41,026 bases of DNA from a virus: positions 1-41,026 of IMG/VR virus record IMGVR_UViG_3300030098_006389; one strand, given 5' to 3'. Positions 1 through 41,026 of this stretch are shown here, in pieces; positions within the stretch are counted from its first letter, which is position 1; every line of letters begins with the position of its first letter. The notes under the pieces are model-generated. The model did not search any database and had not been told where the DNA came from. It saw only the letters and a program-made list of their open reading frames with translations. The translations under genes were made by a program, and so were the position numbers.

Positions 1-87
1 AAAAATATTATCTCCCTTGTCTTCTTGAATCCAATCGAAAATTCTTGGTTTCATGTCTTTTAAAATTTCTAATCCAGTTTTTTGAAA
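1..87. repeat. Terminal direct repeat, left copy (circular closure)
   Basis: These 87 bases are identical to 40940-41026. Both copies lie in the same frame of the tail-fibre gene, so this is most simply the assembly overlap of a circular or circularly permuted genome of 40,939 bp rather than a biological terminal repeat. Confidence 0.95.
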
Positions 88-2229
88 ATCTCTAACATTT
101 TTTTTCAAGCAAATATCGGACGTATGATTTAAATCGCCACTAGTAACGCCATTAGCAGTAACAGATAATGCGTTTTGAACATTCAAAACCGTTACGGAAG
201 ACGATGTTGTTCCACTTGCTAGTATTTTTGTTACAGTGCCAGTGTTACCGCTATTCAGGCTAGAATTATCAACATGCAGTCGATGACTTGGTGAGGTTAA
301 ACCAATGCCAACATTTCCGCTAGAATCAATTCTTGCCCTTTCAACTGCATTTGTTGTAAAAAACATGTTATGGCCTGTGACACCTATAGCATTATAATTA
401 ATAGCTGTAGTTTGATTATCTGAAAATGATATTTGGCATGTTGCATCCCCAGATTCAAAATGAGCAATTCCATTCGTCGTTGCATGGTAAACATGAAATA
501 AAGAATCAGGTGAGGCTGTACCAATACCTACTAGATTGTTACTGCTATCCACTTTTAATGTGGAAGTATCAAACGTGGCATCACCTGAAACTGTAAGGCT
601 AGATAGCGTACCAACACTATTAATATTAGTTTGTGCTGCTGTTTGTAATGTTCCTGCAAGTTGGGTAGCAGTTAATCGGCCTGTACTGGGATTATATGTA
701 AGGTTCCCGTCCATTTCTAACCCAACATTACCAGTAGAACTGGTCGCCCCTTCAACAAACGTAATAAGGTTATCTTCATCCGTAGATTCGTTATCTGTTA
801 CCGTTACATGAGTCGCATTTGTCGCTGTACCAGTAACATCCCCAATAACATCCCCAGTAAGATTACCAGTAACGTTTCCAGTAACATCCCCAGTAACATC
901 CCCAGTAAGATTACCAGTAACGTTTCCAGTAACGTTTCCAGTAACGTTTCCTGTAACATTACCAGTAACATTGCCTTCTAAATTTGCTACGAATGTACCA
1001 ACACCTCCAGAAACGACCTCTGACGACAAGGAAGCCTCAGCTACAAAGGTGAGCTTTCCAACCGAATTGTCCCAACCAAGAAACGCTTCTTTGGCTGACC
1101 CATCATAATATTCCATGACGATACCAACATCTTTATTTGTGTCAGCACTTAAATTGCCACCCCCTGATGCTGTTTGTAAATGGATTAAAGGGTCAACAAC
1201 TGTTAATGTGCTTGAATTTACTGTTGTTGTCGTTCCATTCACTGTTAAATCGCCACTAACCGTTAAAGCCCCCGTTACGGTAGCACCTGTTTTATTTAAA
1301 GCTAAAACATCATCAACGCTACCATCTGCCCCATCTGCTAAACTAAATAAAAATTGTCCTTTTTCTGTTCCGTCTGAAACATCTAGCTGCGTCATTCTAA
1401 TTCGAGCAAATTCATGTTGTTGATTGTTATCATTTTCAGCATTAAAAGAAACGTCATAATAGTCATTATCTGCTGGACTTGCCGAAGTTCTATCCAACTT
1501 AATGAGAGTAGTAGATGCCCCATCTTCATTTCTTTGAATGCTAATAGGAATTGCTGATGTTCCAGTAATAGACAAACCATCTTTTACGGTTATTGTTCCA
1601 TCCAAAGTTAAGTTATCATGAGAGCCTCCGATAGCCCAAATACTAGGAATAATATTTGTTCTGTCATCGTAAGTTACCGTGCCACCCCCTCTGAAAATAT
1701 TGTAATTGGGACCTTCAACGGTACCTTGGATGGTTAAGTTTTTAGTATTTGCTACGGTAACATAAGCCCCCATAAGGAACTTTAAATTAATATTACTTGG
1801 AATCGTCAAATTATCTGATATAGCCCAATTGCCAGGATTTAGATAAACGGTCCGATCTGCTCCTGATGCACTTGAAACAGCAGCAGAAATTGTTGCGTTT
1901 GTTGCAGCCCCAAAGCTAGAAGCATCAATTTCTGATGTACTGACAGTTCCAGAGTTCGGAAAAAAATATTGATTTTCTAGCGTTTGTATCGTTGATCCTG
2001 CACTTGTTTTAATCAAAACCGTGTATGTCCCATCAGCGAAAATTTCTCCTTTGCCGTTGGAATCTAGGGTAACAGGATTACTAGCTGTACTGCTCTTGTT
2101 AGCGTCATTCCAGATTGTTTTTGCTGTTGTTCCATCTGTCTCATAGAAATAAACTTGTCCTGATGCTAGTGGTTCACCGCTATGCATGATCCCTGAAACT
2201 AAATATTCAACTTGTACTGCTTGTGGCAT
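1..2229 (-). CDS. Tail fibre/spike with C-terminal S74 chaperone (N-terminal 743 codons)
   Basis: This is the receptor-binding fibre of the virion. The frame is open from ATG 2229 to base 1 and continues, via the 87-bp overlap, to the stop at 40790-40792, giving about 792 residues. The N-terminus (MPQAVQVEYLVSGIM) and the following 'GQVYFYETDGTT' stretch resemble the particle-binding head domains of podovirus fibres. Residues ~416-464 are tandem G-N-V-T / G-D-V-T tetrapeptides. Near the C-terminus lies an intramolecular chaperone domain (peptidase S74): Ser704 in HTSDICLKKN and Lys709, five residues later, match the Ser...Lys dyad of self-cleaving endosialidase chaperones, so about 89 residues should be released after trimerisation. 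AAGGAGGG precedes the start. It lies between the gp4-like and gp10-like genes. The role is inferred from architecture; the receptor is unknown. Confidence 0.88.
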   Translation of the reverse strand, partial: MPQAVQVEYLVSGIMHSGEPLASGQVYFYETDGTTAKTIWNDANKSSTASNPVTLDSNGKGEIFADGTYTVLIKTSAGSTIQTLENQYFFPNSGTVSTSEIDASSFGAATNATISAAVSSASGADRTVYLNPGNWAISDNLTIPSNINLKFLMGAYVTVANTKNLTIQGTVEGPNYNIFRGGGTVTYDDRTNIIPSIWAIGGSHDNLTLDGTITVKDGLSITGTSAIPISIQRNEDGASTTLIKLDRTSASPADNDYYDVSFNAENDNNQQHEFARIRMTQLDVSDGTEKGQFLFSLADGADGSVDDVLALNKTGATVTGALTVSGDLTVNGTTTTVNSSTLTVVDPLIHLQTASGGGNLSADTNKDVGIVMEYYDGSAKEAFLGWDNSVGKLTFVAEASLSSEVVSGGVGTFVANLEGNVTGNVTGNVTGNVTGNVTGNLTGDVTGDVTGNVTGNLTGDVIGDVTGTATNATHVTVTDNESTDEDNLITFVEGATSSTGNVGLEMDGNLTYNPSTGRLTATQLAGTLQTAAQTNINSVGTLSSLTVSGDATFDTSTLKVDSSNNLVGIGTASPDSLFHVYHATTNGIAHFESGDATCQISFSDNQTTAINYNAIGVTGHNMFFTTNAVERARIDSSGNVGIGLTSPSHRLHVDNSSLNSGNTGTVTKILASGTTSSSVTVLNVQNALSVTANGVTSGDLNHTSDICLKKNVRDFQKTGLEILKDMKPRIFDWIQEDKGDNIF

Positions 2230-2239
2230 AATTCCCTCC

Positions 2240-3082
2240 TTACCTTAATTGAGGGGAAAATTGTAGTCCCCCACTTTCGTTATCGATATACTTTGCCTCT
2301 TCATATGATCGAAATGCTCTTGTTTGGATATCTTTTAACTCTTGCCCTGTTACCCCATTTTGCAACGCCAATCTTTCAGCTAATCCTAAAACCAACGGTT
2401 CATGCCATTCCTGAAAAAAATCAGGATTGTTATTTGAACTATCAAAATCTTCTGGAAATGTATTAGCCACAAATTCTAAAACATAGTCAGTAGCAGAATC
2501 TGGTATTGGGTGGATGTATAATTGAGGTGTTGTTTCACGTTTAAAATAATACTGAATTGGTTTACCAGAATTATTAGAATCAAAGCGATTCAAATATTCC
2601 GTTTTAGTAATTTTGTGTATTTGAGTGTTTATTTCATCACCTGTATCTCTTACCATCCCATCATCTAATGAAATAATGTTAGTATCTAAACTAACTTGTC
2701 CAATATTGGTATAAGCCGTTCCAGATACCCAACTACTAGCAGCAGCGGTAGTAAGTTTTTTCCAATATGTTTTATATTTTGCTCCAGTTATCGGTTTATT
2801 TTCAGCAGCAGCCGTATGATTACGAATACATTCATAATCAATATTATCTGTACCCCTAACTTTGCTACTAGCTGTCAAAGCCACTGTAATATTGTCTTGC
2901 TTCCAAAGAAAAACGCCTTTAGCACGCCATAACTTAACCATCATGTTAAGCATTTTTTTGCCTGTATCATACTGCTCATTTGATAATGTCTGACCTTCGG
3001 GCAAAACGTTAATAACTTTAAACGCCATTTCAATAATGTCATTTGTTGTTACATCAAAATCATAACTGCTTGATGTCGCCAT
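2240..3082 (-). CDS. P22 gp4-like head-tail adaptor (tail accessory factor)
   Basis: This 280-residue protein probably forms the ring below the portal that closes the filled head and attaches the tail machine. The N-terminal helical region (DIIEMAFKVINVLPEG, then YDTGKKMLNMMVKLWRAKG at ~38-56) is typical of the phage P22 gp4 / packaged-DNA-stabilisation family, and a helical C-terminus (EPLVLGLAERLALQNG) follows a beta-rich middle. It is longer than P22 gp4 itself (about 166 residues), as in many environmental relatives. It sits after the capsid gene and just before the tail fibre, where a connector protein is expected. Assignment rests on pattern recognition of the N-terminal part and on position. 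Confidence 0.75.
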   Translation of the reverse strand: MATSSSYDFDVTTNDIIEMAFKVINVLPEGQTLSNEQYDTGKKMLNMMVKLWRAKGVFLWKQDNITVALTASSKVRGTDNIDYECIRNHTAAAENKPITGAKYKTYWKKLTTAAASSWVSGTAYTNIGQVSLDTNIISLDDGMVRDTGDEINTQIHKITKTEYLNRFDSNNSGKPIQYYFKRETTPQLYIHPIPDSATDYVLEFVANTFPEDFDSSNNNPDFFQEWHEPLVLGLAERLALQNGVTGQELKDIQTRAFRSYEEAKYIDNESGGLQFSPQLR

Positions 3083-3448
3083 CTAGTCCTCCTTCTTGAT
3101 TAACCATTTAAGTGATAAAAATTCCCTAGGCGACATCTCAACATCTTCAAATGCCTCTAAACTTATTTCTGGGACTTCCAACTCAATATCTTGATTTAAA
3201 AGCTCTTCCATTTCAGTAAAAAACTGTTGTTGATTTTCTGGTTTTACTTCAAAAACTGGTTTGTTATTTATTGTTTTCTCTTCACCAAATTCTTTTATTT
3301 TTTTCTCTTTAATTTTATTAAATGAATTAATTTCTTCAATTGCAAGCTGAACAAATTTACTCACTTCAAATAATTTTGATGCTTTGAATTTTAGGTTTGA
3401 GATAATTTCTAGGCTGTTCTGTGAGTTTACTAAAAGTCCAAGTTTCAT
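3083..3448 (-). CDS. Small phage protein, DUF1617-like
   Basis: A 121-residue acidic, helical protein starting MKLGLLVNSQNSLEIISNLK and ending directly at the start of the gp4-like gene. The pattern (two N-terminal helices, a charged helix with KIKEFGEE, then a 'KPENQQQFFTEMEELLN' segment and a short acidic beta part) resembles the DUF1617 family of small phage structural-module proteins, whose function is unknown. No catalytic motif is visible. It lies inside the continuous head/tail gene series and is presumably expressed with it. The family match is tentative. Confidence 0.6.
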   Translation of the reverse strand: MKLGLLVNSQNSLEIISNLKFKASKLFEVSKFVQLAIEEINSFNKIKEKKIKEFGEEKTINNKPVFEVKPENQQQFFTEMEELLNQDIELEVPEISLEAFEDVEMSPREFLSLKWLIKKED

Positions 3449-3457
3449 AAAATATCC

Positions 3458-3667
3458 TTATTCAAATTTAAAATTTCTATTTACCATTTTAAAGTTAGCG
3501 AGGTTGTCATTGTAACTAGGTTTATCTAGGCAATGCTTACAAACTAATTTTTTGGTGTGCTGCTCAAGTATTAACTCACTTCTAAGAAATATTGTGCCTG
3601 CACACCTGTCACAGGGCCTATAATATTCAAATAGGCCCTGCTTTTTACTCTTTTTAAGAGTCGTCAT
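3458..3667 (-). CDS. Small zinc-ribbon protein
   Basis: A 69-residue basic protein with two CxxC knuckles, CDRC at ~19-22 and CKHC at ~43-46, separated by about 20 residues, as in zinc ribbons that bind one Zn ion. The N-terminus is Lys-rich. It lies 6 nt downstream of the capsid gene stop in the head module, so it is probably co-expressed at late times. It could bind nucleic acid or support a protein interaction; the sequence does not decide. A second small Cys-rich protein lies before the large terminase (11207-11383), but the two do not look closely related. Confidence 0.65.
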   Translation of the reverse strand: MTTLKKSKKQGLFEYYRPCDRCAGTIFLRSELILEQHTKKLVCKHCLDKPSYNDNLANFKMVNRNFKFE

Positions 3668-3673
3668 TTATGG

Positions 3674-4576
3674 TTATGCTCCTGCATTTCCGTAAAATGA
3701 TCTCCAGTCAAAAACAACTGCATTTCCTCTAAAATAACTTACAATTTGATTAACCATTGATGCTTGTTTGAAGTCTTCCATAATGCGTGGTTTTTCTCGC
3801 TCTTGGTATCCACTTCCATCAACTGATGTTTTTACTATCCACCCATTAGTGTCTGAAATGTATGCACTAGAAATATAGCCCTCAGGAATCCTGCCTGCTG
3901 TTCTTCCGAATACGTTAAGATCGTTGTTATTTCCACCAGGTTGTAGCGTGCTGTGTAATAGCTTATGAGCAGTTGTAGCAAGATCAACTGGAACAAGCAA
4001 AAGTTTAGGTTTTACATTTATTTTATTGCCTCTAGCATCAGTAAATTTCCCTACTGTTGTGGACATAGAAATTAAACTTGCTTCTGATAATGCTGCTGCT
4101 GTTGATGTGTTACTCCCAGTGCCACCAGACCCTTCTAACGGATGAGATGCTGAAAATAAAACAACGCCATCTGCTAATGTTGTTGAAAATCCATCATTTA
4201 ACACGTTCATACAAATTGTTTCAATCGTATCGGCCGTGCTTTGACCCATGCTTGTAGCAGCCCGAAGAATTTCTCCATAAAGATTATCTTGAATTGCCTC
4301 ATGCGTAATATCAAGTTTTTTTCCATAACTTTGGTTAACGCAAATTGTCTTCACACCTTGGTTAATTGTGTCACTAGCTGCTTCGCTGCCCTCAGCCTTA
4401 GTGCTATGCAAGCCCACACTTGAAATTTCGTTATAAGTCTCTAGTTCTTTATTGCTTTGAATCGTTGGGAAAGCTTTTTGATAATGCTTTTCCGCAGCTT
4501 CGTATGATAAACCATAATTCTTTTTTATTCCCTCAACTAAAAGTCGGGATATATTTGACCGTAAAATATTTGCCAT
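3674..4576 (-). CDS. Major capsid protein (Mu gpT-like, HK97 fold)
   Basis: A 300-residue protein that most likely builds the icosahedral shell. The N-terminal helix (NISRLLVEGIKKNYGLSYE), central 'YGKKLDITHEAIQDNLYGEI' segment, 'LFSASHPLEG' and 'KPKLLLVPVDLATTAHKLL' blocks are characteristic of Mu-like gpT major head subunits, which adopt the HK97 fold. No long N-terminal scaffold (delta) region is present, consistent with a separate scaffold gene at 5705-6565. It lies after scaffold and associated structural genes and before the adaptor gene, the usual head-gene order. The hydrophobic 'SYFRGNAVVFDWRSFYG' end is typical of the last strand of this family. Confidence 0.82.
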   Translation of the reverse strand: MANILRSNISRLLVEGIKKNYGLSYEAAEKHYQKAFPTIQSNKELETYNEISSVGLHSTKAEGSEAASDTINQGVKTICVNQSYGKKLDITHEAIQDNLYGEILRAATSMGQSTADTIETICMNVLNDGFSTTLADGVVLFSASHPLEGSGGTGSNTSTAAALSEASLISMSTTVGKFTDARGNKINVKPKLLLVPVDLATTAHKLLHSTLQPGGNNNDLNVFGRTAGRIPEGYISSAYISDTNGWIVKTSVDGSGYQEREKPRIMEDFKQASMVNQIVSYFRGNAVVFDWRSFYGNAGA

Positions 4577-4586
4577 TTAATTACTC

Positions 4587-5120
4587 CTATACGCTCGTAT
4601 TACTTATAGATGCGTTTTCGCATACCTGTACCAATAAATCAACATGTTCTCCATAAGCATTGTTAGGGTCCCCATCCTTTCCAATTATGCGAACTTGCTG
4701 CCCTGTCCCAATATTTGAACTATCAAGTTCTATTCTTGAAACACCAGATACAGTTGAACAATCAGCTACAACTAAATCTGCTGTTGCTCCAACAGCAGCT
4801 AAAGCAACCGCCGTTCCACTATCAGCCTGTATTTTAAAAACCATTGAAGGATCAATTTTTTTAACTATTAGCGTACCTGCTGTACTTGCTGCTAAATAAT
4901 TAATTGTTTCCCCATCAGAATTTTTTATCCCTTGTACAACATCGGATAAAATTGCACCTGATCCTGCTGCTACTCTAGCAACATTTCCGTCAGCCTCTAA
5001 AATTACGCCATCATTTAAGCCGATTCTTGCACCGTTGGAAGCGTCTACTGAAACCTCTCTCATTACAGGGTTTCCACCGTATTGGTATTCTAATCCTCTA
5101 GGATTATCTATATTTGCCAT
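4587..5120 (-). CDS. Probable capsid-associated (decoration-type) structural protein
   Basis: A 177-residue, Ala/Gly/Val/Ser-rich beta protein starting MANIDNPRGLEYQYGG. This opening is common among small virion proteins encoded next to capsid genes. The composition, with repeated short beta strands (GARIGLNDGVILEADGNVARV) and few charges, fits a trimeric decoration or cement protein on the shell surface. It ends 10 nt before the capsid gene and uses a good ribosome site (GGAGG before ATG). No enzyme motif is seen. The decoration role is an inference from position and composition; a minor capsid role is also possible. Confidence 0.6.
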   Translation of the reverse strand: MANIDNPRGLEYQYGGNPVMREVSVDASNGARIGLNDGVILEADGNVARVAAGSGAILSDVVQGIKNSDGETINYLAASTAGTLIVKKIDPSMVFKIQADSGTAVALAAVGATADLVVADCSTVSGVSRIELDSSNIGTGQQVRIIGKDGDPNNAYGEHVDLLVQVCENASISNTSV

Positions 5121-5135
5121 TTAATTCCTCCATAA

Positions 5136-5702
5136 TTACAAATGAAGTTCTTCCACTTGTGATTTTTTGCTCGCACTGTGTTTTCTTATTGCATCCCTAA
5201 TTTCTATAGTAGTATGCATTAAAACCAATCCTTGCCGTTGTATTAAGCCATCAGGGTTGGCATCTACGCCAATGTTTACATCTCTAAAATGACTTGAAAA
5301 ATCAATCAAATCATCAGGTCTTGTAAACACATAACCCATCTGTCTGCGTTTTGCAGTATTTTCACTCGATTCCCAATATGGAACATGATTAGGATTTTTA
5401 TATAAATGATCGACCGACAAAAAATCTTGTCTTTCTAAGTCATCTAAAACCTTTTCAATATTAAAATTTGGGGCAGATTTTTCAAAAGGCTGATCTGATG
5501 CCTTGTTTAAAGCAGATTGAGACTCGTTGTCTCTTTCCGATAGTATTTTCATAGCAGCATTCCCAATCGAATCTTTCATCATAAAAGATTTTATGGTTTT
5601 GCCGTCTTTATATATTATACTATAGACTCCGTTTTTAAGCTTCGCAAGTTTTTTTATTTCACTTAATTTAATTTCTTTGTTTTTTATTTTTATTGATTCC
5701 AT
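5136..5702 (-). CDS. Hypothetical head-module protein
   Basis: A 188-residue protein not recognised by family. It has a Lys-rich beta-like N-terminus (IKIKNKEIKLSEIKKLAKLK), a charged middle and an Arg/Lys-rich C-terminal third with 'YWESSENTAKRRQMGYVFTRPDDLIDF'. It begins 2 nt after the scaffold stop and precedes the decoration-type and capsid genes, so its expression is tied to head assembly. A minor head protein or assembly factor would fit, but nothing in the sequence shows which. Confidence 0.55.
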   Translation of the reverse strand: MESIKIKNKEIKLSEIKKLAKLKNGVYSIIYKDGKTIKSFMMKDSIGNAAMKILSERDNESQSALNKASDQPFEKSAPNFNIEKVLDDLERQDFLSVDHLYKNPNHVPYWESSENTAKRRQMGYVFTRPDDLIDFSSHFRDVNIGVDANPDGLIQRQGLVLMHTTIEIRDAIRKHSASKKSQVEELHL

Positions 5703-5704
5703 TA

Positions 5705-6565
5705 TTATTGCTCCTGATTTTTATTTACAGCTTCCACTAATTCCTTTGCTCTCAATCGCAACGCTTTTTCATCTAATTCTGGAAACATCATCCTAACGGA
5801 TTCGAGTTCAGCACGACTAATTCGTGTCACTTTTTTACTTGGACGTTGTAATGGAGCTCCTTCGCTTGGAGAACTTGATTGATACGGATTCTGCTTGAAT
5901 TGGGGCATATCATTTACTCGCTGTGACACTAAATCAAGTTGTTGCTTAATACTCATATGCTGATAAGCAGGATCATTAATCATCTTAGAATGAATGTTTT
6001 CAGCTACATTTGATCTAGCTTCATCGACCTGATACCAAGGGTTTTTCTGCTTAAAGTAATCTGCAATTTCTTGTGGGGACATATCTTGGTTAGAGCTTTG
6101 AATCTTACTCATTTCTTGTTCATACTTCTTGTATTCATCATAATCGGATGACTCAAACGCCTCACGTTTCTTAACTTCTAACTCAGATAACGTAACTTCA
6201 TTTTCTTTATGAGTACGCTCTGCATCTTTTTGCATTAAAACTTCAATTTGTTTTTTTAATTCTTCAATTTCAGAATCTTTTTTAGTGTTTTTTTTGATTA
6301 AACCTTCTATCCGTTTATCACGTTTAAACCCTTTTTTCTTTTTAGGCTTTTCTTCTACAACAACATCTACCAAATCTCCTTCATCGTCTGTATCAGATGC
6401 TTCATCAGTTTTTTGCTCATCCTCTTCAACCACAACGTCATTATCACTATCGGACTCAAGCCCTTCCTCAACAATAATTTCGTCTGCTTCATCGTTGCCC
6501 TCTTTCCCTTTTATTAGTTTGCTTACCGATTCTAAATCATAAACTGGTTCTTGTTCTCCACTCAT
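5705..6565 (-). CDS. Probable head scaffold protein
   Basis: A 286-residue, highly charged protein likely to act as the internal scaffold for procapsid assembly. Residues ~20-75 are extremely acidic (runs of D/E with VVVEE repeats); ~75-150 is Lys-rich and predicted coiled coil (KKNTKKDSEIEELKKQIEVL); a Pro/Gln/Ser linker follows, and the end is a basic-acidic helix (RAELESVRMMFPELDEKALR) such as scaffolds use to bind capsid. It lies between the portal and capsid genes, the usual position. The start overlaps the upstream GroES-like gene by 4 nt (ATGA), implying translational coupling. Confidence 0.75.
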   Translation of the reverse strand: MSGEQEPVYDLESVSKLIKGKEGNDEADEIIVEEGLESDSDNDVVVEEDEQKTDEASDTDDEGDLVDVVVEEKPKKKKGFKRDKRIEGLIKKNTKKDSEIEELKKQIEVLMQKDAERTHKENEVTLSELEVKKREAFESSDYDEYKKYEQEMSKIQSSNQDMSPQEIADYFKQKNPWYQVDEARSNVAENIHSKMINDPAYQHMSIKQQLDLVSQRVNDMPQFKQNPYQSSSPSEGAPLQRPSKKVTRISRAELESVRMMFPELDEKALRLRAKELVEAVNKNQEQ

Positions 6566-6903
6566 AAAACTTCCCCTACAATAAATTCATCTTCTGATGG
6601 CCTGTAATCCTCGTCAACTTCTTCGTGAATGGTATGTAATGCATCTTCATATAGATAGAAATACTCCACGCCATCCCACTTTTTGATAGAGTAAGAATGC
6701 CTACCAAAAGACACATAATCTCCTACTTTTACTTTTAAAACTTCACATCCTATAGCGATGACTTCACCCTCGTGCTTTTCCATCGTTCCACCTTCGAGGG
6801 CTTCTTTAGCAAGAACGATACCACTTTTTGTTGTTTCTTCGACTGTTTGTTTTACCACAACCGCCGTTGGCACTAGGATTCTAGCGACTTTTAATTTTTT
6901 CAT
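6562..6903 (-). CDS. Phage-encoded GroES-like co-chaperonin
   Basis: A 113-residue protein that probably caps the host GroEL ring and helps fold the capsid protein, as T4 gp31 does. The GroES pattern is visible: N-terminal strand (VARILVPTAVVVK), mobile-loop segment with GIVL at 28-31, 'EGEVIAIG' at 45-52, 'VKVGDYVSFG' at 58-67 and a C-terminal 'EYFYLYEDALHTI' strand, followed by an acidic extension of about 20 residues. It overlaps both neighbours by 4 nt (ATGA) and lies between portal and scaffold, so it is made together with head proteins. The chaperone role is inferred from the family. Confidence 0.78.
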   Translation of the reverse strand: MKKLKVARILVPTAVVVKQTVEETTKSGIVLAKEALEGGTMEKHEGEVIAIGCEVLKVKVGDYVSFGRHSYSIKKWDGVEYFYLYEDALHTIHEEVDEDYRPSEDEFIVGEVL

Positions 6904-7166
6904 TTTTGTAGCTCCTTAAATTTTTCTAAAACATCACTAAACGCTTGGTAATTACCTAACATTTTATTTGTTTTTTCTTCATTAATTAGACCATGTACCA
7001 GTTCATCTTGAGACTCTAACTGCCTAGTAAAGACCCAATTTATAAATAGAACTGTTAATGGGTTTTTGACCCAACCCGAATAGTCATGCCCACCCATTTC
7101 ACTTTCAAGCTGGCTCGCTGTTCTATTAACAATTAATTCATAATCCTCAAATAACGTTTTACGCAT
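6900..7166 (-). CDS. Hypothetical protein between portal and GroES-like gene
   Basis: An 88-residue protein of unknown function. The start at 7166 (MRKTLFEDYELIVNR) is chosen because AGGAGGTG lies 4 nt before it; the frame is open further upstream but that would extend into the portal gene without a ribosome site. It overlaps the portal stop by 8 nt and the co-chaperonin start by 4 nt. Composition is ordinary and slightly acidic, with an aromatic block (GWVKNPLTVLFINWVF). A similarly placed small helical gene is frequent after portals, but I do not recognise this one. Confidence 0.65.
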   Translation of the reverse strand: MRKTLFEDYELIVNRTASQLESEMGGHDYSGWVKNPLTVLFINWVFTRQLESQDELVHGLINEEKTNKMLGNYQAFSDVLEKFKELQK

Positions 7167-9066
7167 TTTCACCTCCTTTTTGTTTTTCATTTTTCTCAAC
7201 TTCTGCTAAATCCTTCTCTAAGTTTTCTTGTTGTTGTTGTTCCATATTACTCACATCCTGCTGCAACTGTTGTTGTTGTGCTGCTTGTTGGTTTGCTGCC
7301 ATTTGATTTTGTGCGTTTTGTACACTTTCGGCATAAATCGCTTCTATTGCTGCTATTTTCTTCGGATTCACGCCTATAGCTTCTAAAAGGTTAGTAGTCC
7401 CCAAAAGTAACGCTCTTGGGTCTTGTTGCAAAAACGGATCTTGCTTGATCAAAGTCAAAACAAATTCTGCTTTCTGAACTTGCTGTTCTTTATTAAGAAC
7501 GTTCGGATCGGCAACTGGAAAAATCGTTATACTCGTTTTATAATCACGCCTTGTAATTTGGAACGGTGTCATGCCTTGAATATCAACAGTTTGAGATTCA
7601 TCTAAGAAAATCGAGTACATCATTTTCATGCATTGAAACTCTTCTCCTAAACTCAAATGGTAGGCTTTTTGTATATCAGTGAATAATTTTACGGATTCAC
7701 TTTGGGCAATCCTGGAACCCTCGGCGGTCGTATCGGATTTTTGAACTCCTGTCATGATCTCAGTTATAGTACTAAGCTGATCTGTCTGCTCACCTAAATA
7801 TTGAAGTAAACTTAACAACACAGAACTTGGTGCTGGAAACTGCATTTGAAAGATGTTTTTCTTAATATCTTCAACACGCCCTTCTAGCTCAATAAATTCC
7901 CCCATTTTCATAGTCTTTTGACCTTTTAGTCCACTATGTTTACTTACTAGCCCTGTACTTGTAGTGTTTAATGTTCCTGCATTTATCATTTGGTTAGTAC
8001 AGGCATTCATAGTAGCCACAATGTTGTATAACAGATGTCCGAATCCATACCCAAAGATCGATTTATCATTAGGAATGAAGGTGTAATTAGTAAAATAAAA
8101 CATTTCTTGACCTGTTTCAGGATGGGATCGTCTAACAATCCGTAATACCTGTTCGCTATCTCTATCTACTGTGACAATAACAGGCACTCTTAGATCATCG
8201 TTTTCTTTGATGTAAATATAAGTATGACATTCAAGAACATCTCTAACTGTTGTAAAATCTTCTTCGGGTGCTGTTTGCCCCATGTTTTGTCTACTTGTTT
8301 CGGTTTCGGTATCTATTTTGCTTTCCGTGCCATCAATATCCACATCTCTATATATACCTTGAGCCATTTTAACTTTGATTTGGTTTTCATTTAATTTCAA
8401 AACATGTGTGTACCTATAGCAGCTTTCTAAAGAGCGACTCCAATAATTAACAACGAAATCTTCTGGTAAAATATGTTCAGAAACCACTTCTTTTTTAAAA
8501 CTGTCCCAATAAACTTTTCTAAACGCATAACCATCTCTAGCTAATTGTATTCGTGTTTTTCTGTGACTTAGATAATGGTTAGGTTTTCCATATTTAAGCT
8601 GATGATTAAAATGTGCTGAGACATTTTTAGCTCGATAAAAACTCTCCTCATCATTGGATACAGGATCGATCTTAGCAATCTCATCTCCCACCTCACTATT
8701 TATCCCTGCCCTTGACGCAAATTGGATACATGCCTTGGTTAAATTAGGTAATTTTACGCTAGCTGCCCCATCCCAAGGGAAATTCTTATCTTCATGCGTT
8801 AAATCAAACAATTTGTTGTATCTAATACGCATTTCTTTTAGTTCAGAAATGCTATCTTCATCCGTCTTAAACCCTTCTATAACTTCATTTGATATCCGTA
8901 ACAAATCAGCATCTTTCATACCTTCTGCTAAATTATCGAAATAAAATGATTCGGGTGATTCTGATACATCTTTTTTCTTACTAGCATAAGTGTCATCTTC
9001 TTGATATTCATCTTCTTGATACTCATCTGCCATCTCTACTGGCATGTCTTGTGTTGGTACTTGCAT
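7159..9066 (-). CDS. Portal protein (P22 gp1-like)
   Basis: A 635-residue protein forming the dodecameric DNA channel at one head vertex. It has an acidic N-terminus (DEYQEDEYQEDD), the portal-typical 'FPWDGAASVKLPNLTKACIQFASRA' region at ~95-120, 'ARDGYAFRKVYWD' and the wing/clip part ending 'YTFIPNDKSIFGYGFGHLLYN', followed by a long C-terminal coiled coil with Gln-rich repeats (~585-615) that could form the barrel. P22 gp1 is 725 residues, so the length is plausible. It follows the large terminase and small genes and precedes the scaffold. It overlaps both neighbours (ATG inside the stop of the 26-residue gene). Confidence 0.88.
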   Translation of the reverse strand: MQVPTQDMPVEMADEYQEDEYQEDDTYASKKKDVSESPESFYFDNLAEGMKDADLLRISNEVIEGFKTDEDSISELKEMRIRYNKLFDLTHEDKNFPWDGAASVKLPNLTKACIQFASRAGINSEVGDEIAKIDPVSNDEESFYRAKNVSAHFNHQLKYGKPNHYLSHRKTRIQLARDGYAFRKVYWDSFKKEVVSEHILPEDFVVNYWSRSLESCYRYTHVLKLNENQIKVKMAQGIYRDVDIDGTESKIDTETETSRQNMGQTAPEEDFTTVRDVLECHTYIYIKENDDLRVPVIVTVDRDSEQVLRIVRRSHPETGQEMFYFTNYTFIPNDKSIFGYGFGHLLYNIVATMNACTNQMINAGTLNTTSTGLVSKHSGLKGQKTMKMGEFIELEGRVEDIKKNIFQMQFPAPSSVLLSLLQYLGEQTDQLSTITEIMTGVQKSDTTAEGSRIAQSESVKLFTDIQKAYHLSLGEEFQCMKMMYSIFLDESQTVDIQGMTPFQITRRDYKTSITIFPVADPNVLNKEQQVQKAEFVLTLIKQDPFLQQDPRALLLGTTNLLEAIGVNPKKIAAIEAIYAESVQNAQNQMAANQQAAQQQQLQQDVSNMEQQQQENLEKDLAEVEKNEKQKGGENA

Positions 9067-9146
9067 TATCTTTTCCCCTTAACTTTTTTCTTCTTCTTTT
9101 TTGGTCTTCCTACTTTTGTTCCGTAACTCCCTTTACCATAAGGCAT
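9066..9146 (-). CDS. 26-residue Lys-rich peptide (MPYGKGSYG...)
   Basis: A tiny gene coupled on both sides: its ATG shares a base with the preceding stop (TAATG at 9146) and its TAA shares a base with the portal ATG (TAATG at 9066). The product begins MPYGKGSYGTKVGRPKKKK and is strongly basic. Short 'MPxGKGTYGxKxGRPPKK' peptides recur next to packaging genes in many marine podoviruses (my recollection), which supports a real gene. It may bind DNA or packaging proteins; the function is unknown. Confidence 0.65.
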   Translation of the reverse strand: MPYGKGSYGTKVGRPKKKKKKVKGKR

Positions 9147-9340
9147 TATTTCTTCTCCTTTAAAAACCCAATTTGTTTTGCTTTTTCAATAAGCTTTGGG
9201 TCTAAATTTTTATAAAATTCTGACTCTAAATCTAAATTAATTTTCATTCCAGTTATTCTGGCTATCAAAACAATATCTTCTACTGTTTTAACGTTTTCCC
9301 AAACAACTTCTACTGGATTTTTTAATAATTGTGTTTCCAT
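9146..9340 (-). CDS. Small hypothetical protein
   Basis: A 64-residue protein (METQLLKNPVEVVWENVKTV) of mixed charge, predicted helical. It contains 'VEDIVLIARITGMKINLD' and a Lys-rich C-terminus. It starts after GGAGAT and its stop overlaps the start of the 26-residue basic peptide. Not recognised; it belongs to the terminase-to-portal gene string. Confidence 0.55.
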   Translation of the reverse strand: METQLLKNPVEVVWENVKTVEDIVLIARITGMKINLDLESEFYKNLDPKLIEKAKQIGFLKEKK

Positions 9341-9349
9341 ATAATCTCC

Positions 9350-9643
9350 TTAATAAATATTCGTCATATCTTCTAATGGCGGTGCTGATGGTGTTTTCAT
9401 TTCTTTTACAGGAACACCTATGGGTAAATCAGTCGCCCTTTCATTTGCTTTTACAATGCTATCCAATAATTCTTCTAAAACATCTAACTTAATATCACCT
9501 CCATACTCACTCATAAAAAATCCTGTTTTATCTGCTTTTTTTAATTGCTTGATATCAGATAACGCTTTTTTACAATTGGTTGTATCAAAATTAAAATTTC
9601 TTAAATATTGCGTTAAATTGTTTTCTGCTGAATTAATTTTCAT
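9350..9643 (-). CDS. Small hypothetical protein downstream of large terminase
   Basis: A 97-residue protein of unknown role. The start at 9643 (MKINSAENNLTQYLRNF) follows AAGGAG by 6 nt and lies 10 nt after the terminase stop; the frame is open upstream into the terminase, but without a ribosome site. It has helical segments with 'KKALSDIKQLKKADKTG' and 'LDVLEELLDSIVKANERA', and a Pro-rich tail (MKTPSAPPLEDM). It is co-transcribed with packaging genes. Confidence 0.55.
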   Translation of the reverse strand: MKINSAENNLTQYLRNFNFDTTNCKKALSDIKQLKKADKTGFFMSEYGGDIKLDVLEELLDSIVKANERATDLPIGVPVKEMKTPSAPPLEDMTNIY

Positions 9644-9653
9644 ATTTTTCTCC

Positions 9654-11210
9654 TTAATATCCTGTAACAGAATCACGATTCCCCGATAATCCACTGTAAA
9701 AGAAATCAGGGTTTCTTGGTTCTTCGTATTCTGTTCCTAATAAGATTAATCTGTACAAATTTTCGCACATATCATCATCTTTTTTGCTGATAACGCCATC
9801 TTCTTGTCGCCATCCATACAATTGCTTTGTCGCTATAGGTAAATCTCTAAACACATATAAAGCTGGCATTTTGTTTACGGTCATTAACAGATTATTAATC
9901 GCAATAATACCGTCATCTTTATCTTTACTACCTGGCTCTAAATACATTTCATGGCGGTTCAAAGCAATATCAATCTTCTCCCACGTAGAATGGAAGTTAG
10001 TTTTATCTCCTTTTGCTAATGGGTCACAAATTACCCTATTTATACGTAAGTTGTACCTGTTTTTTTTAGCAATAATGCTTTCTGCTATTACCGTTCCATC
10101 ACCTAAAACATGCTCCTCAAAACAAACATATTTAATATTCATCTGATCCGTAGCAATATACAAAATATCGTGTCCCTTTGTAGGCCCTATATCAATTGCG
10201 ATATCGACAAGAACATGACTTTGTATCTTAAATCTTTCAATATAATGTAAACTTTTATCTATATTTAATAACAATCCACTTCTAAATGCTGTTTTACCCA
10301 ATACCCTTCTATCATATTCTTCTTTACTTAACCCTTTTTTGAAATTATCGATACCTTCTTGACTAATTCCGTGGCCTTTATTGTCATCCATTGTTCCAAA
10401 AACACTAAATACTGACGGATCAGGTAGCCCCGTTTCAGGGTCTGTCATCTCAATAATTCGTTCTTCTAGGAATGGTTCTTTCAATAAAGTGGCTGCATAA
10501 ACAGCAATGCCGTTATGATCGACAAGGCCACGCACGCACGCTGTCCACACATCTTCTCTTGGCGGTTCATCGAACAAACATAAGTGTTGTGAACTTCCTT
10601 CAAACATATCTGACTCTGACTTATTACTCATGATCTCGACTGTGCTTTTAGTTAATGAATCTGTCCAAAATGCGTCTACACCTAAATTGTTTTTTCTCGA
10701 ACTAATTTTCCATGATTCTGGCCATAACTCTTTAATCGTAGCTAAAATGGTGCCTTTAATGTGACTTTCCCATGCTTGACCTACTATTCTAATCTTAATT
10801 GGCGGTTCCCAGTCATGCATCTCCCAGAACCATCTTCCAACAATTTCAGGATCTTCCCAAGGAAAATGACCTCTCATTGCCAGTAACGCAATAACGCCAG
10901 TTGTACTAAACGTTTTACTGATCCTATTACTCCCATATAAAACAAAGTGCTTATATTGAGGATTTTTTAACGCTTTAAATAACTGTTTTTGTATACTATT
11001 CGGTTCCCATGTGCCATTTCTTCCTAAATACCCTTTTCCTTCGTGACCAAAAAATAATAATTTGTTATTCTTTTCATATGTTTGGATTTTTTTCTCAAGA
11101 GCTGCGGTTTCTTTCTTCCGTTTTGCGATTCGTAAAACAACTTCTTCTTCTAATTTTAATAATCTTTCTAACTCTTTTTTTCTTTCCGCCTCACTAAGTT
11201 TCTTTTTCAT
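9654..11210 (-). CDS. terL: Terminase large subunit
   Basis: A 518-residue packaging motor and nuclease. The N-terminus is a Lys/Glu coiled coil (1-50). The ATPase has a Walker A-type loop YGSNRISKT at 92-100, a Walker B CLFDEP at 211-216 with catalytic Glu, and a likely coupling motif YAATL at 238-242. The RNase H-like nuclease domain starts with VDIAIDIGPTKGHD (Asp336/Asp340) and has later acidic residues (ICDPLAKGDK; 'KKDDDMCENLYRL'). It translocates DNA into the prohead through the portal encoded at 7159-9066. The upstream gene overlaps it by ATGA. The nuclease metal-binding residues are assigned by pattern only. Confidence 0.9.
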   Translation of the reverse strand: MKKKLSEAERKKELERLLKLEEEVVLRIAKRKKETAALEKKIQTYEKNNKLLFFGHEGKGYLGRNGTWEPNSIQKQLFKALKNPQYKHFVLYGSNRISKTFSTTGVIALLAMRGHFPWEDPEIVGRWFWEMHDWEPPIKIRIVGQAWESHIKGTILATIKELWPESWKISSRKNNLGVDAFWTDSLTKSTVEIMSNKSESDMFEGSSQHLCLFDEPPREDVWTACVRGLVDHNGIAVYAATLLKEPFLEERIIEMTDPETGLPDPSVFSVFGTMDDNKGHGISQEGIDNFKKGLSKEEYDRRVLGKTAFRSGLLLNIDKSLHYIERFKIQSHVLVDIAIDIGPTKGHDILYIATDQMNIKYVCFEEHVLGDGTVIAESIIAKKNRYNLRINRVICDPLAKGDKTNFHSTWEKIDIALNRHEMYLEPGSKDKDDGIIAINNLLMTVNKMPALYVFRDLPIATKQLYGWRQEDGVISKKDDDMCENLYRLILLGTEYEEPRNPDFFYSGLSGNRDSVTGY

Positions 11211-11383
11211 CTTTTTATATCGCTTACCCTTACTACATACTCAGGACACCCTGCTGGGCGACTATCTTGTATACAACCACATTTATACCCCAACACACAT
11301 ACACCTTGCTCATTACTCTCAATTCTCATAGGAATCAATTGCTCACCACAAAAGTGACACATAAAAAACTTGTTATTTTCCAC
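11207..11383 (-). CDS. Small Cys-rich (zinc-ribbon-like) protein, GTG start
   Basis: A 58-residue protein that starts at GTG 11383 and overlaps the upstream gene by 11 nt and the terminase start by 3 nt (ATGA). It has MCHFCGE (CxxC) at 8-14 and CGCIQDSRPAGC at ~35-46, consistent with a zinc-binding knuckle. An alternative ATG start at residue 8 would leave the Cys pairs intact. GGGGGAAAG upstream may serve as ribosome site. Function unknown; co-translation with terminase is likely. Confidence 0.55.
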   Translation of the reverse strand: MENNKFFMCHFCGEQLIPMRIESNEQGVCVLGYKCGCIQDSRPAGCPEYVVRVSDIKR

Positions 11384-11597
11384 AACTGTACTCTTTCCCC
11401 CAACCTCGTAATAATGCTTTTGCTATTAATTTTAATATTCCTTCATCTTCTTTATGTTTCACAAATCCTACTTTTCTAAATACAACATCATCTCCTTCAA
11501 GCACTTCCACCTCAGATACCCTAAAAATTGTCTCTTCTTTTTCAATATTAAACCTCTTAATCTCTTTCCCATTCTCACGGACCAGTATCTCATACAT
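11373..11597 (-). CDS. Small hypothetical protein
   Basis: A 74-residue, charged, probably beta-rich protein (MYEILVRENGKEIKRFNIEK) ending in GWGKEYSCGK. It overlaps the membrane protein gene upstream by 8 nt and the Cys-rich gene downstream by 11 nt, so all three are probably translated in a coupled way. Not recognised. Confidence 0.55.
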   Translation of the reverse strand: MYEILVRENGKEIKRFNIEKEETIFRVSEVEVLEGDDVVFRKVGFVKHKEDEGILKLIAKALLRGWGKEYSCGK

Positions 11598-12060
11598 TAC
11601 TAATATCCCCCTTCTTTCTTGGTCTACCTCTACGTCTTATAATCTTTTTCATTACAGGCTTTTTCTTGCCTTTACCTAAAACTGAACTCAATCCCATAAA
11701 CATGTCCCATACCCTTCTGCCCCCAAACGCTCTGCACAATAACCCAATTACTGCTATTTGGAATACCTCAGGCATCATCATGAATCTGTGCCACCCTAAA
11801 TATAAATAAGTGCTTGTAGTAGGTATAAATGTTAATATCCCACATATTAAAACTGACCATAGCACCGCCCCATCAACTTTATCTTTCTTCTGATTCAATA
11901 TCTCTAAATCAAACGCTTTCTTATCCCTTATCCTCTCTATTAATATCTCTTTCTCTGCTTCTATCTTTGCTATCTTAAAATTGTCCCCACTCTCCTTTAT
12001 ATCTGATAACGTCTCTAATACATTTCCCATCTTTACCACTTTACCTAATAAATTAATCAT
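11590..12060 (-). CDS. Membrane protein, holin-like candidate
   Basis: A 156-residue protein with a cytoplasmic-type charged coiled coil (~10-60), two predicted membrane segments (~65-82 VLWSVLICGILTFIP and ~98-114 VFQIAVIGLLCRAFGG) and a very basic tail ending IIRRRGRPRKKG. The second segment followed by 'FGGRRVWD' resembles the end of 3TM-type phage/GTA holins. A holin would make the inner-membrane hole that releases the endolysin (32191-32610), but here the gene lies beside the terminase, far from it. Start 12060 follows AAAGGAGGG by 6 nt. Alternative: a packaging-associated membrane protein. Confidence 0.5.
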   Translation of the reverse strand: MINLLGKVVKMGNVLETLSDIKESGDNFKIAKIEAEKEILIERIRDKKAFDLEILNQKKDKVDGAVLWSVLICGILTFIPTTSTYLYLGWHRFMMMPEVFQIAVIGLLCRAFGGRRVWDMFMGLSSVLGKGKKKPVMKKIIRRRGRPRKKGDISNV

Positions 12061-12092
12061 ATAACCCTCCTTTTAATCGTCTCTTTAACATT

Positions 12093-12177
12093 TTTATGGT
12101 AAGTAAGAAAAGACAGGTAATGTCATGCCAACAAAAGAGAAAAAACACAACATCACCAAAAACTTACTTACCATAAA
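12093..12177. repeat. 15-bp perfect inverted repeat enclosing a tiny gene
   Basis: TTTATGGTAAGTAAG at 12093-12107 is the exact reverse complement of 12163-12177, separated by 55 nt. On the minus strand the arms contain the ATG and the stop of a 26-codon hydrophobic reading frame. In RNA the arms would form a stem that hides the start. Confidence 0.7.
12094..12174 (-). CDS. Possible 26-residue hydrophobic peptide
   Basis: The frame reads MVSKFLVMLCFFSFVGMTLP and ends FSYLP; it resembles a signal peptide or a minimal membrane peptide. It begins 7 nt after the stop of the 66-residue gene, and GGTGGTG, which overlaps that stop, is the only ribosome-site-like sequence. Both termini lie in the arms of a 15-bp inverted repeat. 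Small hydrophobic peptides are common in lysis modules, but the match to any family is not visible. Chance remains possible. Confidence 0.35.
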   Translation of the reverse strand: MVSKFLVMLCFFSFVGMTLPVFSYLP

Positions 12178-12181
12178 GATG

Positions 12182-12382
12182 TCACCACCAACCTCGAACT
12201 TCTCCTATATCTTTCCCTCCAAATATCTTGGCTACATTTAACTTTCTCATAAACCCATTAAATATCTCTCTCTTATACACATCATCCCCCTCATAATATC
12301 TTCTCTTCTCCTCATCACTTAAACTTAACCAAAACTCTTCACAATATTTCTCCACAATAGCTTCCTCTTTTCTATCCATCAT
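12182..12382 (-). CDS. Small hypothetical protein
   Basis: A 66-residue helical, charged protein (MMDRKEEAIVEKYCEEFW) with a 'LSLSDEEKRRYYEGDDVYK' segment and ending in GWW. Two ATG codons in a row can serve as the start. Its start region overlaps the end of a small membrane-peptide gene by 11 nt. Not recognised. Confidence 0.5.
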   Translation of the reverse strand: MMDRKEEAIVEKYCEEFWLSLSDEEKRRYYEGDDVYKREIFNGFMRKLNVAKIFGGKDIGEVRGWW

Positions 12383-12455
12383 AAAACACCACGTACTCCC
12401 AATAAATTACTACCAATATTAATACCACTATCCCTAACCCCACTAAACCTTCCAT
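12372..12455 (-). CDS. 27-residue single-span membrane peptide
   Basis: The frame reads MEGLVGLGIVVLILVVIYWE followed by YVVFYDG, almost entirely a membrane helix. A strong purine ribosome site (AGGAGGAGG) lies 8 nt before ATG 12455. A second ATG 4 nt upstream opens another 26-codon frame without a hydrophobic span, which is less convincing. The peptide could be a holin-like or lysis-modulating protein; this is inference from hydrophobicity only. Confidence 0.5.
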   Translation of the reverse strand: MEGLVGLGIVVLILVVIYWEYVVFYDG

Positions 12456-12478
12456 TCATTTTTCCTCCTCCTATAACC

Positions 12479-12521
12479 ATGCAAGGCCATGACACAAAGG
12501 AGCTACCCCATGACCCTGCAT
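12479..12521. other. Imperfect hairpin before the membrane-peptide gene
   Basis: ATGCAAGGCCATG (12479-12491) pairs with CATGACCCTGCAT (12509-12521) except at two positions. A T-rich tract follows on the plus strand (12529-12544). It could be a terminator for plus-strand readthrough or a processing site in the late transcript; no gene supports either use directly. Confidence 0.35.
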
Positions 12522-12552
12522 ACTTAACTGTTTTGTTTTTTTTAAATATCAT

Positions 12553-12720
12553 TTAACGTTTTCCTGCCTTCGGTAATACGATCCCTGCTTTTTGATTTTT
12601 TTTAACATCGCTTTTTGATTTTTTTTTAAAAAACGCTTTTTGATTTTTTTTTAACAGTGGGGGGACCATATAAAAACAGACAGGAGCAAACCCCCCTCCC
12701 CCCGTCAAAAAATCAAGCAT
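12553..12720 (-). CDS. Possible 55-residue Lys-rich protein with repeats
   Basis: Start 12720 (MLDFLTGGGGFAPV) is preferred over an upstream ATG because GAGG lies 8 nt before it. The C-terminal half is built from the triplicated A-rich repeat below and reads KKNQKAFFKKKSKSDVKKNQ. A run of G codons precedes it. Homopolymer tracts in the gene invite slippage. It may be a real small basic late protein or a reading frame created by the repeats. Confidence 0.35.
   Translation of the reverse strand: MLDFLTGGGGFAPVCFYMVPPLLKKNQKAFFKKKSKSDVKKNQKAGIVLPKAGKR
12587..12654. repeat. Three copies of a 19-20 bp T/A-rich repeat
   Basis: GCTTTTTGATTTTTTTTAA and near-identical versions occur at 12587-12605, 12610-12629 and 12635-12654, spaced 23-25 bp apart. 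The copies differ mainly in the length of the T run. They lie within the possible 55-residue gene, between the small terminase and the membrane-peptide genes. Confidence 0.75.
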
Positions 12721-12841
12721 GCAAAAATCCTCTTTTATTGTTAATATGATTCGTTCATTAGGGAACCTACTGAACCATATAATCAATTTAAGCATGAAAT
12801 AACTAGTTTTAAAAGTATTCCTGTGGTTTCTTCCTGTAATG

Positions 12842-13378
12842 CTACTGATTTAAAGATTGAATATCTGTCTTTATTTGTCTCAATAATTCTTCATCTTTAT
12901 CAACTTCTTTTGATACATCCTTCTTATTTCTACTCCAATGAAAATGGGAATGGTTTTCCGTTGATGCCCCAGCCAATAACCTTGCCTTATCTAAAGCAAC
13001 CGAGGCGCTTATAATCAAGTCCTTTGTTGATGAACGATCTATTTTGTCTTGATCCATTGCTTGCACAAATAGACGGTTAGCAGTGATCGTGAGGGTACTT
13101 TGGAGCTGTTCGTTTAGCTGTTCGGCACAGCTTCTGATAACGTCCCTATCCTCCGATCCTTCTTGATTAAGTGAACCATGTACCCAGCCGTGAATAGTTG
13201 ATTTAGGAATACTTAAATTTTTTGATATAGTGTCCATAGTATACCCAAGTGAGTAGTAAGCTAGACATGTAATTTTGATGCTTTTGGGGTAAAAGTTCCC
13301 TGCCTTCCTATTTAATGTTACATTTTTTTGATTGGTAATTAATTCTGTTTTAGGTTTACCAGCTTTTTTCTTTGCCAT
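12842..13378 (-). CDS. terS: Terminase small subunit (HTH type)
   Basis: A 178-residue DNA-recognition subunit for packaging. The N-terminus is basic; residues ~38-68 form a helix-turn-helix (LAYYSLGYTMDTISKNL, SIPKSTIHGWVHG) typical of small terminases with Homeodomain-like HTH; the rest is helical (oligomerisation) with a charged C-terminus that could contact the large subunit. It is the first gene of the long late series. No ribosome site precedes ATG 13378; instead a TATTAT hexamer ends 7 nt before it, suggesting leaderless translation. Confidence 0.8.
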   Translation of the reverse strand: MAKKKAGKPKTELITNQKNVTLNRKAGNFYPKSIKITCLAYYSLGYTMDTISKNLSIPKSTIHGWVHGSLNQEGSEDRDVIRSCAEQLNEQLQSTLTITANRLFVQAMDQDKIDRSSTKDLIISASVALDKARLLAGASTENHSHFHWSRNKKDVSKEVDKDEELLRQIKTDIQSLNQ

Positions 13379-13432
13379 ATATAAAATAATACACTATGAA
13401 CGTTGTGGGGACAAACATAGCGTATTATTTTA
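13379..13432 (-). promoter_or_regulatory. Late promoter with 17-bp inverted-repeat operator
   Basis: On the minus strand TTGTCC, a 17-nt spacer and TATTAT lead to a predicted start at or next to the ATG of the small terminase. Arms 13382-13398 and 13416-13432 (TAAAATAATACACTATG and its complement with one mismatch) flank a 17-nt spacer, and one arm covers the -10. A regulator binding there would control the whole late operon. Confidence 0.6.
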
Positions 13433-13709
13433 ATAACTTAATAGTTCATAATGGGGAAATTGTGAACCAACCAGAATTTATTAACAAATGCTAATATAGT
13501 TAAATTATAGTTAATTAATTATATTTTACAAGTATTATTTAATAGTTTTTGCTTACTTTTAATTAGATGCACGAGCTGGAGACCATCGCTTTTGAAAGTT
13601 TTAAAATAAATATCTAGTAGATACTTTCTATTTCAAGTTTACAATACAAAAACTATAAGAGTAAAGCAAATAAGCAATAAATAAACATCAAACAGAATAT
13701 TTAGGTATA
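13433..13709. other. Intergenic control region without a visible gene
   Basis: No convincing gene is seen. A second imperfect palindrome, GTTCATAAT/ATTGTGAAC (13444-13452 and 13459-13467, one mismatch), and a distant pair ATAGTTTTTG/CAAAAACTAT (13542-13551 and 13647-13656) are present. They lie between the repressor gene and the late promoter and may be operator sites or a packaging signal (pac/cos) next to the small terminase. Confidence 0.4.
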
Positions 13710-13910
13710 TTATTTATCAACAATAATAAGCTTCTTACCTAGAGCGTCAAGATACTTAATTATATCTTTTAATCTGATAGTCCCATTCCTAGTCTTTTGG
13801 CTTATCGAACCTTTAACTAACCCTATTTTATCCTCAAGCTTATTGAAAGATGATTTCTTCTTAATAAGCTCTAAGCGAAAAAAATCGATAATCTCATTGT
13901 AATCATTCAT
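13710..13910 (-). CDS. Small HTH repressor (immunity-type)
   Basis: A 66-residue protein. Start 13910 (MNDYNEIIDFFRLELIKKK) is chosen because a consensus promoter ends 7 nt upstream; the longer frame to 13946 would run through that promoter. Residues ~19-57 form an XRE/Cro-type helix-turn-helix (SSFNKLEDKIGLVKGSISQK, then DIIKYLDALGKKL). It is divergent from the early plus-strand genes and next to a perfect operator palindrome, the layout of a lysogeny repressor or Cro-like switch. The mRNA appears leaderless, like lambda cI from PRM. There is no cleavage domain, so induction would need another route. Confidence 0.7.
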   Translation of the reverse strand: MNDYNEIIDFFRLELIKKKSSFNKLEDKIGLVKGSISQKTRNGTIRLKDIIKYLDALGKKLIIVDK

Positions 13911-13946
13911 GGTAACAATACTAATGCAGTTTAATGCGTATGTCAA
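13911..13946 (-). promoter_or_regulatory. Repressor promoter (leaderless)
   Basis: On the minus strand TTGACA (13941-13946), a 17-nt spacer and TAGTAT (13918-13923) are followed by 7 nt (TGTTACC) and the ATG. The predicted transcription start therefore falls at the start codon. The 7 nt repeat half of the operator (GGTAAC), suggesting autoregulation. Confidence 0.75.
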
Positions 13947-13951
13947 CAGCA

Positions 13952-13964
13952 GGTAACTGTTACC
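13952..13964. promoter_or_regulatory. 13-bp operator palindrome GGTAACTGTTACC
   Basis: A perfect inverted repeat just upstream of the repressor -35. A half site GGTAACA recurs at 13911-13917, overlapping the predicted repressor start. This is a likely binding site for the HTH protein at 13710-13910. Confidence 0.65.
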
Positions 13965-13965
13965 T

Positions 13966-13993
13966 TATATATATATGCGTACATATATATATA
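13966..13993. repeat. AT-alternating palindrome
   Basis: Twelve-base arms of alternating TA (13966-13977 and 13982-13993) surround CGTA. Such DNA melts or extrudes easily and lies between the two divergent promoters. Confidence 0.6.
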
Positions 13994-14034
13994 CATGTTT
14001 AGAAAAGCTATAAATGTGGTATTAATTATATATG

Positions 14035-14063
14035 TTGACTTAATTATACACATGGTTTATTAT
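14035..14063 (+). promoter_or_regulatory. Early promoter
   Basis: TTGACT (14035-14040), 17-nt spacer, TATTAT (14058-14063). It drives the plus-strand array beginning at 14100, whose first gene has an AAAAGGAG ribosome site. Confidence 0.65.
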
Positions 14064-14099
14064 ATTTGTATAAAGAGAAAACAAAAAGGAGAAAATAAA

Positions 14100-14654
14100 A
14101 TGGACACAATAAAGAAGATTAATTACAAAAACAAAACAATTAAAATTGTTTATGATGAGTTTTCCGATTTTAGTATACTGGACAACTTACCACATAAAAG
14201 CAAAGTTTGTTTAAAATCTAAAAATTATGATTTTAAAAATAATACTGACGTTGATTTCGATGATTACAACTCTTGGGAAGAAATAGAAAAAGCCTTAGAA
14301 ATAGAATATAAAAACTACGATATCATAAGTATATGTATGTACGATCATAGCCTCGTTAGTTTTCATTTAAATACAACTTGTCAATGGGATAGTGGACAAA
14401 TTGGTTTTATATTAATTCCTAAAAATCATAATGAACAATGGTTTAACATGGATAATTTTCTTGATTACTGGACAGCTTACTTTAACGGGCATGTGTACGA
14501 GTGGCTGGTATATGATATATGCCCATGTTGCGGAAATGATGAGTATTATTCAGAAGAGAATGAGGGGAAGCAATGCGGAGGGTATCTTGATGAAGATGAG
14601 GCCGTAAAAGAAGCTAAAAGGTATATAGATAGCTTAGAAGAAAAAGCAGCCTAG
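14100..14654 (+). CDS. Early protein, hypothetical, Cys-knuckle
   Basis: First gene of the early array, 184 residues, acidic. ATG 14100 follows AAAAGGAGAAAATAAA; an upstream in-frame ATG would place the promoter inside the gene. The C-terminal third has CPCCGNDEYY and a later Cys (KQCGG), possibly a metal knuckle, followed by a charged helix (DEDEAVKEAKRYIDSLEE). An aromatic block (WFNMDNFLDYWTAYFNG) precedes it. Not recognised; early position and acidity suggest a host-interaction role, without direct evidence. Confidence 0.7.
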   Translation: MDTIKKINYKNKTIKIVYDEFSDFSILDNLPHKSKVCLKSKNYDFKNNTDVDFDDYNSWEEIEKALEIEYKNYDIISICMYDHSLVSFHLNTTCQWDSGQIGFILIPKNHNEQWFNMDNFLDYWTAYFNGHVYEWLVYDICPCCGNDEYYSEENEGKQCGGYLDEDEAVKEAKRYIDSLEEKAA

Positions 14655-14687
14655 TAAACGGAAAAACAAAAAAAAGGAGAAAATAAA

Positions 14688-14975
14688 ATGGATAAAATTA
14701 TAAACATGGGGAATTGGACAATTAAAAAATCCACATTTATAAATGTATCAATTGCCTGCATTCAATTTATTAATTATGTGTATAGTTTCTATGGGGAAAA
14801 TGGAATTTACCCCATGAAACATAAACAAACAAATAAGTATGTTGGTTTCTCTGATATATGCAATGCCCTTACAGTTTATATAAAATCAACAAATTCTTGG
14901 GGAGGGGGGGATAGTATAGACAGGGAAATATTAAGAGATATTTTAATTAATGAATATGGTTTTTTATTCCCCTAA
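14688..14975 (+). CDS. Early hypothetical protein
   Basis: A 95-residue protein starting MDKIINMGNWTIKKSTFINV, following AAAAAGGAGAAAATAAA, the same leader as the gene before. It has aromatic-rich segments (FINYVYSFYGENGIYP) and a Gly run (NSWGGGDS). No family recognised. Confidence 0.55.
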   Translation: MDKIINMGNWTIKKSTFINVSIACIQFINYVYSFYGENGIYPMKHKQTNKYVGFSDICNALTVYIKSTNSWGGGDSIDREILRDILINEYGFLFP

Positions 14976-15007
14976 AAATTAAGAAAACAAAAAAAAAGGA
15001 AAATAAG

Positions 15008-15115
15008 ATGGATAAAAAAAATGACAAGCCAATTTATATTCAAGTAAGTGATAACGATACAGAATGGCAACATAACCTATCACTATTAAAAGATCCTAAT
15101 TTTATAACAAATTAA
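15008..15115 (+). CDS. 35-residue early peptide
   Basis: The frame MDKKNDKPIYIQVSDNDTEW ends KDPNFITN. AAAAAGGAAAATAAG precedes the ATG, the same type of leader as all neighbours, which is the main support for a real gene. Confidence 0.45.
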   Translation: MDKKNDKPIYIQVSDNDTEWQHNLSLLKDPNFITN

Positions 15116-15144
15116 GGTATAATTTTAGTAAATAAAAAGCAAAC

Positions 15145-15179
15145 AACAAAAGGAAAAAACAAAAATGGAAAATAAAAAA
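15145..15179 (+). repeat. 35-bp leader repeat, copy 1
   Basis: Identical to 15929-15963. It covers the ribosome site (AAAAGGAAAAAAC) and the first codons (MENKK) of the gene at 15165, so two early genes share leader and start. Confidence 0.8.
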
Positions 15180-15515
15180 CATGAGTCACTAATTCAATTA
15201 GAAAAAATGTGTGAAGGTATTTGTACCGAAATACATAAAGGGAAATACGATTTTGAACATGAATACTCAGATTATGATGAACCATGTGCAGGTGATTACC
15301 TAAAAGATATTTTAGATTATCAATTTATTATTAACAGCGATAAATCTTATAGGGGAAGTATGATTTTGGTATCTTTTGGTGGCCCTAATATATGGATTAA
15401 TACACGTGAGAGATGTGTGGAGGGCTATTGGGGAAGTGATGAAGTTAAGAGATATTACGCAAATGACGTGCTTGGAATAGATGAGTACATGGAAGAATTA
15501 TATAATGGCATTTAA
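15165..15515 (+). CDS. Early hypothetical acidic protein
   Basis: A 116-residue acidic protein (MENKKHESLIQLEKMCEGIC) with 'DYDEPCAGDYLKDILDYQF' and a beta-like 'SMILVSFGGPNIWINTRER' stretch. This resembles small phage proteins with an alternating acidic and aromatic composition, but no named family is certain. Its leader and first codons are repeated at 15949. Confidence 0.6.
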   Translation: MENKKHESLIQLEKMCEGICTEIHKGKYDFEHEYSDYDEPCAGDYLKDILDYQFIINSDKSYRGSMILVSFGGPNIWINTRERCVEGYWGSDEVKRYYANDVLGIDEYMEELYNGI

Positions 15516-15548
15516 ATCGCTATCACTATAATAAAAAAGGAGATTAAT

Positions 15549-15917
15549 ATGCCAAAAGACAAAGTGTTTACGAAATTTTGCAAAACTACATGGGAATATT
15601 TAAACGGCTCTTATTGGTTTGGAGTTTATCAGTATAGAGGCTACGATATTCACATTGGCTTTACTGACAACTATTTTCAAAAAGAAAACGAACGAATCCA
15701 ACCAATAAAGTACTTTTGGGCTTTCAGTTCATATTGCAAGTGTTGTAATCGTGGGATGGATGACAGGCATCTTAATACAGAAACTGATAAATTTTCAGAC
15801 CCCTATATTGCTTTAAATAATGCAAAATCGCACATTGATACAATTTTAAATGATCCTGATAGTAAAAAAGAATGGATTGAAAAACGAAAAGAAATCATAA
15901 AAAGATTTAAGGTATAA
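15549..15917 (+). CDS. Early hypothetical protein with Cys cluster
   Basis: A 122-residue protein, ATG after AAAAAAGGAGATTAAT. Aromatic-rich N-terminal half (TWEYLNGSYWFGVYQYRGYD), then CKCCNRGMDDRH at ~61-72, which may bind a metal, and a basic helical end (WIEKRKEIIKRFKV). Not recognised. Confidence 0.58.
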   Translation: MPKDKVFTKFCKTTWEYLNGSYWFGVYQYRGYDIHIGFTDNYFQKENERIQPIKYFWAFSSYCKCCNRGMDDRHLNTETDKFSDPYIALNNAKSHIDTILNDPDSKKEWIEKRKEIIKRFKV

Positions 15918-15928
15918 AATAAACAAAT

Positions 15929-15963
15929 AACAAAAGGAAAAAACAAAAATGGAAAATAAAAAA
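15929..15963 (+). repeat. 35-bp leader repeat, copy 2
   Basis: Identical to 15145-15179; covers the ribosome site and first codons of the gene at 15949. A shorter related leader occurs before 16414. Confidence 0.8.
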
Positions 15964-16374
15964 ATAATTATAGAAATACCACATCAACGTAGTGCTAGAG
16001 CATGGGTATCATATAATGATGATGATATTATTAATCACGCAGTAAATGAAGGCTATTGGTATGAGTTGTGGACAAAAGAAAAGGCAATAGATTTCTATGG
16101 GGAAGAGGATGCAATTCCTGACCATATTTTATCTGAGTTAAAAGAAAATGATGAAATTGTACAAGTATGCTTACATGATGGCCATGAGGGGGATTTTTAC
16201 AAAAAAAATGAAGCTCCTACAAAGCTCGAAGGGGCAGAAGAATGTCTTAGTCGAGGGCTTCGTAGCTGTTATTTCCTTACCGTACAAGAAGCAAAAGAGT
16301 TCATTAATGAGTACAGGGATCATAAAAGTCATGAGGCAATAGAAGCCTTAAAGGAGGCATTGAAAGACATTTAA
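15949..16374 (+). CDS. Early hypothetical acidic protein
   Basis: A 141-residue acidic protein (MENKKIIIEIPHQRSARAWV). It contains 'YWYELWTKEKAIDFYGEEDA' and ends in an amphipathic helix (EAIEALKEALKDI). The first five residues and leader copy those of the gene at 15165, but the rest differs, which suggests exchange of gene cassettes at the leader. Function unknown. Confidence 0.6.
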   Translation: MENKKIIIEIPHQRSARAWVSYNDDDIINHAVNEGYWYELWTKEKAIDFYGEEDAIPDHILSELKENDEIVQVCLHDGHEGDFYKKNEAPTKLEGAEECLSRGLRSCYFLTVQEAKEFINEYRDHKSHEAIEALKEALKDI

Positions 16375-16413
16375 CAACTTAAAAATAAAAACAAATAACA
16401 AAAGGAAAAAAAA

Positions 16414-16770
16414 ATGAAATTGATGACAAAAGAAATTGAAAAAAAATTGATAAAACAAGGTAATGAAACATTGAAAGATCCAGAAAAAGACTGGGGGAAA
16501 AAGCACAAACCATATTTAAAATTATTCGGGGGCGGTTCCTGTACGTGGTTAATAAGTGAATATGACGTAGAATCAAATATGTTTTTTGGATTGTGTGATC
16601 TTGGACTAGGAACTCCTGAGTTTGGTTACGTTAGCAAATCTGAGCTTGAAAGTATAAAATTCCCCCCTTTTAATTTACCGATTGAAAGAGATTTATTATG
16701 GAAGCCCACAAAAAATATGTGGGATTATTGGGAAGAAGCACAAAAGCAAGGATCAATTCTAAATATTTAA
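16414..16770 (+). CDS. Early hypothetical protein, DUF2958-like
   Basis: A 118-residue protein starting MKLMTKEIEKKLIKQG. The features 'HKPYLKLFGGGSCTWLISEYD', 'FFGLCDLGLGTPEFGYVSKSEL' and 'PIERDLLWKP' are typical of the DUF2958 family, small proteins common on plasmids and other mobile elements. The family function is not established. Leader AAAAGGAAAAAAA as in the neighbours. This is one of the clearer family matches in the early array. Confidence 0.72.
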   Translation: MKLMTKEIEKKLIKQGNETLKDPEKDWGKKHKPYLKLFGGGSCTWLISEYDVESNMFFGLCDLGLGTPEFGYVSKSELESIKFPPFNLPIERDLLWKPTKNMWDYWEEAQKQGSILNI

Positions 16771-16784
16771 AGGAGAAAACAAAA

Positions 16785-17105
16785 ATGAGTGTAATAATAG
16801 AAGAATCAAAGCCTAGATACGCTAAATTAAAAGTAATAGTAAAAAACTGTTTAGATGATTTTAAGGCAATGGAATTACAACTTAAAGGGATGTTGAATGA
16901 TAATATGAGATGGCAACCGCTCTATTCTTCTGATAGTGTTGACCATTTTATTAAGGTAATTGAAAGCGATATTAAGCATGGATTTATAGATAAAGATATT
17001 TTGGAAATCCCCTTCTATAAATTTCACAATAAAAAATACAGTTGGGTAAATGTATTTGAATTTCAGGAATGGATAAAAATTAATCAAAAGGAGAAACAAA
17101 AATGA
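16785..17105 (+). CDS. Early hypothetical protein
   Basis: A 106-residue helical protein. ATG 16785 (MSVIIEESKPRYAKLKVIVK) follows AAAGGAGAAAACAAAA; an upstream ATG in the same frame lies inside the preceding gene and lacks a ribosome site. It ends in ATGA overlap with the next gene. Not recognised. Confidence 0.55.
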   Translation: MSVIIEESKPRYAKLKVIVKNCLDDFKAMELQLKGMLNDNMRWQPLYSSDSVDHFIKVIESDIKHGFIDKDILEIPFYKFHNKKYSWVNVFEFQEWIKINQKEKQK

Positions 17106-17338
17106 ATAATAATTGTTTTGAGTACACTTTAAATAGTTCTTTCATGTATGAAGAAATGAAAAAAATTGACAATAAAATTATGGAAGCCTTAAAAAAGAAA
17201 TTTTCTAACCATATAAGCAAAGAATCATTTCTAAGTAGATTAAACATTATAGGAATGGAAATCGCACACGATTTGAAATTAAATTTCAGTGTTGACTCTA
17301 AAACAAAAGAACTTATTTTTTCAACTAAAGAATTTTAA
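17102..17338 (+). CDS. Early hypothetical protein
   Basis: A 78-residue, helical, mixed-charge protein (MNNNCFEYTLNSSFMYEEMK) coupled to the gene before by ATGA. Ribosome site AAAGGAGAAAC lies in that gene's end. Not recognised. Confidence 0.5.
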   Translation: MNNNCFEYTLNSSFMYEEMKKIDNKIMEALKKKFSNHISKESFLSRLNIIGMEIAHDLKLNFSVDSKTKELIFSTKEF

Positions 17339-17370
17339 TAAATAAAAAACAAATAAAAAGGAGAAAAAAA

Positions 17371-17739
17371 ATGCCAAACTGGTGTCATAATGAGGTGACG
17401 GTGCAAGGAGGAAAAGAATACGTTAAAGAGTTTATGGATTTTGTGAAATCTGATAAACAGGAGTTTGATTTTGAGAAAATCGTTCCCCTTCCTAATGGAA
17501 AGTGGGATTATGATTGGTGCTTATCCAATTGGAATACAAAATGGAATGCTTGTGACGTTGAAAAAGAAGTTGTAGATGAATTTCATGAGGTTACATACAC
17601 TTTTGAGACAGCTTGGAGTCCACCTGAAAATATACTCAGAGTTCTTAAAGAAAAATTTGAAGAAAGTGATCTTTTTATTTCATGGTTCTACAGAGAAGAC
17701 GGACAGGAGCTTTGTGGCTATCTTCATAATGCGGTTTGA
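17371..17739 (+). CDS. Api92-like / DUF1281 ferredoxin-fold protein
   Basis: A 122-residue protein. MPNWCHNEVTVQGG, 'FDFEKIVPLPNGKWDYDWC', 'NWNTKWNA', 'TYTFETAWSPPENILRVL' and the end 'GYLHNAV' match the DUF1281/Api92-like family found on phages and conjugative plasmids, with a ferredoxin-like fold. The family's activity is not established. It lies in the early array with AAAAGGAGAAAAAAA as leader. The motif order is complete and the protein appears intact. Confidence 0.82.
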   Translation: MPNWCHNEVTVQGGKEYVKEFMDFVKSDKQEFDFEKIVPLPNGKWDYDWCLSNWNTKWNACDVEKEVVDEFHEVTYTFETAWSPPENILRVLKEKFEESDLFISWFYREDGQELCGYLHNAV

Positions 17740-17761
17740 AAAAAAATAAAAAGGATAAAAA

Positions 17762-17938
17762 ATGAAAACAATTACATCTTTTAATATCGTTTACACTGTT
17801 TATGATGACAAAACAAAGACTTATTCAGATCATAATGTGAGCGAAGATTTCATGAAGAATGCAAGATTAAAGGAGCTTGAATGGTATTTAGATGGCATCG
17901 AGGAGGAGTTTTATGAAGATGAAGATGAAGACGAATAG
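17762..17938 (+). CDS. 58-residue acidic early protein
   Basis: The frame MKTITSFNIVYTVYDDKTKT ends in an Asp/Glu run (YEDEDEDE). AAAAAGGATAAAAA precedes the ATG. Strong acidity suggests DNA mimicry or protein binding, but this is a guess. Confidence 0.5.
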   Translation: MKTITSFNIVYTVYDDKTKTYSDHNVSEDFMKNARLKELEWYLDGIEEEFYEDEDEDE

Positions 17939-17983
17939 TAAAATAAATTAAAGCAAAAAAAATAAAACAAAGGAAAAGCGAAA

Positions 17984-18331
17984 ATGACAACAAAAACAAA
18001 AATGAATAAAGAATTTTTTAAAAATAAAATTTTATATCTAATGATATCAGATTTTGAGTATTTTGATTTTAAAAAAGGGGATATTTTTTGCCTTTTTGAT
18101 AAAGAGTTAGCCTATACAGAAGAGCATAATCGCATTGAAGAAAAATTTATACCTAAAGGAAATAGTAAACGTTTATCAGATGGTTATACTGATATCACAA
18201 TAAAAAATTATTATTATACGTATCATTTTGTTGATGTTAATTCTGGAGAATTGTTTATTTTAGATGAAGATGAATATAGCAATTTGCAATGCCATGCAGA
18301 TGGTTATATTGATATCACAAAAGATAAATGA
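17984..18331 (+). CDS. Early hypothetical protein
   Basis: A 115-residue acidic protein (MTTKTKMNKEFFKNKILYLM). It has the internal near-repeat 'LSDGYTDITIKNYY' and 'HADGYIDITKDK' (~65-78 and ~104-115), encoded by similar DNA (CAGATGGTTATACTGATATC and CAGATGGTTATATTGATATC). AAAGGAAAAGCGAAA precedes the ATG. Not recognised. Confidence 0.58.
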   Translation: MTTKTKMNKEFFKNKILYLMISDFEYFDFKKGDIFCLFDKELAYTEEHNRIEEKFIPKGNSKRLSDGYTDITIKNYYYTYHFVDVNSGELFILDEDEYSNLQCHADGYIDITKDK

Positions 18332-18372
18332 GAACAAAAATAACAACAAAAACAAAAAAAAGGAAACCAAAA

Positions 18373-18498
18373 ATGAATTTAACAGATAATAGTTTACATT
18401 TAAACAACAAAGAAAAAAACTCATCATGTAACGGTTATTACTACTACAAGATGGATTTTAATGACAAAAATATTGTCCATAAATATAGTTGTAATTGA
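18373..18498 (+). CDS. 41-residue early peptide
   Basis: MNLTDNSLHLNNKEKNSSCN, then a Tyr run and the end VHKYSCN. Leader AAAAAGGAAACCAAAA. The last codons resemble those of the next small gene (KYSCN versus EYSYN), so the two may derive from a duplication. Confidence 0.4.
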   Translation: MNLTDNSLHLNNKEKNSSCNGYYYYKMDFNDKNIVHKYSCN

Positions 18499-18501
18499 AG
18501 A

Positions 18502-18657
18502 ATGAAACAAAAGGAAAGTCCTTTATTTTTTGTGTATTCGCTTCGTTTTAGTGATTTTTATTGCAATCTTGGTGATTCGATAGATAAAGGAACAATTTCT
18601 CTTCAAGGGGAAGTTGATTTATTTCAAACTGAGTATTTTGAATATAGTTACAATTAA
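18502..18657 (+). CDS. 51-residue early peptide
   Basis: MKQKESPLFFVYSLRFSDFY...; ATG lies 3 nt after the preceding stop with a weak ribosome site (TTGAAGA). It ends FEYSYN. Not recognised; modest confidence because the start signal is weak. Confidence 0.4.
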   Translation: MKQKESPLFFVYSLRFSDFYCNLGDSIDKGTISLQGEVDLFQTEYFEYSYN

Positions 18658-18681
18658 AAATAAACAAACAAAGGAGCAAAA

Positions 18682-18855
18682 ATGAAAAAAATAACACTTA
18701 CACTAGCAATTGAGGAATTTTATGAGTTAATAGAGGTTCTTAGAAGCAAGCTTCAATGGAGGTTAAGTGAAGAAAATAACACTGAGGATTTAATTATCTT
18801 ATATCAAAAATTGTTGTCTATAGACGTTCAAAACAATAAAAAGGAGCAAAAATAA
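18682..18855 (+). CDS. 57-residue early protein
   Basis: MKKITLTLAIEEFYELIEVL..., helical. AAAGGAGCAAAA precedes the ATG, and the stop overlaps the next ATG (TAATG at 18855). The ribosome site of the next gene (AAAAGGAG) is encoded inside its last codons (NNKKEQK). Confidence 0.5.
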   Translation: MKKITLTLAIEEFYELIEVLRSKLQWRLSEENNTEDLIILYQKLLSIDVQNNKKEQK

Positions 18856-19286
18856 TGAAAACAAAAAAAGACTTAAAAGATTCAAGTATACTAATCGATC
18901 ATATTGAAAATTATTTAATAGTATACCCAGAAAATAAAGAGATTAATTTGATAAGACGTGGAATTGCATGTTGCTTCAAAGCTATATCGAATAACAAAAT
19001 CAATGAAGCTAATAGTTTTATTATGATGTTCGCAAAAGATAGTTTAGAAAAATTAAATAAAAATTCAGAATTAAAAGAAACTATGAATCAAGATAAGGAT
19101 TGCAAAAAAGATATTATATATTTAATGGTTAAACATATAGAAGCATATATAGACCTTTACCCTAAAACAAAAGAAATATACTTAATACAAAGAACTGTTA
19201 CGTATTGTTCAGGTTCAATATTAAGTAGAGATATAGAAGGGACTAAAGGTAATTTTATATGCCTAGAAAAGATGATTGAAGAATGA
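18855..19286 (+). CDS. Early hypothetical helical protein with internal duplication
   Basis: A 143-residue helical protein. Two halves look related: 'ILIDHIENYLIVYPENKEINLIRRGIACCFKAI' (~12-44) and 'YLMVKHIEAYIDLYPKTKEIYLIQRTVTYCSGSI' (~89-122), so it is a tandem repeat of an alpha-helical unit. Coupled to the preceding gene by TAATG. The family is not recognised. Confidence 0.58.
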   Translation: MKTKKDLKDSSILIDHIENYLIVYPENKEINLIRRGIACCFKAISNNKINEANSFIMMFAKDSLEKLNKNSELKETMNQDKDCKKDIIYLMVKHIEAYIDLYPKTKEIYLIQRTVTYCSGSILSRDIEGTKGNFICLEKMIEE

Positions 19287-19310
19287 TTAGTTTAACAAAG
19301 GAGAAAAGAA

Positions 19311-19541
19311 ATGATAAACAAAACAAAAGAGCAAGCAAAAAAGGATATGAAAAAATACCACCCAGACGATTTTAAATTATATTGTTGCGAGGCTGGGTGG
19401 GAGTCATGGATGGAGGAATATACAGAAGCAAAAGAAGGGGAAGGATGTACTGATGTTGAATCCGTTGAGATTGAAAAAATACAAAAAGAATTATGGGAAG
19501 ATTGCCATAAATACACTAGAAGGATCTGGTGGAACTGGTAA
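19311..19541 (+). CDS. Early hypothetical acidic protein
   Basis: A 76-residue acidic, Trp-rich protein: 'CCEAGWESWMEEYTEAKEGE' in the middle and WWNW at the C-terminus. AAAGGAGAAAAGAA precedes the ATG. Not recognised. Confidence 0.52.
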   Translation: MINKTKEQAKKDMKKYHPDDFKLYCCEAGWESWMEEYTEAKEGEGCTDVESVEIEKIQKELWEDCHKYTRRIWWNW

Positions 19542-19559
19542 ATAAAAAGGAGAAATAAA

Positions 19560-19694
19560 ATGAAAAAATACATTGTCTTAGATAAAAGCCAATTAGAAAC
19601 ACAAAAGCAATATAAAACGGCCTTACATGCATTTGAAAAGTTTTCTAAAGACCCAGATAACAAAGTCGTGTTAGAAATCGTGACAAATTACTGA
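19560..19694 (+). CDS. 44-residue early protein
   Basis: MKKYIVLDKSQLETQKQYKT... with AAAAAGGAGAAATAAA before the ATG, matching the array leader. Helical, Lys-rich; function unknown. Confidence 0.48.
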   Translation: MKKYIVLDKSQLETQKQYKTALHAFEKFSKDPDNKVVLEIVTNY

Positions 19695-19744
19695 TTGCTT
19701 TTTAGTTGAAAAAAATATAATAATAAGAAAAGAAGGAGGTTGTT

Positions 19745-19909
19745 TTGAAAAACGAAAAATCAAACTTAGACTTGGTTTCTGTCATTAATTTTCTAAATGA
19801 AAATAAAGATTTATTTTTTGTTTTAAATGGAACTGAAAATCCAAAAGTAAAGCAAATTAAACATTTTAAACTGAGAACAAGTCAGACGATACAAATTTTA
19901 ACAAACTAA
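19745..19909 (+). CDS. 54-residue protein, TTG start
   Basis: No ATG is present in the frame, but a strong AAGGAGG lies 5 nt before TTG 19745. The product reads (M)KNEKSNLDLVSVINFLNEN... and is helical. The good ribosome site decides the start. Confidence 0.48.
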   Translation: MKNEKSNLDLVSVINFLNENKDLFFVLNGTENPKVKQIKHFKLRTSQTIQILTN

Positions 19910-19923
19910 AGGGGCAATAATTT

Positions 19924-20355
19924 ATGAAATATTTCATTCTTTTGGGCAAGCAATTTTCTAATACAAGCACAAAAAAAATATATTTAAATACCACGCAATT
20001 AAATTTGGAGCGGTACGATTTAATCAGCATTAATTTTGATACATTTGTACACGCCAATCGACTTGTTTTTTTACAGAAACTATATTCAGGAGAATTTTGT
20101 TTGTCACCTGCCAATATTTATACGATGGATAAACTTGTATCTACCATGTTTTATAAAATCAAACCGATGTTAAGAATCAAACAAGAAACAAATTTCAAAA
20201 TAAACAAAAACTTCCAAAAAATTATCAATCAAAATCAAGTAATCATTAATAGTGCAGTTGATGCTGTTTTAAAGAGCAACAATTTTTCTGGGTACGCACC
20301 AAAAAGGTTTAAACCCCCGATAGCAAAATTTAATATGCAGTTGAAATTCGCATAG
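19924..20355 (+). CDS. Hypothetical basic protein
   Basis: A 143-residue Lys/Asn-rich protein (MKYFILLGKQFSNTSTKKIY) with a beta-rich first half and a helical, basic second half ending RFKPPIAKFNMQLKFA. The basic charge contrasts with the acidic early genes before it and would suit nucleic-acid binding. Upstream AAAGGGGC is a weak ribosome site, 11 nt from the ATG. Not recognised. Confidence 0.55.
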   Translation: MKYFILLGKQFSNTSTKKIYLNTTQLNLERYDLISINFDTFVHANRLVFLQKLYSGEFCLSPANIYTMDKLVSTMFYKIKPMLRIKQETNFKINKNFQKIINQNQVIINSAVDAVLKSNNFSGYAPKRFKPPIAKFNMQLKFA

Positions 20356-20368
20356 AAAATAGTATAAT
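20341..20368 (+). promoter_or_regulatory. Promoter for the 20450 gene
   Basis: TTGAAA (20341-20346), 16-nt spacer, TATAAT (20363-20368), placed across the end of the preceding gene. A hairpin follows before the next gene. Confidence 0.5.
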
Positions 20369-20372
20369 TAGG

Positions 20373-20427
20373 TAGCCCCCAACCCTTTTTTTTTGCTGAT
20401 CGTTCAAAAGCATATTTTTGGGGGTTA
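20373..20427 (+). promoter_or_regulatory. Leader hairpin
   Basis: TAGCCCCCAA (20373-20382) pairs with TTGGGGGTTA (20418-20427), 10 bp with one G-U, around a 35-nt loop with a T8 tract. It is G/C-rich in an AT-rich genome. It may be a terminator or attenuator between the promoter and the 20450 gene, but no T run follows the stem directly. Confidence 0.5.
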
Positions 20428-20449
20428 TTTATTATATTATAATAACAAC

Positions 20450-20791
20450 ATGCCATTCGCTTTCCCTGTTAAGAAAATATTTGAAATGAAAGACACCTCA
20501 TGTAAACTAGTCCTCGATTTAGGGTTCATGATATACACGGTTCAAACAGTAAAATTAAACCTAAACAAACCAACTGACTTAAAATCGCTTAAATCGCTCT
20601 TAAATAAAAACTTAATCCAAAAAAAACAAGTAATGTGTAGAATTGAGAAAAATCGCAATAAAAACGATTCTATACCCTTTATAGGTTATTTCTATGATGA
20701 GTTTGGTCGTCCAATTACAGTCCCCCAAAAAAAAAATCGTTTTGTTCCCAAAAAAGAAAACCCCGATATTTTTAAGAATTTAGCGATTTAA
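20450..20791 (+). CDS. Degenerate thermonuclease (SNase)-like protein, tentative
   Basis: A 113-residue protein. ATG 20450 (MPFAFPVKKIFEMKDTSCKL) has no ribosome site, but TATAAT ends 6 nt before it, suggesting a leaderless mRNA. The order 'KKIFEMKDTSCKLVLDLGF', 'YTVQTVKLNLNKPTDL' and 'NDSIPFIGYFYDEFG' follows the outline of small phage staphylococcal-nuclease-like proteins (VxVIDGDT...LGF...VRLxGIDTPE), but the catalytic Asp/Arg/Glu positions are replaced. If the relation is right it is an inactive OB-fold binder. The 3' end overlaps the convergent gene at 20772 by 20 nt. Confidence 0.45.
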   Translation: MPFAFPVKKIFEMKDTSCKLVLDLGFMIYTVQTVKLNLNKPTDLKSLKSLLNKNLIQKKQVMCRIEKNRNKNDSIPFIGYFYDEFGRPITVPQKKNRFVPKKENPDIFKNLAI

Positions 20792-21914
20792 AAATATTAG
20801 GCCATTCTATTTCGTGAAATTTGGCTTCTATCATTCTGTCTTTATTAAGAAAATAAGGACTGTCTTTTTCAATCCCAAATAGGTCTTTGTAATCGTTATT
20901 ACTTAACGAGTTAATCCAGCTTTTCAACGCTTTATCATACTCATCTGGAAATAACGCAATCTGTTTTTCAAGCAAATCTTGCTTTGCTTTATCTTTTCTT
21001 ATTCTTTGTTGTTCTATAATTTCAGTATCTTTTTTTACCCGAATTTCTGACTCATAATTCTCCATTTTCATTATCTTAACAAATAGACTTCGAGGTATAG
21101 TTATATTTTTTAAAATCCCATTTTCTATATCGTAACAAAAGTCTTCAAGACTATTAACAAACTCTTCAGGCGTGATAGAAGATCGGGCGTTATATATATT
21201 TAAGATTTCATTTTTTCTTACATTTTGAGAGTTTAATAAAATTGATGGATTAAGTTCTTGAAGATTTTTAAAAAAATTTTCAAACTCCATATTATTAGTA
21301 GTAGTTCTATTTTTAATATTATTAATATAACTTCTTCTACTAGGGTCTTTTGTGTGGGGTTTTGTGTGGGATTTTGTGGGAGGAACGTGTGAGGATTGTG
21401 TGAGGATGACCATTTTTTGGTACATATGCTCACTGATAATATATTGAGTTCCCCTGTTATCACCATTCTTATTAGGATTGCGTGAAATAAATTTGTCCTT
21501 AACCATTCTGCTAATGGTGTTCGGTACAGATTTTGAGTTTAAATTTAAGGCTTCTGCAATGTTATTATGCCTGAGTCTTGGCGTTATTCTATTGCCAGAA
21601 TTTACACAAATCTCAAAAATATATTGCATGATTTTCATGCTCATACGGCTAAGGTTATGCAAATCAGGAATATCATCATTTTTGTGTGAGGATTGTGTGA
21701 GGATTGTGTGGGGGTTTGTGGGAGGAACGTGTGAGGATTGTGTGGGGATTGTGGGAGGAACGTGTGAGGATTGTGTGAGGATTGTGTGAGGATTGTGTGA
21801 GGAATGTGTGAGGTCTGTTTCTATAAGGGTATCTAACGGATTTGTATTTTTTCTTTCTTTCTTTTTTTGTCCTTCTTTATACTTTATAGAAACACTATTT
21901 TTAAAAGCGTCCAT
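20772..21914 (-). CDS. Winged-helix replication/partition protein with embedded iterons
   Basis: A 380-residue protein directly after parA (2-nt gap). Residues ~25-75 are low-complexity repeats (HSSHNPHTILTQ, SSHVPPT) that exist because the DNA is a tandem ~11-bp repeat. Residues ~85-165 are a winged helix (MSMKIMQYIFEIC, NNIAEALNLNSKSVPNTISR, MVKDKFISRNPNKNGDNRGT). A short second repeat stretch (~170-190) and a charged helical C-terminus follow. The embedded repeats recall initiators such as lambda O, whose gene contains the origin; coupling to parA equally allows a ParB-like centromere binder. Either way it should bind its own gene. The choice is not settled by sequence. Confidence 0.6.
   Translation of the reverse strand: MDAFKNSVSIKYKEGQKKKERKNTNPLDTLIETDLTHSSHNPHTILTQSSHVPPTIPTQSSHVPPTNPHTILTQSSHKNDDIPDLHNLSRMSMKIMQYIFEICVNSGNRITPRLRHNNIAEALNLNSKSVPNTISRMVKDKFISRNPNKNGDNRGTQYIISEHMYQKMVILTQSSHVPPTKSHTKPHTKDPSRRSYINNIKNRTTTNNMEFENFFKNLQELNPSILLNSQNVRKNEILNIYNARSSITPEEFVNSLEDFCYDIENGILKNITIPRSLFVKIMKMENYESEIRVKKDTEIIEQQRIRKDKAKQDLLEKQIALFPDEYDKALKSWINSLSNNDYKDLFGIEKDSPYFLNKDRMIEAKFHEIEWPNIFKSLNS
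21349..21408. repeat. Iteron-like repeat cluster B (about 5 units)
   Basis: Units of 11-13 bp of type TTTGTGTGGGG, AACGTGTGAGG and ATTGTGTGAGG lie in the second low-complexity part of the 20772-21914 gene. They share the GTGTGAGG/GTGGGAGG core of cluster A. Confidence 0.7.
21682..21814. repeat. Iteron-like repeat cluster A (about 12 units of 11 bp)
   Basis: Tandem units ATTGTGTGAGG, with variants AACGTGTGAGG, ATTGTGTGGGG and ATTGTGGGAGG, run about 132 bp in near-perfect 11-bp phase, close to one helical turn. It is a candidate replication origin or partition centromere inside the gene of its likely binding protein. Confidence 0.8.
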
Positions 21915-21916
21915 TT

Positions 21917-22870
21917 TTACTTAGAGAGTAATTCTTTTGTTAAATCCACAATATCTTTAGCCCCACTTGATCGCTTATTTATCAAATAGATAGAATTTCT
22001 TTGTTCGGTCGCATCCCTAAACGTTGTGTTTTTTCTAACAATAGTTTTAGCTAAAATATCACTATAATATGAACTCATTGCACCTAAAGCTCGCAAGGAC
22101 GATCCATCACGGCTATCATACATATTTGGGATAATTGTAATATTTTTATTTGTGTTGAAATTATCATTAATAACCTCAACACTATCAAGCATTAATTTTA
22201 AACCATCAAAAGCTAGAAAATCAGTTGAGCATACAATGTTAATTAAATCAGACGCTACATAAGCATTCTTATTTAATTCGCTATCGGTTGGATTTGTATC
22301 AATAACAATCAGATCATAATTGTCTTTGATTTCGTTAATTTTTTTAAGTAATCGAACTTCTCTTTTTACCTGAGTAATTAAATGAGTATCAATTTTAACA
22401 TTCTTTAATGACGATGGAATAATATCTAATGTTTGAGATAGTTTTTTAATACAATTTTGAGTAGGCACATCGTTAATTATTGCGTCATAAATAGTTAAGA
22501 ACTCTTCATTTTCAGGGTTATCAAGCAACTGATTTGTAAGATGTGATTGTGCATCTAAATCAATCGCAAGCACCTTTAAGCCCATCATCGACGCAAGCAT
22601 ACAGTATTGGCTAGATAAGGTTGATTTACCAACACCCCCTTTGATATTGCTAAATACCTGTATTTTGTTTTTTATTACAAATTCATTCGATTTTTCAATT
22701 CGTTTTTGCCGAACAAAATTAATATAATCTATACCAAATAAATTTTTTTGTTTTTCTTCAAACCCATTATCACATTGCCATGTATACAAAGTAGGTTTGG
22801 TAAAACCAAAAAAAGTAACTAAATCTATCTTTTTTAACAGAACGTCTTTATAATGTCTTTTGTTTTCCAT
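21917..22870 (-). CDS. parA: ParA-family partition ATPase with N-terminal HTH
   Basis: A 317-residue protein. Residues ~10-35 form an HTH-like segment (LVTFFGFTKPTLYTWQ), ~77-84 is the deviant Walker A KGGVGKST, followed by 'LKVLAIDLDAQSHLTNQLL' and the Walker B 'YDLIVIDTNPT'. This is the Soj/ParA (type Ia) layout, in which ATP-driven nucleoid binding segregates plasmids and plasmid prophages. The gene lies between integrase and the winged-helix gene, all on the minus strand. The start has GGG 7 nt upstream (AAAGGGTTTATTT). Its presence implies that a low-copy extrachromosomal state may be maintained; alternatively it is a regulator only. Confidence 0.85.
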   Translation of the reverse strand: MENKRHYKDVLLKKIDLVTFFGFTKPTLYTWQCDNGFEEKQKNLFGIDYINFVRQKRIEKSNEFVIKNKIQVFSNIKGGVGKSTLSSQYCMLASMMGLKVLAIDLDAQSHLTNQLLDNPENEEFLTIYDAIINDVPTQNCIKKLSQTLDIIPSSLKNVKIDTHLITQVKREVRLLKKINEIKDNYDLIVIDTNPTDSELNKNAYVASDLINIVCSTDFLAFDGLKLMLDSVEVINDNFNTNKNITIIPNMYDSRDGSSLRALGAMSSYYSDILAKTIVRKNTTFRDATEQRNSIYLINKRSSGAKDIVDLTKELLSK

Positions 22871-22964
22871 AAATAAACCCTTTTTTTTATTTATAGTAAC
22901 ATTGTTTTAATATAAATAAAATACCTTATTTTTTAAATAAGCCTATATTATGGGAAAGTGGCTG

Positions 22965-24182
22965 TTAATCGACAAGCACAATACTATCATTCGTGTAGTT
23001 GTCAAAATTAACTTTTGGAGAGTGGCCAAGAAACTTGCATACTTTTAAGTAATCCCAGCCTTCCTTTAACTTTTGGTTAGATACTGTGGCTCTAAATTTT
23101 TTCAAATTAATAACAATGCGTTTATTATGCTTTCTTTCTATTTTCTTGCTTAAACACTGCAACTCATACAAAGCTTTTCTTTTAGTGGGGTAAGGGCTTA
23201 TTCTTGAGTGTAAAATCCCATTTTCTATTCGCTGTTTAATTAACGAGTATAACTTGTCGGAAATTTTAATAACACGTTTTTTCTTGTTAGCTCGATAACT
23301 TTCAATTATTATATTTTTATTTTCCATGTCAAAATAAGTTAAATCCCCAGAAGTAACATCATGCTCATTTTTAGGCTCTATCCCAGCTTTATCAAGCTCT
23401 TCTGGCCTTAGGCCTGTCTCTAATAACAGGTTGATTAAAAATAATTGATCTTCATCCGCTTCGGCCTTCATTAAATCTAAATCTTCATCGCTGTAAGAAG
23501 CTGGTTGGTTAAAACTTTGATCTACATTTCTAATTTCAGGAAACTTGGGAACATCTTCAATGTAATTTTCCTCCAACGCAAAATCAAATAATCGCTTTAA
23601 GTGTATAAATATAAGCTTATATGTTGATATCTTTTGTATAGATGGTGTATCAACCAAATGCTCATAAAACTGCTGTATATCTTTCTTCGTAATATCTCTA
23701 ATATATTTTTTTTGAAAAAATGGGAGAATATGTTTATTAACCTTATCCTTGTAATCTATAAACGTTAAAAGCTTATAGTCTCCATTATCTATCTTTTTGA
23801 TAAGTTCTTTTCGAGTGGTGCATTTATGTTCTCGTTTTGCATTCTCTGACAATATCTTATCTGTGACAAGTTGGTTAAAATAAACCTCTTGATGTTCTTG
23901 CTGTGTTTTTATAAAAGAAATCGGGGTGTATTTATCAGATTTTTGTTTTTCATTTTTGGTGAAAACTTGGACGCTGTAATAGGTTTTTCCGTTTGGCTTT
24001 TTCGTTTTAACAATAGAGTATTTAGGTGGCAACAAAACAATGCCATTTGAAACCAATTCATCTAAACGTGAAATAGCCTGTGTTTTTGTTTGATGCGAAC
24101 CAAGTGACACCAAATGCCGAGATTTTTTAACTTTTTCTTGCGAAGGAGGGGAAACGCAATTCAAAGTTTTTTGTCTGTTCAT
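22965..24182 (-). CDS. int: Tyrosine recombinase (phage integrase)
   Basis: A 405-residue integrase. The N-terminus (~20-90) is a basic arm-binding-type region; ~100-215 is the SAM-like core-binding domain (ITKKDIQQFYEHLVDTPSIQ). The catalytic domain has ETGLRPEEL with Arg259, a beta-hairpin Lys near 301, KKFRATVSN with Arg364, LGHS with His387 and the nucleophile Tyr396 (NFDNYTN). The His of the usual HxxR box is replaced by Lys361, a tolerated variation in some members. It should recombine attP with the host attB during lysogeny. TTGACA lies upstream at 24238-24243 on the minus strand. No attP core can be defined without the host site. Confidence 0.87.
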   Translation of the reverse strand: MNRQKTLNCVSPPSQEKVKKSRHLVSLGSHQTKTQAISRLDELVSNGIVLLPPKYSIVKTKKPNGKTYYSVQVFTKNEKQKSDKYTPISFIKTQQEHQEVYFNQLVTDKILSENAKREHKCTTRKELIKKIDNGDYKLLTFIDYKDKVNKHILPFFQKKYIRDITKKDIQQFYEHLVDTPSIQKISTYKLIFIHLKRLFDFALEENYIEDVPKFPEIRNVDQSFNQPASYSDEDLDLMKAEADEDQLFLINLLLETGLRPEELDKAGIEPKNEHDVTSGDLTYFDMENKNIIIESYRANKKKRVIKISDKLYSLIKQRIENGILHSRISPYPTKRKALYELQCLSKKIERKHNKRIVINLKKFRATVSNQKLKEGWDYLKVCKFLGHSPKVNFDNYTNDSIVLVD

Positions 24183-24670
24183 TTTTTGTGCTTTTTAAAT
24201 AGTTTTTCAATAATAGTAACCTCAAAATCAACTATTTGTCAACTGTTTTTAGACTGTTCATTAAGATAAAATTCAATCTGTGCTGAACAGACTAAAAAAG
24301 GCATTTTTAGCAGATAGAAAAAATCAAAAAAATCAACAAATTGAACCGATTGATTTTGACTGTTTTTCTTGCTTAATTTGTTTAAAAAAAGCCGTTTTTT
24401 TGGCAGTTAAAATTCAGTCTAAATACAGTTAAAATTTAGAATCGGTTCGTCTGCTCATTTGTCTGTTCTGCACAGACTAAACTCATTTTAATAAAGAAAG
24501 AAAAAAAAGTAACCAAAAAAAAGAAAGAAACAAAAAAACAAAGAAAAATAAATATATATAAATATATATTTACAAAAAGAAATAAAGTTTTGTGAATTTA
24601 CTGCTTGACTGTCCAATTTTCGTTAGGGTATTCTGGATTTATACCGAAAACATGAAAGGAGGGAAACTGC
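24183..24670. other. Integrase-upstream control region with nested inverted repeats
   Basis: No gene is seen in these 488 bases. TCTGTGCTGAACAGAC (24277-24292) matches the reverse complement of 24462-24477 at 15 of 16 positions. GAACCGATT (24343-24351) is repeated inverted at 24440-24448. TGAACAGTCT-type half sites occur at 24251-24260. The layout could be integrase/excisionase arm sites (attP region), or operators for the divergent integrase and recombination operons. The right part is a long A-rich tract. Confidence 0.5.
24605..24634 (+). promoter_or_regulatory. Promoter of the recombination/replication operon
   Basis: TTGACT (24605-24610), 18-nt spacer, TATTCT (24629-24634). An AAGGAGGG ribosome site follows at 24656-24663 before the ATG at 24671. 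Confidence 0.6.
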
Positions 24671-24919
24671 ATGCGTATCGGACTAAAACAACGTAGCTTT
24701 AATAAGGCTTTAGTACAAACATTTCCATCTTTATCTCAAAGAGAATTTTGTGAAGAATTTAACATTTCATATCACTATCTAAGCAACCTAAAAAGTGAAA
24801 AAATAAAAGAAAGAAAATATCACTCAGCAGGTCCCAATTTCAGAAAAAAATTATTAGCGACCTTTAATGGCAAATACTCCTTTTCTGACCTTTTCTATGA
24901 GGTCGATGATGAGTCGTAG
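24671..24919 (+). CDS. Small HTH DNA-binding protein
   Basis: An 82-residue basic protein (MRIGLKQRSFNKALVQTFPS) with a helix-turn-helix at ~20-45 (LSQREFCEEFNISYHYLSNLKS). It is the first gene of the plus-strand operon and has a strong ribosome site. It may be an excisionase/Cro-like regulator acting on the repeats just upstream, or a transcription activator; family unresolved. Confidence 0.6.
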   Translation: MRIGLKQRSFNKALVQTFPSLSQREFCEEFNISYHYLSNLKSEKIKERKYHSAGPNFRKKLLATFNGKYSFSDLFYEVDDES

Positions 24920-25070
24920 CATAGAAAATTATGTTTACCAAAAGAAACAAAAAAAGAAAATTAATTTTTCTTTAATTAAAAATGTACCCGAAATTGACAA
25001 ATTAAGCATGTTCCGAAAAGCACTAATTATGAGTTTAATACAGAGTAACTATGACCGAAAAAACAATTAA
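24906..25070 (+). CDS. Possible 54-residue basic protein
   Basis: ATG 24906 (MMSRSIENYVYQKKQKKKIN) follows GAGGT by 3 nt and overlaps the HTH gene by 14 nt and the nuclease gene by 20 nt. The protein is Lys-rich and ends SNYDRKNN. Overlaps on both sides are typical of a compact operon, but the long overlap keeps confidence modest. Confidence 0.42.
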   Translation: MMSRSIENYVYQKKQKKKINFSLIKNVPEIDKLSMFRKALIMSLIQSNYDRKNN

Positions 25071-25971
25071 AATATCCCATTCCAAACTTAGCGATTTCAA
25101 TAAATGTAAACGCTTTTACAAGTATCGCTATTTAGATCAACTGATACCAAAAAAAACAAAATCAGCTTTACAATTCGGTTCAATATTTCATGAGGCTGTT
25201 GAAGCTTTATACCAAGGGGTTTCAATAGAGAGAATACAAGAAAGAATTAAACAAACAATCGATGCTCTCGATAAAAGCTTTTTTGAACAAAAAGATTGCG
25301 ATGATTTAGAATGGTGTGCTGTTGTTTTGAAAAGTGCAATACAAGCATGGAAAAAAAGATTTTATGATGAAGATAAAAAGCAAAACGTTGAGATTGTAGA
25401 GCTGGAACAAAAGCATTCTAAAATCCCTGTCAAAAACCCTTTGAATGGACGCAGGTCTAAATTTAGGTTTAGTTTTATATCAGATATGCTGGTTAAAATA
25501 AATGGGCAGTTATGGCTAGTAGAATACAAAACAGCGACACAGTTTGGTAACAGTTATATAGATCGCTTGGATATTGATTCACAAATTTCTGCTTATATTG
25601 TGTTTTTAGAAGAAAAGTATCAAGAACCAATTGCAGGGGTTATCTACAGAATTTTGAAAAAGCCCAGTATTAGACTTAGAAAGAACGAAGCCAAACAAGC
25701 TTTTTATCAGCGTTTAAATGATTTGTTTGAAACTCAAACAGATAGTTATTTAATTGAATATAAATTTAGTCGAACCCAAGAAGAATTAGCTGATTTCAAA
25801 GTCGATTTATGGGAACAAGCAAACTATTTAGATCAGTGCGAAAAAAAGAAAATGTTTCCACGTAATACAAGTAATTGTATGCAATTTGGAACGTGTTCAT
25901 ATTTTTCATTATGCACAAAAAAACCAAATGCGGAGTTATTTTTTATTAAAAAACAAAAAGTTAGCTTATAA
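25051..25971 (+). CDS. Cas4/RecB-type PD-(D/E)XK nuclease
   Basis: A 306-residue exonuclease-type protein. 'SHSKLSDFNKCKRFYKYRYL' at 9-28 (with Cys19), 'QFGSIFHEAVEAL' with His47, 'FISDMLVKINGQLWLVEYKTA' giving Asp145, Glu158 and Lys160, and 'DSQISAYIVFL' at ~177 form the PDDEXK_1 motif series. The C-terminus 'NCMQFGTCSYFSLC' adds three Cys that, with Cys19, fit an iron-sulfur cluster as in Cas4/AddB. It would resect DNA for the recombinase encoded next. The upstream 54-residue frame overlaps it by 20 nt. Confidence 0.82.
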   Translation: MTEKTIKISHSKLSDFNKCKRFYKYRYLDQLIPKKTKSALQFGSIFHEAVEALYQGVSIERIQERIKQTIDALDKSFFEQKDCDDLEWCAVVLKSAIQAWKKRFYDEDKKQNVEIVELEQKHSKIPVKNPLNGRRSKFRFSFISDMLVKINGQLWLVEYKTATQFGNSYIDRLDIDSQISAYIVFLEEKYQEPIAGVIYRILKKPSIRLRKNEAKQAFYQRLNDLFETQTDSYLIEYKFSRTQEELADFKVDLWEQANYLDQCEKKKMFPRNTSNCMQFGTCSYFSLCTKKPNAELFFIKKQKVSL

Positions 25972-25990
25972 TCAAAAAAAGGAAGAAAAA

Positions 25991-26746
25991 ATGACAATTA
26001 AATTACCATCAACAAAATCACCAATAGTAAAAGAATTATCGAATTATCACTGGCTTATATATGGTTCCCCAAAAATTGGAAAAACAACCTTCGCCTCCCA
26101 GTTCAATAATCCGTTGTTTATTTGCACAGAAGATCGGCACAAAGCTTTAAGCATTTACAAGCTACCAGAAAGAGGTGCGATTAATAGCTGGCAAGAATTG
26201 AAAGACATTTTTAATAGCATTGATTTGGAAATTAAAAAAGGAACCTTTAAATTTAAAACCATTGTTATTGATACGGTTGATAATGCTTATAAATTTTGTC
26301 GTGAATATACAAATAAGAAAATGGGTGTTGAGCATGAAAGCGATATTGGGTTCGGTAAAGGTTGGCAAGCAATTAAACAAGAATTTTTTAAAGTGTTTTC
26401 TACGCTAACGTCATTAGGTGTTGCAGTTATCTTTATTTCTCATGCGGAAGAAAAACCTATGAATGATAAAGTCATGGAATATATGAAACTAACCCCTAGT
26501 TTAGAAACCACAGGAAAAAAGGTTATTTGGCCTCTAGTTGATATTATTGCCTGTGTTAAATATTCGACAGATAAAGATAAATCAGATGAAAGGGTGTTAG
26601 TTTTGAAAGGGAGTGAAACGGTTGAAGCGGGGTGTAGCATCCCCCAAAACAGCAGCATACCAGCCGTGATGCCCTTAGATTATCAAGCAATTCAAAAGGA
26701 ATTTGAAAAAGGAGTGAAGACAAATGATCCCAAAACAACTAAATGA
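25991..26746 (+). CDS. Sak4-like RecA-fold recombination ATPase
   Basis: A 251-residue ATPase. The start at 25991 follows AAAAAAAGGAAGAAAAA; an upstream in-frame ATG lies inside the nuclease gene. Walker A GSPKIGKTT at 25-33, Walker B 'TIVIDTVD' at ~90-97, and a 'GVAVIFISHAEEK' sensor segment match the AAA_24 / phage nucleotide-binding family, to which Sak4 single-strand annealing proteins belong. Together with the nuclease before it and the ssDNA-binding protein after it, it forms a typical phage recombination cassette. It overlaps the next gene by 23 nt. Confidence 0.82.
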   Translation: MTIKLPSTKSPIVKELSNYHWLIYGSPKIGKTTFASQFNNPLFICTEDRHKALSIYKLPERGAINSWQELKDIFNSIDLEIKKGTFKFKTIVIDTVDNAYKFCREYTNKKMGVEHESDIGFGKGWQAIKQEFFKVFSTLTSLGVAVIFISHAEEKPMNDKVMEYMKLTPSLETTGKKVIWPLVDIIACVKYSTDKDKSDERVLVLKGSETVEAGCSIPQNSSIPAVMPLDYQAIQKEFEKGVKTNDPKTTK

Positions 26747-27176
26747 TAATTTTGTGAATGTCAAAATAGATAACAAAAAAAACGAAGAGAAATTACCGCC
26801 TGGTAAATATCAGGTAAGGATACAAAGTGCTAAGATTATTGAAAAAATAGACTCCGTTGTGATTAATTTTGTAGTTGAAAATCACGATGAATATGAGGGG
26901 AGATCAGGCTCTAATTGGTATCGATTATCCGATGATCCGCATTCCAAAAGGAAGTCTCAAGCTGGGTTTTTAAAAATGGATATGATGCGATGGGGGATTA
27001 ATCAAGAGCTTCTTCATTCTAAACAAGAAAACGCTTTGTACAAGTGCTTAGAAGCCTGTTATGGGAGACTTGTGAATTTGCAGGTGATTCAAGCAGGCAA
27101 GTATATTAATTACCGTTTAACAGATTTAATAGGTGATGGTGTTGGTCAATTAGAAGAAATTGGAGGGCGTTTCTAA
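26724..27176 (+). CDS. DUF669-like single-stranded DNA-binding protein
   Basis: A 150-residue protein with 'PPGKYQVRIQSAKI', 'VVINFVVENHDEYEGRSGSNWYRL' and 'CYGRLVNLQVIQAGKYINYRLTDLIG'. This beta-rich order is typical of DUF669 proteins that accompany Sak4-type ATPases and act like SSB. The start lies within the ATPase gene (23-nt overlap) after AAAGGAG, and the stop overlaps the next start (TAATG). Confidence 0.72.
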   Translation: MIPKQLNDNFVNVKIDNKKNEEKLPPGKYQVRIQSAKIIEKIDSVVINFVVENHDEYEGRSGSNWYRLSDDPHSKRKSQAGFLKMDMMRWGINQELLHSKQENALYKCLEACYGRLVNLQVIQAGKYINYRLTDLIGDGVGQLEEIGGRF

Positions 27177-27334
27177 TGGAATGCGATTACCAAACACCCG
27201 ATATTAGAATTACCCATGTTAGCGAGCCTATAATGAAAATGATTTATCGACACGAACCCTGTTTAGTGTATCGAGAAGTTGTGGTGATGGATCTGGGAGA
27301 CTACATGCCAGAATTGGAAATGAATTACAATTAA
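27176..27334 (+). CDS. 52-residue hypothetical protein
   Basis: MECDYQTPDIRITHVSEPIM... ending ELEMNYN. Start by TAATG overlap with the ssDNA-binding gene; GGAGGGCG lies 8 nt upstream. The stop is immediately followed by the next ATG. Acidic; not recognised. Confidence 0.55.
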   Translation: MECDYQTPDIRITHVSEPIMKMIYRHEPCLVYREVVVMDLGDYMPELEMNYN

Positions 27335-28054
27335 ATGCAATACATAAAACTACATAGAAAAATGTTGGGATCGAAAGACTTTTTTGATGAAGATCAACCA
27401 ATATCTAAAACTCTAGCTTGGATATATTTGCTTTTACTAGCTTGTTACAAAGATAGTGAAACCACAATTGATCGTGGCATATCTATTTCCTTAAAAATGG
27501 GGCAGGTAAAAGAATCGCAAGCGAAATTAGCGGAACTTTGGAATTGGAATAGAAGAAAAGTTAAGGAGTTTTTAGATGAGTTGGAAGAAAAAAATCAAAT
27601 AATTCAAGAAAAATTAACAAAACAAAACGTCATTACCATAATAAATTATAAGAAATATCAACAAGAATACATGGGGTTGGAAAATGAACAACTAAAATTA
27701 ATTCCACCAGAAAAAGTAAAAAATTTAATTGTAAAAAAGCAAAAGCCTCTAGTTGTTGAAAAAAAACAATATTTAGATTACGTTTTTTTGACAGATACTG
27801 AATACGATTCTTTAATTAAGCGTTATGGGGAAAATAAAACAAAACGCTTGATCGAAAAATTGGATAACTATATTCCTAACAGTGAACGAAAAAAACCCTA
27901 TAAATGCCATTACCGAGCTATTTGTGGTTGGGTTGCAAAAGAAATTGAAAAGGAAGATAAATATAGTTCAAAAAGTTTTGGATACAAAACCATGGCAAGT
28001 CAAAACATTGTCTATCAAATGGAAGAGTTAGAAAAAAGAAGGGAGTTATCATGA
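27335..28054 (+). CDS. Replication initiator, DnaD/replisome-organiser-like
   Basis: A 239-residue protein. The N-terminal ~110 residues are a winged helix of the phage replisome-organiser type (IKLHRKMLGSKDFF, then LAWIYLLLLACY, QAKLAELWNWNRRKVKEFLD and VITIINYKKYQ). The C-terminal part has 'VFLTDTEYDSLIKRYGENK', 'IEKLDNYIPNSERKK' and 'CHYRAICGWVAKEI', which is the DnaD-associated helical module that helps load host helicase. No helicase or polymerase is encoded, so replication should recruit the host machinery. Its start is adjacent to the preceding stop. Confidence 0.75.
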   Translation: MQYIKLHRKMLGSKDFFDEDQPISKTLAWIYLLLLACYKDSETTIDRGISISLKMGQVKESQAKLAELWNWNRRKVKEFLDELEEKNQIIQEKLTKQNVITIINYKKYQQEYMGLENEQLKLIPPEKVKNLIVKKQKPLVVEKKQYLDYVFLTDTEYDSLIKRYGENKTKRLIEKLDNYIPNSERKKPYKCHYRAICGWVAKEIEKEDKYSSKSFGYKTMASQNIVYQMEELEKRRELS

Positions 28055-28602
28055 ACGCAAAAGAATTTTCAGTCGAATTTCAACGGCTTGTTGCAGCGAA
28101 GCAACACAATGTTGATTTGCTGATGACGGACGTTTATTATGAAGAATTGGGGGGGCTTCCATATATAGAAGAAGCCTTAAGAAAAGCTAGAAATTTAATT
28201 TGGTACAGAGATTACGAAAAAACAATTTCCAGATTCCCTGAGACAACTGAGATTAAAGCGGTTCATAAAGAAATTGAAGAAGAAAAAAAACGTGAAATAC
28301 AAAACGAAGAATTAAAAAAATTGTATCAAGAAGAAACAAAGTCACCTTCTAATTATTTTAAAAATAAGCCAGCTAATTATGGTAACTTATTATTAGCTTT
28401 TTGTTGGAGATGTAATGAGTATCTAAATTACAAATCTGATTCGGTTTGGGATTATTTAGAACATAACAATATAGAAATTGATGCTAATTTTCCTGCACAT
28501 CAACCTGATTTTATGAGGTATGCTATTAATAAAATTGGGAAAAATAATAAGAATATTCAAAAAGCCAGTTTTAACAACAAAATTTTTTCTAAAATTGCCT
28601 AA
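28051..28602 (+). CDS. Hypothetical replication-operon protein
   Basis: A 183-residue, highly charged helical protein (MNAKEFSVEFQRLVAAKQHN) coupled to the initiator by ATGA. A central Glu/Lys helix (HKEIEEEKKREIQNEEL) and an Asn/Lys-rich end are seen. No ATPase motif is present, so it is not a DnaC-type loader; a helicase-loader accessory role would fit the position but cannot be shown. Confidence 0.55.
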   Translation: MNAKEFSVEFQRLVAAKQHNVDLLMTDVYYEELGGLPYIEEALRKARNLIWYRDYEKTISRFPETTEIKAVHKEIEEEKKREIQNEELKKLYQEETKSPSNYFKNKPANYGNLLLAFCWRCNEYLNYKSDSVWDYLEHNNIEIDANFPAHQPDFMRYAINKIGKNNKNIQKASFNNKIFSKIA

Positions 28603-29026
28603 GAATAAAATAATTATGGGAATAGACCCTGGCAAAAGTGGGGGTATTTGTATTTTAGATGATGAAAATATATACACGTTATCAATGACAAATAAAACAG
28701 AAATGGATATTTATGAGTGGATATTAGAGCAACCTCGGCCTAATAAATGCTATTTTGAAAAAGTTGCTAGTATGCCTAGAGATGGAAACGCATCCGCTTT
28801 TACTTTTGGAAAAGCTTTTGGGTTCATTTATGGCATCTTAACTGCTATGCAAATACCGTTTGAGATGGTTCGTCCTTTAACATGGCAAAAAGCCCTTTCG
28901 TGCCAAACTAAGGGCGTTAAGAACGTAACAAAAAGGAAAGCTCAACAACTTTTTCCTCAAATTAAGATCACTCATGCAATTGCAGATGCAATTCTGATTG
29001 CGGAATACGGAAGACGCTATGGATGA
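28595..29026 (+). CDS. RuvC-like Holliday-junction resolvase
   Basis: A nuclease of 143 residues if it starts at TTG 28595, which keeps the first strand (NKIIMGIDPGKSGG); the ATG at 28616 would cut this strand short. A RuvC fold is indicated by GIDPGKSGG (catalytic Asp), 'KCYFEKVASMP' with Glu, 'PFEMVRPLTWQKAL' and the end 'AIADAILIAEYGRR' with Asp. Such enzymes resolve branched DNA before packaging. The start is uncertain because neither codon has a strong ribosome site. It overlaps the previous gene by 8 nt. Confidence 0.8.
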   Translation: MPKNKIIMGIDPGKSGGICILDDENIYTLSMTNKTEMDIYEWILEQPRPNKCYFEKVASMPRDGNASAFTFGKAFGFIYGILTAMQIPFEMVRPLTWQKALSCQTKGVKNVTKRKAQQLFPQIKITHAIADAILIAEYGRRYG

Positions 29027-29216
29027 TATTTTTGAGCAATGTAAAAAGCGACAACAAGAAGGGTTGGTGCAATATGGTGAGTTTGATCCTGAAAATGATA
29101 ATAGATGCATGTACACTGAAATGGAAGAAGAACTGCTCGATGTAATTAATTATGCTTATTTTGAGATTTTAAAAATTAGACAATTAAAAATTAACAAAAT
29201 TGCCATCGAAAAATAA
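29019..29216 (+). CDS. MazG-like nucleotide pyrophosphohydrolase, small
   Basis: A 65-residue protein. Start 29019 (MDDIFEQCKKRQQEGLVQYG) overlaps the resolvase stop by 8 nt; GGAAG lies 7 nt upstream. The pattern 'QYGEFDPENDNRCMYTEMEEELLDVINYAYF' holds the ExxEExxD helix of the MazG/dUTPase-like all-alpha NTP pyrophosphatases, in single-helix-pair form. It is shorter than most, so it may work as an oligomer or be a remnant. Its end overlaps the convergent MORN gene by 33 nt. Confidence 0.65.
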   Translation: MDDIFEQCKKRQQEGLVQYGEFDPENDNRCMYTEMEEELLDVINYAYFEILKIRQLKINKIAIEK

Positions 29217-29624
29217 CCCAATTTCTGTTTTTGTCACCACGCCATCTTTATTTGTAACAACATGTTCGCCTTGCCCTTCATGAGCAGAGTTTTTCCATTG
29301 CCCTTTATAAACGCTAATATCACCTTTTTCATTTTCTGTCGTTTTTTCGTGATGCCAAATTGTGCATTCTCCGTAACCGCTGGCAGAACCAAAATCCCAA
29401 TTTCCTTCATAAATCCAAGTTTTATCCACCCCTTTGACCTCTAATTTCCCTTGCCCATCGGCTCGGCATACAATTTTTTTTAAGTCAGAACAAAATCCTC
29501 TTTTGCACCTTCCAGTATATAAACCAGAGCCAAAATAATTTGGGTCTTCTTTGACTATATAATAAGTAGGTTTTATAGGTCTTTCAGGTATAACAGTAAT
29601 GGATTGAATTTTATTGTGTTGCAT
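29184..29624 (-). CDS. MORN-repeat protein
   Basis: A 146-residue protein with MORN-type repeats at ~72-94 (YEGNWDFGSASGYGECTIW) and ~106-122 (YKGQWKNSAHEGQGEHV), and weaker units before them (YTGRCKRGF). MORN repeats form extended beta sheets that bind membranes or proteins. No signal peptide or membrane span is seen, so it should act in the cytoplasm. It is transcribed away from the RiPP cassette, with a TATAAT (29640-29645 region, minus strand) 14 nt before its ATG and no ribosome site. It is the only minus-strand gene between 24671 and 32191, and looks like an accessory (moron) gene. Confidence 0.78.
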   Translation of the reverse strand: MQHNKIQSITVIPERPIKPTYYIVKEDPNYFGSGLYTGRCKRGFCSDLKKIVCRADGQGKLEVKGVDKTWIYEGNWDFGSASGYGECTIWHHEKTTENEKGDISVYKGQWKNSAHEGQGEHVVTNKDGVVTKTEIGLFFDGNFVNF

Positions 29625-29646
29625 TTTTTTAATAAACCATTATAAT
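29619..29646 (+). promoter_or_regulatory. Promoter of the peptide-modification cassette
   Basis: TTGCAT (29619-29624), 16-nt spacer, TATAAT (29641-29646). The AAAGGGAG ribosome site at 29687-29694 lies 8 nt before the precursor ATG. The TTATAAT stretch can be read in both directions and may also serve the MORN gene. Confidence 0.6.
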
Positions 29647-29702
29647 AAACTTTTATATAAATATCAATAAAATAAAAGAAAACAAAAAGGGAGATTTCAT
29701 AC

Positions 29703-29894
29703 ATGTCAATTCAAAACTTAGATTCAAATAAAGAAAACATGCTTTTGAAAAAAGTTTCAAATTTAGAAAATGTTATAAAAGAAGAAAAATCAAAAAAAGA
29801 TGATAATAAACCAAAAATAACAAAAGTCTCAAATTGGACAAATCATGGTTGGCGAAATGGATTTGATAACTTTGGTAATTATGGTGGAGGGTAA
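29703..29894 (+). CDS. RiPP precursor peptide with four aromatic-X-Asn motifs
   Basis: A 63-residue precursor. Residues 1-43 are a hydrophilic, probably helical leader (NMLLKKVSNLENVIKEEKSK). The C-terminal core is Gly/Asn/aromatic-rich: W45-T-N47, W50-R-N52, F54-D-N56 and F57-G-N59, then Y60 and three Gly. The W/F-X-N spacing is the substrate pattern of three-residue cyclophane-forming radical SAM enzymes (3-CyFE, triceptides), where the aromatic ring is joined to the beta-carbon of the third residue. The modifying enzyme is encoded next and overlaps by 14 nt. No protease or exporter is encoded nearby. Cross-links and the cleavage site are inferred. The precursor has its own promoter. Confidence 0.8.
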   Translation: MSIQNLDSNKENMLLKKVSNLENVIKEEKSKKDDNKPKITKVSNWTNHGWRNGFDNFGNYGGG

Positions 29895-31881
29895 TCTTAA
29901 TTTATTAATTATCCAACCAAGCTCGAAATGTAACCTAAATTGTACCTATTGCTATATACCAGAAAAAGATAGAAGAAATAGCCAAAAAATTGACATTAAA
30001 ACTGTTGATTTATTGCTTGAAAAAGTGCTAAATTCAAATATCGTAAAAGAAAAATTACAAATCCTTTTTCATTCTGGCGAACCTCTAACTGTGCCAATGC
30101 ATATGTATGACGAGATTTTTAAGTTAATTGATAAGCATAATCAAAAAAATATAAGAATTATAAAAACCGTACAAACAAATGGGACATTATTTACTGAGAA
30201 ATGGATAGATTTTTTTAAAAAAAACAAAATGACAGCAAGTCTATCCTTGGATGGCCCTGCTTTTTTGCATGATGCAAGTCGGCGTGGGTGGGATGGCTCT
30301 TCAACACATGAAAAAGTAATGGAAAAAGTGAAGCTTTTAAAAGATCATAATATTCCAGTATCACCCCTTGCTGTTGTAACTAAAACACACTTAGATTTTC
30401 CAGAAGAGTTCTTTTTTTTCTTTTTAAATAACAAACTATATAACTTTGCATTTAATGTTGAAGAAATGGAACTAAACAATGAGCAATCAAGCCTTAAAGG
30501 AAGCGAGTCTGTTTACATAAAATATAAGGCTTTTATAAAAACATTGCAAAAATTAAACAAAAAACATCCCCAAGTAAATATTCGAGAATTTCAGCAAACA
30601 AGGAGTAATGTCCATTCGTTTTTAGAAAATAAAAACTTTGTTGCCTCGCAAGATGTCGCTAATCCATTAAATATATTAACGTGTACAACGAATGGTGATT
30701 TATATACATTTTGTCCTGAAATGGCAGGTCAACAAGAAATGTCAGTTGGTAATATTTACAAAATAAAAGAGATTAAAGATTTATTAAAAAACAAAAATTT
30801 TATTAAATTAAAAAATCAAATCAATAAAGGCATTAGCGAATGTAAAAATAAATGCGACTATTTTTCTTTTTGTGGTGGAGGTCGGCCTGCCAATAAATTT
30901 TATGAAACAGGTTCTTTTGCTTCCACTGAAACAGTAGCCTGCAATTTACAAATAAAAAAATTAATTGATTGTTATTTAGAATCGTTTGATGAACCTTTGG
31001 ATAACATGCCTTTATTATCTGGCACTAAAGTGTTTTTAGAAAGCAAGGCTTTAATTGAAAAAAACACAGGGGCTTATTATTTAAAAGATAATCAGAATTT
31101 TTTGCATTATTCAGTAAATTCAGTGCTTCCAAATACAGACTGGGTTGAATGTTGTGAAAAAGATAAAGATATTTTGTTACTAAAAAATAAAGACGATTTT
31201 AAACAACAAAAAGACATTCTAATTTTTGATGTTTCCCCTAGCATGAAAGAGGGAATTTTAAGTTTTGAATTTAATAAAGCTAATAACGCTGATGATATTT
31301 TAGCTATTCAAAAAACAAGCCAATGGAACTTGTTTTTAGAAAACGAATTAATACCATTCTTTTTAAAATTTACGCAAGATAATAAAGATATTGCTCTTAG
31401 TGAAATTGCGTTTAGTCAGCCAGGCTTAGAAACCGTTTCGTTTGATAAATATAAAAAACGTTTTGTTGGACTGCATATTGATGATAGAGATGCTTTTGGA
31501 AGAAATGGTGTTTCTTATTGTGAAAGAGATAAAACGAGACCTAGAATTTCTATTAACTTAGGCCCAGACCCACGTTATTTTTTATTTTGTAATTTGAACG
31601 TTGATGATTGCGTCAAATACAATATGATTAATGAAAATGAATTGATAGAAATTAAACGATGTTTAGGATTTTTTCCTAAAAAGTTTTTTGAAAAGTTTCC
31701 GAATTATTCAGTTAAAAGAATTAAGCTAGATGTAGGACAAGGTTATTTAGCCCCCACTGACAACATTATTCATGACGGTTCAAGTTCAGGAACTGATAAA
31801 TTTGATCTTTCGATTGTAAGTTTAGGTGATTTTTTTCCAATTAAAGAAAATTCTTCTATTCCTAAGTTTGCTTTTGCTTAA
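29881..31881 (+). CDS. Radical SAM/SPASM cyclophane synthase fused to a 2OG-oxygenase-like domain
   Basis: A 666-residue enzyme. Start 29881 (MVEGNLNLLIIQPSSKCNLN) lies inside the last codons of the precursor; upstream in-frame ATGs exist but would lengthen the overlap. Residues 17-24 carry the radical SAM CxxxCxxC (CNLNCTYC), ~64-69 is HSGEPL, and a SPASM region holds Cys268, 278, 321, 325, 331 and 354 (CTTNGDLYTFC; CKNKCDYFSFCGGGRPANKF; STETVAC), the signature of GrrM/Xye-type maturases. From ~385 a second domain begins; it has HIDDRD (His532, Asp534), 'RPRISINLGPDPRYFLF', and HDGSS (His631), the HxD...H facial-triad pattern of Fe(II)/2-oxoglutarate hydroxylases. Predicted: cross-link, then perhaps hydroxylate, the precursor. 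The second activity is inference. Confidence 0.82.
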   Translation: MVEGNLNLLIIQPSSKCNLNCTYCYIPEKDRRNSQKIDIKTVDLLLEKVLNSNIVKEKLQILFHSGEPLTVPMHMYDEIFKLIDKHNQKNIRIIKTVQTNGTLFTEKWIDFFKKNKMTASLSLDGPAFLHDASRRGWDGSSTHEKVMEKVKLLKDHNIPVSPLAVVTKTHLDFPEEFFFFFLNNKLYNFAFNVEEMELNNEQSSLKGSESVYIKYKAFIKTLQKLNKKHPQVNIREFQQTRSNVHSFLENKNFVASQDVANPLNILTCTTNGDLYTFCPEMAGQQEMSVGNIYKIKEIKDLLKNKNFIKLKNQINKGISECKNKCDYFSFCGGGRPANKFYETGSFASTETVACNLQIKKLIDCYLESFDEPLDNMPLLSGTKVFLESKALIEKNTGAYYLKDNQNFLHYSVNSVLPNTDWVECCEKDKDILLLKNKDDFKQQKDILIFDVSPSMKEGILSFEFNKANNADDILAIQKTSQWNLFLENELIPFFLKFTQDNKDIALSEIAFSQPGLETVSFDKYKKRFVGLHIDDRDAFGRNGVSYCERDKTRPRISINLGPDPRYFLFCNLNVDDCVKYNMINENELIEIKRCLGFFPKKFFEKFPNYSVKRIKLDVGQGYLAPTDNIIHDGSSSGTDKFDLSIVSLGDFFPIKENSSIPKFAFA

Positions 31882-31885
31882 ATTG

Positions 31886-31894
31886 TGGTAAAAT
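31886..31894 (+). promoter_or_regulatory. Extended -10 element for the 31901 gene
   Basis: TGGTAAAAT (TGn plus -10) ends 6 nt before ATG 31901, and there is no ribosome site, so a leaderless transcript is likely. The -35 (TTTGCT at 31867-31872) is weak, as expected with an extended -10. Confidence 0.5.
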
Positions 31895-31900
31895 AAAAAC

Positions 31901-32194
31901 ATGAGCCTCAAAGTTATCCCAGTTGAGATAAAAAAACCTATTCAAGTAACAAAAAAAGAACCTGAAAAAGTAGAAAAAACATTATCAGAAGAAGAAGTTT
32001 TTGTATCCGAAATTGCCAAATCTGAAAAGGGTGACGAGCTTTTAGAAAACTTAAGGCATTACATTGCAATTGAAATGGTTGATGTAAAGGAACTTATTGA
32101 GGCAAACGAAAAAAGAAACGAAAAAGTCATGGATTACAATGATCCCGATGATGTTGTAAAAGAAAATGACGAGAACAAAAGATTGAAAATTTAG
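31901..32194 (+). CDS. Hypothetical charged protein after the RiPP enzyme
   Basis: A 97-residue, very charged, acidic protein (MSLKVIPVEIKKPIQVTKKE) with a long helical middle (LLENLRHYIAIEMVDVKELIEANEK) and a disordered end. It begins 19 nt after the enzyme stop but seems to have its own promoter. It could be part of the cassette (immunity, partner) or an unrelated early protein; sequence does not tell. Its stop overlaps that of the endolysin by 4 nt, tail to tail. Confidence 0.55.
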   Translation: MSLKVIPVEIKKPIQVTKKEPEKVEKTLSEEEVFVSEIAKSEKGDELLENLRHYIAIEMVDVKELIEANEKRNEKVMDYNDPDDVVKENDENKRLKI

Positions 32195-32610
32195 TAATCA
32201 TAATTCCACGTAGTAAATTGTTTTCTATCAACATCTATGTGTAAGAACTCTTTTCCCACGCCTAACCCTATATGAATATTTAACGCCTTAGCCTCTTCTT
32301 TTACCGCCTCAGCTAAAATTCCACCCTTCCAATACGATCCATCTTTCTTCTTTGCTTTAATGTCCACAGCACGTAAGTTAGGGGTCTCCCAACATGGAAG
32401 ATGTCTTGATCCCCAAGGAATCTTTTCAAACCAATCATCTTTATATATTTTTTTATATATTTCGATGTGATCTTGAATGGTTCTTATACTATCAGTAATC
32501 TTTATAGGGCAATCAATAGCATCTCTAGTTGCTTGTAATAAAGTTAATAAATTTAAATCTGGTTTGATGTTTTTAAATTCATAATCATGAAAATTTTTAC
32601 TTATTTTCAT
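32191..32610 (-). CDS. Endolysin, M15 peptidase
   Basis: A 139-residue, single-domain Zn peptidase predicted to cut peptidoglycan cross-bridges for host lysis. GSRHLP with His70, 'LRAVDI' with Asp83 and 'FLHIDVD' with His124 match the M15_3 (D-Ala-D-Ala carboxypeptidase/L-Ala-D-Glu endopeptidase) zinc motif. No signal peptide is present, so release requires a holin. It is the last gene of the late series and overlaps the small membrane gene before it by ATGA. Confidence 0.85.
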   Translation of the reverse strand: MKISKNFHDYEFKNIKPDLNLLTLLQATRDAIDCPIKITDSIRTIQDHIEIYKKIYKDDWFEKIPWGSRHLPCWETPNLRAVDIKAKKKDGSYWKGGILAEAVKEEAKALNIHIGLGVGKEFLHIDVDRKQFTTWNYDY

Positions 32611-32867
32611 TTTCTGACTTCGGTTAAGATTTGTTCAATTTGGACAGATTGTCTTGCAAGTTGAATTTCTAAGCTTTTTTGAGTTAATTTTATTTCTCTA
32701 AGCTCATTTTCTATTGCTAATGGTGCTTCTTGGCGAATCATCTTACTAACCGTGGTCATTGTTGGTTTATTGTTGTGAAGAAAATACATCGGAAACCCCG
32801 CCATTAAAATTGATACAGCACTAATCGCAATAGGTTTCCATAACCCTAGTTTTAATTCATTTGGCAT
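32607..32867 (-). CDS. Single-span membrane coiled-coil protein (holin or spanin candidate)
   Basis: An 86-residue protein with one membrane helix at ~13-29 (AISAVSILMAGFPMYFL) and a long periplasmic-type amphipathic helix to the C-terminus (ENELREIKLTQKSLEIQLAR). The layout, N-in membrane helix plus coiled coil, resembles i-spanins and some one-span holins. It is coupled by ATGA to the endolysin, which favours a lysis role. No lipoprotein partner (o-spanin) is seen. Confidence 0.6.
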   Translation of the reverse strand: MPNELKLGLWKPIAISAVSILMAGFPMYFLHNNKPTMTTVSKMIRQEAPLAIENELREIKLTQKSLEIQLARQSVQIEQILTEVRK

Positions 32868-32909
32868 TTTTTTTTATCCTTGTATAAAAAATCAAACTCA
32901 AAATGTGAT

Positions 32910-35693
32910 TTAGACATCTCTATTCCTTCTTAACCCAGCTCTGGCCTTTCCTTTTGCTTTTGCTGCGTCTCTTTTTGCTTTTTTATAAAGCAAAGTTAGC
33001 GTTTTGATATCTTTTCTAATGTCTTCTCTTTGTTCTGGGTTTTTTCTTATTCGTTTTTTTAATATGTTAATTTCTCGTTTAATTCCTCGTGCTTCATCTT
33101 CTGTAATATAATCAAACTGTTTTAATAAGTCTTTAACGTCATATTCATACACTTTTCCACCTAGAACTAAATTTGTAGACTTTTCAATCCAGTTTTGATC
33201 TTTGTATTTGTCACCGAAAATTTTATCAATCTCTCTAATTGGACGGAAAAGTGTCGCTAAATGGTCTAACCTTCCAGGTATTCTTGTCCATAACAGGTCT
33301 TTTTCTCCATAGCCAGTAAACCCTTTAGTTCCTTTTTGCTTGGTTAAAGGCCGTCCAAAGAAGAAGTTATAATTTGAAATTTGTTCTACAGGAGCTTTTA
33401 ATACAGGAGACAGCATATTTAGCATTTCTTGGGCAGGCTCTGTAATTTTTCCTATATCCGATACAGGCAAGAACCCTTCGAGTTTAATATATCTAACTTT
33501 GCCATCTTTTGTTCCTACATAAACAGGAGCCGCATTTTTCAACCATTCTGGTAAAATATGACTAGTTTCATCATCTCCTTGCAACACCTCTACATTGTTT
33601 TTTAATTTAACTAATTTAGTTTGCTTGGAAGGCGTTTTAATTAACGCTTCAAACTGTAAAGGAAAATTCTTTCTAGTAAACGTATAAAACGGCATAAATG
33701 TTTTCAAATACTTTCTTTCTACCTCAGTCAAATCTTCATAATCAAATAAATGTTTTTTAACCGATTGTCCTGCGTCAAAAGGAGATAATCCTTCCTTTCT
33801 TTTAGCAATAAAATGAGTTAGTTTTGCATTTGTTTCAACAGCATCTCCTAACTGCCCTCCCACCTTATTCATTACCTCGTATGGGTTTTTCTTCTTTTTT
33901 AGAATGTCAAAAGCAGACATAATATCATTTTCAATACTATGTTGAATGTCACCTGACAAATGTCCTACTCTCATTAAGCCTTGTTCTTTATACTCTTTCA
34001 TTAATTTTTCGTCTGCTTTATTTAATTTCGTGCCTTGAAATTGGATTTTTATTGCCCTCATATAATCTTTCAGATTATTTACACCAGCTAACGAGTTCTG
34101 CCATATATTGCCTAGTGCATTTCTGGTATGAAAAGCTGCGTTCCAGTACGTTGCGGTACTCTTCCAAACATTCTGAATTTTATTAAAATTTTTGATAAAT
34201 TCATTATCACTATTTCCATCCAATAAAAACTGTCTTGTTGCATCTATATGTTTTGCAACATCAGGATGAAAATATTTACCAGCAAGTTCAGGAGCTGTTG
34301 ATTCAACATAATCAACGCCTTTAACTGTCTTAGGTTTTGTTTTGCCTAATTTGGCCATACTTTTAAACATGGTATCGCCACCAACAACTTTTGCCGTTCG
34401 CATACCTTGAATGGCAATCAAACTAGGCAGATCAGAAGAAAATACAGTTTCGCCATACGCTTTGTTGATATCGTATATTGTTGCTTGAGATAGGTTGCCT
34501 GAATCTTCTAATTCTTTTATTTTTTCTTTTTTAAACGTCTTTACTTTCTTTCCATCTTGAAAAACTTTTCCTGTTTTTGTAGACATAACAAATTGTTTTC
34601 CAGTTTCGTCAGTATACTTTAAAATTGTTCTTTTAATGTCGGCTGGTGATTTTGTAGTAAATTCACGTTTTTTGATGCCAATAGCATCTTGCAGTTTTTT
34701 ATTTTTCTTTAAACTAACGTGCGGAAGATACTCATACCCATCTTCATCAATAATCTCTTTACCTGTAACCCCAACATTTTTATACATATCTTGAAACTTT
34801 TGTTGTGTTTCTTCTGCTATTTTTCCACCTTTTGTTGTTTGTGCTACCCCTGTTTCTATTTCATTTGAAATCTTAGCAATTTGATCTTCTGACAATCCTT
34901 CTTCTTTAAACGCTTTTAGCATTTCTTTACTTTTCTCGATTGCTGTTAATTGAACGGATCGTTCGATGTTTTTTGCTCTATCTTTTGCGGTTAAGAACTT
35001 TTCCCATTCAACAGGATCAACCCCTTTTGGCCTCATTCGTGTGGAGACAGTTGTTAATTTATTAATTGCATCAGATATAGGGCCTAAATCTTCACGTATC
35101 CTCATTCCAGCTTGCCCTAACCCTCTAGCTAAAGGATCAATAACTTTTTCTGATTTAGGGATTTCGTAACTTCCCAGTTTTAAAACAGCTTTTGATTCTT
35201 TATCTTTATTAGCTAACCTAGCTGCCTTAGTCATTTTTTCTGCTGTTGAGCCTGCCTTTATTGTTTTTCCTGCTCGGTTTATCAGGCCAACCCCAGCATA
35301 CGTTAAAGGATCAGTTAAGACATCTCCTGCAAATCCAGCAGCAAAAACAGCAGCTTTTCCAAACGGTGTTTCAGGTTGTACAACATCTCTCAACGTATCC
35401 CCAACAGATTTTTTTTCTTTTAACGTTAAACCATCCCAAAGAGCTTGCCCTGTACTGACATCGCCACCTTTATATTTTTGATATATTGCATTAGCAATTG
35501 CATATTGAGGTCGATTTAAGTTATCTAATGTTCTAAACAACAAACTTTCTTTTTCTTCTGGTGTTTCAGGTTCTTTATCATTTTTCTTTAAAGATAATTC
35601 ATGGGCTTTTTGAATAATATCTATAGAGGGCATAGTATCTCCCTCTATTTTTAATATTCTTCCATCAGGTGCTTTTATTTTGTATATTGTCAT
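32910..35693 (-). CDS. Large internal virion (ejection) protein
   Basis: A 927-residue protein. It begins with a short beta domain (MTIYKIKAPDGRILKIEGD) and continues helical and basic, with amphipathic and Ala/Gly-rich parts (FGKAAVFAAGFAGDVLTDPLTYAG) suited to membrane insertion, and 'FMPFYTFTRKNFPLQFEALI', a stretch frequent in podovirus internal proteins. The C-terminus is very basic (KRDAAKAKGKARAGLRRNRDV). By position after the other two ejection candidates it corresponds to the largest of the P22 gp7/gp20/gp16 set, which is injected to form a conduit for DNA. No transglycosylase motif is recognised. Confidence 0.65.
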   Translation of the reverse strand: MTIYKIKAPDGRILKIEGDTMPSIDIIQKAHELSLKKNDKEPETPEEKESLLFRTLDNLNRPQYAIANAIYQKYKGGDVSTGQALWDGLTLKEKKSVGDTLRDVVQPETPFGKAAVFAAGFAGDVLTDPLTYAGVGLINRAGKTIKAGSTAEKMTKAARLANKDKESKAVLKLGSYEIPKSEKVIDPLARGLGQAGMRIREDLGPISDAINKLTTVSTRMRPKGVDPVEWEKFLTAKDRAKNIERSVQLTAIEKSKEMLKAFKEEGLSEDQIAKISNEIETGVAQTTKGGKIAEETQQKFQDMYKNVGVTGKEIIDEDGYEYLPHVSLKKNKKLQDAIGIKKREFTTKSPADIKRTILKYTDETGKQFVMSTKTGKVFQDGKKVKTFKKEKIKELEDSGNLSQATIYDINKAYGETVFSSDLPSLIAIQGMRTAKVVGGDTMFKSMAKLGKTKPKTVKGVDYVESTAPELAGKYFHPDVAKHIDATRQFLLDGNSDNEFIKNFNKIQNVWKSTATYWNAAFHTRNALGNIWQNSLAGVNNLKDYMRAIKIQFQGTKLNKADEKLMKEYKEQGLMRVGHLSGDIQHSIENDIMSAFDILKKKKNPYEVMNKVGGQLGDAVETNAKLTHFIAKRKEGLSPFDAGQSVKKHLFDYEDLTEVERKYLKTFMPFYTFTRKNFPLQFEALIKTPSKQTKLVKLKNNVEVLQGDDETSHILPEWLKNAAPVYVGTKDGKVRYIKLEGFLPVSDIGKITEPAQEMLNMLSPVLKAPVEQISNYNFFFGRPLTKQKGTKGFTGYGEKDLLWTRIPGRLDHLATLFRPIREIDKIFGDKYKDQNWIEKSTNLVLGGKVYEYDVKDLLKQFDYITEDEARGIKREINILKKRIRKNPEQREDIRKDIKTLTLLYKKAKRDAAKAKGKARAGLRRNRDV

Positions 35694-35697
35694 ATTT

Positions 35698-36807
35698 TTA
35701 TGGTACTAATGTATATCCAGACCCTAAATCCGTTCCTTTGCTAGCTACTCCCCCAATAGATGTATCATCTACTGATAAATCTTTTTTTTCTTGGGCATTA
35801 TTAACATTTTCTAATTCTTTATTTAATTCTTCTAATAGTTTTCTTTGTTTTTCTATACTTTTATTAAGTATATCTTTTGGAGTTTCTAATTTCGTTTCTG
35901 TATCTGCTGGTTGACCTTTTAACGCACTTCCAACACTTTTAGCGATGTGTTTTGTTTGTGCTAAAACAGTTGGGTTATTAGATGCTGTTTTTTCCATTCT
36001 TTCTAAAACTGCGATTCTTCTTTCTGCATTTATTATGTCTTTATTTACTTCCTCACTAGTTCTTGTTTTGTTTGTACCTACTGGAATTACTTTGGAAGCT
36101 TTAATAACATCATTGTTTGATAGGTTATTCATAAACTCATAATACTCTGGATAAATAGTATTAACCCATTTCTTAAATCTTAATGCATCTTCTGGTGTCT
36201 CAAGTTCATTATTTAAATCATTAACCCAAACATTTACTAAAGAGTTTATGTTTTCTGGCCCTTTACGTGTTTTTTTTGCTTTTTTTAGTGAAGCTTCTTT
36301 TGTTTGTAAATCTAACACTACACCAGCTTTTTTTTGTGAATATTCACTATCAAATTTTCCAGGATTGTTTCCAAAAACGTTAAAATATAAAGTATTTTCT
36401 ATTGTAAGCCCTTGAGCTTTTAAATGGGAATTTACTGCTTCTCGTCCCTTTTCATTATCTTCCAAACCTAAATAATTTAACATTTGTTTCATTGCTTCTT
36501 CACCAGTAAAATTTAATGCTGACCCTGTCGGATTTGGCCTCCAATTTTTAGGTATGTTATAAAATTTTGATTGTTCGCTATTTAAACTATGATCTAAAAA
36601 TTGTTCCGCTGCAGGTTCGCCAAATTTTTCTAAATAACTTTGATATTGATTACTTAAGTCTTTTGCATAAGCAAATGATTCTTTTCTTTTTTTTCGTCTG
36701 TTTTCCTCCAATCCCATCTTCATAGACAACCCTTTTTGATACGAATCAACAAAGGTAGTACCTAAGTTAGACATTGTTTCTATAGCTTGATTTATACCTG
36801 CGCTCAT
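35698..36807 (-). CDS. Probable ejection protein, helical
   Basis: A 369-residue protein with a membrane-neutral N-terminus (MSAGINQAIETMSNLGTTFV) and predominantly coiled-coil composition; the second half is Lys/Glu/Asn-rich (KSIEKQRKLLEELNKELEN). It lies between the two larger internal-protein candidates; the N-terminal pattern of a short Gly/Ala/Thr helix is common in phage ejection proteins. Specific family not recognised. Start 36807 is preceded by TAGGAGGTA. Confidence 0.55.
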   Translation of the reverse strand: MSAGINQAIETMSNLGTTFVDSYQKGLSMKMGLEENRRKKRKESFAYAKDLSNQYQSYLEKFGEPAAEQFLDHSLNSEQSKFYNIPKNWRPNPTGSALNFTGEEAMKQMLNYLGLEDNEKGREAVNSHLKAQGLTIENTLYFNVFGNNPGKFDSEYSQKKAGVVLDLQTKEASLKKAKKTRKGPENINSLVNVWVNDLNNELETPEDALRFKKWVNTIYPEYYEFMNNLSNNDVIKASKVIPVGTNKTRTSEEVNKDIINAERRIAVLERMEKTASNNPTVLAQTKHIAKSVGSALKGQPADTETKLETPKDILNKSIEKQRKLLEELNKELENVNNAQEKKDLSVDDTSIGGVASKGTDLGSGYTLVP

Positions 36808-36819
36808 AATTTATACCTC

Positions 36820-38523
36820 CTAAGCATAGTTTCCGTAACCAGTTGTCCAATCTCTGGAATTTGTCCAATTTGTAAAACTAGGGGTTGATCCTCCAAATCC
36901 CTTAGACCCTAAAGCAGCTCCACCTAAACTAGCTCCAATATTAGCTATGCCCATAAATGTTTGAAATGGCAATGAAGCTGCTTGTAAGCGATAATCGCCT
37001 GCTTGTAAGGCAAGTTGATTGCTTAATTGAGACCCTTTAAGCCCAATATCAGCTACTTGTGAAGCTGTTCCCAACCGAGTATCTTTCCGTAAAGTTGCCA
37101 TGTTTTGTGCAATCCCTTGTCTTGCAGCAGCGGTGTCTTTTCCTAACTGCCTTCTAGCCGTACCGCCAATGCCATATTTTTTTTTGTCTTCGTCTTCTGC
37201 AACCGAACCATAAATCTCAGTAATCCCAGTTCGTCTCGCATTTGCTTCGGCTTGTGCTTGAAGACGCAATCCAGTATAAAGCTGTTCAATTCGATTTTTT
37301 TCTTTATATTTGTCGATTAAAAGTTTCGATTTTTCTCTACCCAAGTTGACTTCTAACTCTGCTATTGATAAACCATAACGTTCTCTTATACCAGCTTCTA
37401 AATCAGCGTAATCTCTTCCCATTCCTGCTAACTGTTCTCCTGCTCTTGTTCTAATAGCCCCTATATTTTCTGCTTTTCTAGCCGTGTAGTCCTGAGCCAT
37501 TTGACCAGCTTGCATTAATGTAGAAGCGATATCACGATCAGCCTGTTGCCCTGCACCCCTTAGCCCTTCTAATCGAGCATATTGACGTTGCGACTCTTCT
37601 GCTGCTAGACGTTGCGACCCTTTTTCTAAAAGTTCTTTCGCTCCAGCTCCAGACAAAAATCCCCCTCTAGCTTTTTGCATTCTGGTGATTGCTTCTTCTT
37701 GTTCTTGTAATTGGAATTGATAAAGTGGTGATCTTGAAAAATCTGTGGGATCACCATAATTTGCTTCAAAATCACTTATTTCCTGTTCTGTAGCAATACC
37801 TGTCCATATTTTTTGTTGCTCCAACGCTCTTCTTCCAGCTAAAGATGTTGGGCTTAAACTTTCAATAGCTCTTTTAGAAAATCCTAACAAGCCCCCAATA
37901 GATGAGGCTGCCCCAGCTTCGGCCTCTTCTTTTGTGATAAATCCAGAAACTAACATGTCCTCCAATAATTTAGACTCTTGGTTATCATATTCATTAATAG
38001 CTAAATCCCTAGCAGAAATAATATCGTTTCTGCTGATAAGTTGCTTTTCTTCTAAGTTAGCTAAAATTTCTTGTTGTGATGTAGCTAATTTACCAGCAGC
38101 GTTTGTATACCCTTCCGATAAAGCATTCATGCTCAACTTTCCTGATTCTATTAAAGCATTTAACTCAGATTCTCTTGCTGAATCAATCTGCGTGTTTAAA
38201 GCATCTAAACCTTCTGTTACTGAGATATTTAACTGTTCGGCTGTGGACAAAATTAATTTAGTTTGCTCTAATTCAAATTCATTCAAATCTGCTAAAATGG
38301 ATGATTCTGTAGTTTCTAAATCCTCCAACGTTTTAACTTTTGCATTTTCTAGCACTTTTGCCAATCGTTTATTTTCAGCTTTTTGTTCATCAGCTAAAAG
38401 TTGTGTTGCAAGTGCTGCTGCTTTAATGCCCTTTTTCATTTTCTTATATTTTTTTACTCCAGTTCCTATTGCCCATGTTATTCCAGTTCCTATTGCCCAT
38501 GCTGTTCCACTTCCTACTGCCAT
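36820..38523 (-). CDS. Probable ejection protein, Ala-rich coiled coil
   Basis: A 567-residue protein. It opens with a Gly/Ala/Trp stretch containing an exact near-repeat (GTAWAIGTGITWAIGTG), which may interact with membranes, followed by a ~350-residue Glu/Ala/Leu-rich coiled coil and a Gly-rich end (FMGIANIGASLGGAALGSKG). This is the composition of phage internal head proteins that are expelled with DNA. The stop is 12 nt from the next start and its ATG shares a base with the acetyltransferase stop (TAATG). Confidence 0.6.
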   Translation of the reverse strand: MAVGSGTAWAIGTGITWAIGTGVKKYKKMKKGIKAAALATQLLADEQKAENKRLAKVLENAKVKTLEDLETTESSILADLNEFELEQTKLILSTAEQLNISVTEGLDALNTQIDSARESELNALIESGKLSMNALSEGYTNAAGKLATSQQEILANLEEKQLISRNDIISARDLAINEYDNQESKLLEDMLVSGFITKEEAEAGAASSIGGLLGFSKRAIESLSPTSLAGRRALEQQKIWTGIATEQEISDFEANYGDPTDFSRSPLYQFQLQEQEEAITRMQKARGGFLSGAGAKELLEKGSQRLAAEESQRQYARLEGLRGAGQQADRDIASTLMQAGQMAQDYTARKAENIGAIRTRAGEQLAGMGRDYADLEAGIRERYGLSIAELEVNLGREKSKLLIDKYKEKNRIEQLYTGLRLQAQAEANARRTGITEIYGSVAEDEDKKKYGIGGTARRQLGKDTAAARQGIAQNMATLRKDTRLGTASQVADIGLKGSQLSNQLALQAGDYRLQAASLPFQTFMGIANIGASLGGAALGSKGFGGSTPSFTNWTNSRDWTTGYGNYA

Positions 38524-38996
38524 TAATATGCCTCCTTAATTAAAACTTTATCTGAAAGTTTATAATTTTTTTTAATTAATTTTTGCGAAATATCAAACTC
38601 AGGTGATATGCTAAATGAAATTAAATCTATCTTTTTTTCTTTTGCATAATCTTCTAAATGAGCTATCAACGATAAAATTATTCTTGATTGTTTTATGGTT
38701 GATAAATTTGGATCAGCTTGCATTCCAAATTCACTAATAATTCTTTTATTAAAATTAAACATTGTTGGGACAATAACAGCTTGTAACCCCCCCACAACAA
38801 TGTCGTTATGAAATGCAATAAATAGTTTTTGACTTTCGTGTAAGACTGCCCCTTTATAAGTAGCCTCAACAGAATCTAAATCAAAAGACATTCCGTACTT
38901 TTTTAAATCGTATTTATAAAAAGACCGTTTAGCTATTTCAATAACAGCATCAATATCTTTTAATTCAGCTTCTTTTATTTTTAAGTCGTATGACAT
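38523..38996 (-). CDS. GNAT-family N-acetyltransferase
   Basis: A 157-residue enzyme. 'IKEAELKDIDAVIEIAKRSF' (first strand and helix), 'IAFHNDIVVGGLQAVIV' (central strands), 'EFGMQADPNLSTIKQSRIILSLIAHLEDYAKEKK' (the acetyl-CoA loop and helix, with 'KQSRI' in place of the usual Q/RxxGxG/A) and 'ISFSISPEFDISQKLIKKNYKL' match the GNAT order. The acetyl-CoA pyrophosphate motif is degenerate. It sits inside the late virion series between a small structural gene and the ejection genes, so it may modify virion or host proteins late in infection. It overlaps the upstream gene by 16 nt. Confidence 0.72.
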   Translation of the reverse strand: MSYDLKIKEAELKDIDAVIEIAKRSFYKYDLKKYGMSFDLDSVEATYKGAVLHESQKLFIAFHNDIVVGGLQAVIVPTMFNFNKRIISEFGMQADPNLSTIKQSRIILSLIAHLEDYAKEKKIDLISFSISPEFDISQKLIKKNYKLSDKVLIKEAY

Positions 38997-39370
38997 ACAG
39001 TAACGTACCCCCTGTTATTACTCGTTGAATCAAAATCTGTTCCATCAAAAATACCTGATCCTGTTCTGGTTAAAGTTACCCCATTTGTAGCATCGTATTT
39101 TATACTTGTCGCCCCCTCATTAAAATTAAAAATCTCATCCAAATCATCATTTAAAATCATGACGTTAATGGACGTTATAAGCTTAATATCAATTCCTAAT
39201 GAAAAAGCCACAACTTTAGAAGCTGTAGTATCCATATTCCAAGTTCCTATGTCTTTAATTTTAGTTTGCAAATAAACACTATTGGCCATTTTATTCATCA
39301 CCAAATCAAAATAAGGTAAAGATTCATCTGCTGTGCTTGCTCGAAAGTTAGGAATAGCAAACCGACTCAT
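38981..39370 (-). CDS. Hypothetical beta-rich structural protein
   Basis: A 129-residue protein, mostly beta and Thr/Asp/Gly-rich, with 'LPYFDLVMNKMANSVYLQTKIKDIGTWNMD' and a C-terminal 'NNRGYVTVCHTT'. It lies directly after the gp10-like gene with a 4-nt overlap. Similar small genes in other podoviruses are virion surface or tail-associated, but this one has no clear family. Confidence 0.5.
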   Translation of the reverse strand: MSRFAIPNFRASTADESLPYFDLVMNKMANSVYLQTKIKDIGTWNMDTTASKVVAFSLGIDIKLITSINVMILNDDLDEIFNFNEGATSIKYDATNGVTLTRTGSGIFDGTDFDSTSNNRGYVTVCHTT

Positions 39371-40797
39371 ATTTCGACCTCTTCGACTGCTTTTCCAATA
39401 ATAAAAGGAGCATCTTGAGAAAATGTGATTTCGTATTGTCTAGTATAATATGAGCCTAAATTTGAAATTTTATAAATAAATTCTGTATCACCTTGTATTT
39501 TTAATGGTATTTGGCGGTAATTACCCCATACTTGCGACCCATTATCTCGCCATCGAATTGTAGCCATAGGCTCTGTGTTGTTATTAGTTCCAATACCAAC
39601 CCCTGTTTTAAATCGAAATGTTATAGAATACGAACGCTTTTTTTTATGAGGAAGATCATGGTCAATATGACCTGTTGTCTTAGAAAAACGTATTGGTTGA
39701 ACATTGTCTGTATATGTTGTTTTATCAAGCTTAAAAACCTCTCCTGTGTAGCGTGACCCGACTAAATGCTGATTCCATCCTTTGGCATAAACATAGGTAA
39801 AACCAAGATAATTTTCTCTTTCATTTGAGCTTGAGTTGTAATAAGAATCCTCCGACCAGTAATTTAAATCTAAATTATAAACAAAACTCCGCTTCTCAGT
39901 AGGAAATGTAAACCGTATTTGATTAATACCATCATAATGCTCGTAATCAGCTACACAGTCTGATACTGTAGACATTGCTTGAATTGGTTTATCAAATGCA
40001 GTTGAAAGTTGCGTTAGCCTATATCCGTCTAATAAACATAATCTGCGTTTATCATCGAAAAAATACAAAATTCCATTCACATTTACTGCTGCGTGTCTAG
40101 CCATAATGCCTCTTCCAATTTCCATTCCGTTGAGTCTGGCGAAGGGAGACAACCCATTATTTTGATAAAATTCGATGGTAGATGATCCCATCAAAACAAT
40201 TGTCCGCCGAACCACAAACAACGCAATTAAGTTGTCAGGATTGGATTCAGCAGTTGTGAAATCAAGAGAACTGAAGGAAAACGAGTCACTTGTGAAGTCA
40301 CACCAATGAAACTTCCCTGTGCCGACATTATTACAAATTAAATAATGGTCGAGAAAAGCAACATGACTTACATTTGTTGGAGCGTCTGCATCGGTTACAA
40401 ATGCCGTATTAGCAGTTCCATTACTATATACAATTTTAGACCCATTACAAGCAACAAACGTAGTCCCATTGTCAGCAAACACAGCTCTGCCATCACTTGA
40501 GATTTTATCACCAGTATTGGTGATATTAACCACAGTTCCAGAATCGTCTTTAACTTTATAAATACTACCATCACTATGAAATAAAGCCATTTCTTGATTC
40601 TCGAACCAATAAGCACCTTCTGAGCGTTTAAATGAGCCTAGATCAGTGTGCGGTGTTAGCCCAGCACGTTTGTTCGTGTTGCCAAGTTCATCAATAAACC
40701 CATCATATAATGTTTCACTTAATTGGTCTAAAACCATTCCATCTACATTTTGTAGAGGTGGCGTGTTTATTGGAAGCGTAACTGCTTTTTTAGCCAT
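39367..40797 (-). CDS. P22 gp10-like packaged-DNA stabilisation protein
   Basis: A 476-residue protein, close to the 472 of P22 gp10, with repeating beta-propeller-like blades (NGILYFFDDKRRLCLLDG, RSFVYNLDLNYWSED, HLVGSRYTGEVFKLD) and 'FVVRRTIVLMGSSTIEFYQN'. It would sit below the gp4 ring, sealing the head and connecting the fibres. Its first bases overlap the last 8 bases of the tail-fibre gene (ATGGCTAA). Function is inferred from family and position. Confidence 0.78.
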   Translation of the reverse strand: MAKKAVTLPINTPPLQNVDGMVLDQLSETLYDGFIDELGNTNKRAGLTPHTDLGSFKRSEGAYWFENQEMALFHSDGSIYKVKDDSGTVVNITNTGDKISSDGRAVFADNGTTFVACNGSKIVYSNGTANTAFVTDADAPTNVSHVAFLDHYLICNNVGTGKFHWCDFTSDSFSFSSLDFTTAESNPDNLIALFVVRRTIVLMGSSTIEFYQNNGLSPFARLNGMEIGRGIMARHAAVNVNGILYFFDDKRRLCLLDGYRLTQLSTAFDKPIQAMSTVSDCVADYEHYDGINQIRFTFPTEKRSFVYNLDLNYWSEDSYYNSSSNERENYLGFTYVYAKGWNQHLVGSRYTGEVFKLDKTTYTDNVQPIRFSKTTGHIDHDLPHKKKRSYSITFRFKTGVGIGTNNNTEPMATIRWRDNGSQVWGNYRQIPLKIQGDTEFIYKISNLGSYYTRQYEITFSQDAPFIIGKAVEEVEI

Positions 40798-41026
40798 TTT
40801 TTATTAAGTCCAATTCTTGTTTTAATTCTTGTACGCCTTTAACTAGTACACTAACGATAGCTGTAACATTTATAGATTTAATTTTTTTCTGCATAACCGC
40901 TGTAGGCATAACCTCTTCTAATTCTTGAGCAACAAACCCAAAAATATTATCTCCCTTGTCTTCTTGAATCCAATCGAAAATTCTTGGTTTCATGTCTTTT
41001 AAAATTTCTAATCCAGTTTTTTGAAA
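40790..41026 (-). CDS. Tail fibre, C-terminal end with S74 chaperone
   Basis: This is the end of the gene at 1-2229; the first 87 bases of this segment repeat the start of the window. It codes 'FDWIQEDKGDNIFGFVAQEL' and 'EEVMPTAVMQKK', the core of the peptidase S74 chaperone, and a coiled coil that ends LDLIKNG. In the circular genome only the 49 codons plus stop at 40790-40939 are additional to the 743 codons above. Confidence 0.9.
   Translation of the reverse strand, partial: FQKTGLEILKDMKPRIFDWIQEDKGDNIFGFVAQELEEVMPTAVMQKKIKSINVTAIVSVLVKGVQELKQELDLIKNG
40940..41026. repeat. Terminal direct repeat, right copy
   Basis: Exact copy of 1-87, which closes the circle. Confidence 0.95.

Follow-up and report, generated by a model that had tools for sequence, protein, structure and literature searches.

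What does a temperate phage gain from a pair of overlapping genes that resemble a bacterial pathway for ringed peptides, and which product would these genes make? The pair was found in the window, a stretch of 41,026 bases equal to positions 1 to 41,026 of the IMG/VR virus record IMGVR_UViG_3300030098_006389. From sequence comparison we hold it to be quite probable that the two genes form a phage-borne triceptide-type RiPP cassette, in which a GrrM/OscB-type cyclophane synthase fused to a MicC-type oxygenase acts on a 63-aa precursor; this confidence refers to the chemistry and not to the role of the product. A literature search on phage triceptides returned nothing, and we know of no phage-borne cyclophane example.

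The phage genome and the cassette site

An exact 87-bp direct repeat is present at both ends; the window is therefore, very probably, a phage genome that is complete and closed into a circle. Terminase, portal, head and tail proteins are encoded along with four further proteins: a tyrosine integrase, an exonuclease, a DnaD-like loader and a RuvC-like resolvase. The cassette has the gene of this resolvase on one side and the convergent genes for lysis and tail on the other (Table 1). The sequence-only reading of this DNA had described a temperate phage with the cassette between DNA-metabolism and lysis genes, a description that agrees with the integrase and with the gene order. Relatives of the terminase, portal and head-closure proteins were found, loosely, in Pseudomonadota phages (Vibrio, Rhodoferax, Alcaligenes, Pelagibacter, Caulobacter and Megaira), with some Arthrobacter and cyanophage matches; none of the matches to these three proteins was close enough for a host call, and the integrase had no match at all.

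Near the integrase, a ParA-type ATPase (AAA_31, E 1e-34) adjoins a weak helix-turn-helix protein (21917-22870 and 20772-21914, both on the minus strand), so this may be a phage-plasmid, existing as a plasmid for some or all of the time. Pointing away from the cassette, on the minus strand at 29184-29624, lies an ORF of 146 aa in which MORN-like repeats were recognized by eye; it is preceded by a strong promoter-like site (11/12). Since its homologue was found in the sister phage only (see below), this ORF is probably part of the same accessory region.

Table 1. Positions of the cassette features in the window
Feature	Position	Strand	Basis and remarks
Possible -10 box TATAAT (perfect), with a poor -35 TTGCAT at 29619	29641..29646	+	Sequence; scan not above chance
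Ribosome binding site GGGAG	29689..29693	+	Sequence; 9 nt upstream of precursor ATG; good site
Precursor peptide, 63 aa	29703..29894	+	Translation; sister-phage homologue 96.8% identical, all four motifs intact
Likely leader recognition helix MLLKKVSNLENVI	29739..29777	+	Precursor alignment; putative role
Four ring motifs W45-T-N47, W50-R-N52, F54-D-N56, F57-G-N59	29835..29879	+	Sequence, shuffle test
Fused enzyme	ORF listed 29845-31881, likely 29881..31881	+	678 aa as listed; start by homologues and model
Radical SAM/SPASM cyclophane synthase domain, GrrM/OscB family (residues 23-382)	29911..30990	+	TIGR04261, 330.1 bits; fold matches
CxxxCxxC radical SAM cluster motif (C29, C33, C36)	29929..29952	+	Sequence
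SPASM cysteines C333, C337, C343, C366 and CGGGxPxNKFxExG signature	30841..30942	+	Sequence; aligned in 7/7 homologues
AlphaKG/Fe(II) oxygenase domain, MicC type (residues 390-656)	31012..31812	+	PDB 9vkm, E 9.4e-18; family profile, E 3.7e-71
Predicted iron triad H544-x-D546 ... H643 (NIIHDG)	31474..31773	+	H544 and D546 invariant in 8 homologues
97-aa ORF, possible third gene	31901..32194	+	19 nt 3' of enzyme, at edge of conserved block; no Pfam match

The precursor and the two-domain enzyme

The precursor consists of a leader (approximately residues 1-43) and a core (residues 44-63), the final 20 residues, NWTNHGWRNGFDNFGNYGGG. In the core, Asn stands two positions after each of the four W/F residues; four such motifs arose in 0.08% of shuffles of the core composition and in 0.05% of shuffles of the whole peptide. 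Thus, the translation and the shuffle test uphold what had been read from the letters, a 63-residue peptide that ends with W-T-N, W-R-N, F-D-N and F-G-N and overlaps the enzyme gene; an aromatic-X-Asn core next to the enzyme gene, with the genes overlapping, is the arrangement of a triceptide precursor. A check of the precursor against other phage genomes had also been proposed, and the sister-phage homologue conserves the aromatic-X-Asn pattern throughout.

The leader can be aligned, weakly and in register, with precursors of Nostoc, Leptolyngbya, Variovorax, Streptomyces and another cyanobacterium, and its helix has a hydrophobic/basic pattern similar to that in the other precursors; all seven aligned sequences share Leu21 and the first Trp of the core. 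The precursor matched none of the RiPP family models. As the GrrA/OscA precursor model TIGR04260 gave no match at E 0.1, and the bacterial precursors tested were likewise below its cut-off, we did not assign the phage precursor to GrrA/OscA.

The listed start of the enzyme ORF is less likely to be used than the ATG at 29881, because homologues begin near the latter and residues 1-15 were modelled at very low confidence; the later start makes the overlap with the precursor 14 nt. The span that the sequence-only reading had given to the cassette, 29619-31894, does contain peptide and enzyme, though its start lies upstream of the peptide. The claim that the cassette has its own promoter was weak and could not be substantiated: promoter-like sites were no more numerous than in shuffled sequences, and the strong site in the gap upstream was called on the minus strand.

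The first half of the enzyme scored above the curated NCBIfam cut-off of the GrrM/OscB model TIGR04261 (310 bits) by a margin of only 20 bits, the next-best family reaching 229, and the AmcB, XyeB, FxsB and sulfatase maturase models all remained far under their own cut-offs. This score and the cysteines support the Grr-type cyclophane maturase with CxxxCxxC and SPASM regions that had been noticed at the outset. The XyeB and FxsB families, named then as further families for comparison, are excluded by their scores (86 versus 450 bits and 99 versus 370 bits), and a viperin reading was dropped as a generic radical SAM superfamily match. The AlphaFold2 model, built from 12 sequences, is of moderate quality (mean pLDDT 71) with a low-confidence stretch (382-423) between two folded parts; for this reason we relied on it for the domain layout and for the fold of the radical SAM half, and drew nothing from it on the active site of the oxygenase. 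Its radical SAM half has fold matches to the anSME and ChlB radical SAM structures.

OscB is known to join C7 of Trp to Cbeta of Asn or Asp and C4 of Phe to Cbeta of Asn (PMC11002830); the published motifs are exactly those of the phage precursor (Trp/Phe to Asn at +2). GrrM/OscB maturases (TIGR04261, IPR026357) with their GrrA/OscA precursors are like the phage system in the domain, in the W/F-X-N core and in the position of the precursor directly upstream. However, the known members are bacterial and, as far as seen, stand-alone, whereas the phage enzyme is fused to an oxygenase and its precursor matches no model.

The sequence-only reading had assumed a single maturase, which holds for the radical SAM half; the last ∼290 residues are a second enzyme that had been missed. 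Pfam and NCBIfam yielded no model for this domain. It is homologous over nearly its whole length to MicC, a non-heme iron oxygenase that depends on alphaKG and whose structure has been solved (PDB 9vkm), and the homology across the domain together with the H-x-D...H triad places it in the MicC type. In the alignment, the residues likely to bind the iron are H544-x-D546 and H643; the invariance of NIIHDG is partly due to selection, since six of the eight aligned oxygenase sequences were retrieved with this pattern, which includes the last His. A literature search found nothing on the reaction of MicC; the oxygenase half is a probable hydroxylase. MicC was solved as a single protein, whereas its phage counterpart is fused to a cyclophane synthase.

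Relatives in viruses and bacteria

Two exhaustive scans with GrrM signatures and one scan with an oxygenase signature, made over 2.9 million viral contigs, each led to one contig, a sister phage of 41,781 bases. A looser viral profile scan gave, among the matches listed, only two further near-identical contigs, with a close stand-alone GrrM and bacterial-looking genes. These two contigs (L064 and L065) were rejected as a second phage lineage: they have no oxygenase, a motif peptide was not seen in the vicinity of the enzyme, one terminase family was unmatched, and the neighbours look bacterial. In both, which are filed as viral but look like a bacterial locus, a stand-alone GrrM-like enzyme (33% identical) is located beside a 1232-aa NTPase-like protein and a phosphoesterase-like protein. 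As far as we searched, such peptide chemistry, known from bacteria, is otherwise almost absent from viruses.

The sister phage is ∼93% identical in the backbone (roughly 88-97% over most aligned regions) and ∼99% identical (98.8-100%) in the bins from ∼29,500 to 32,000 that cover the cassette. This difference indicates that the cassette moves or recombines as a unit, having been exchanged or acquired in that form. Two more distant relatives spanning the same junction are without the cassette; near-identity in the sister phage and absence from these two are signs of an accessory (moron) cassette. The 97-aa ORF is 100% identical in the sister phage and was not found at the other loci searched, which makes it a candidate immunity or regulatory gene.

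Among bacteria, a single-protein search of 84,980 genomes found no close relative. A pattern scan of 84,980 genomes produced seven oxygenase loci, and profile searches in ∼1,085 genomes of three phyla detected the oxygenase in 3 of 395 Bacteroidota, 6 of 292 Cyanobacteria and 1 of 398 Pseudomonadota (seed genomes counted). A cyclophane-type or related radical SAM gene was situated within ∼6 kb of the oxygenase at 11 of 13 loci, always as a separate gene (0 fused); linked loci include those of Nostoc, Leptolyngbya, Flavobacteriales, Sphingobacteriales, Caulobacter, Streptomyces and Variovorax. Five of them have W-x-N-type precursors (Nostoc, Leptolyngbya, Variovorax, Streptomyces and one further cyanobacterium). 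Given this linkage and these precursors, the MicC-type oxygenase regularly accompanies cyclophane maturases. Of five stand-alone radical SAM neighbours that were scored, four pass the GrrM cut-off; the fifth is closest to FxsB/YhhB. Fusion of a radical SAM domain to a MicC-type oxygenase was seen, among the loci examined, in the phages only.

The cluster on a plasmid of Nostoc sp. TCL26-01 matches the phage cassette in its three parts and their order, with a precursor (core WDN, WND, WGN) followed by grrM and the oxygenase, and also resides on a mobile element. Here, however, the parts are three separate genes, and the enzymes are ∼33-35% identical to those of the phage in the aligned stretches.

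Other arrangements were observed as well. Two Bacteroidota loci (L051 and L050) have two or three tandem MicC-type oxygenase genes close to a radical SAM gene, a hint that a single peptide is oxidised there in several different ways. In Variovorax and a cyanobacterium (L059 and L056) the MicC-type oxygenase seems, by eye, to run into a second 2OG-Fe(II) oxygenase-like domain, in what appears to be a different fusion of the same oxygenase family. In the Streptomyces cluster (L012:2906-4339), the maturase and the oxygenase are separated by an FGE/sulfatase-modifying-factor protein and a GNAT acetyltransferase.

A fused radical SAM/alphaKG enzyme acting as cyclophane synthase and hydroxylase has already been published, namely ChlB (Morishita 2024, Nat Chem; Ruel 2025; both as cited in PMC12636437). 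ChlB shares with the phage enzyme the layout of a cyclophane radical SAM domain and an alphaKG iron oxygenase on one polypeptide, with a match in radical SAM fold. Its oxygenase is of the HExxH kind and unrelated, whereas the phage oxygenase is MicC-related and the phage radical SAM clade is GrrM. The HExxH motif is absent from the whole phage protein; therefore, we regard the phage enzyme as an analogue of ChlB rather than a member of its group, and the two fusions appear to have arisen separately.

Proposed chemistry and role of the peptide

In the proposed mechanism, the two-domain enzyme would bind the leader of the precursor, and its radical SAM/SPASM domain would, by means of SAM-derived radicals, link an aromatic carbon of Trp or Phe to Cbeta of the Asn at +2, giving up to four three-residue cyclophanes. 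The fused MicC-type oxygenase would then most likely hydroxylate the ringed core, probably at beta positions. This order and type of reaction are suggested by the ChlB fusion, in which a cyclophane must already be in place before Asp and His are hydroxylated (PMC12636437). A loss of 2 Da per ring, as predicted by the sequence-only reading, is still expected; with the MicC-type oxygenase domain found, the simple total of -8 Da is probably wrong, because ring formation is probably followed by hydroxylation (+16 Da each).

Several readings would do away with all or part of this chemistry. That the window is bacterial DNA or a misassembly, with no phage behind it, would fit the occurrence of the cassette in just two IMG/VR records; the terminal repeat of a closed genome, the presence of portal, terminase, head, tail and integrase genes, and the same organization in a second, separately assembled phage make such an origin hardly credible. 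Scarcely better placed is an anaerobic sulfatase-type maturase, or some other radical SAM activity, beside a small ORF that is a chance frame. The sequence and fold similarity to anSME is as expected across the SPASM superfamily, and the sulfatase maturase model gave 152 bits against a cut-off of 349, where the GrrM model exceeded its own; the enzyme therefore stays out of a clade whose membership, by the sequence-only reading itself, would have spoken against it. The small ORF has a ribosome site, a translational overlap, conserved motifs and bacterial counterparts, none of which suits a chance frame. A working radical SAM domain joined to an oxygenase that has degenerated or catalyses another reaction, such as desaturation or backbone cleavage, deserves more weight, though we think it unlikely. 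The domain is divergent (21-28% identity to its relatives), and alphaKG enzymes of RiPP pathways do more than hydroxylation (PMC12636437); against this, the H-x-D...H triad and other invariant family residues are retained, and between the two phages just one of the 294 codons of this half has a non-synonymous difference.

The role of the product is a separate matter. No transporter or protease gene is present beside the cassette; hence, either host-assisted release or an intracellular effect is possible. Phage-borne production of a RiPP bacteriocin has a precedent in sublancin of prophage SPbeta, which, as here, is a modified-peptide pathway carried by a phage for the lysogen, but with glycocin chemistry and its own transporter. 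Lysogenic conversion, in which the modified peptide of the lysogen would act on competing bacteria with the help of host proteases and export, is the likeliest single role, although we put it at somewhat less than an even chance. The same chemistry could instead serve the phage inside the cell, in superinfection exclusion, anti-defence or control of the lysogeny decision, which we consider a weaker candidate. The cassette lacks export and protease genes, it lies where the early region meets the late one, a common location for accessory genes, and its 97-aa neighbour could be an immunity gene or a regulator, all in keeping with an intracellular product. However, the Nostoc plasmid relative is also without an adjacent transporter in the stretch examined, so the missing phage transporter says little, and homology to known defence families does not go beyond the generic (viperin-like) radical SAM match. 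More speculatively, and with rather low probability, the phage may have recruited a single-polypeptide triceptide system whose peptide acts inside the cell or, as a lysogeny-linked weapon, against rival phages and neighbours, with the 97-aa ORF providing immunity. Among peptides known to us, the product would then be the first hydroxylated one with several cyclophanes to be encoded by a phage.

With the preferred reading, that of a triceptide-type cassette, triceptides, a peptide class relevant to antibiotics, would join the cargo of phages, in the form of a minimal two-gene system for ringed, oxidised peptides. The enzyme would be a second kind of fusion between a cyclophane synthase and an alphaKG oxygenase; as its oxygenase family differs from that of the published one, this suggests that coupling both steps on one protein has been repeatedly favoured.
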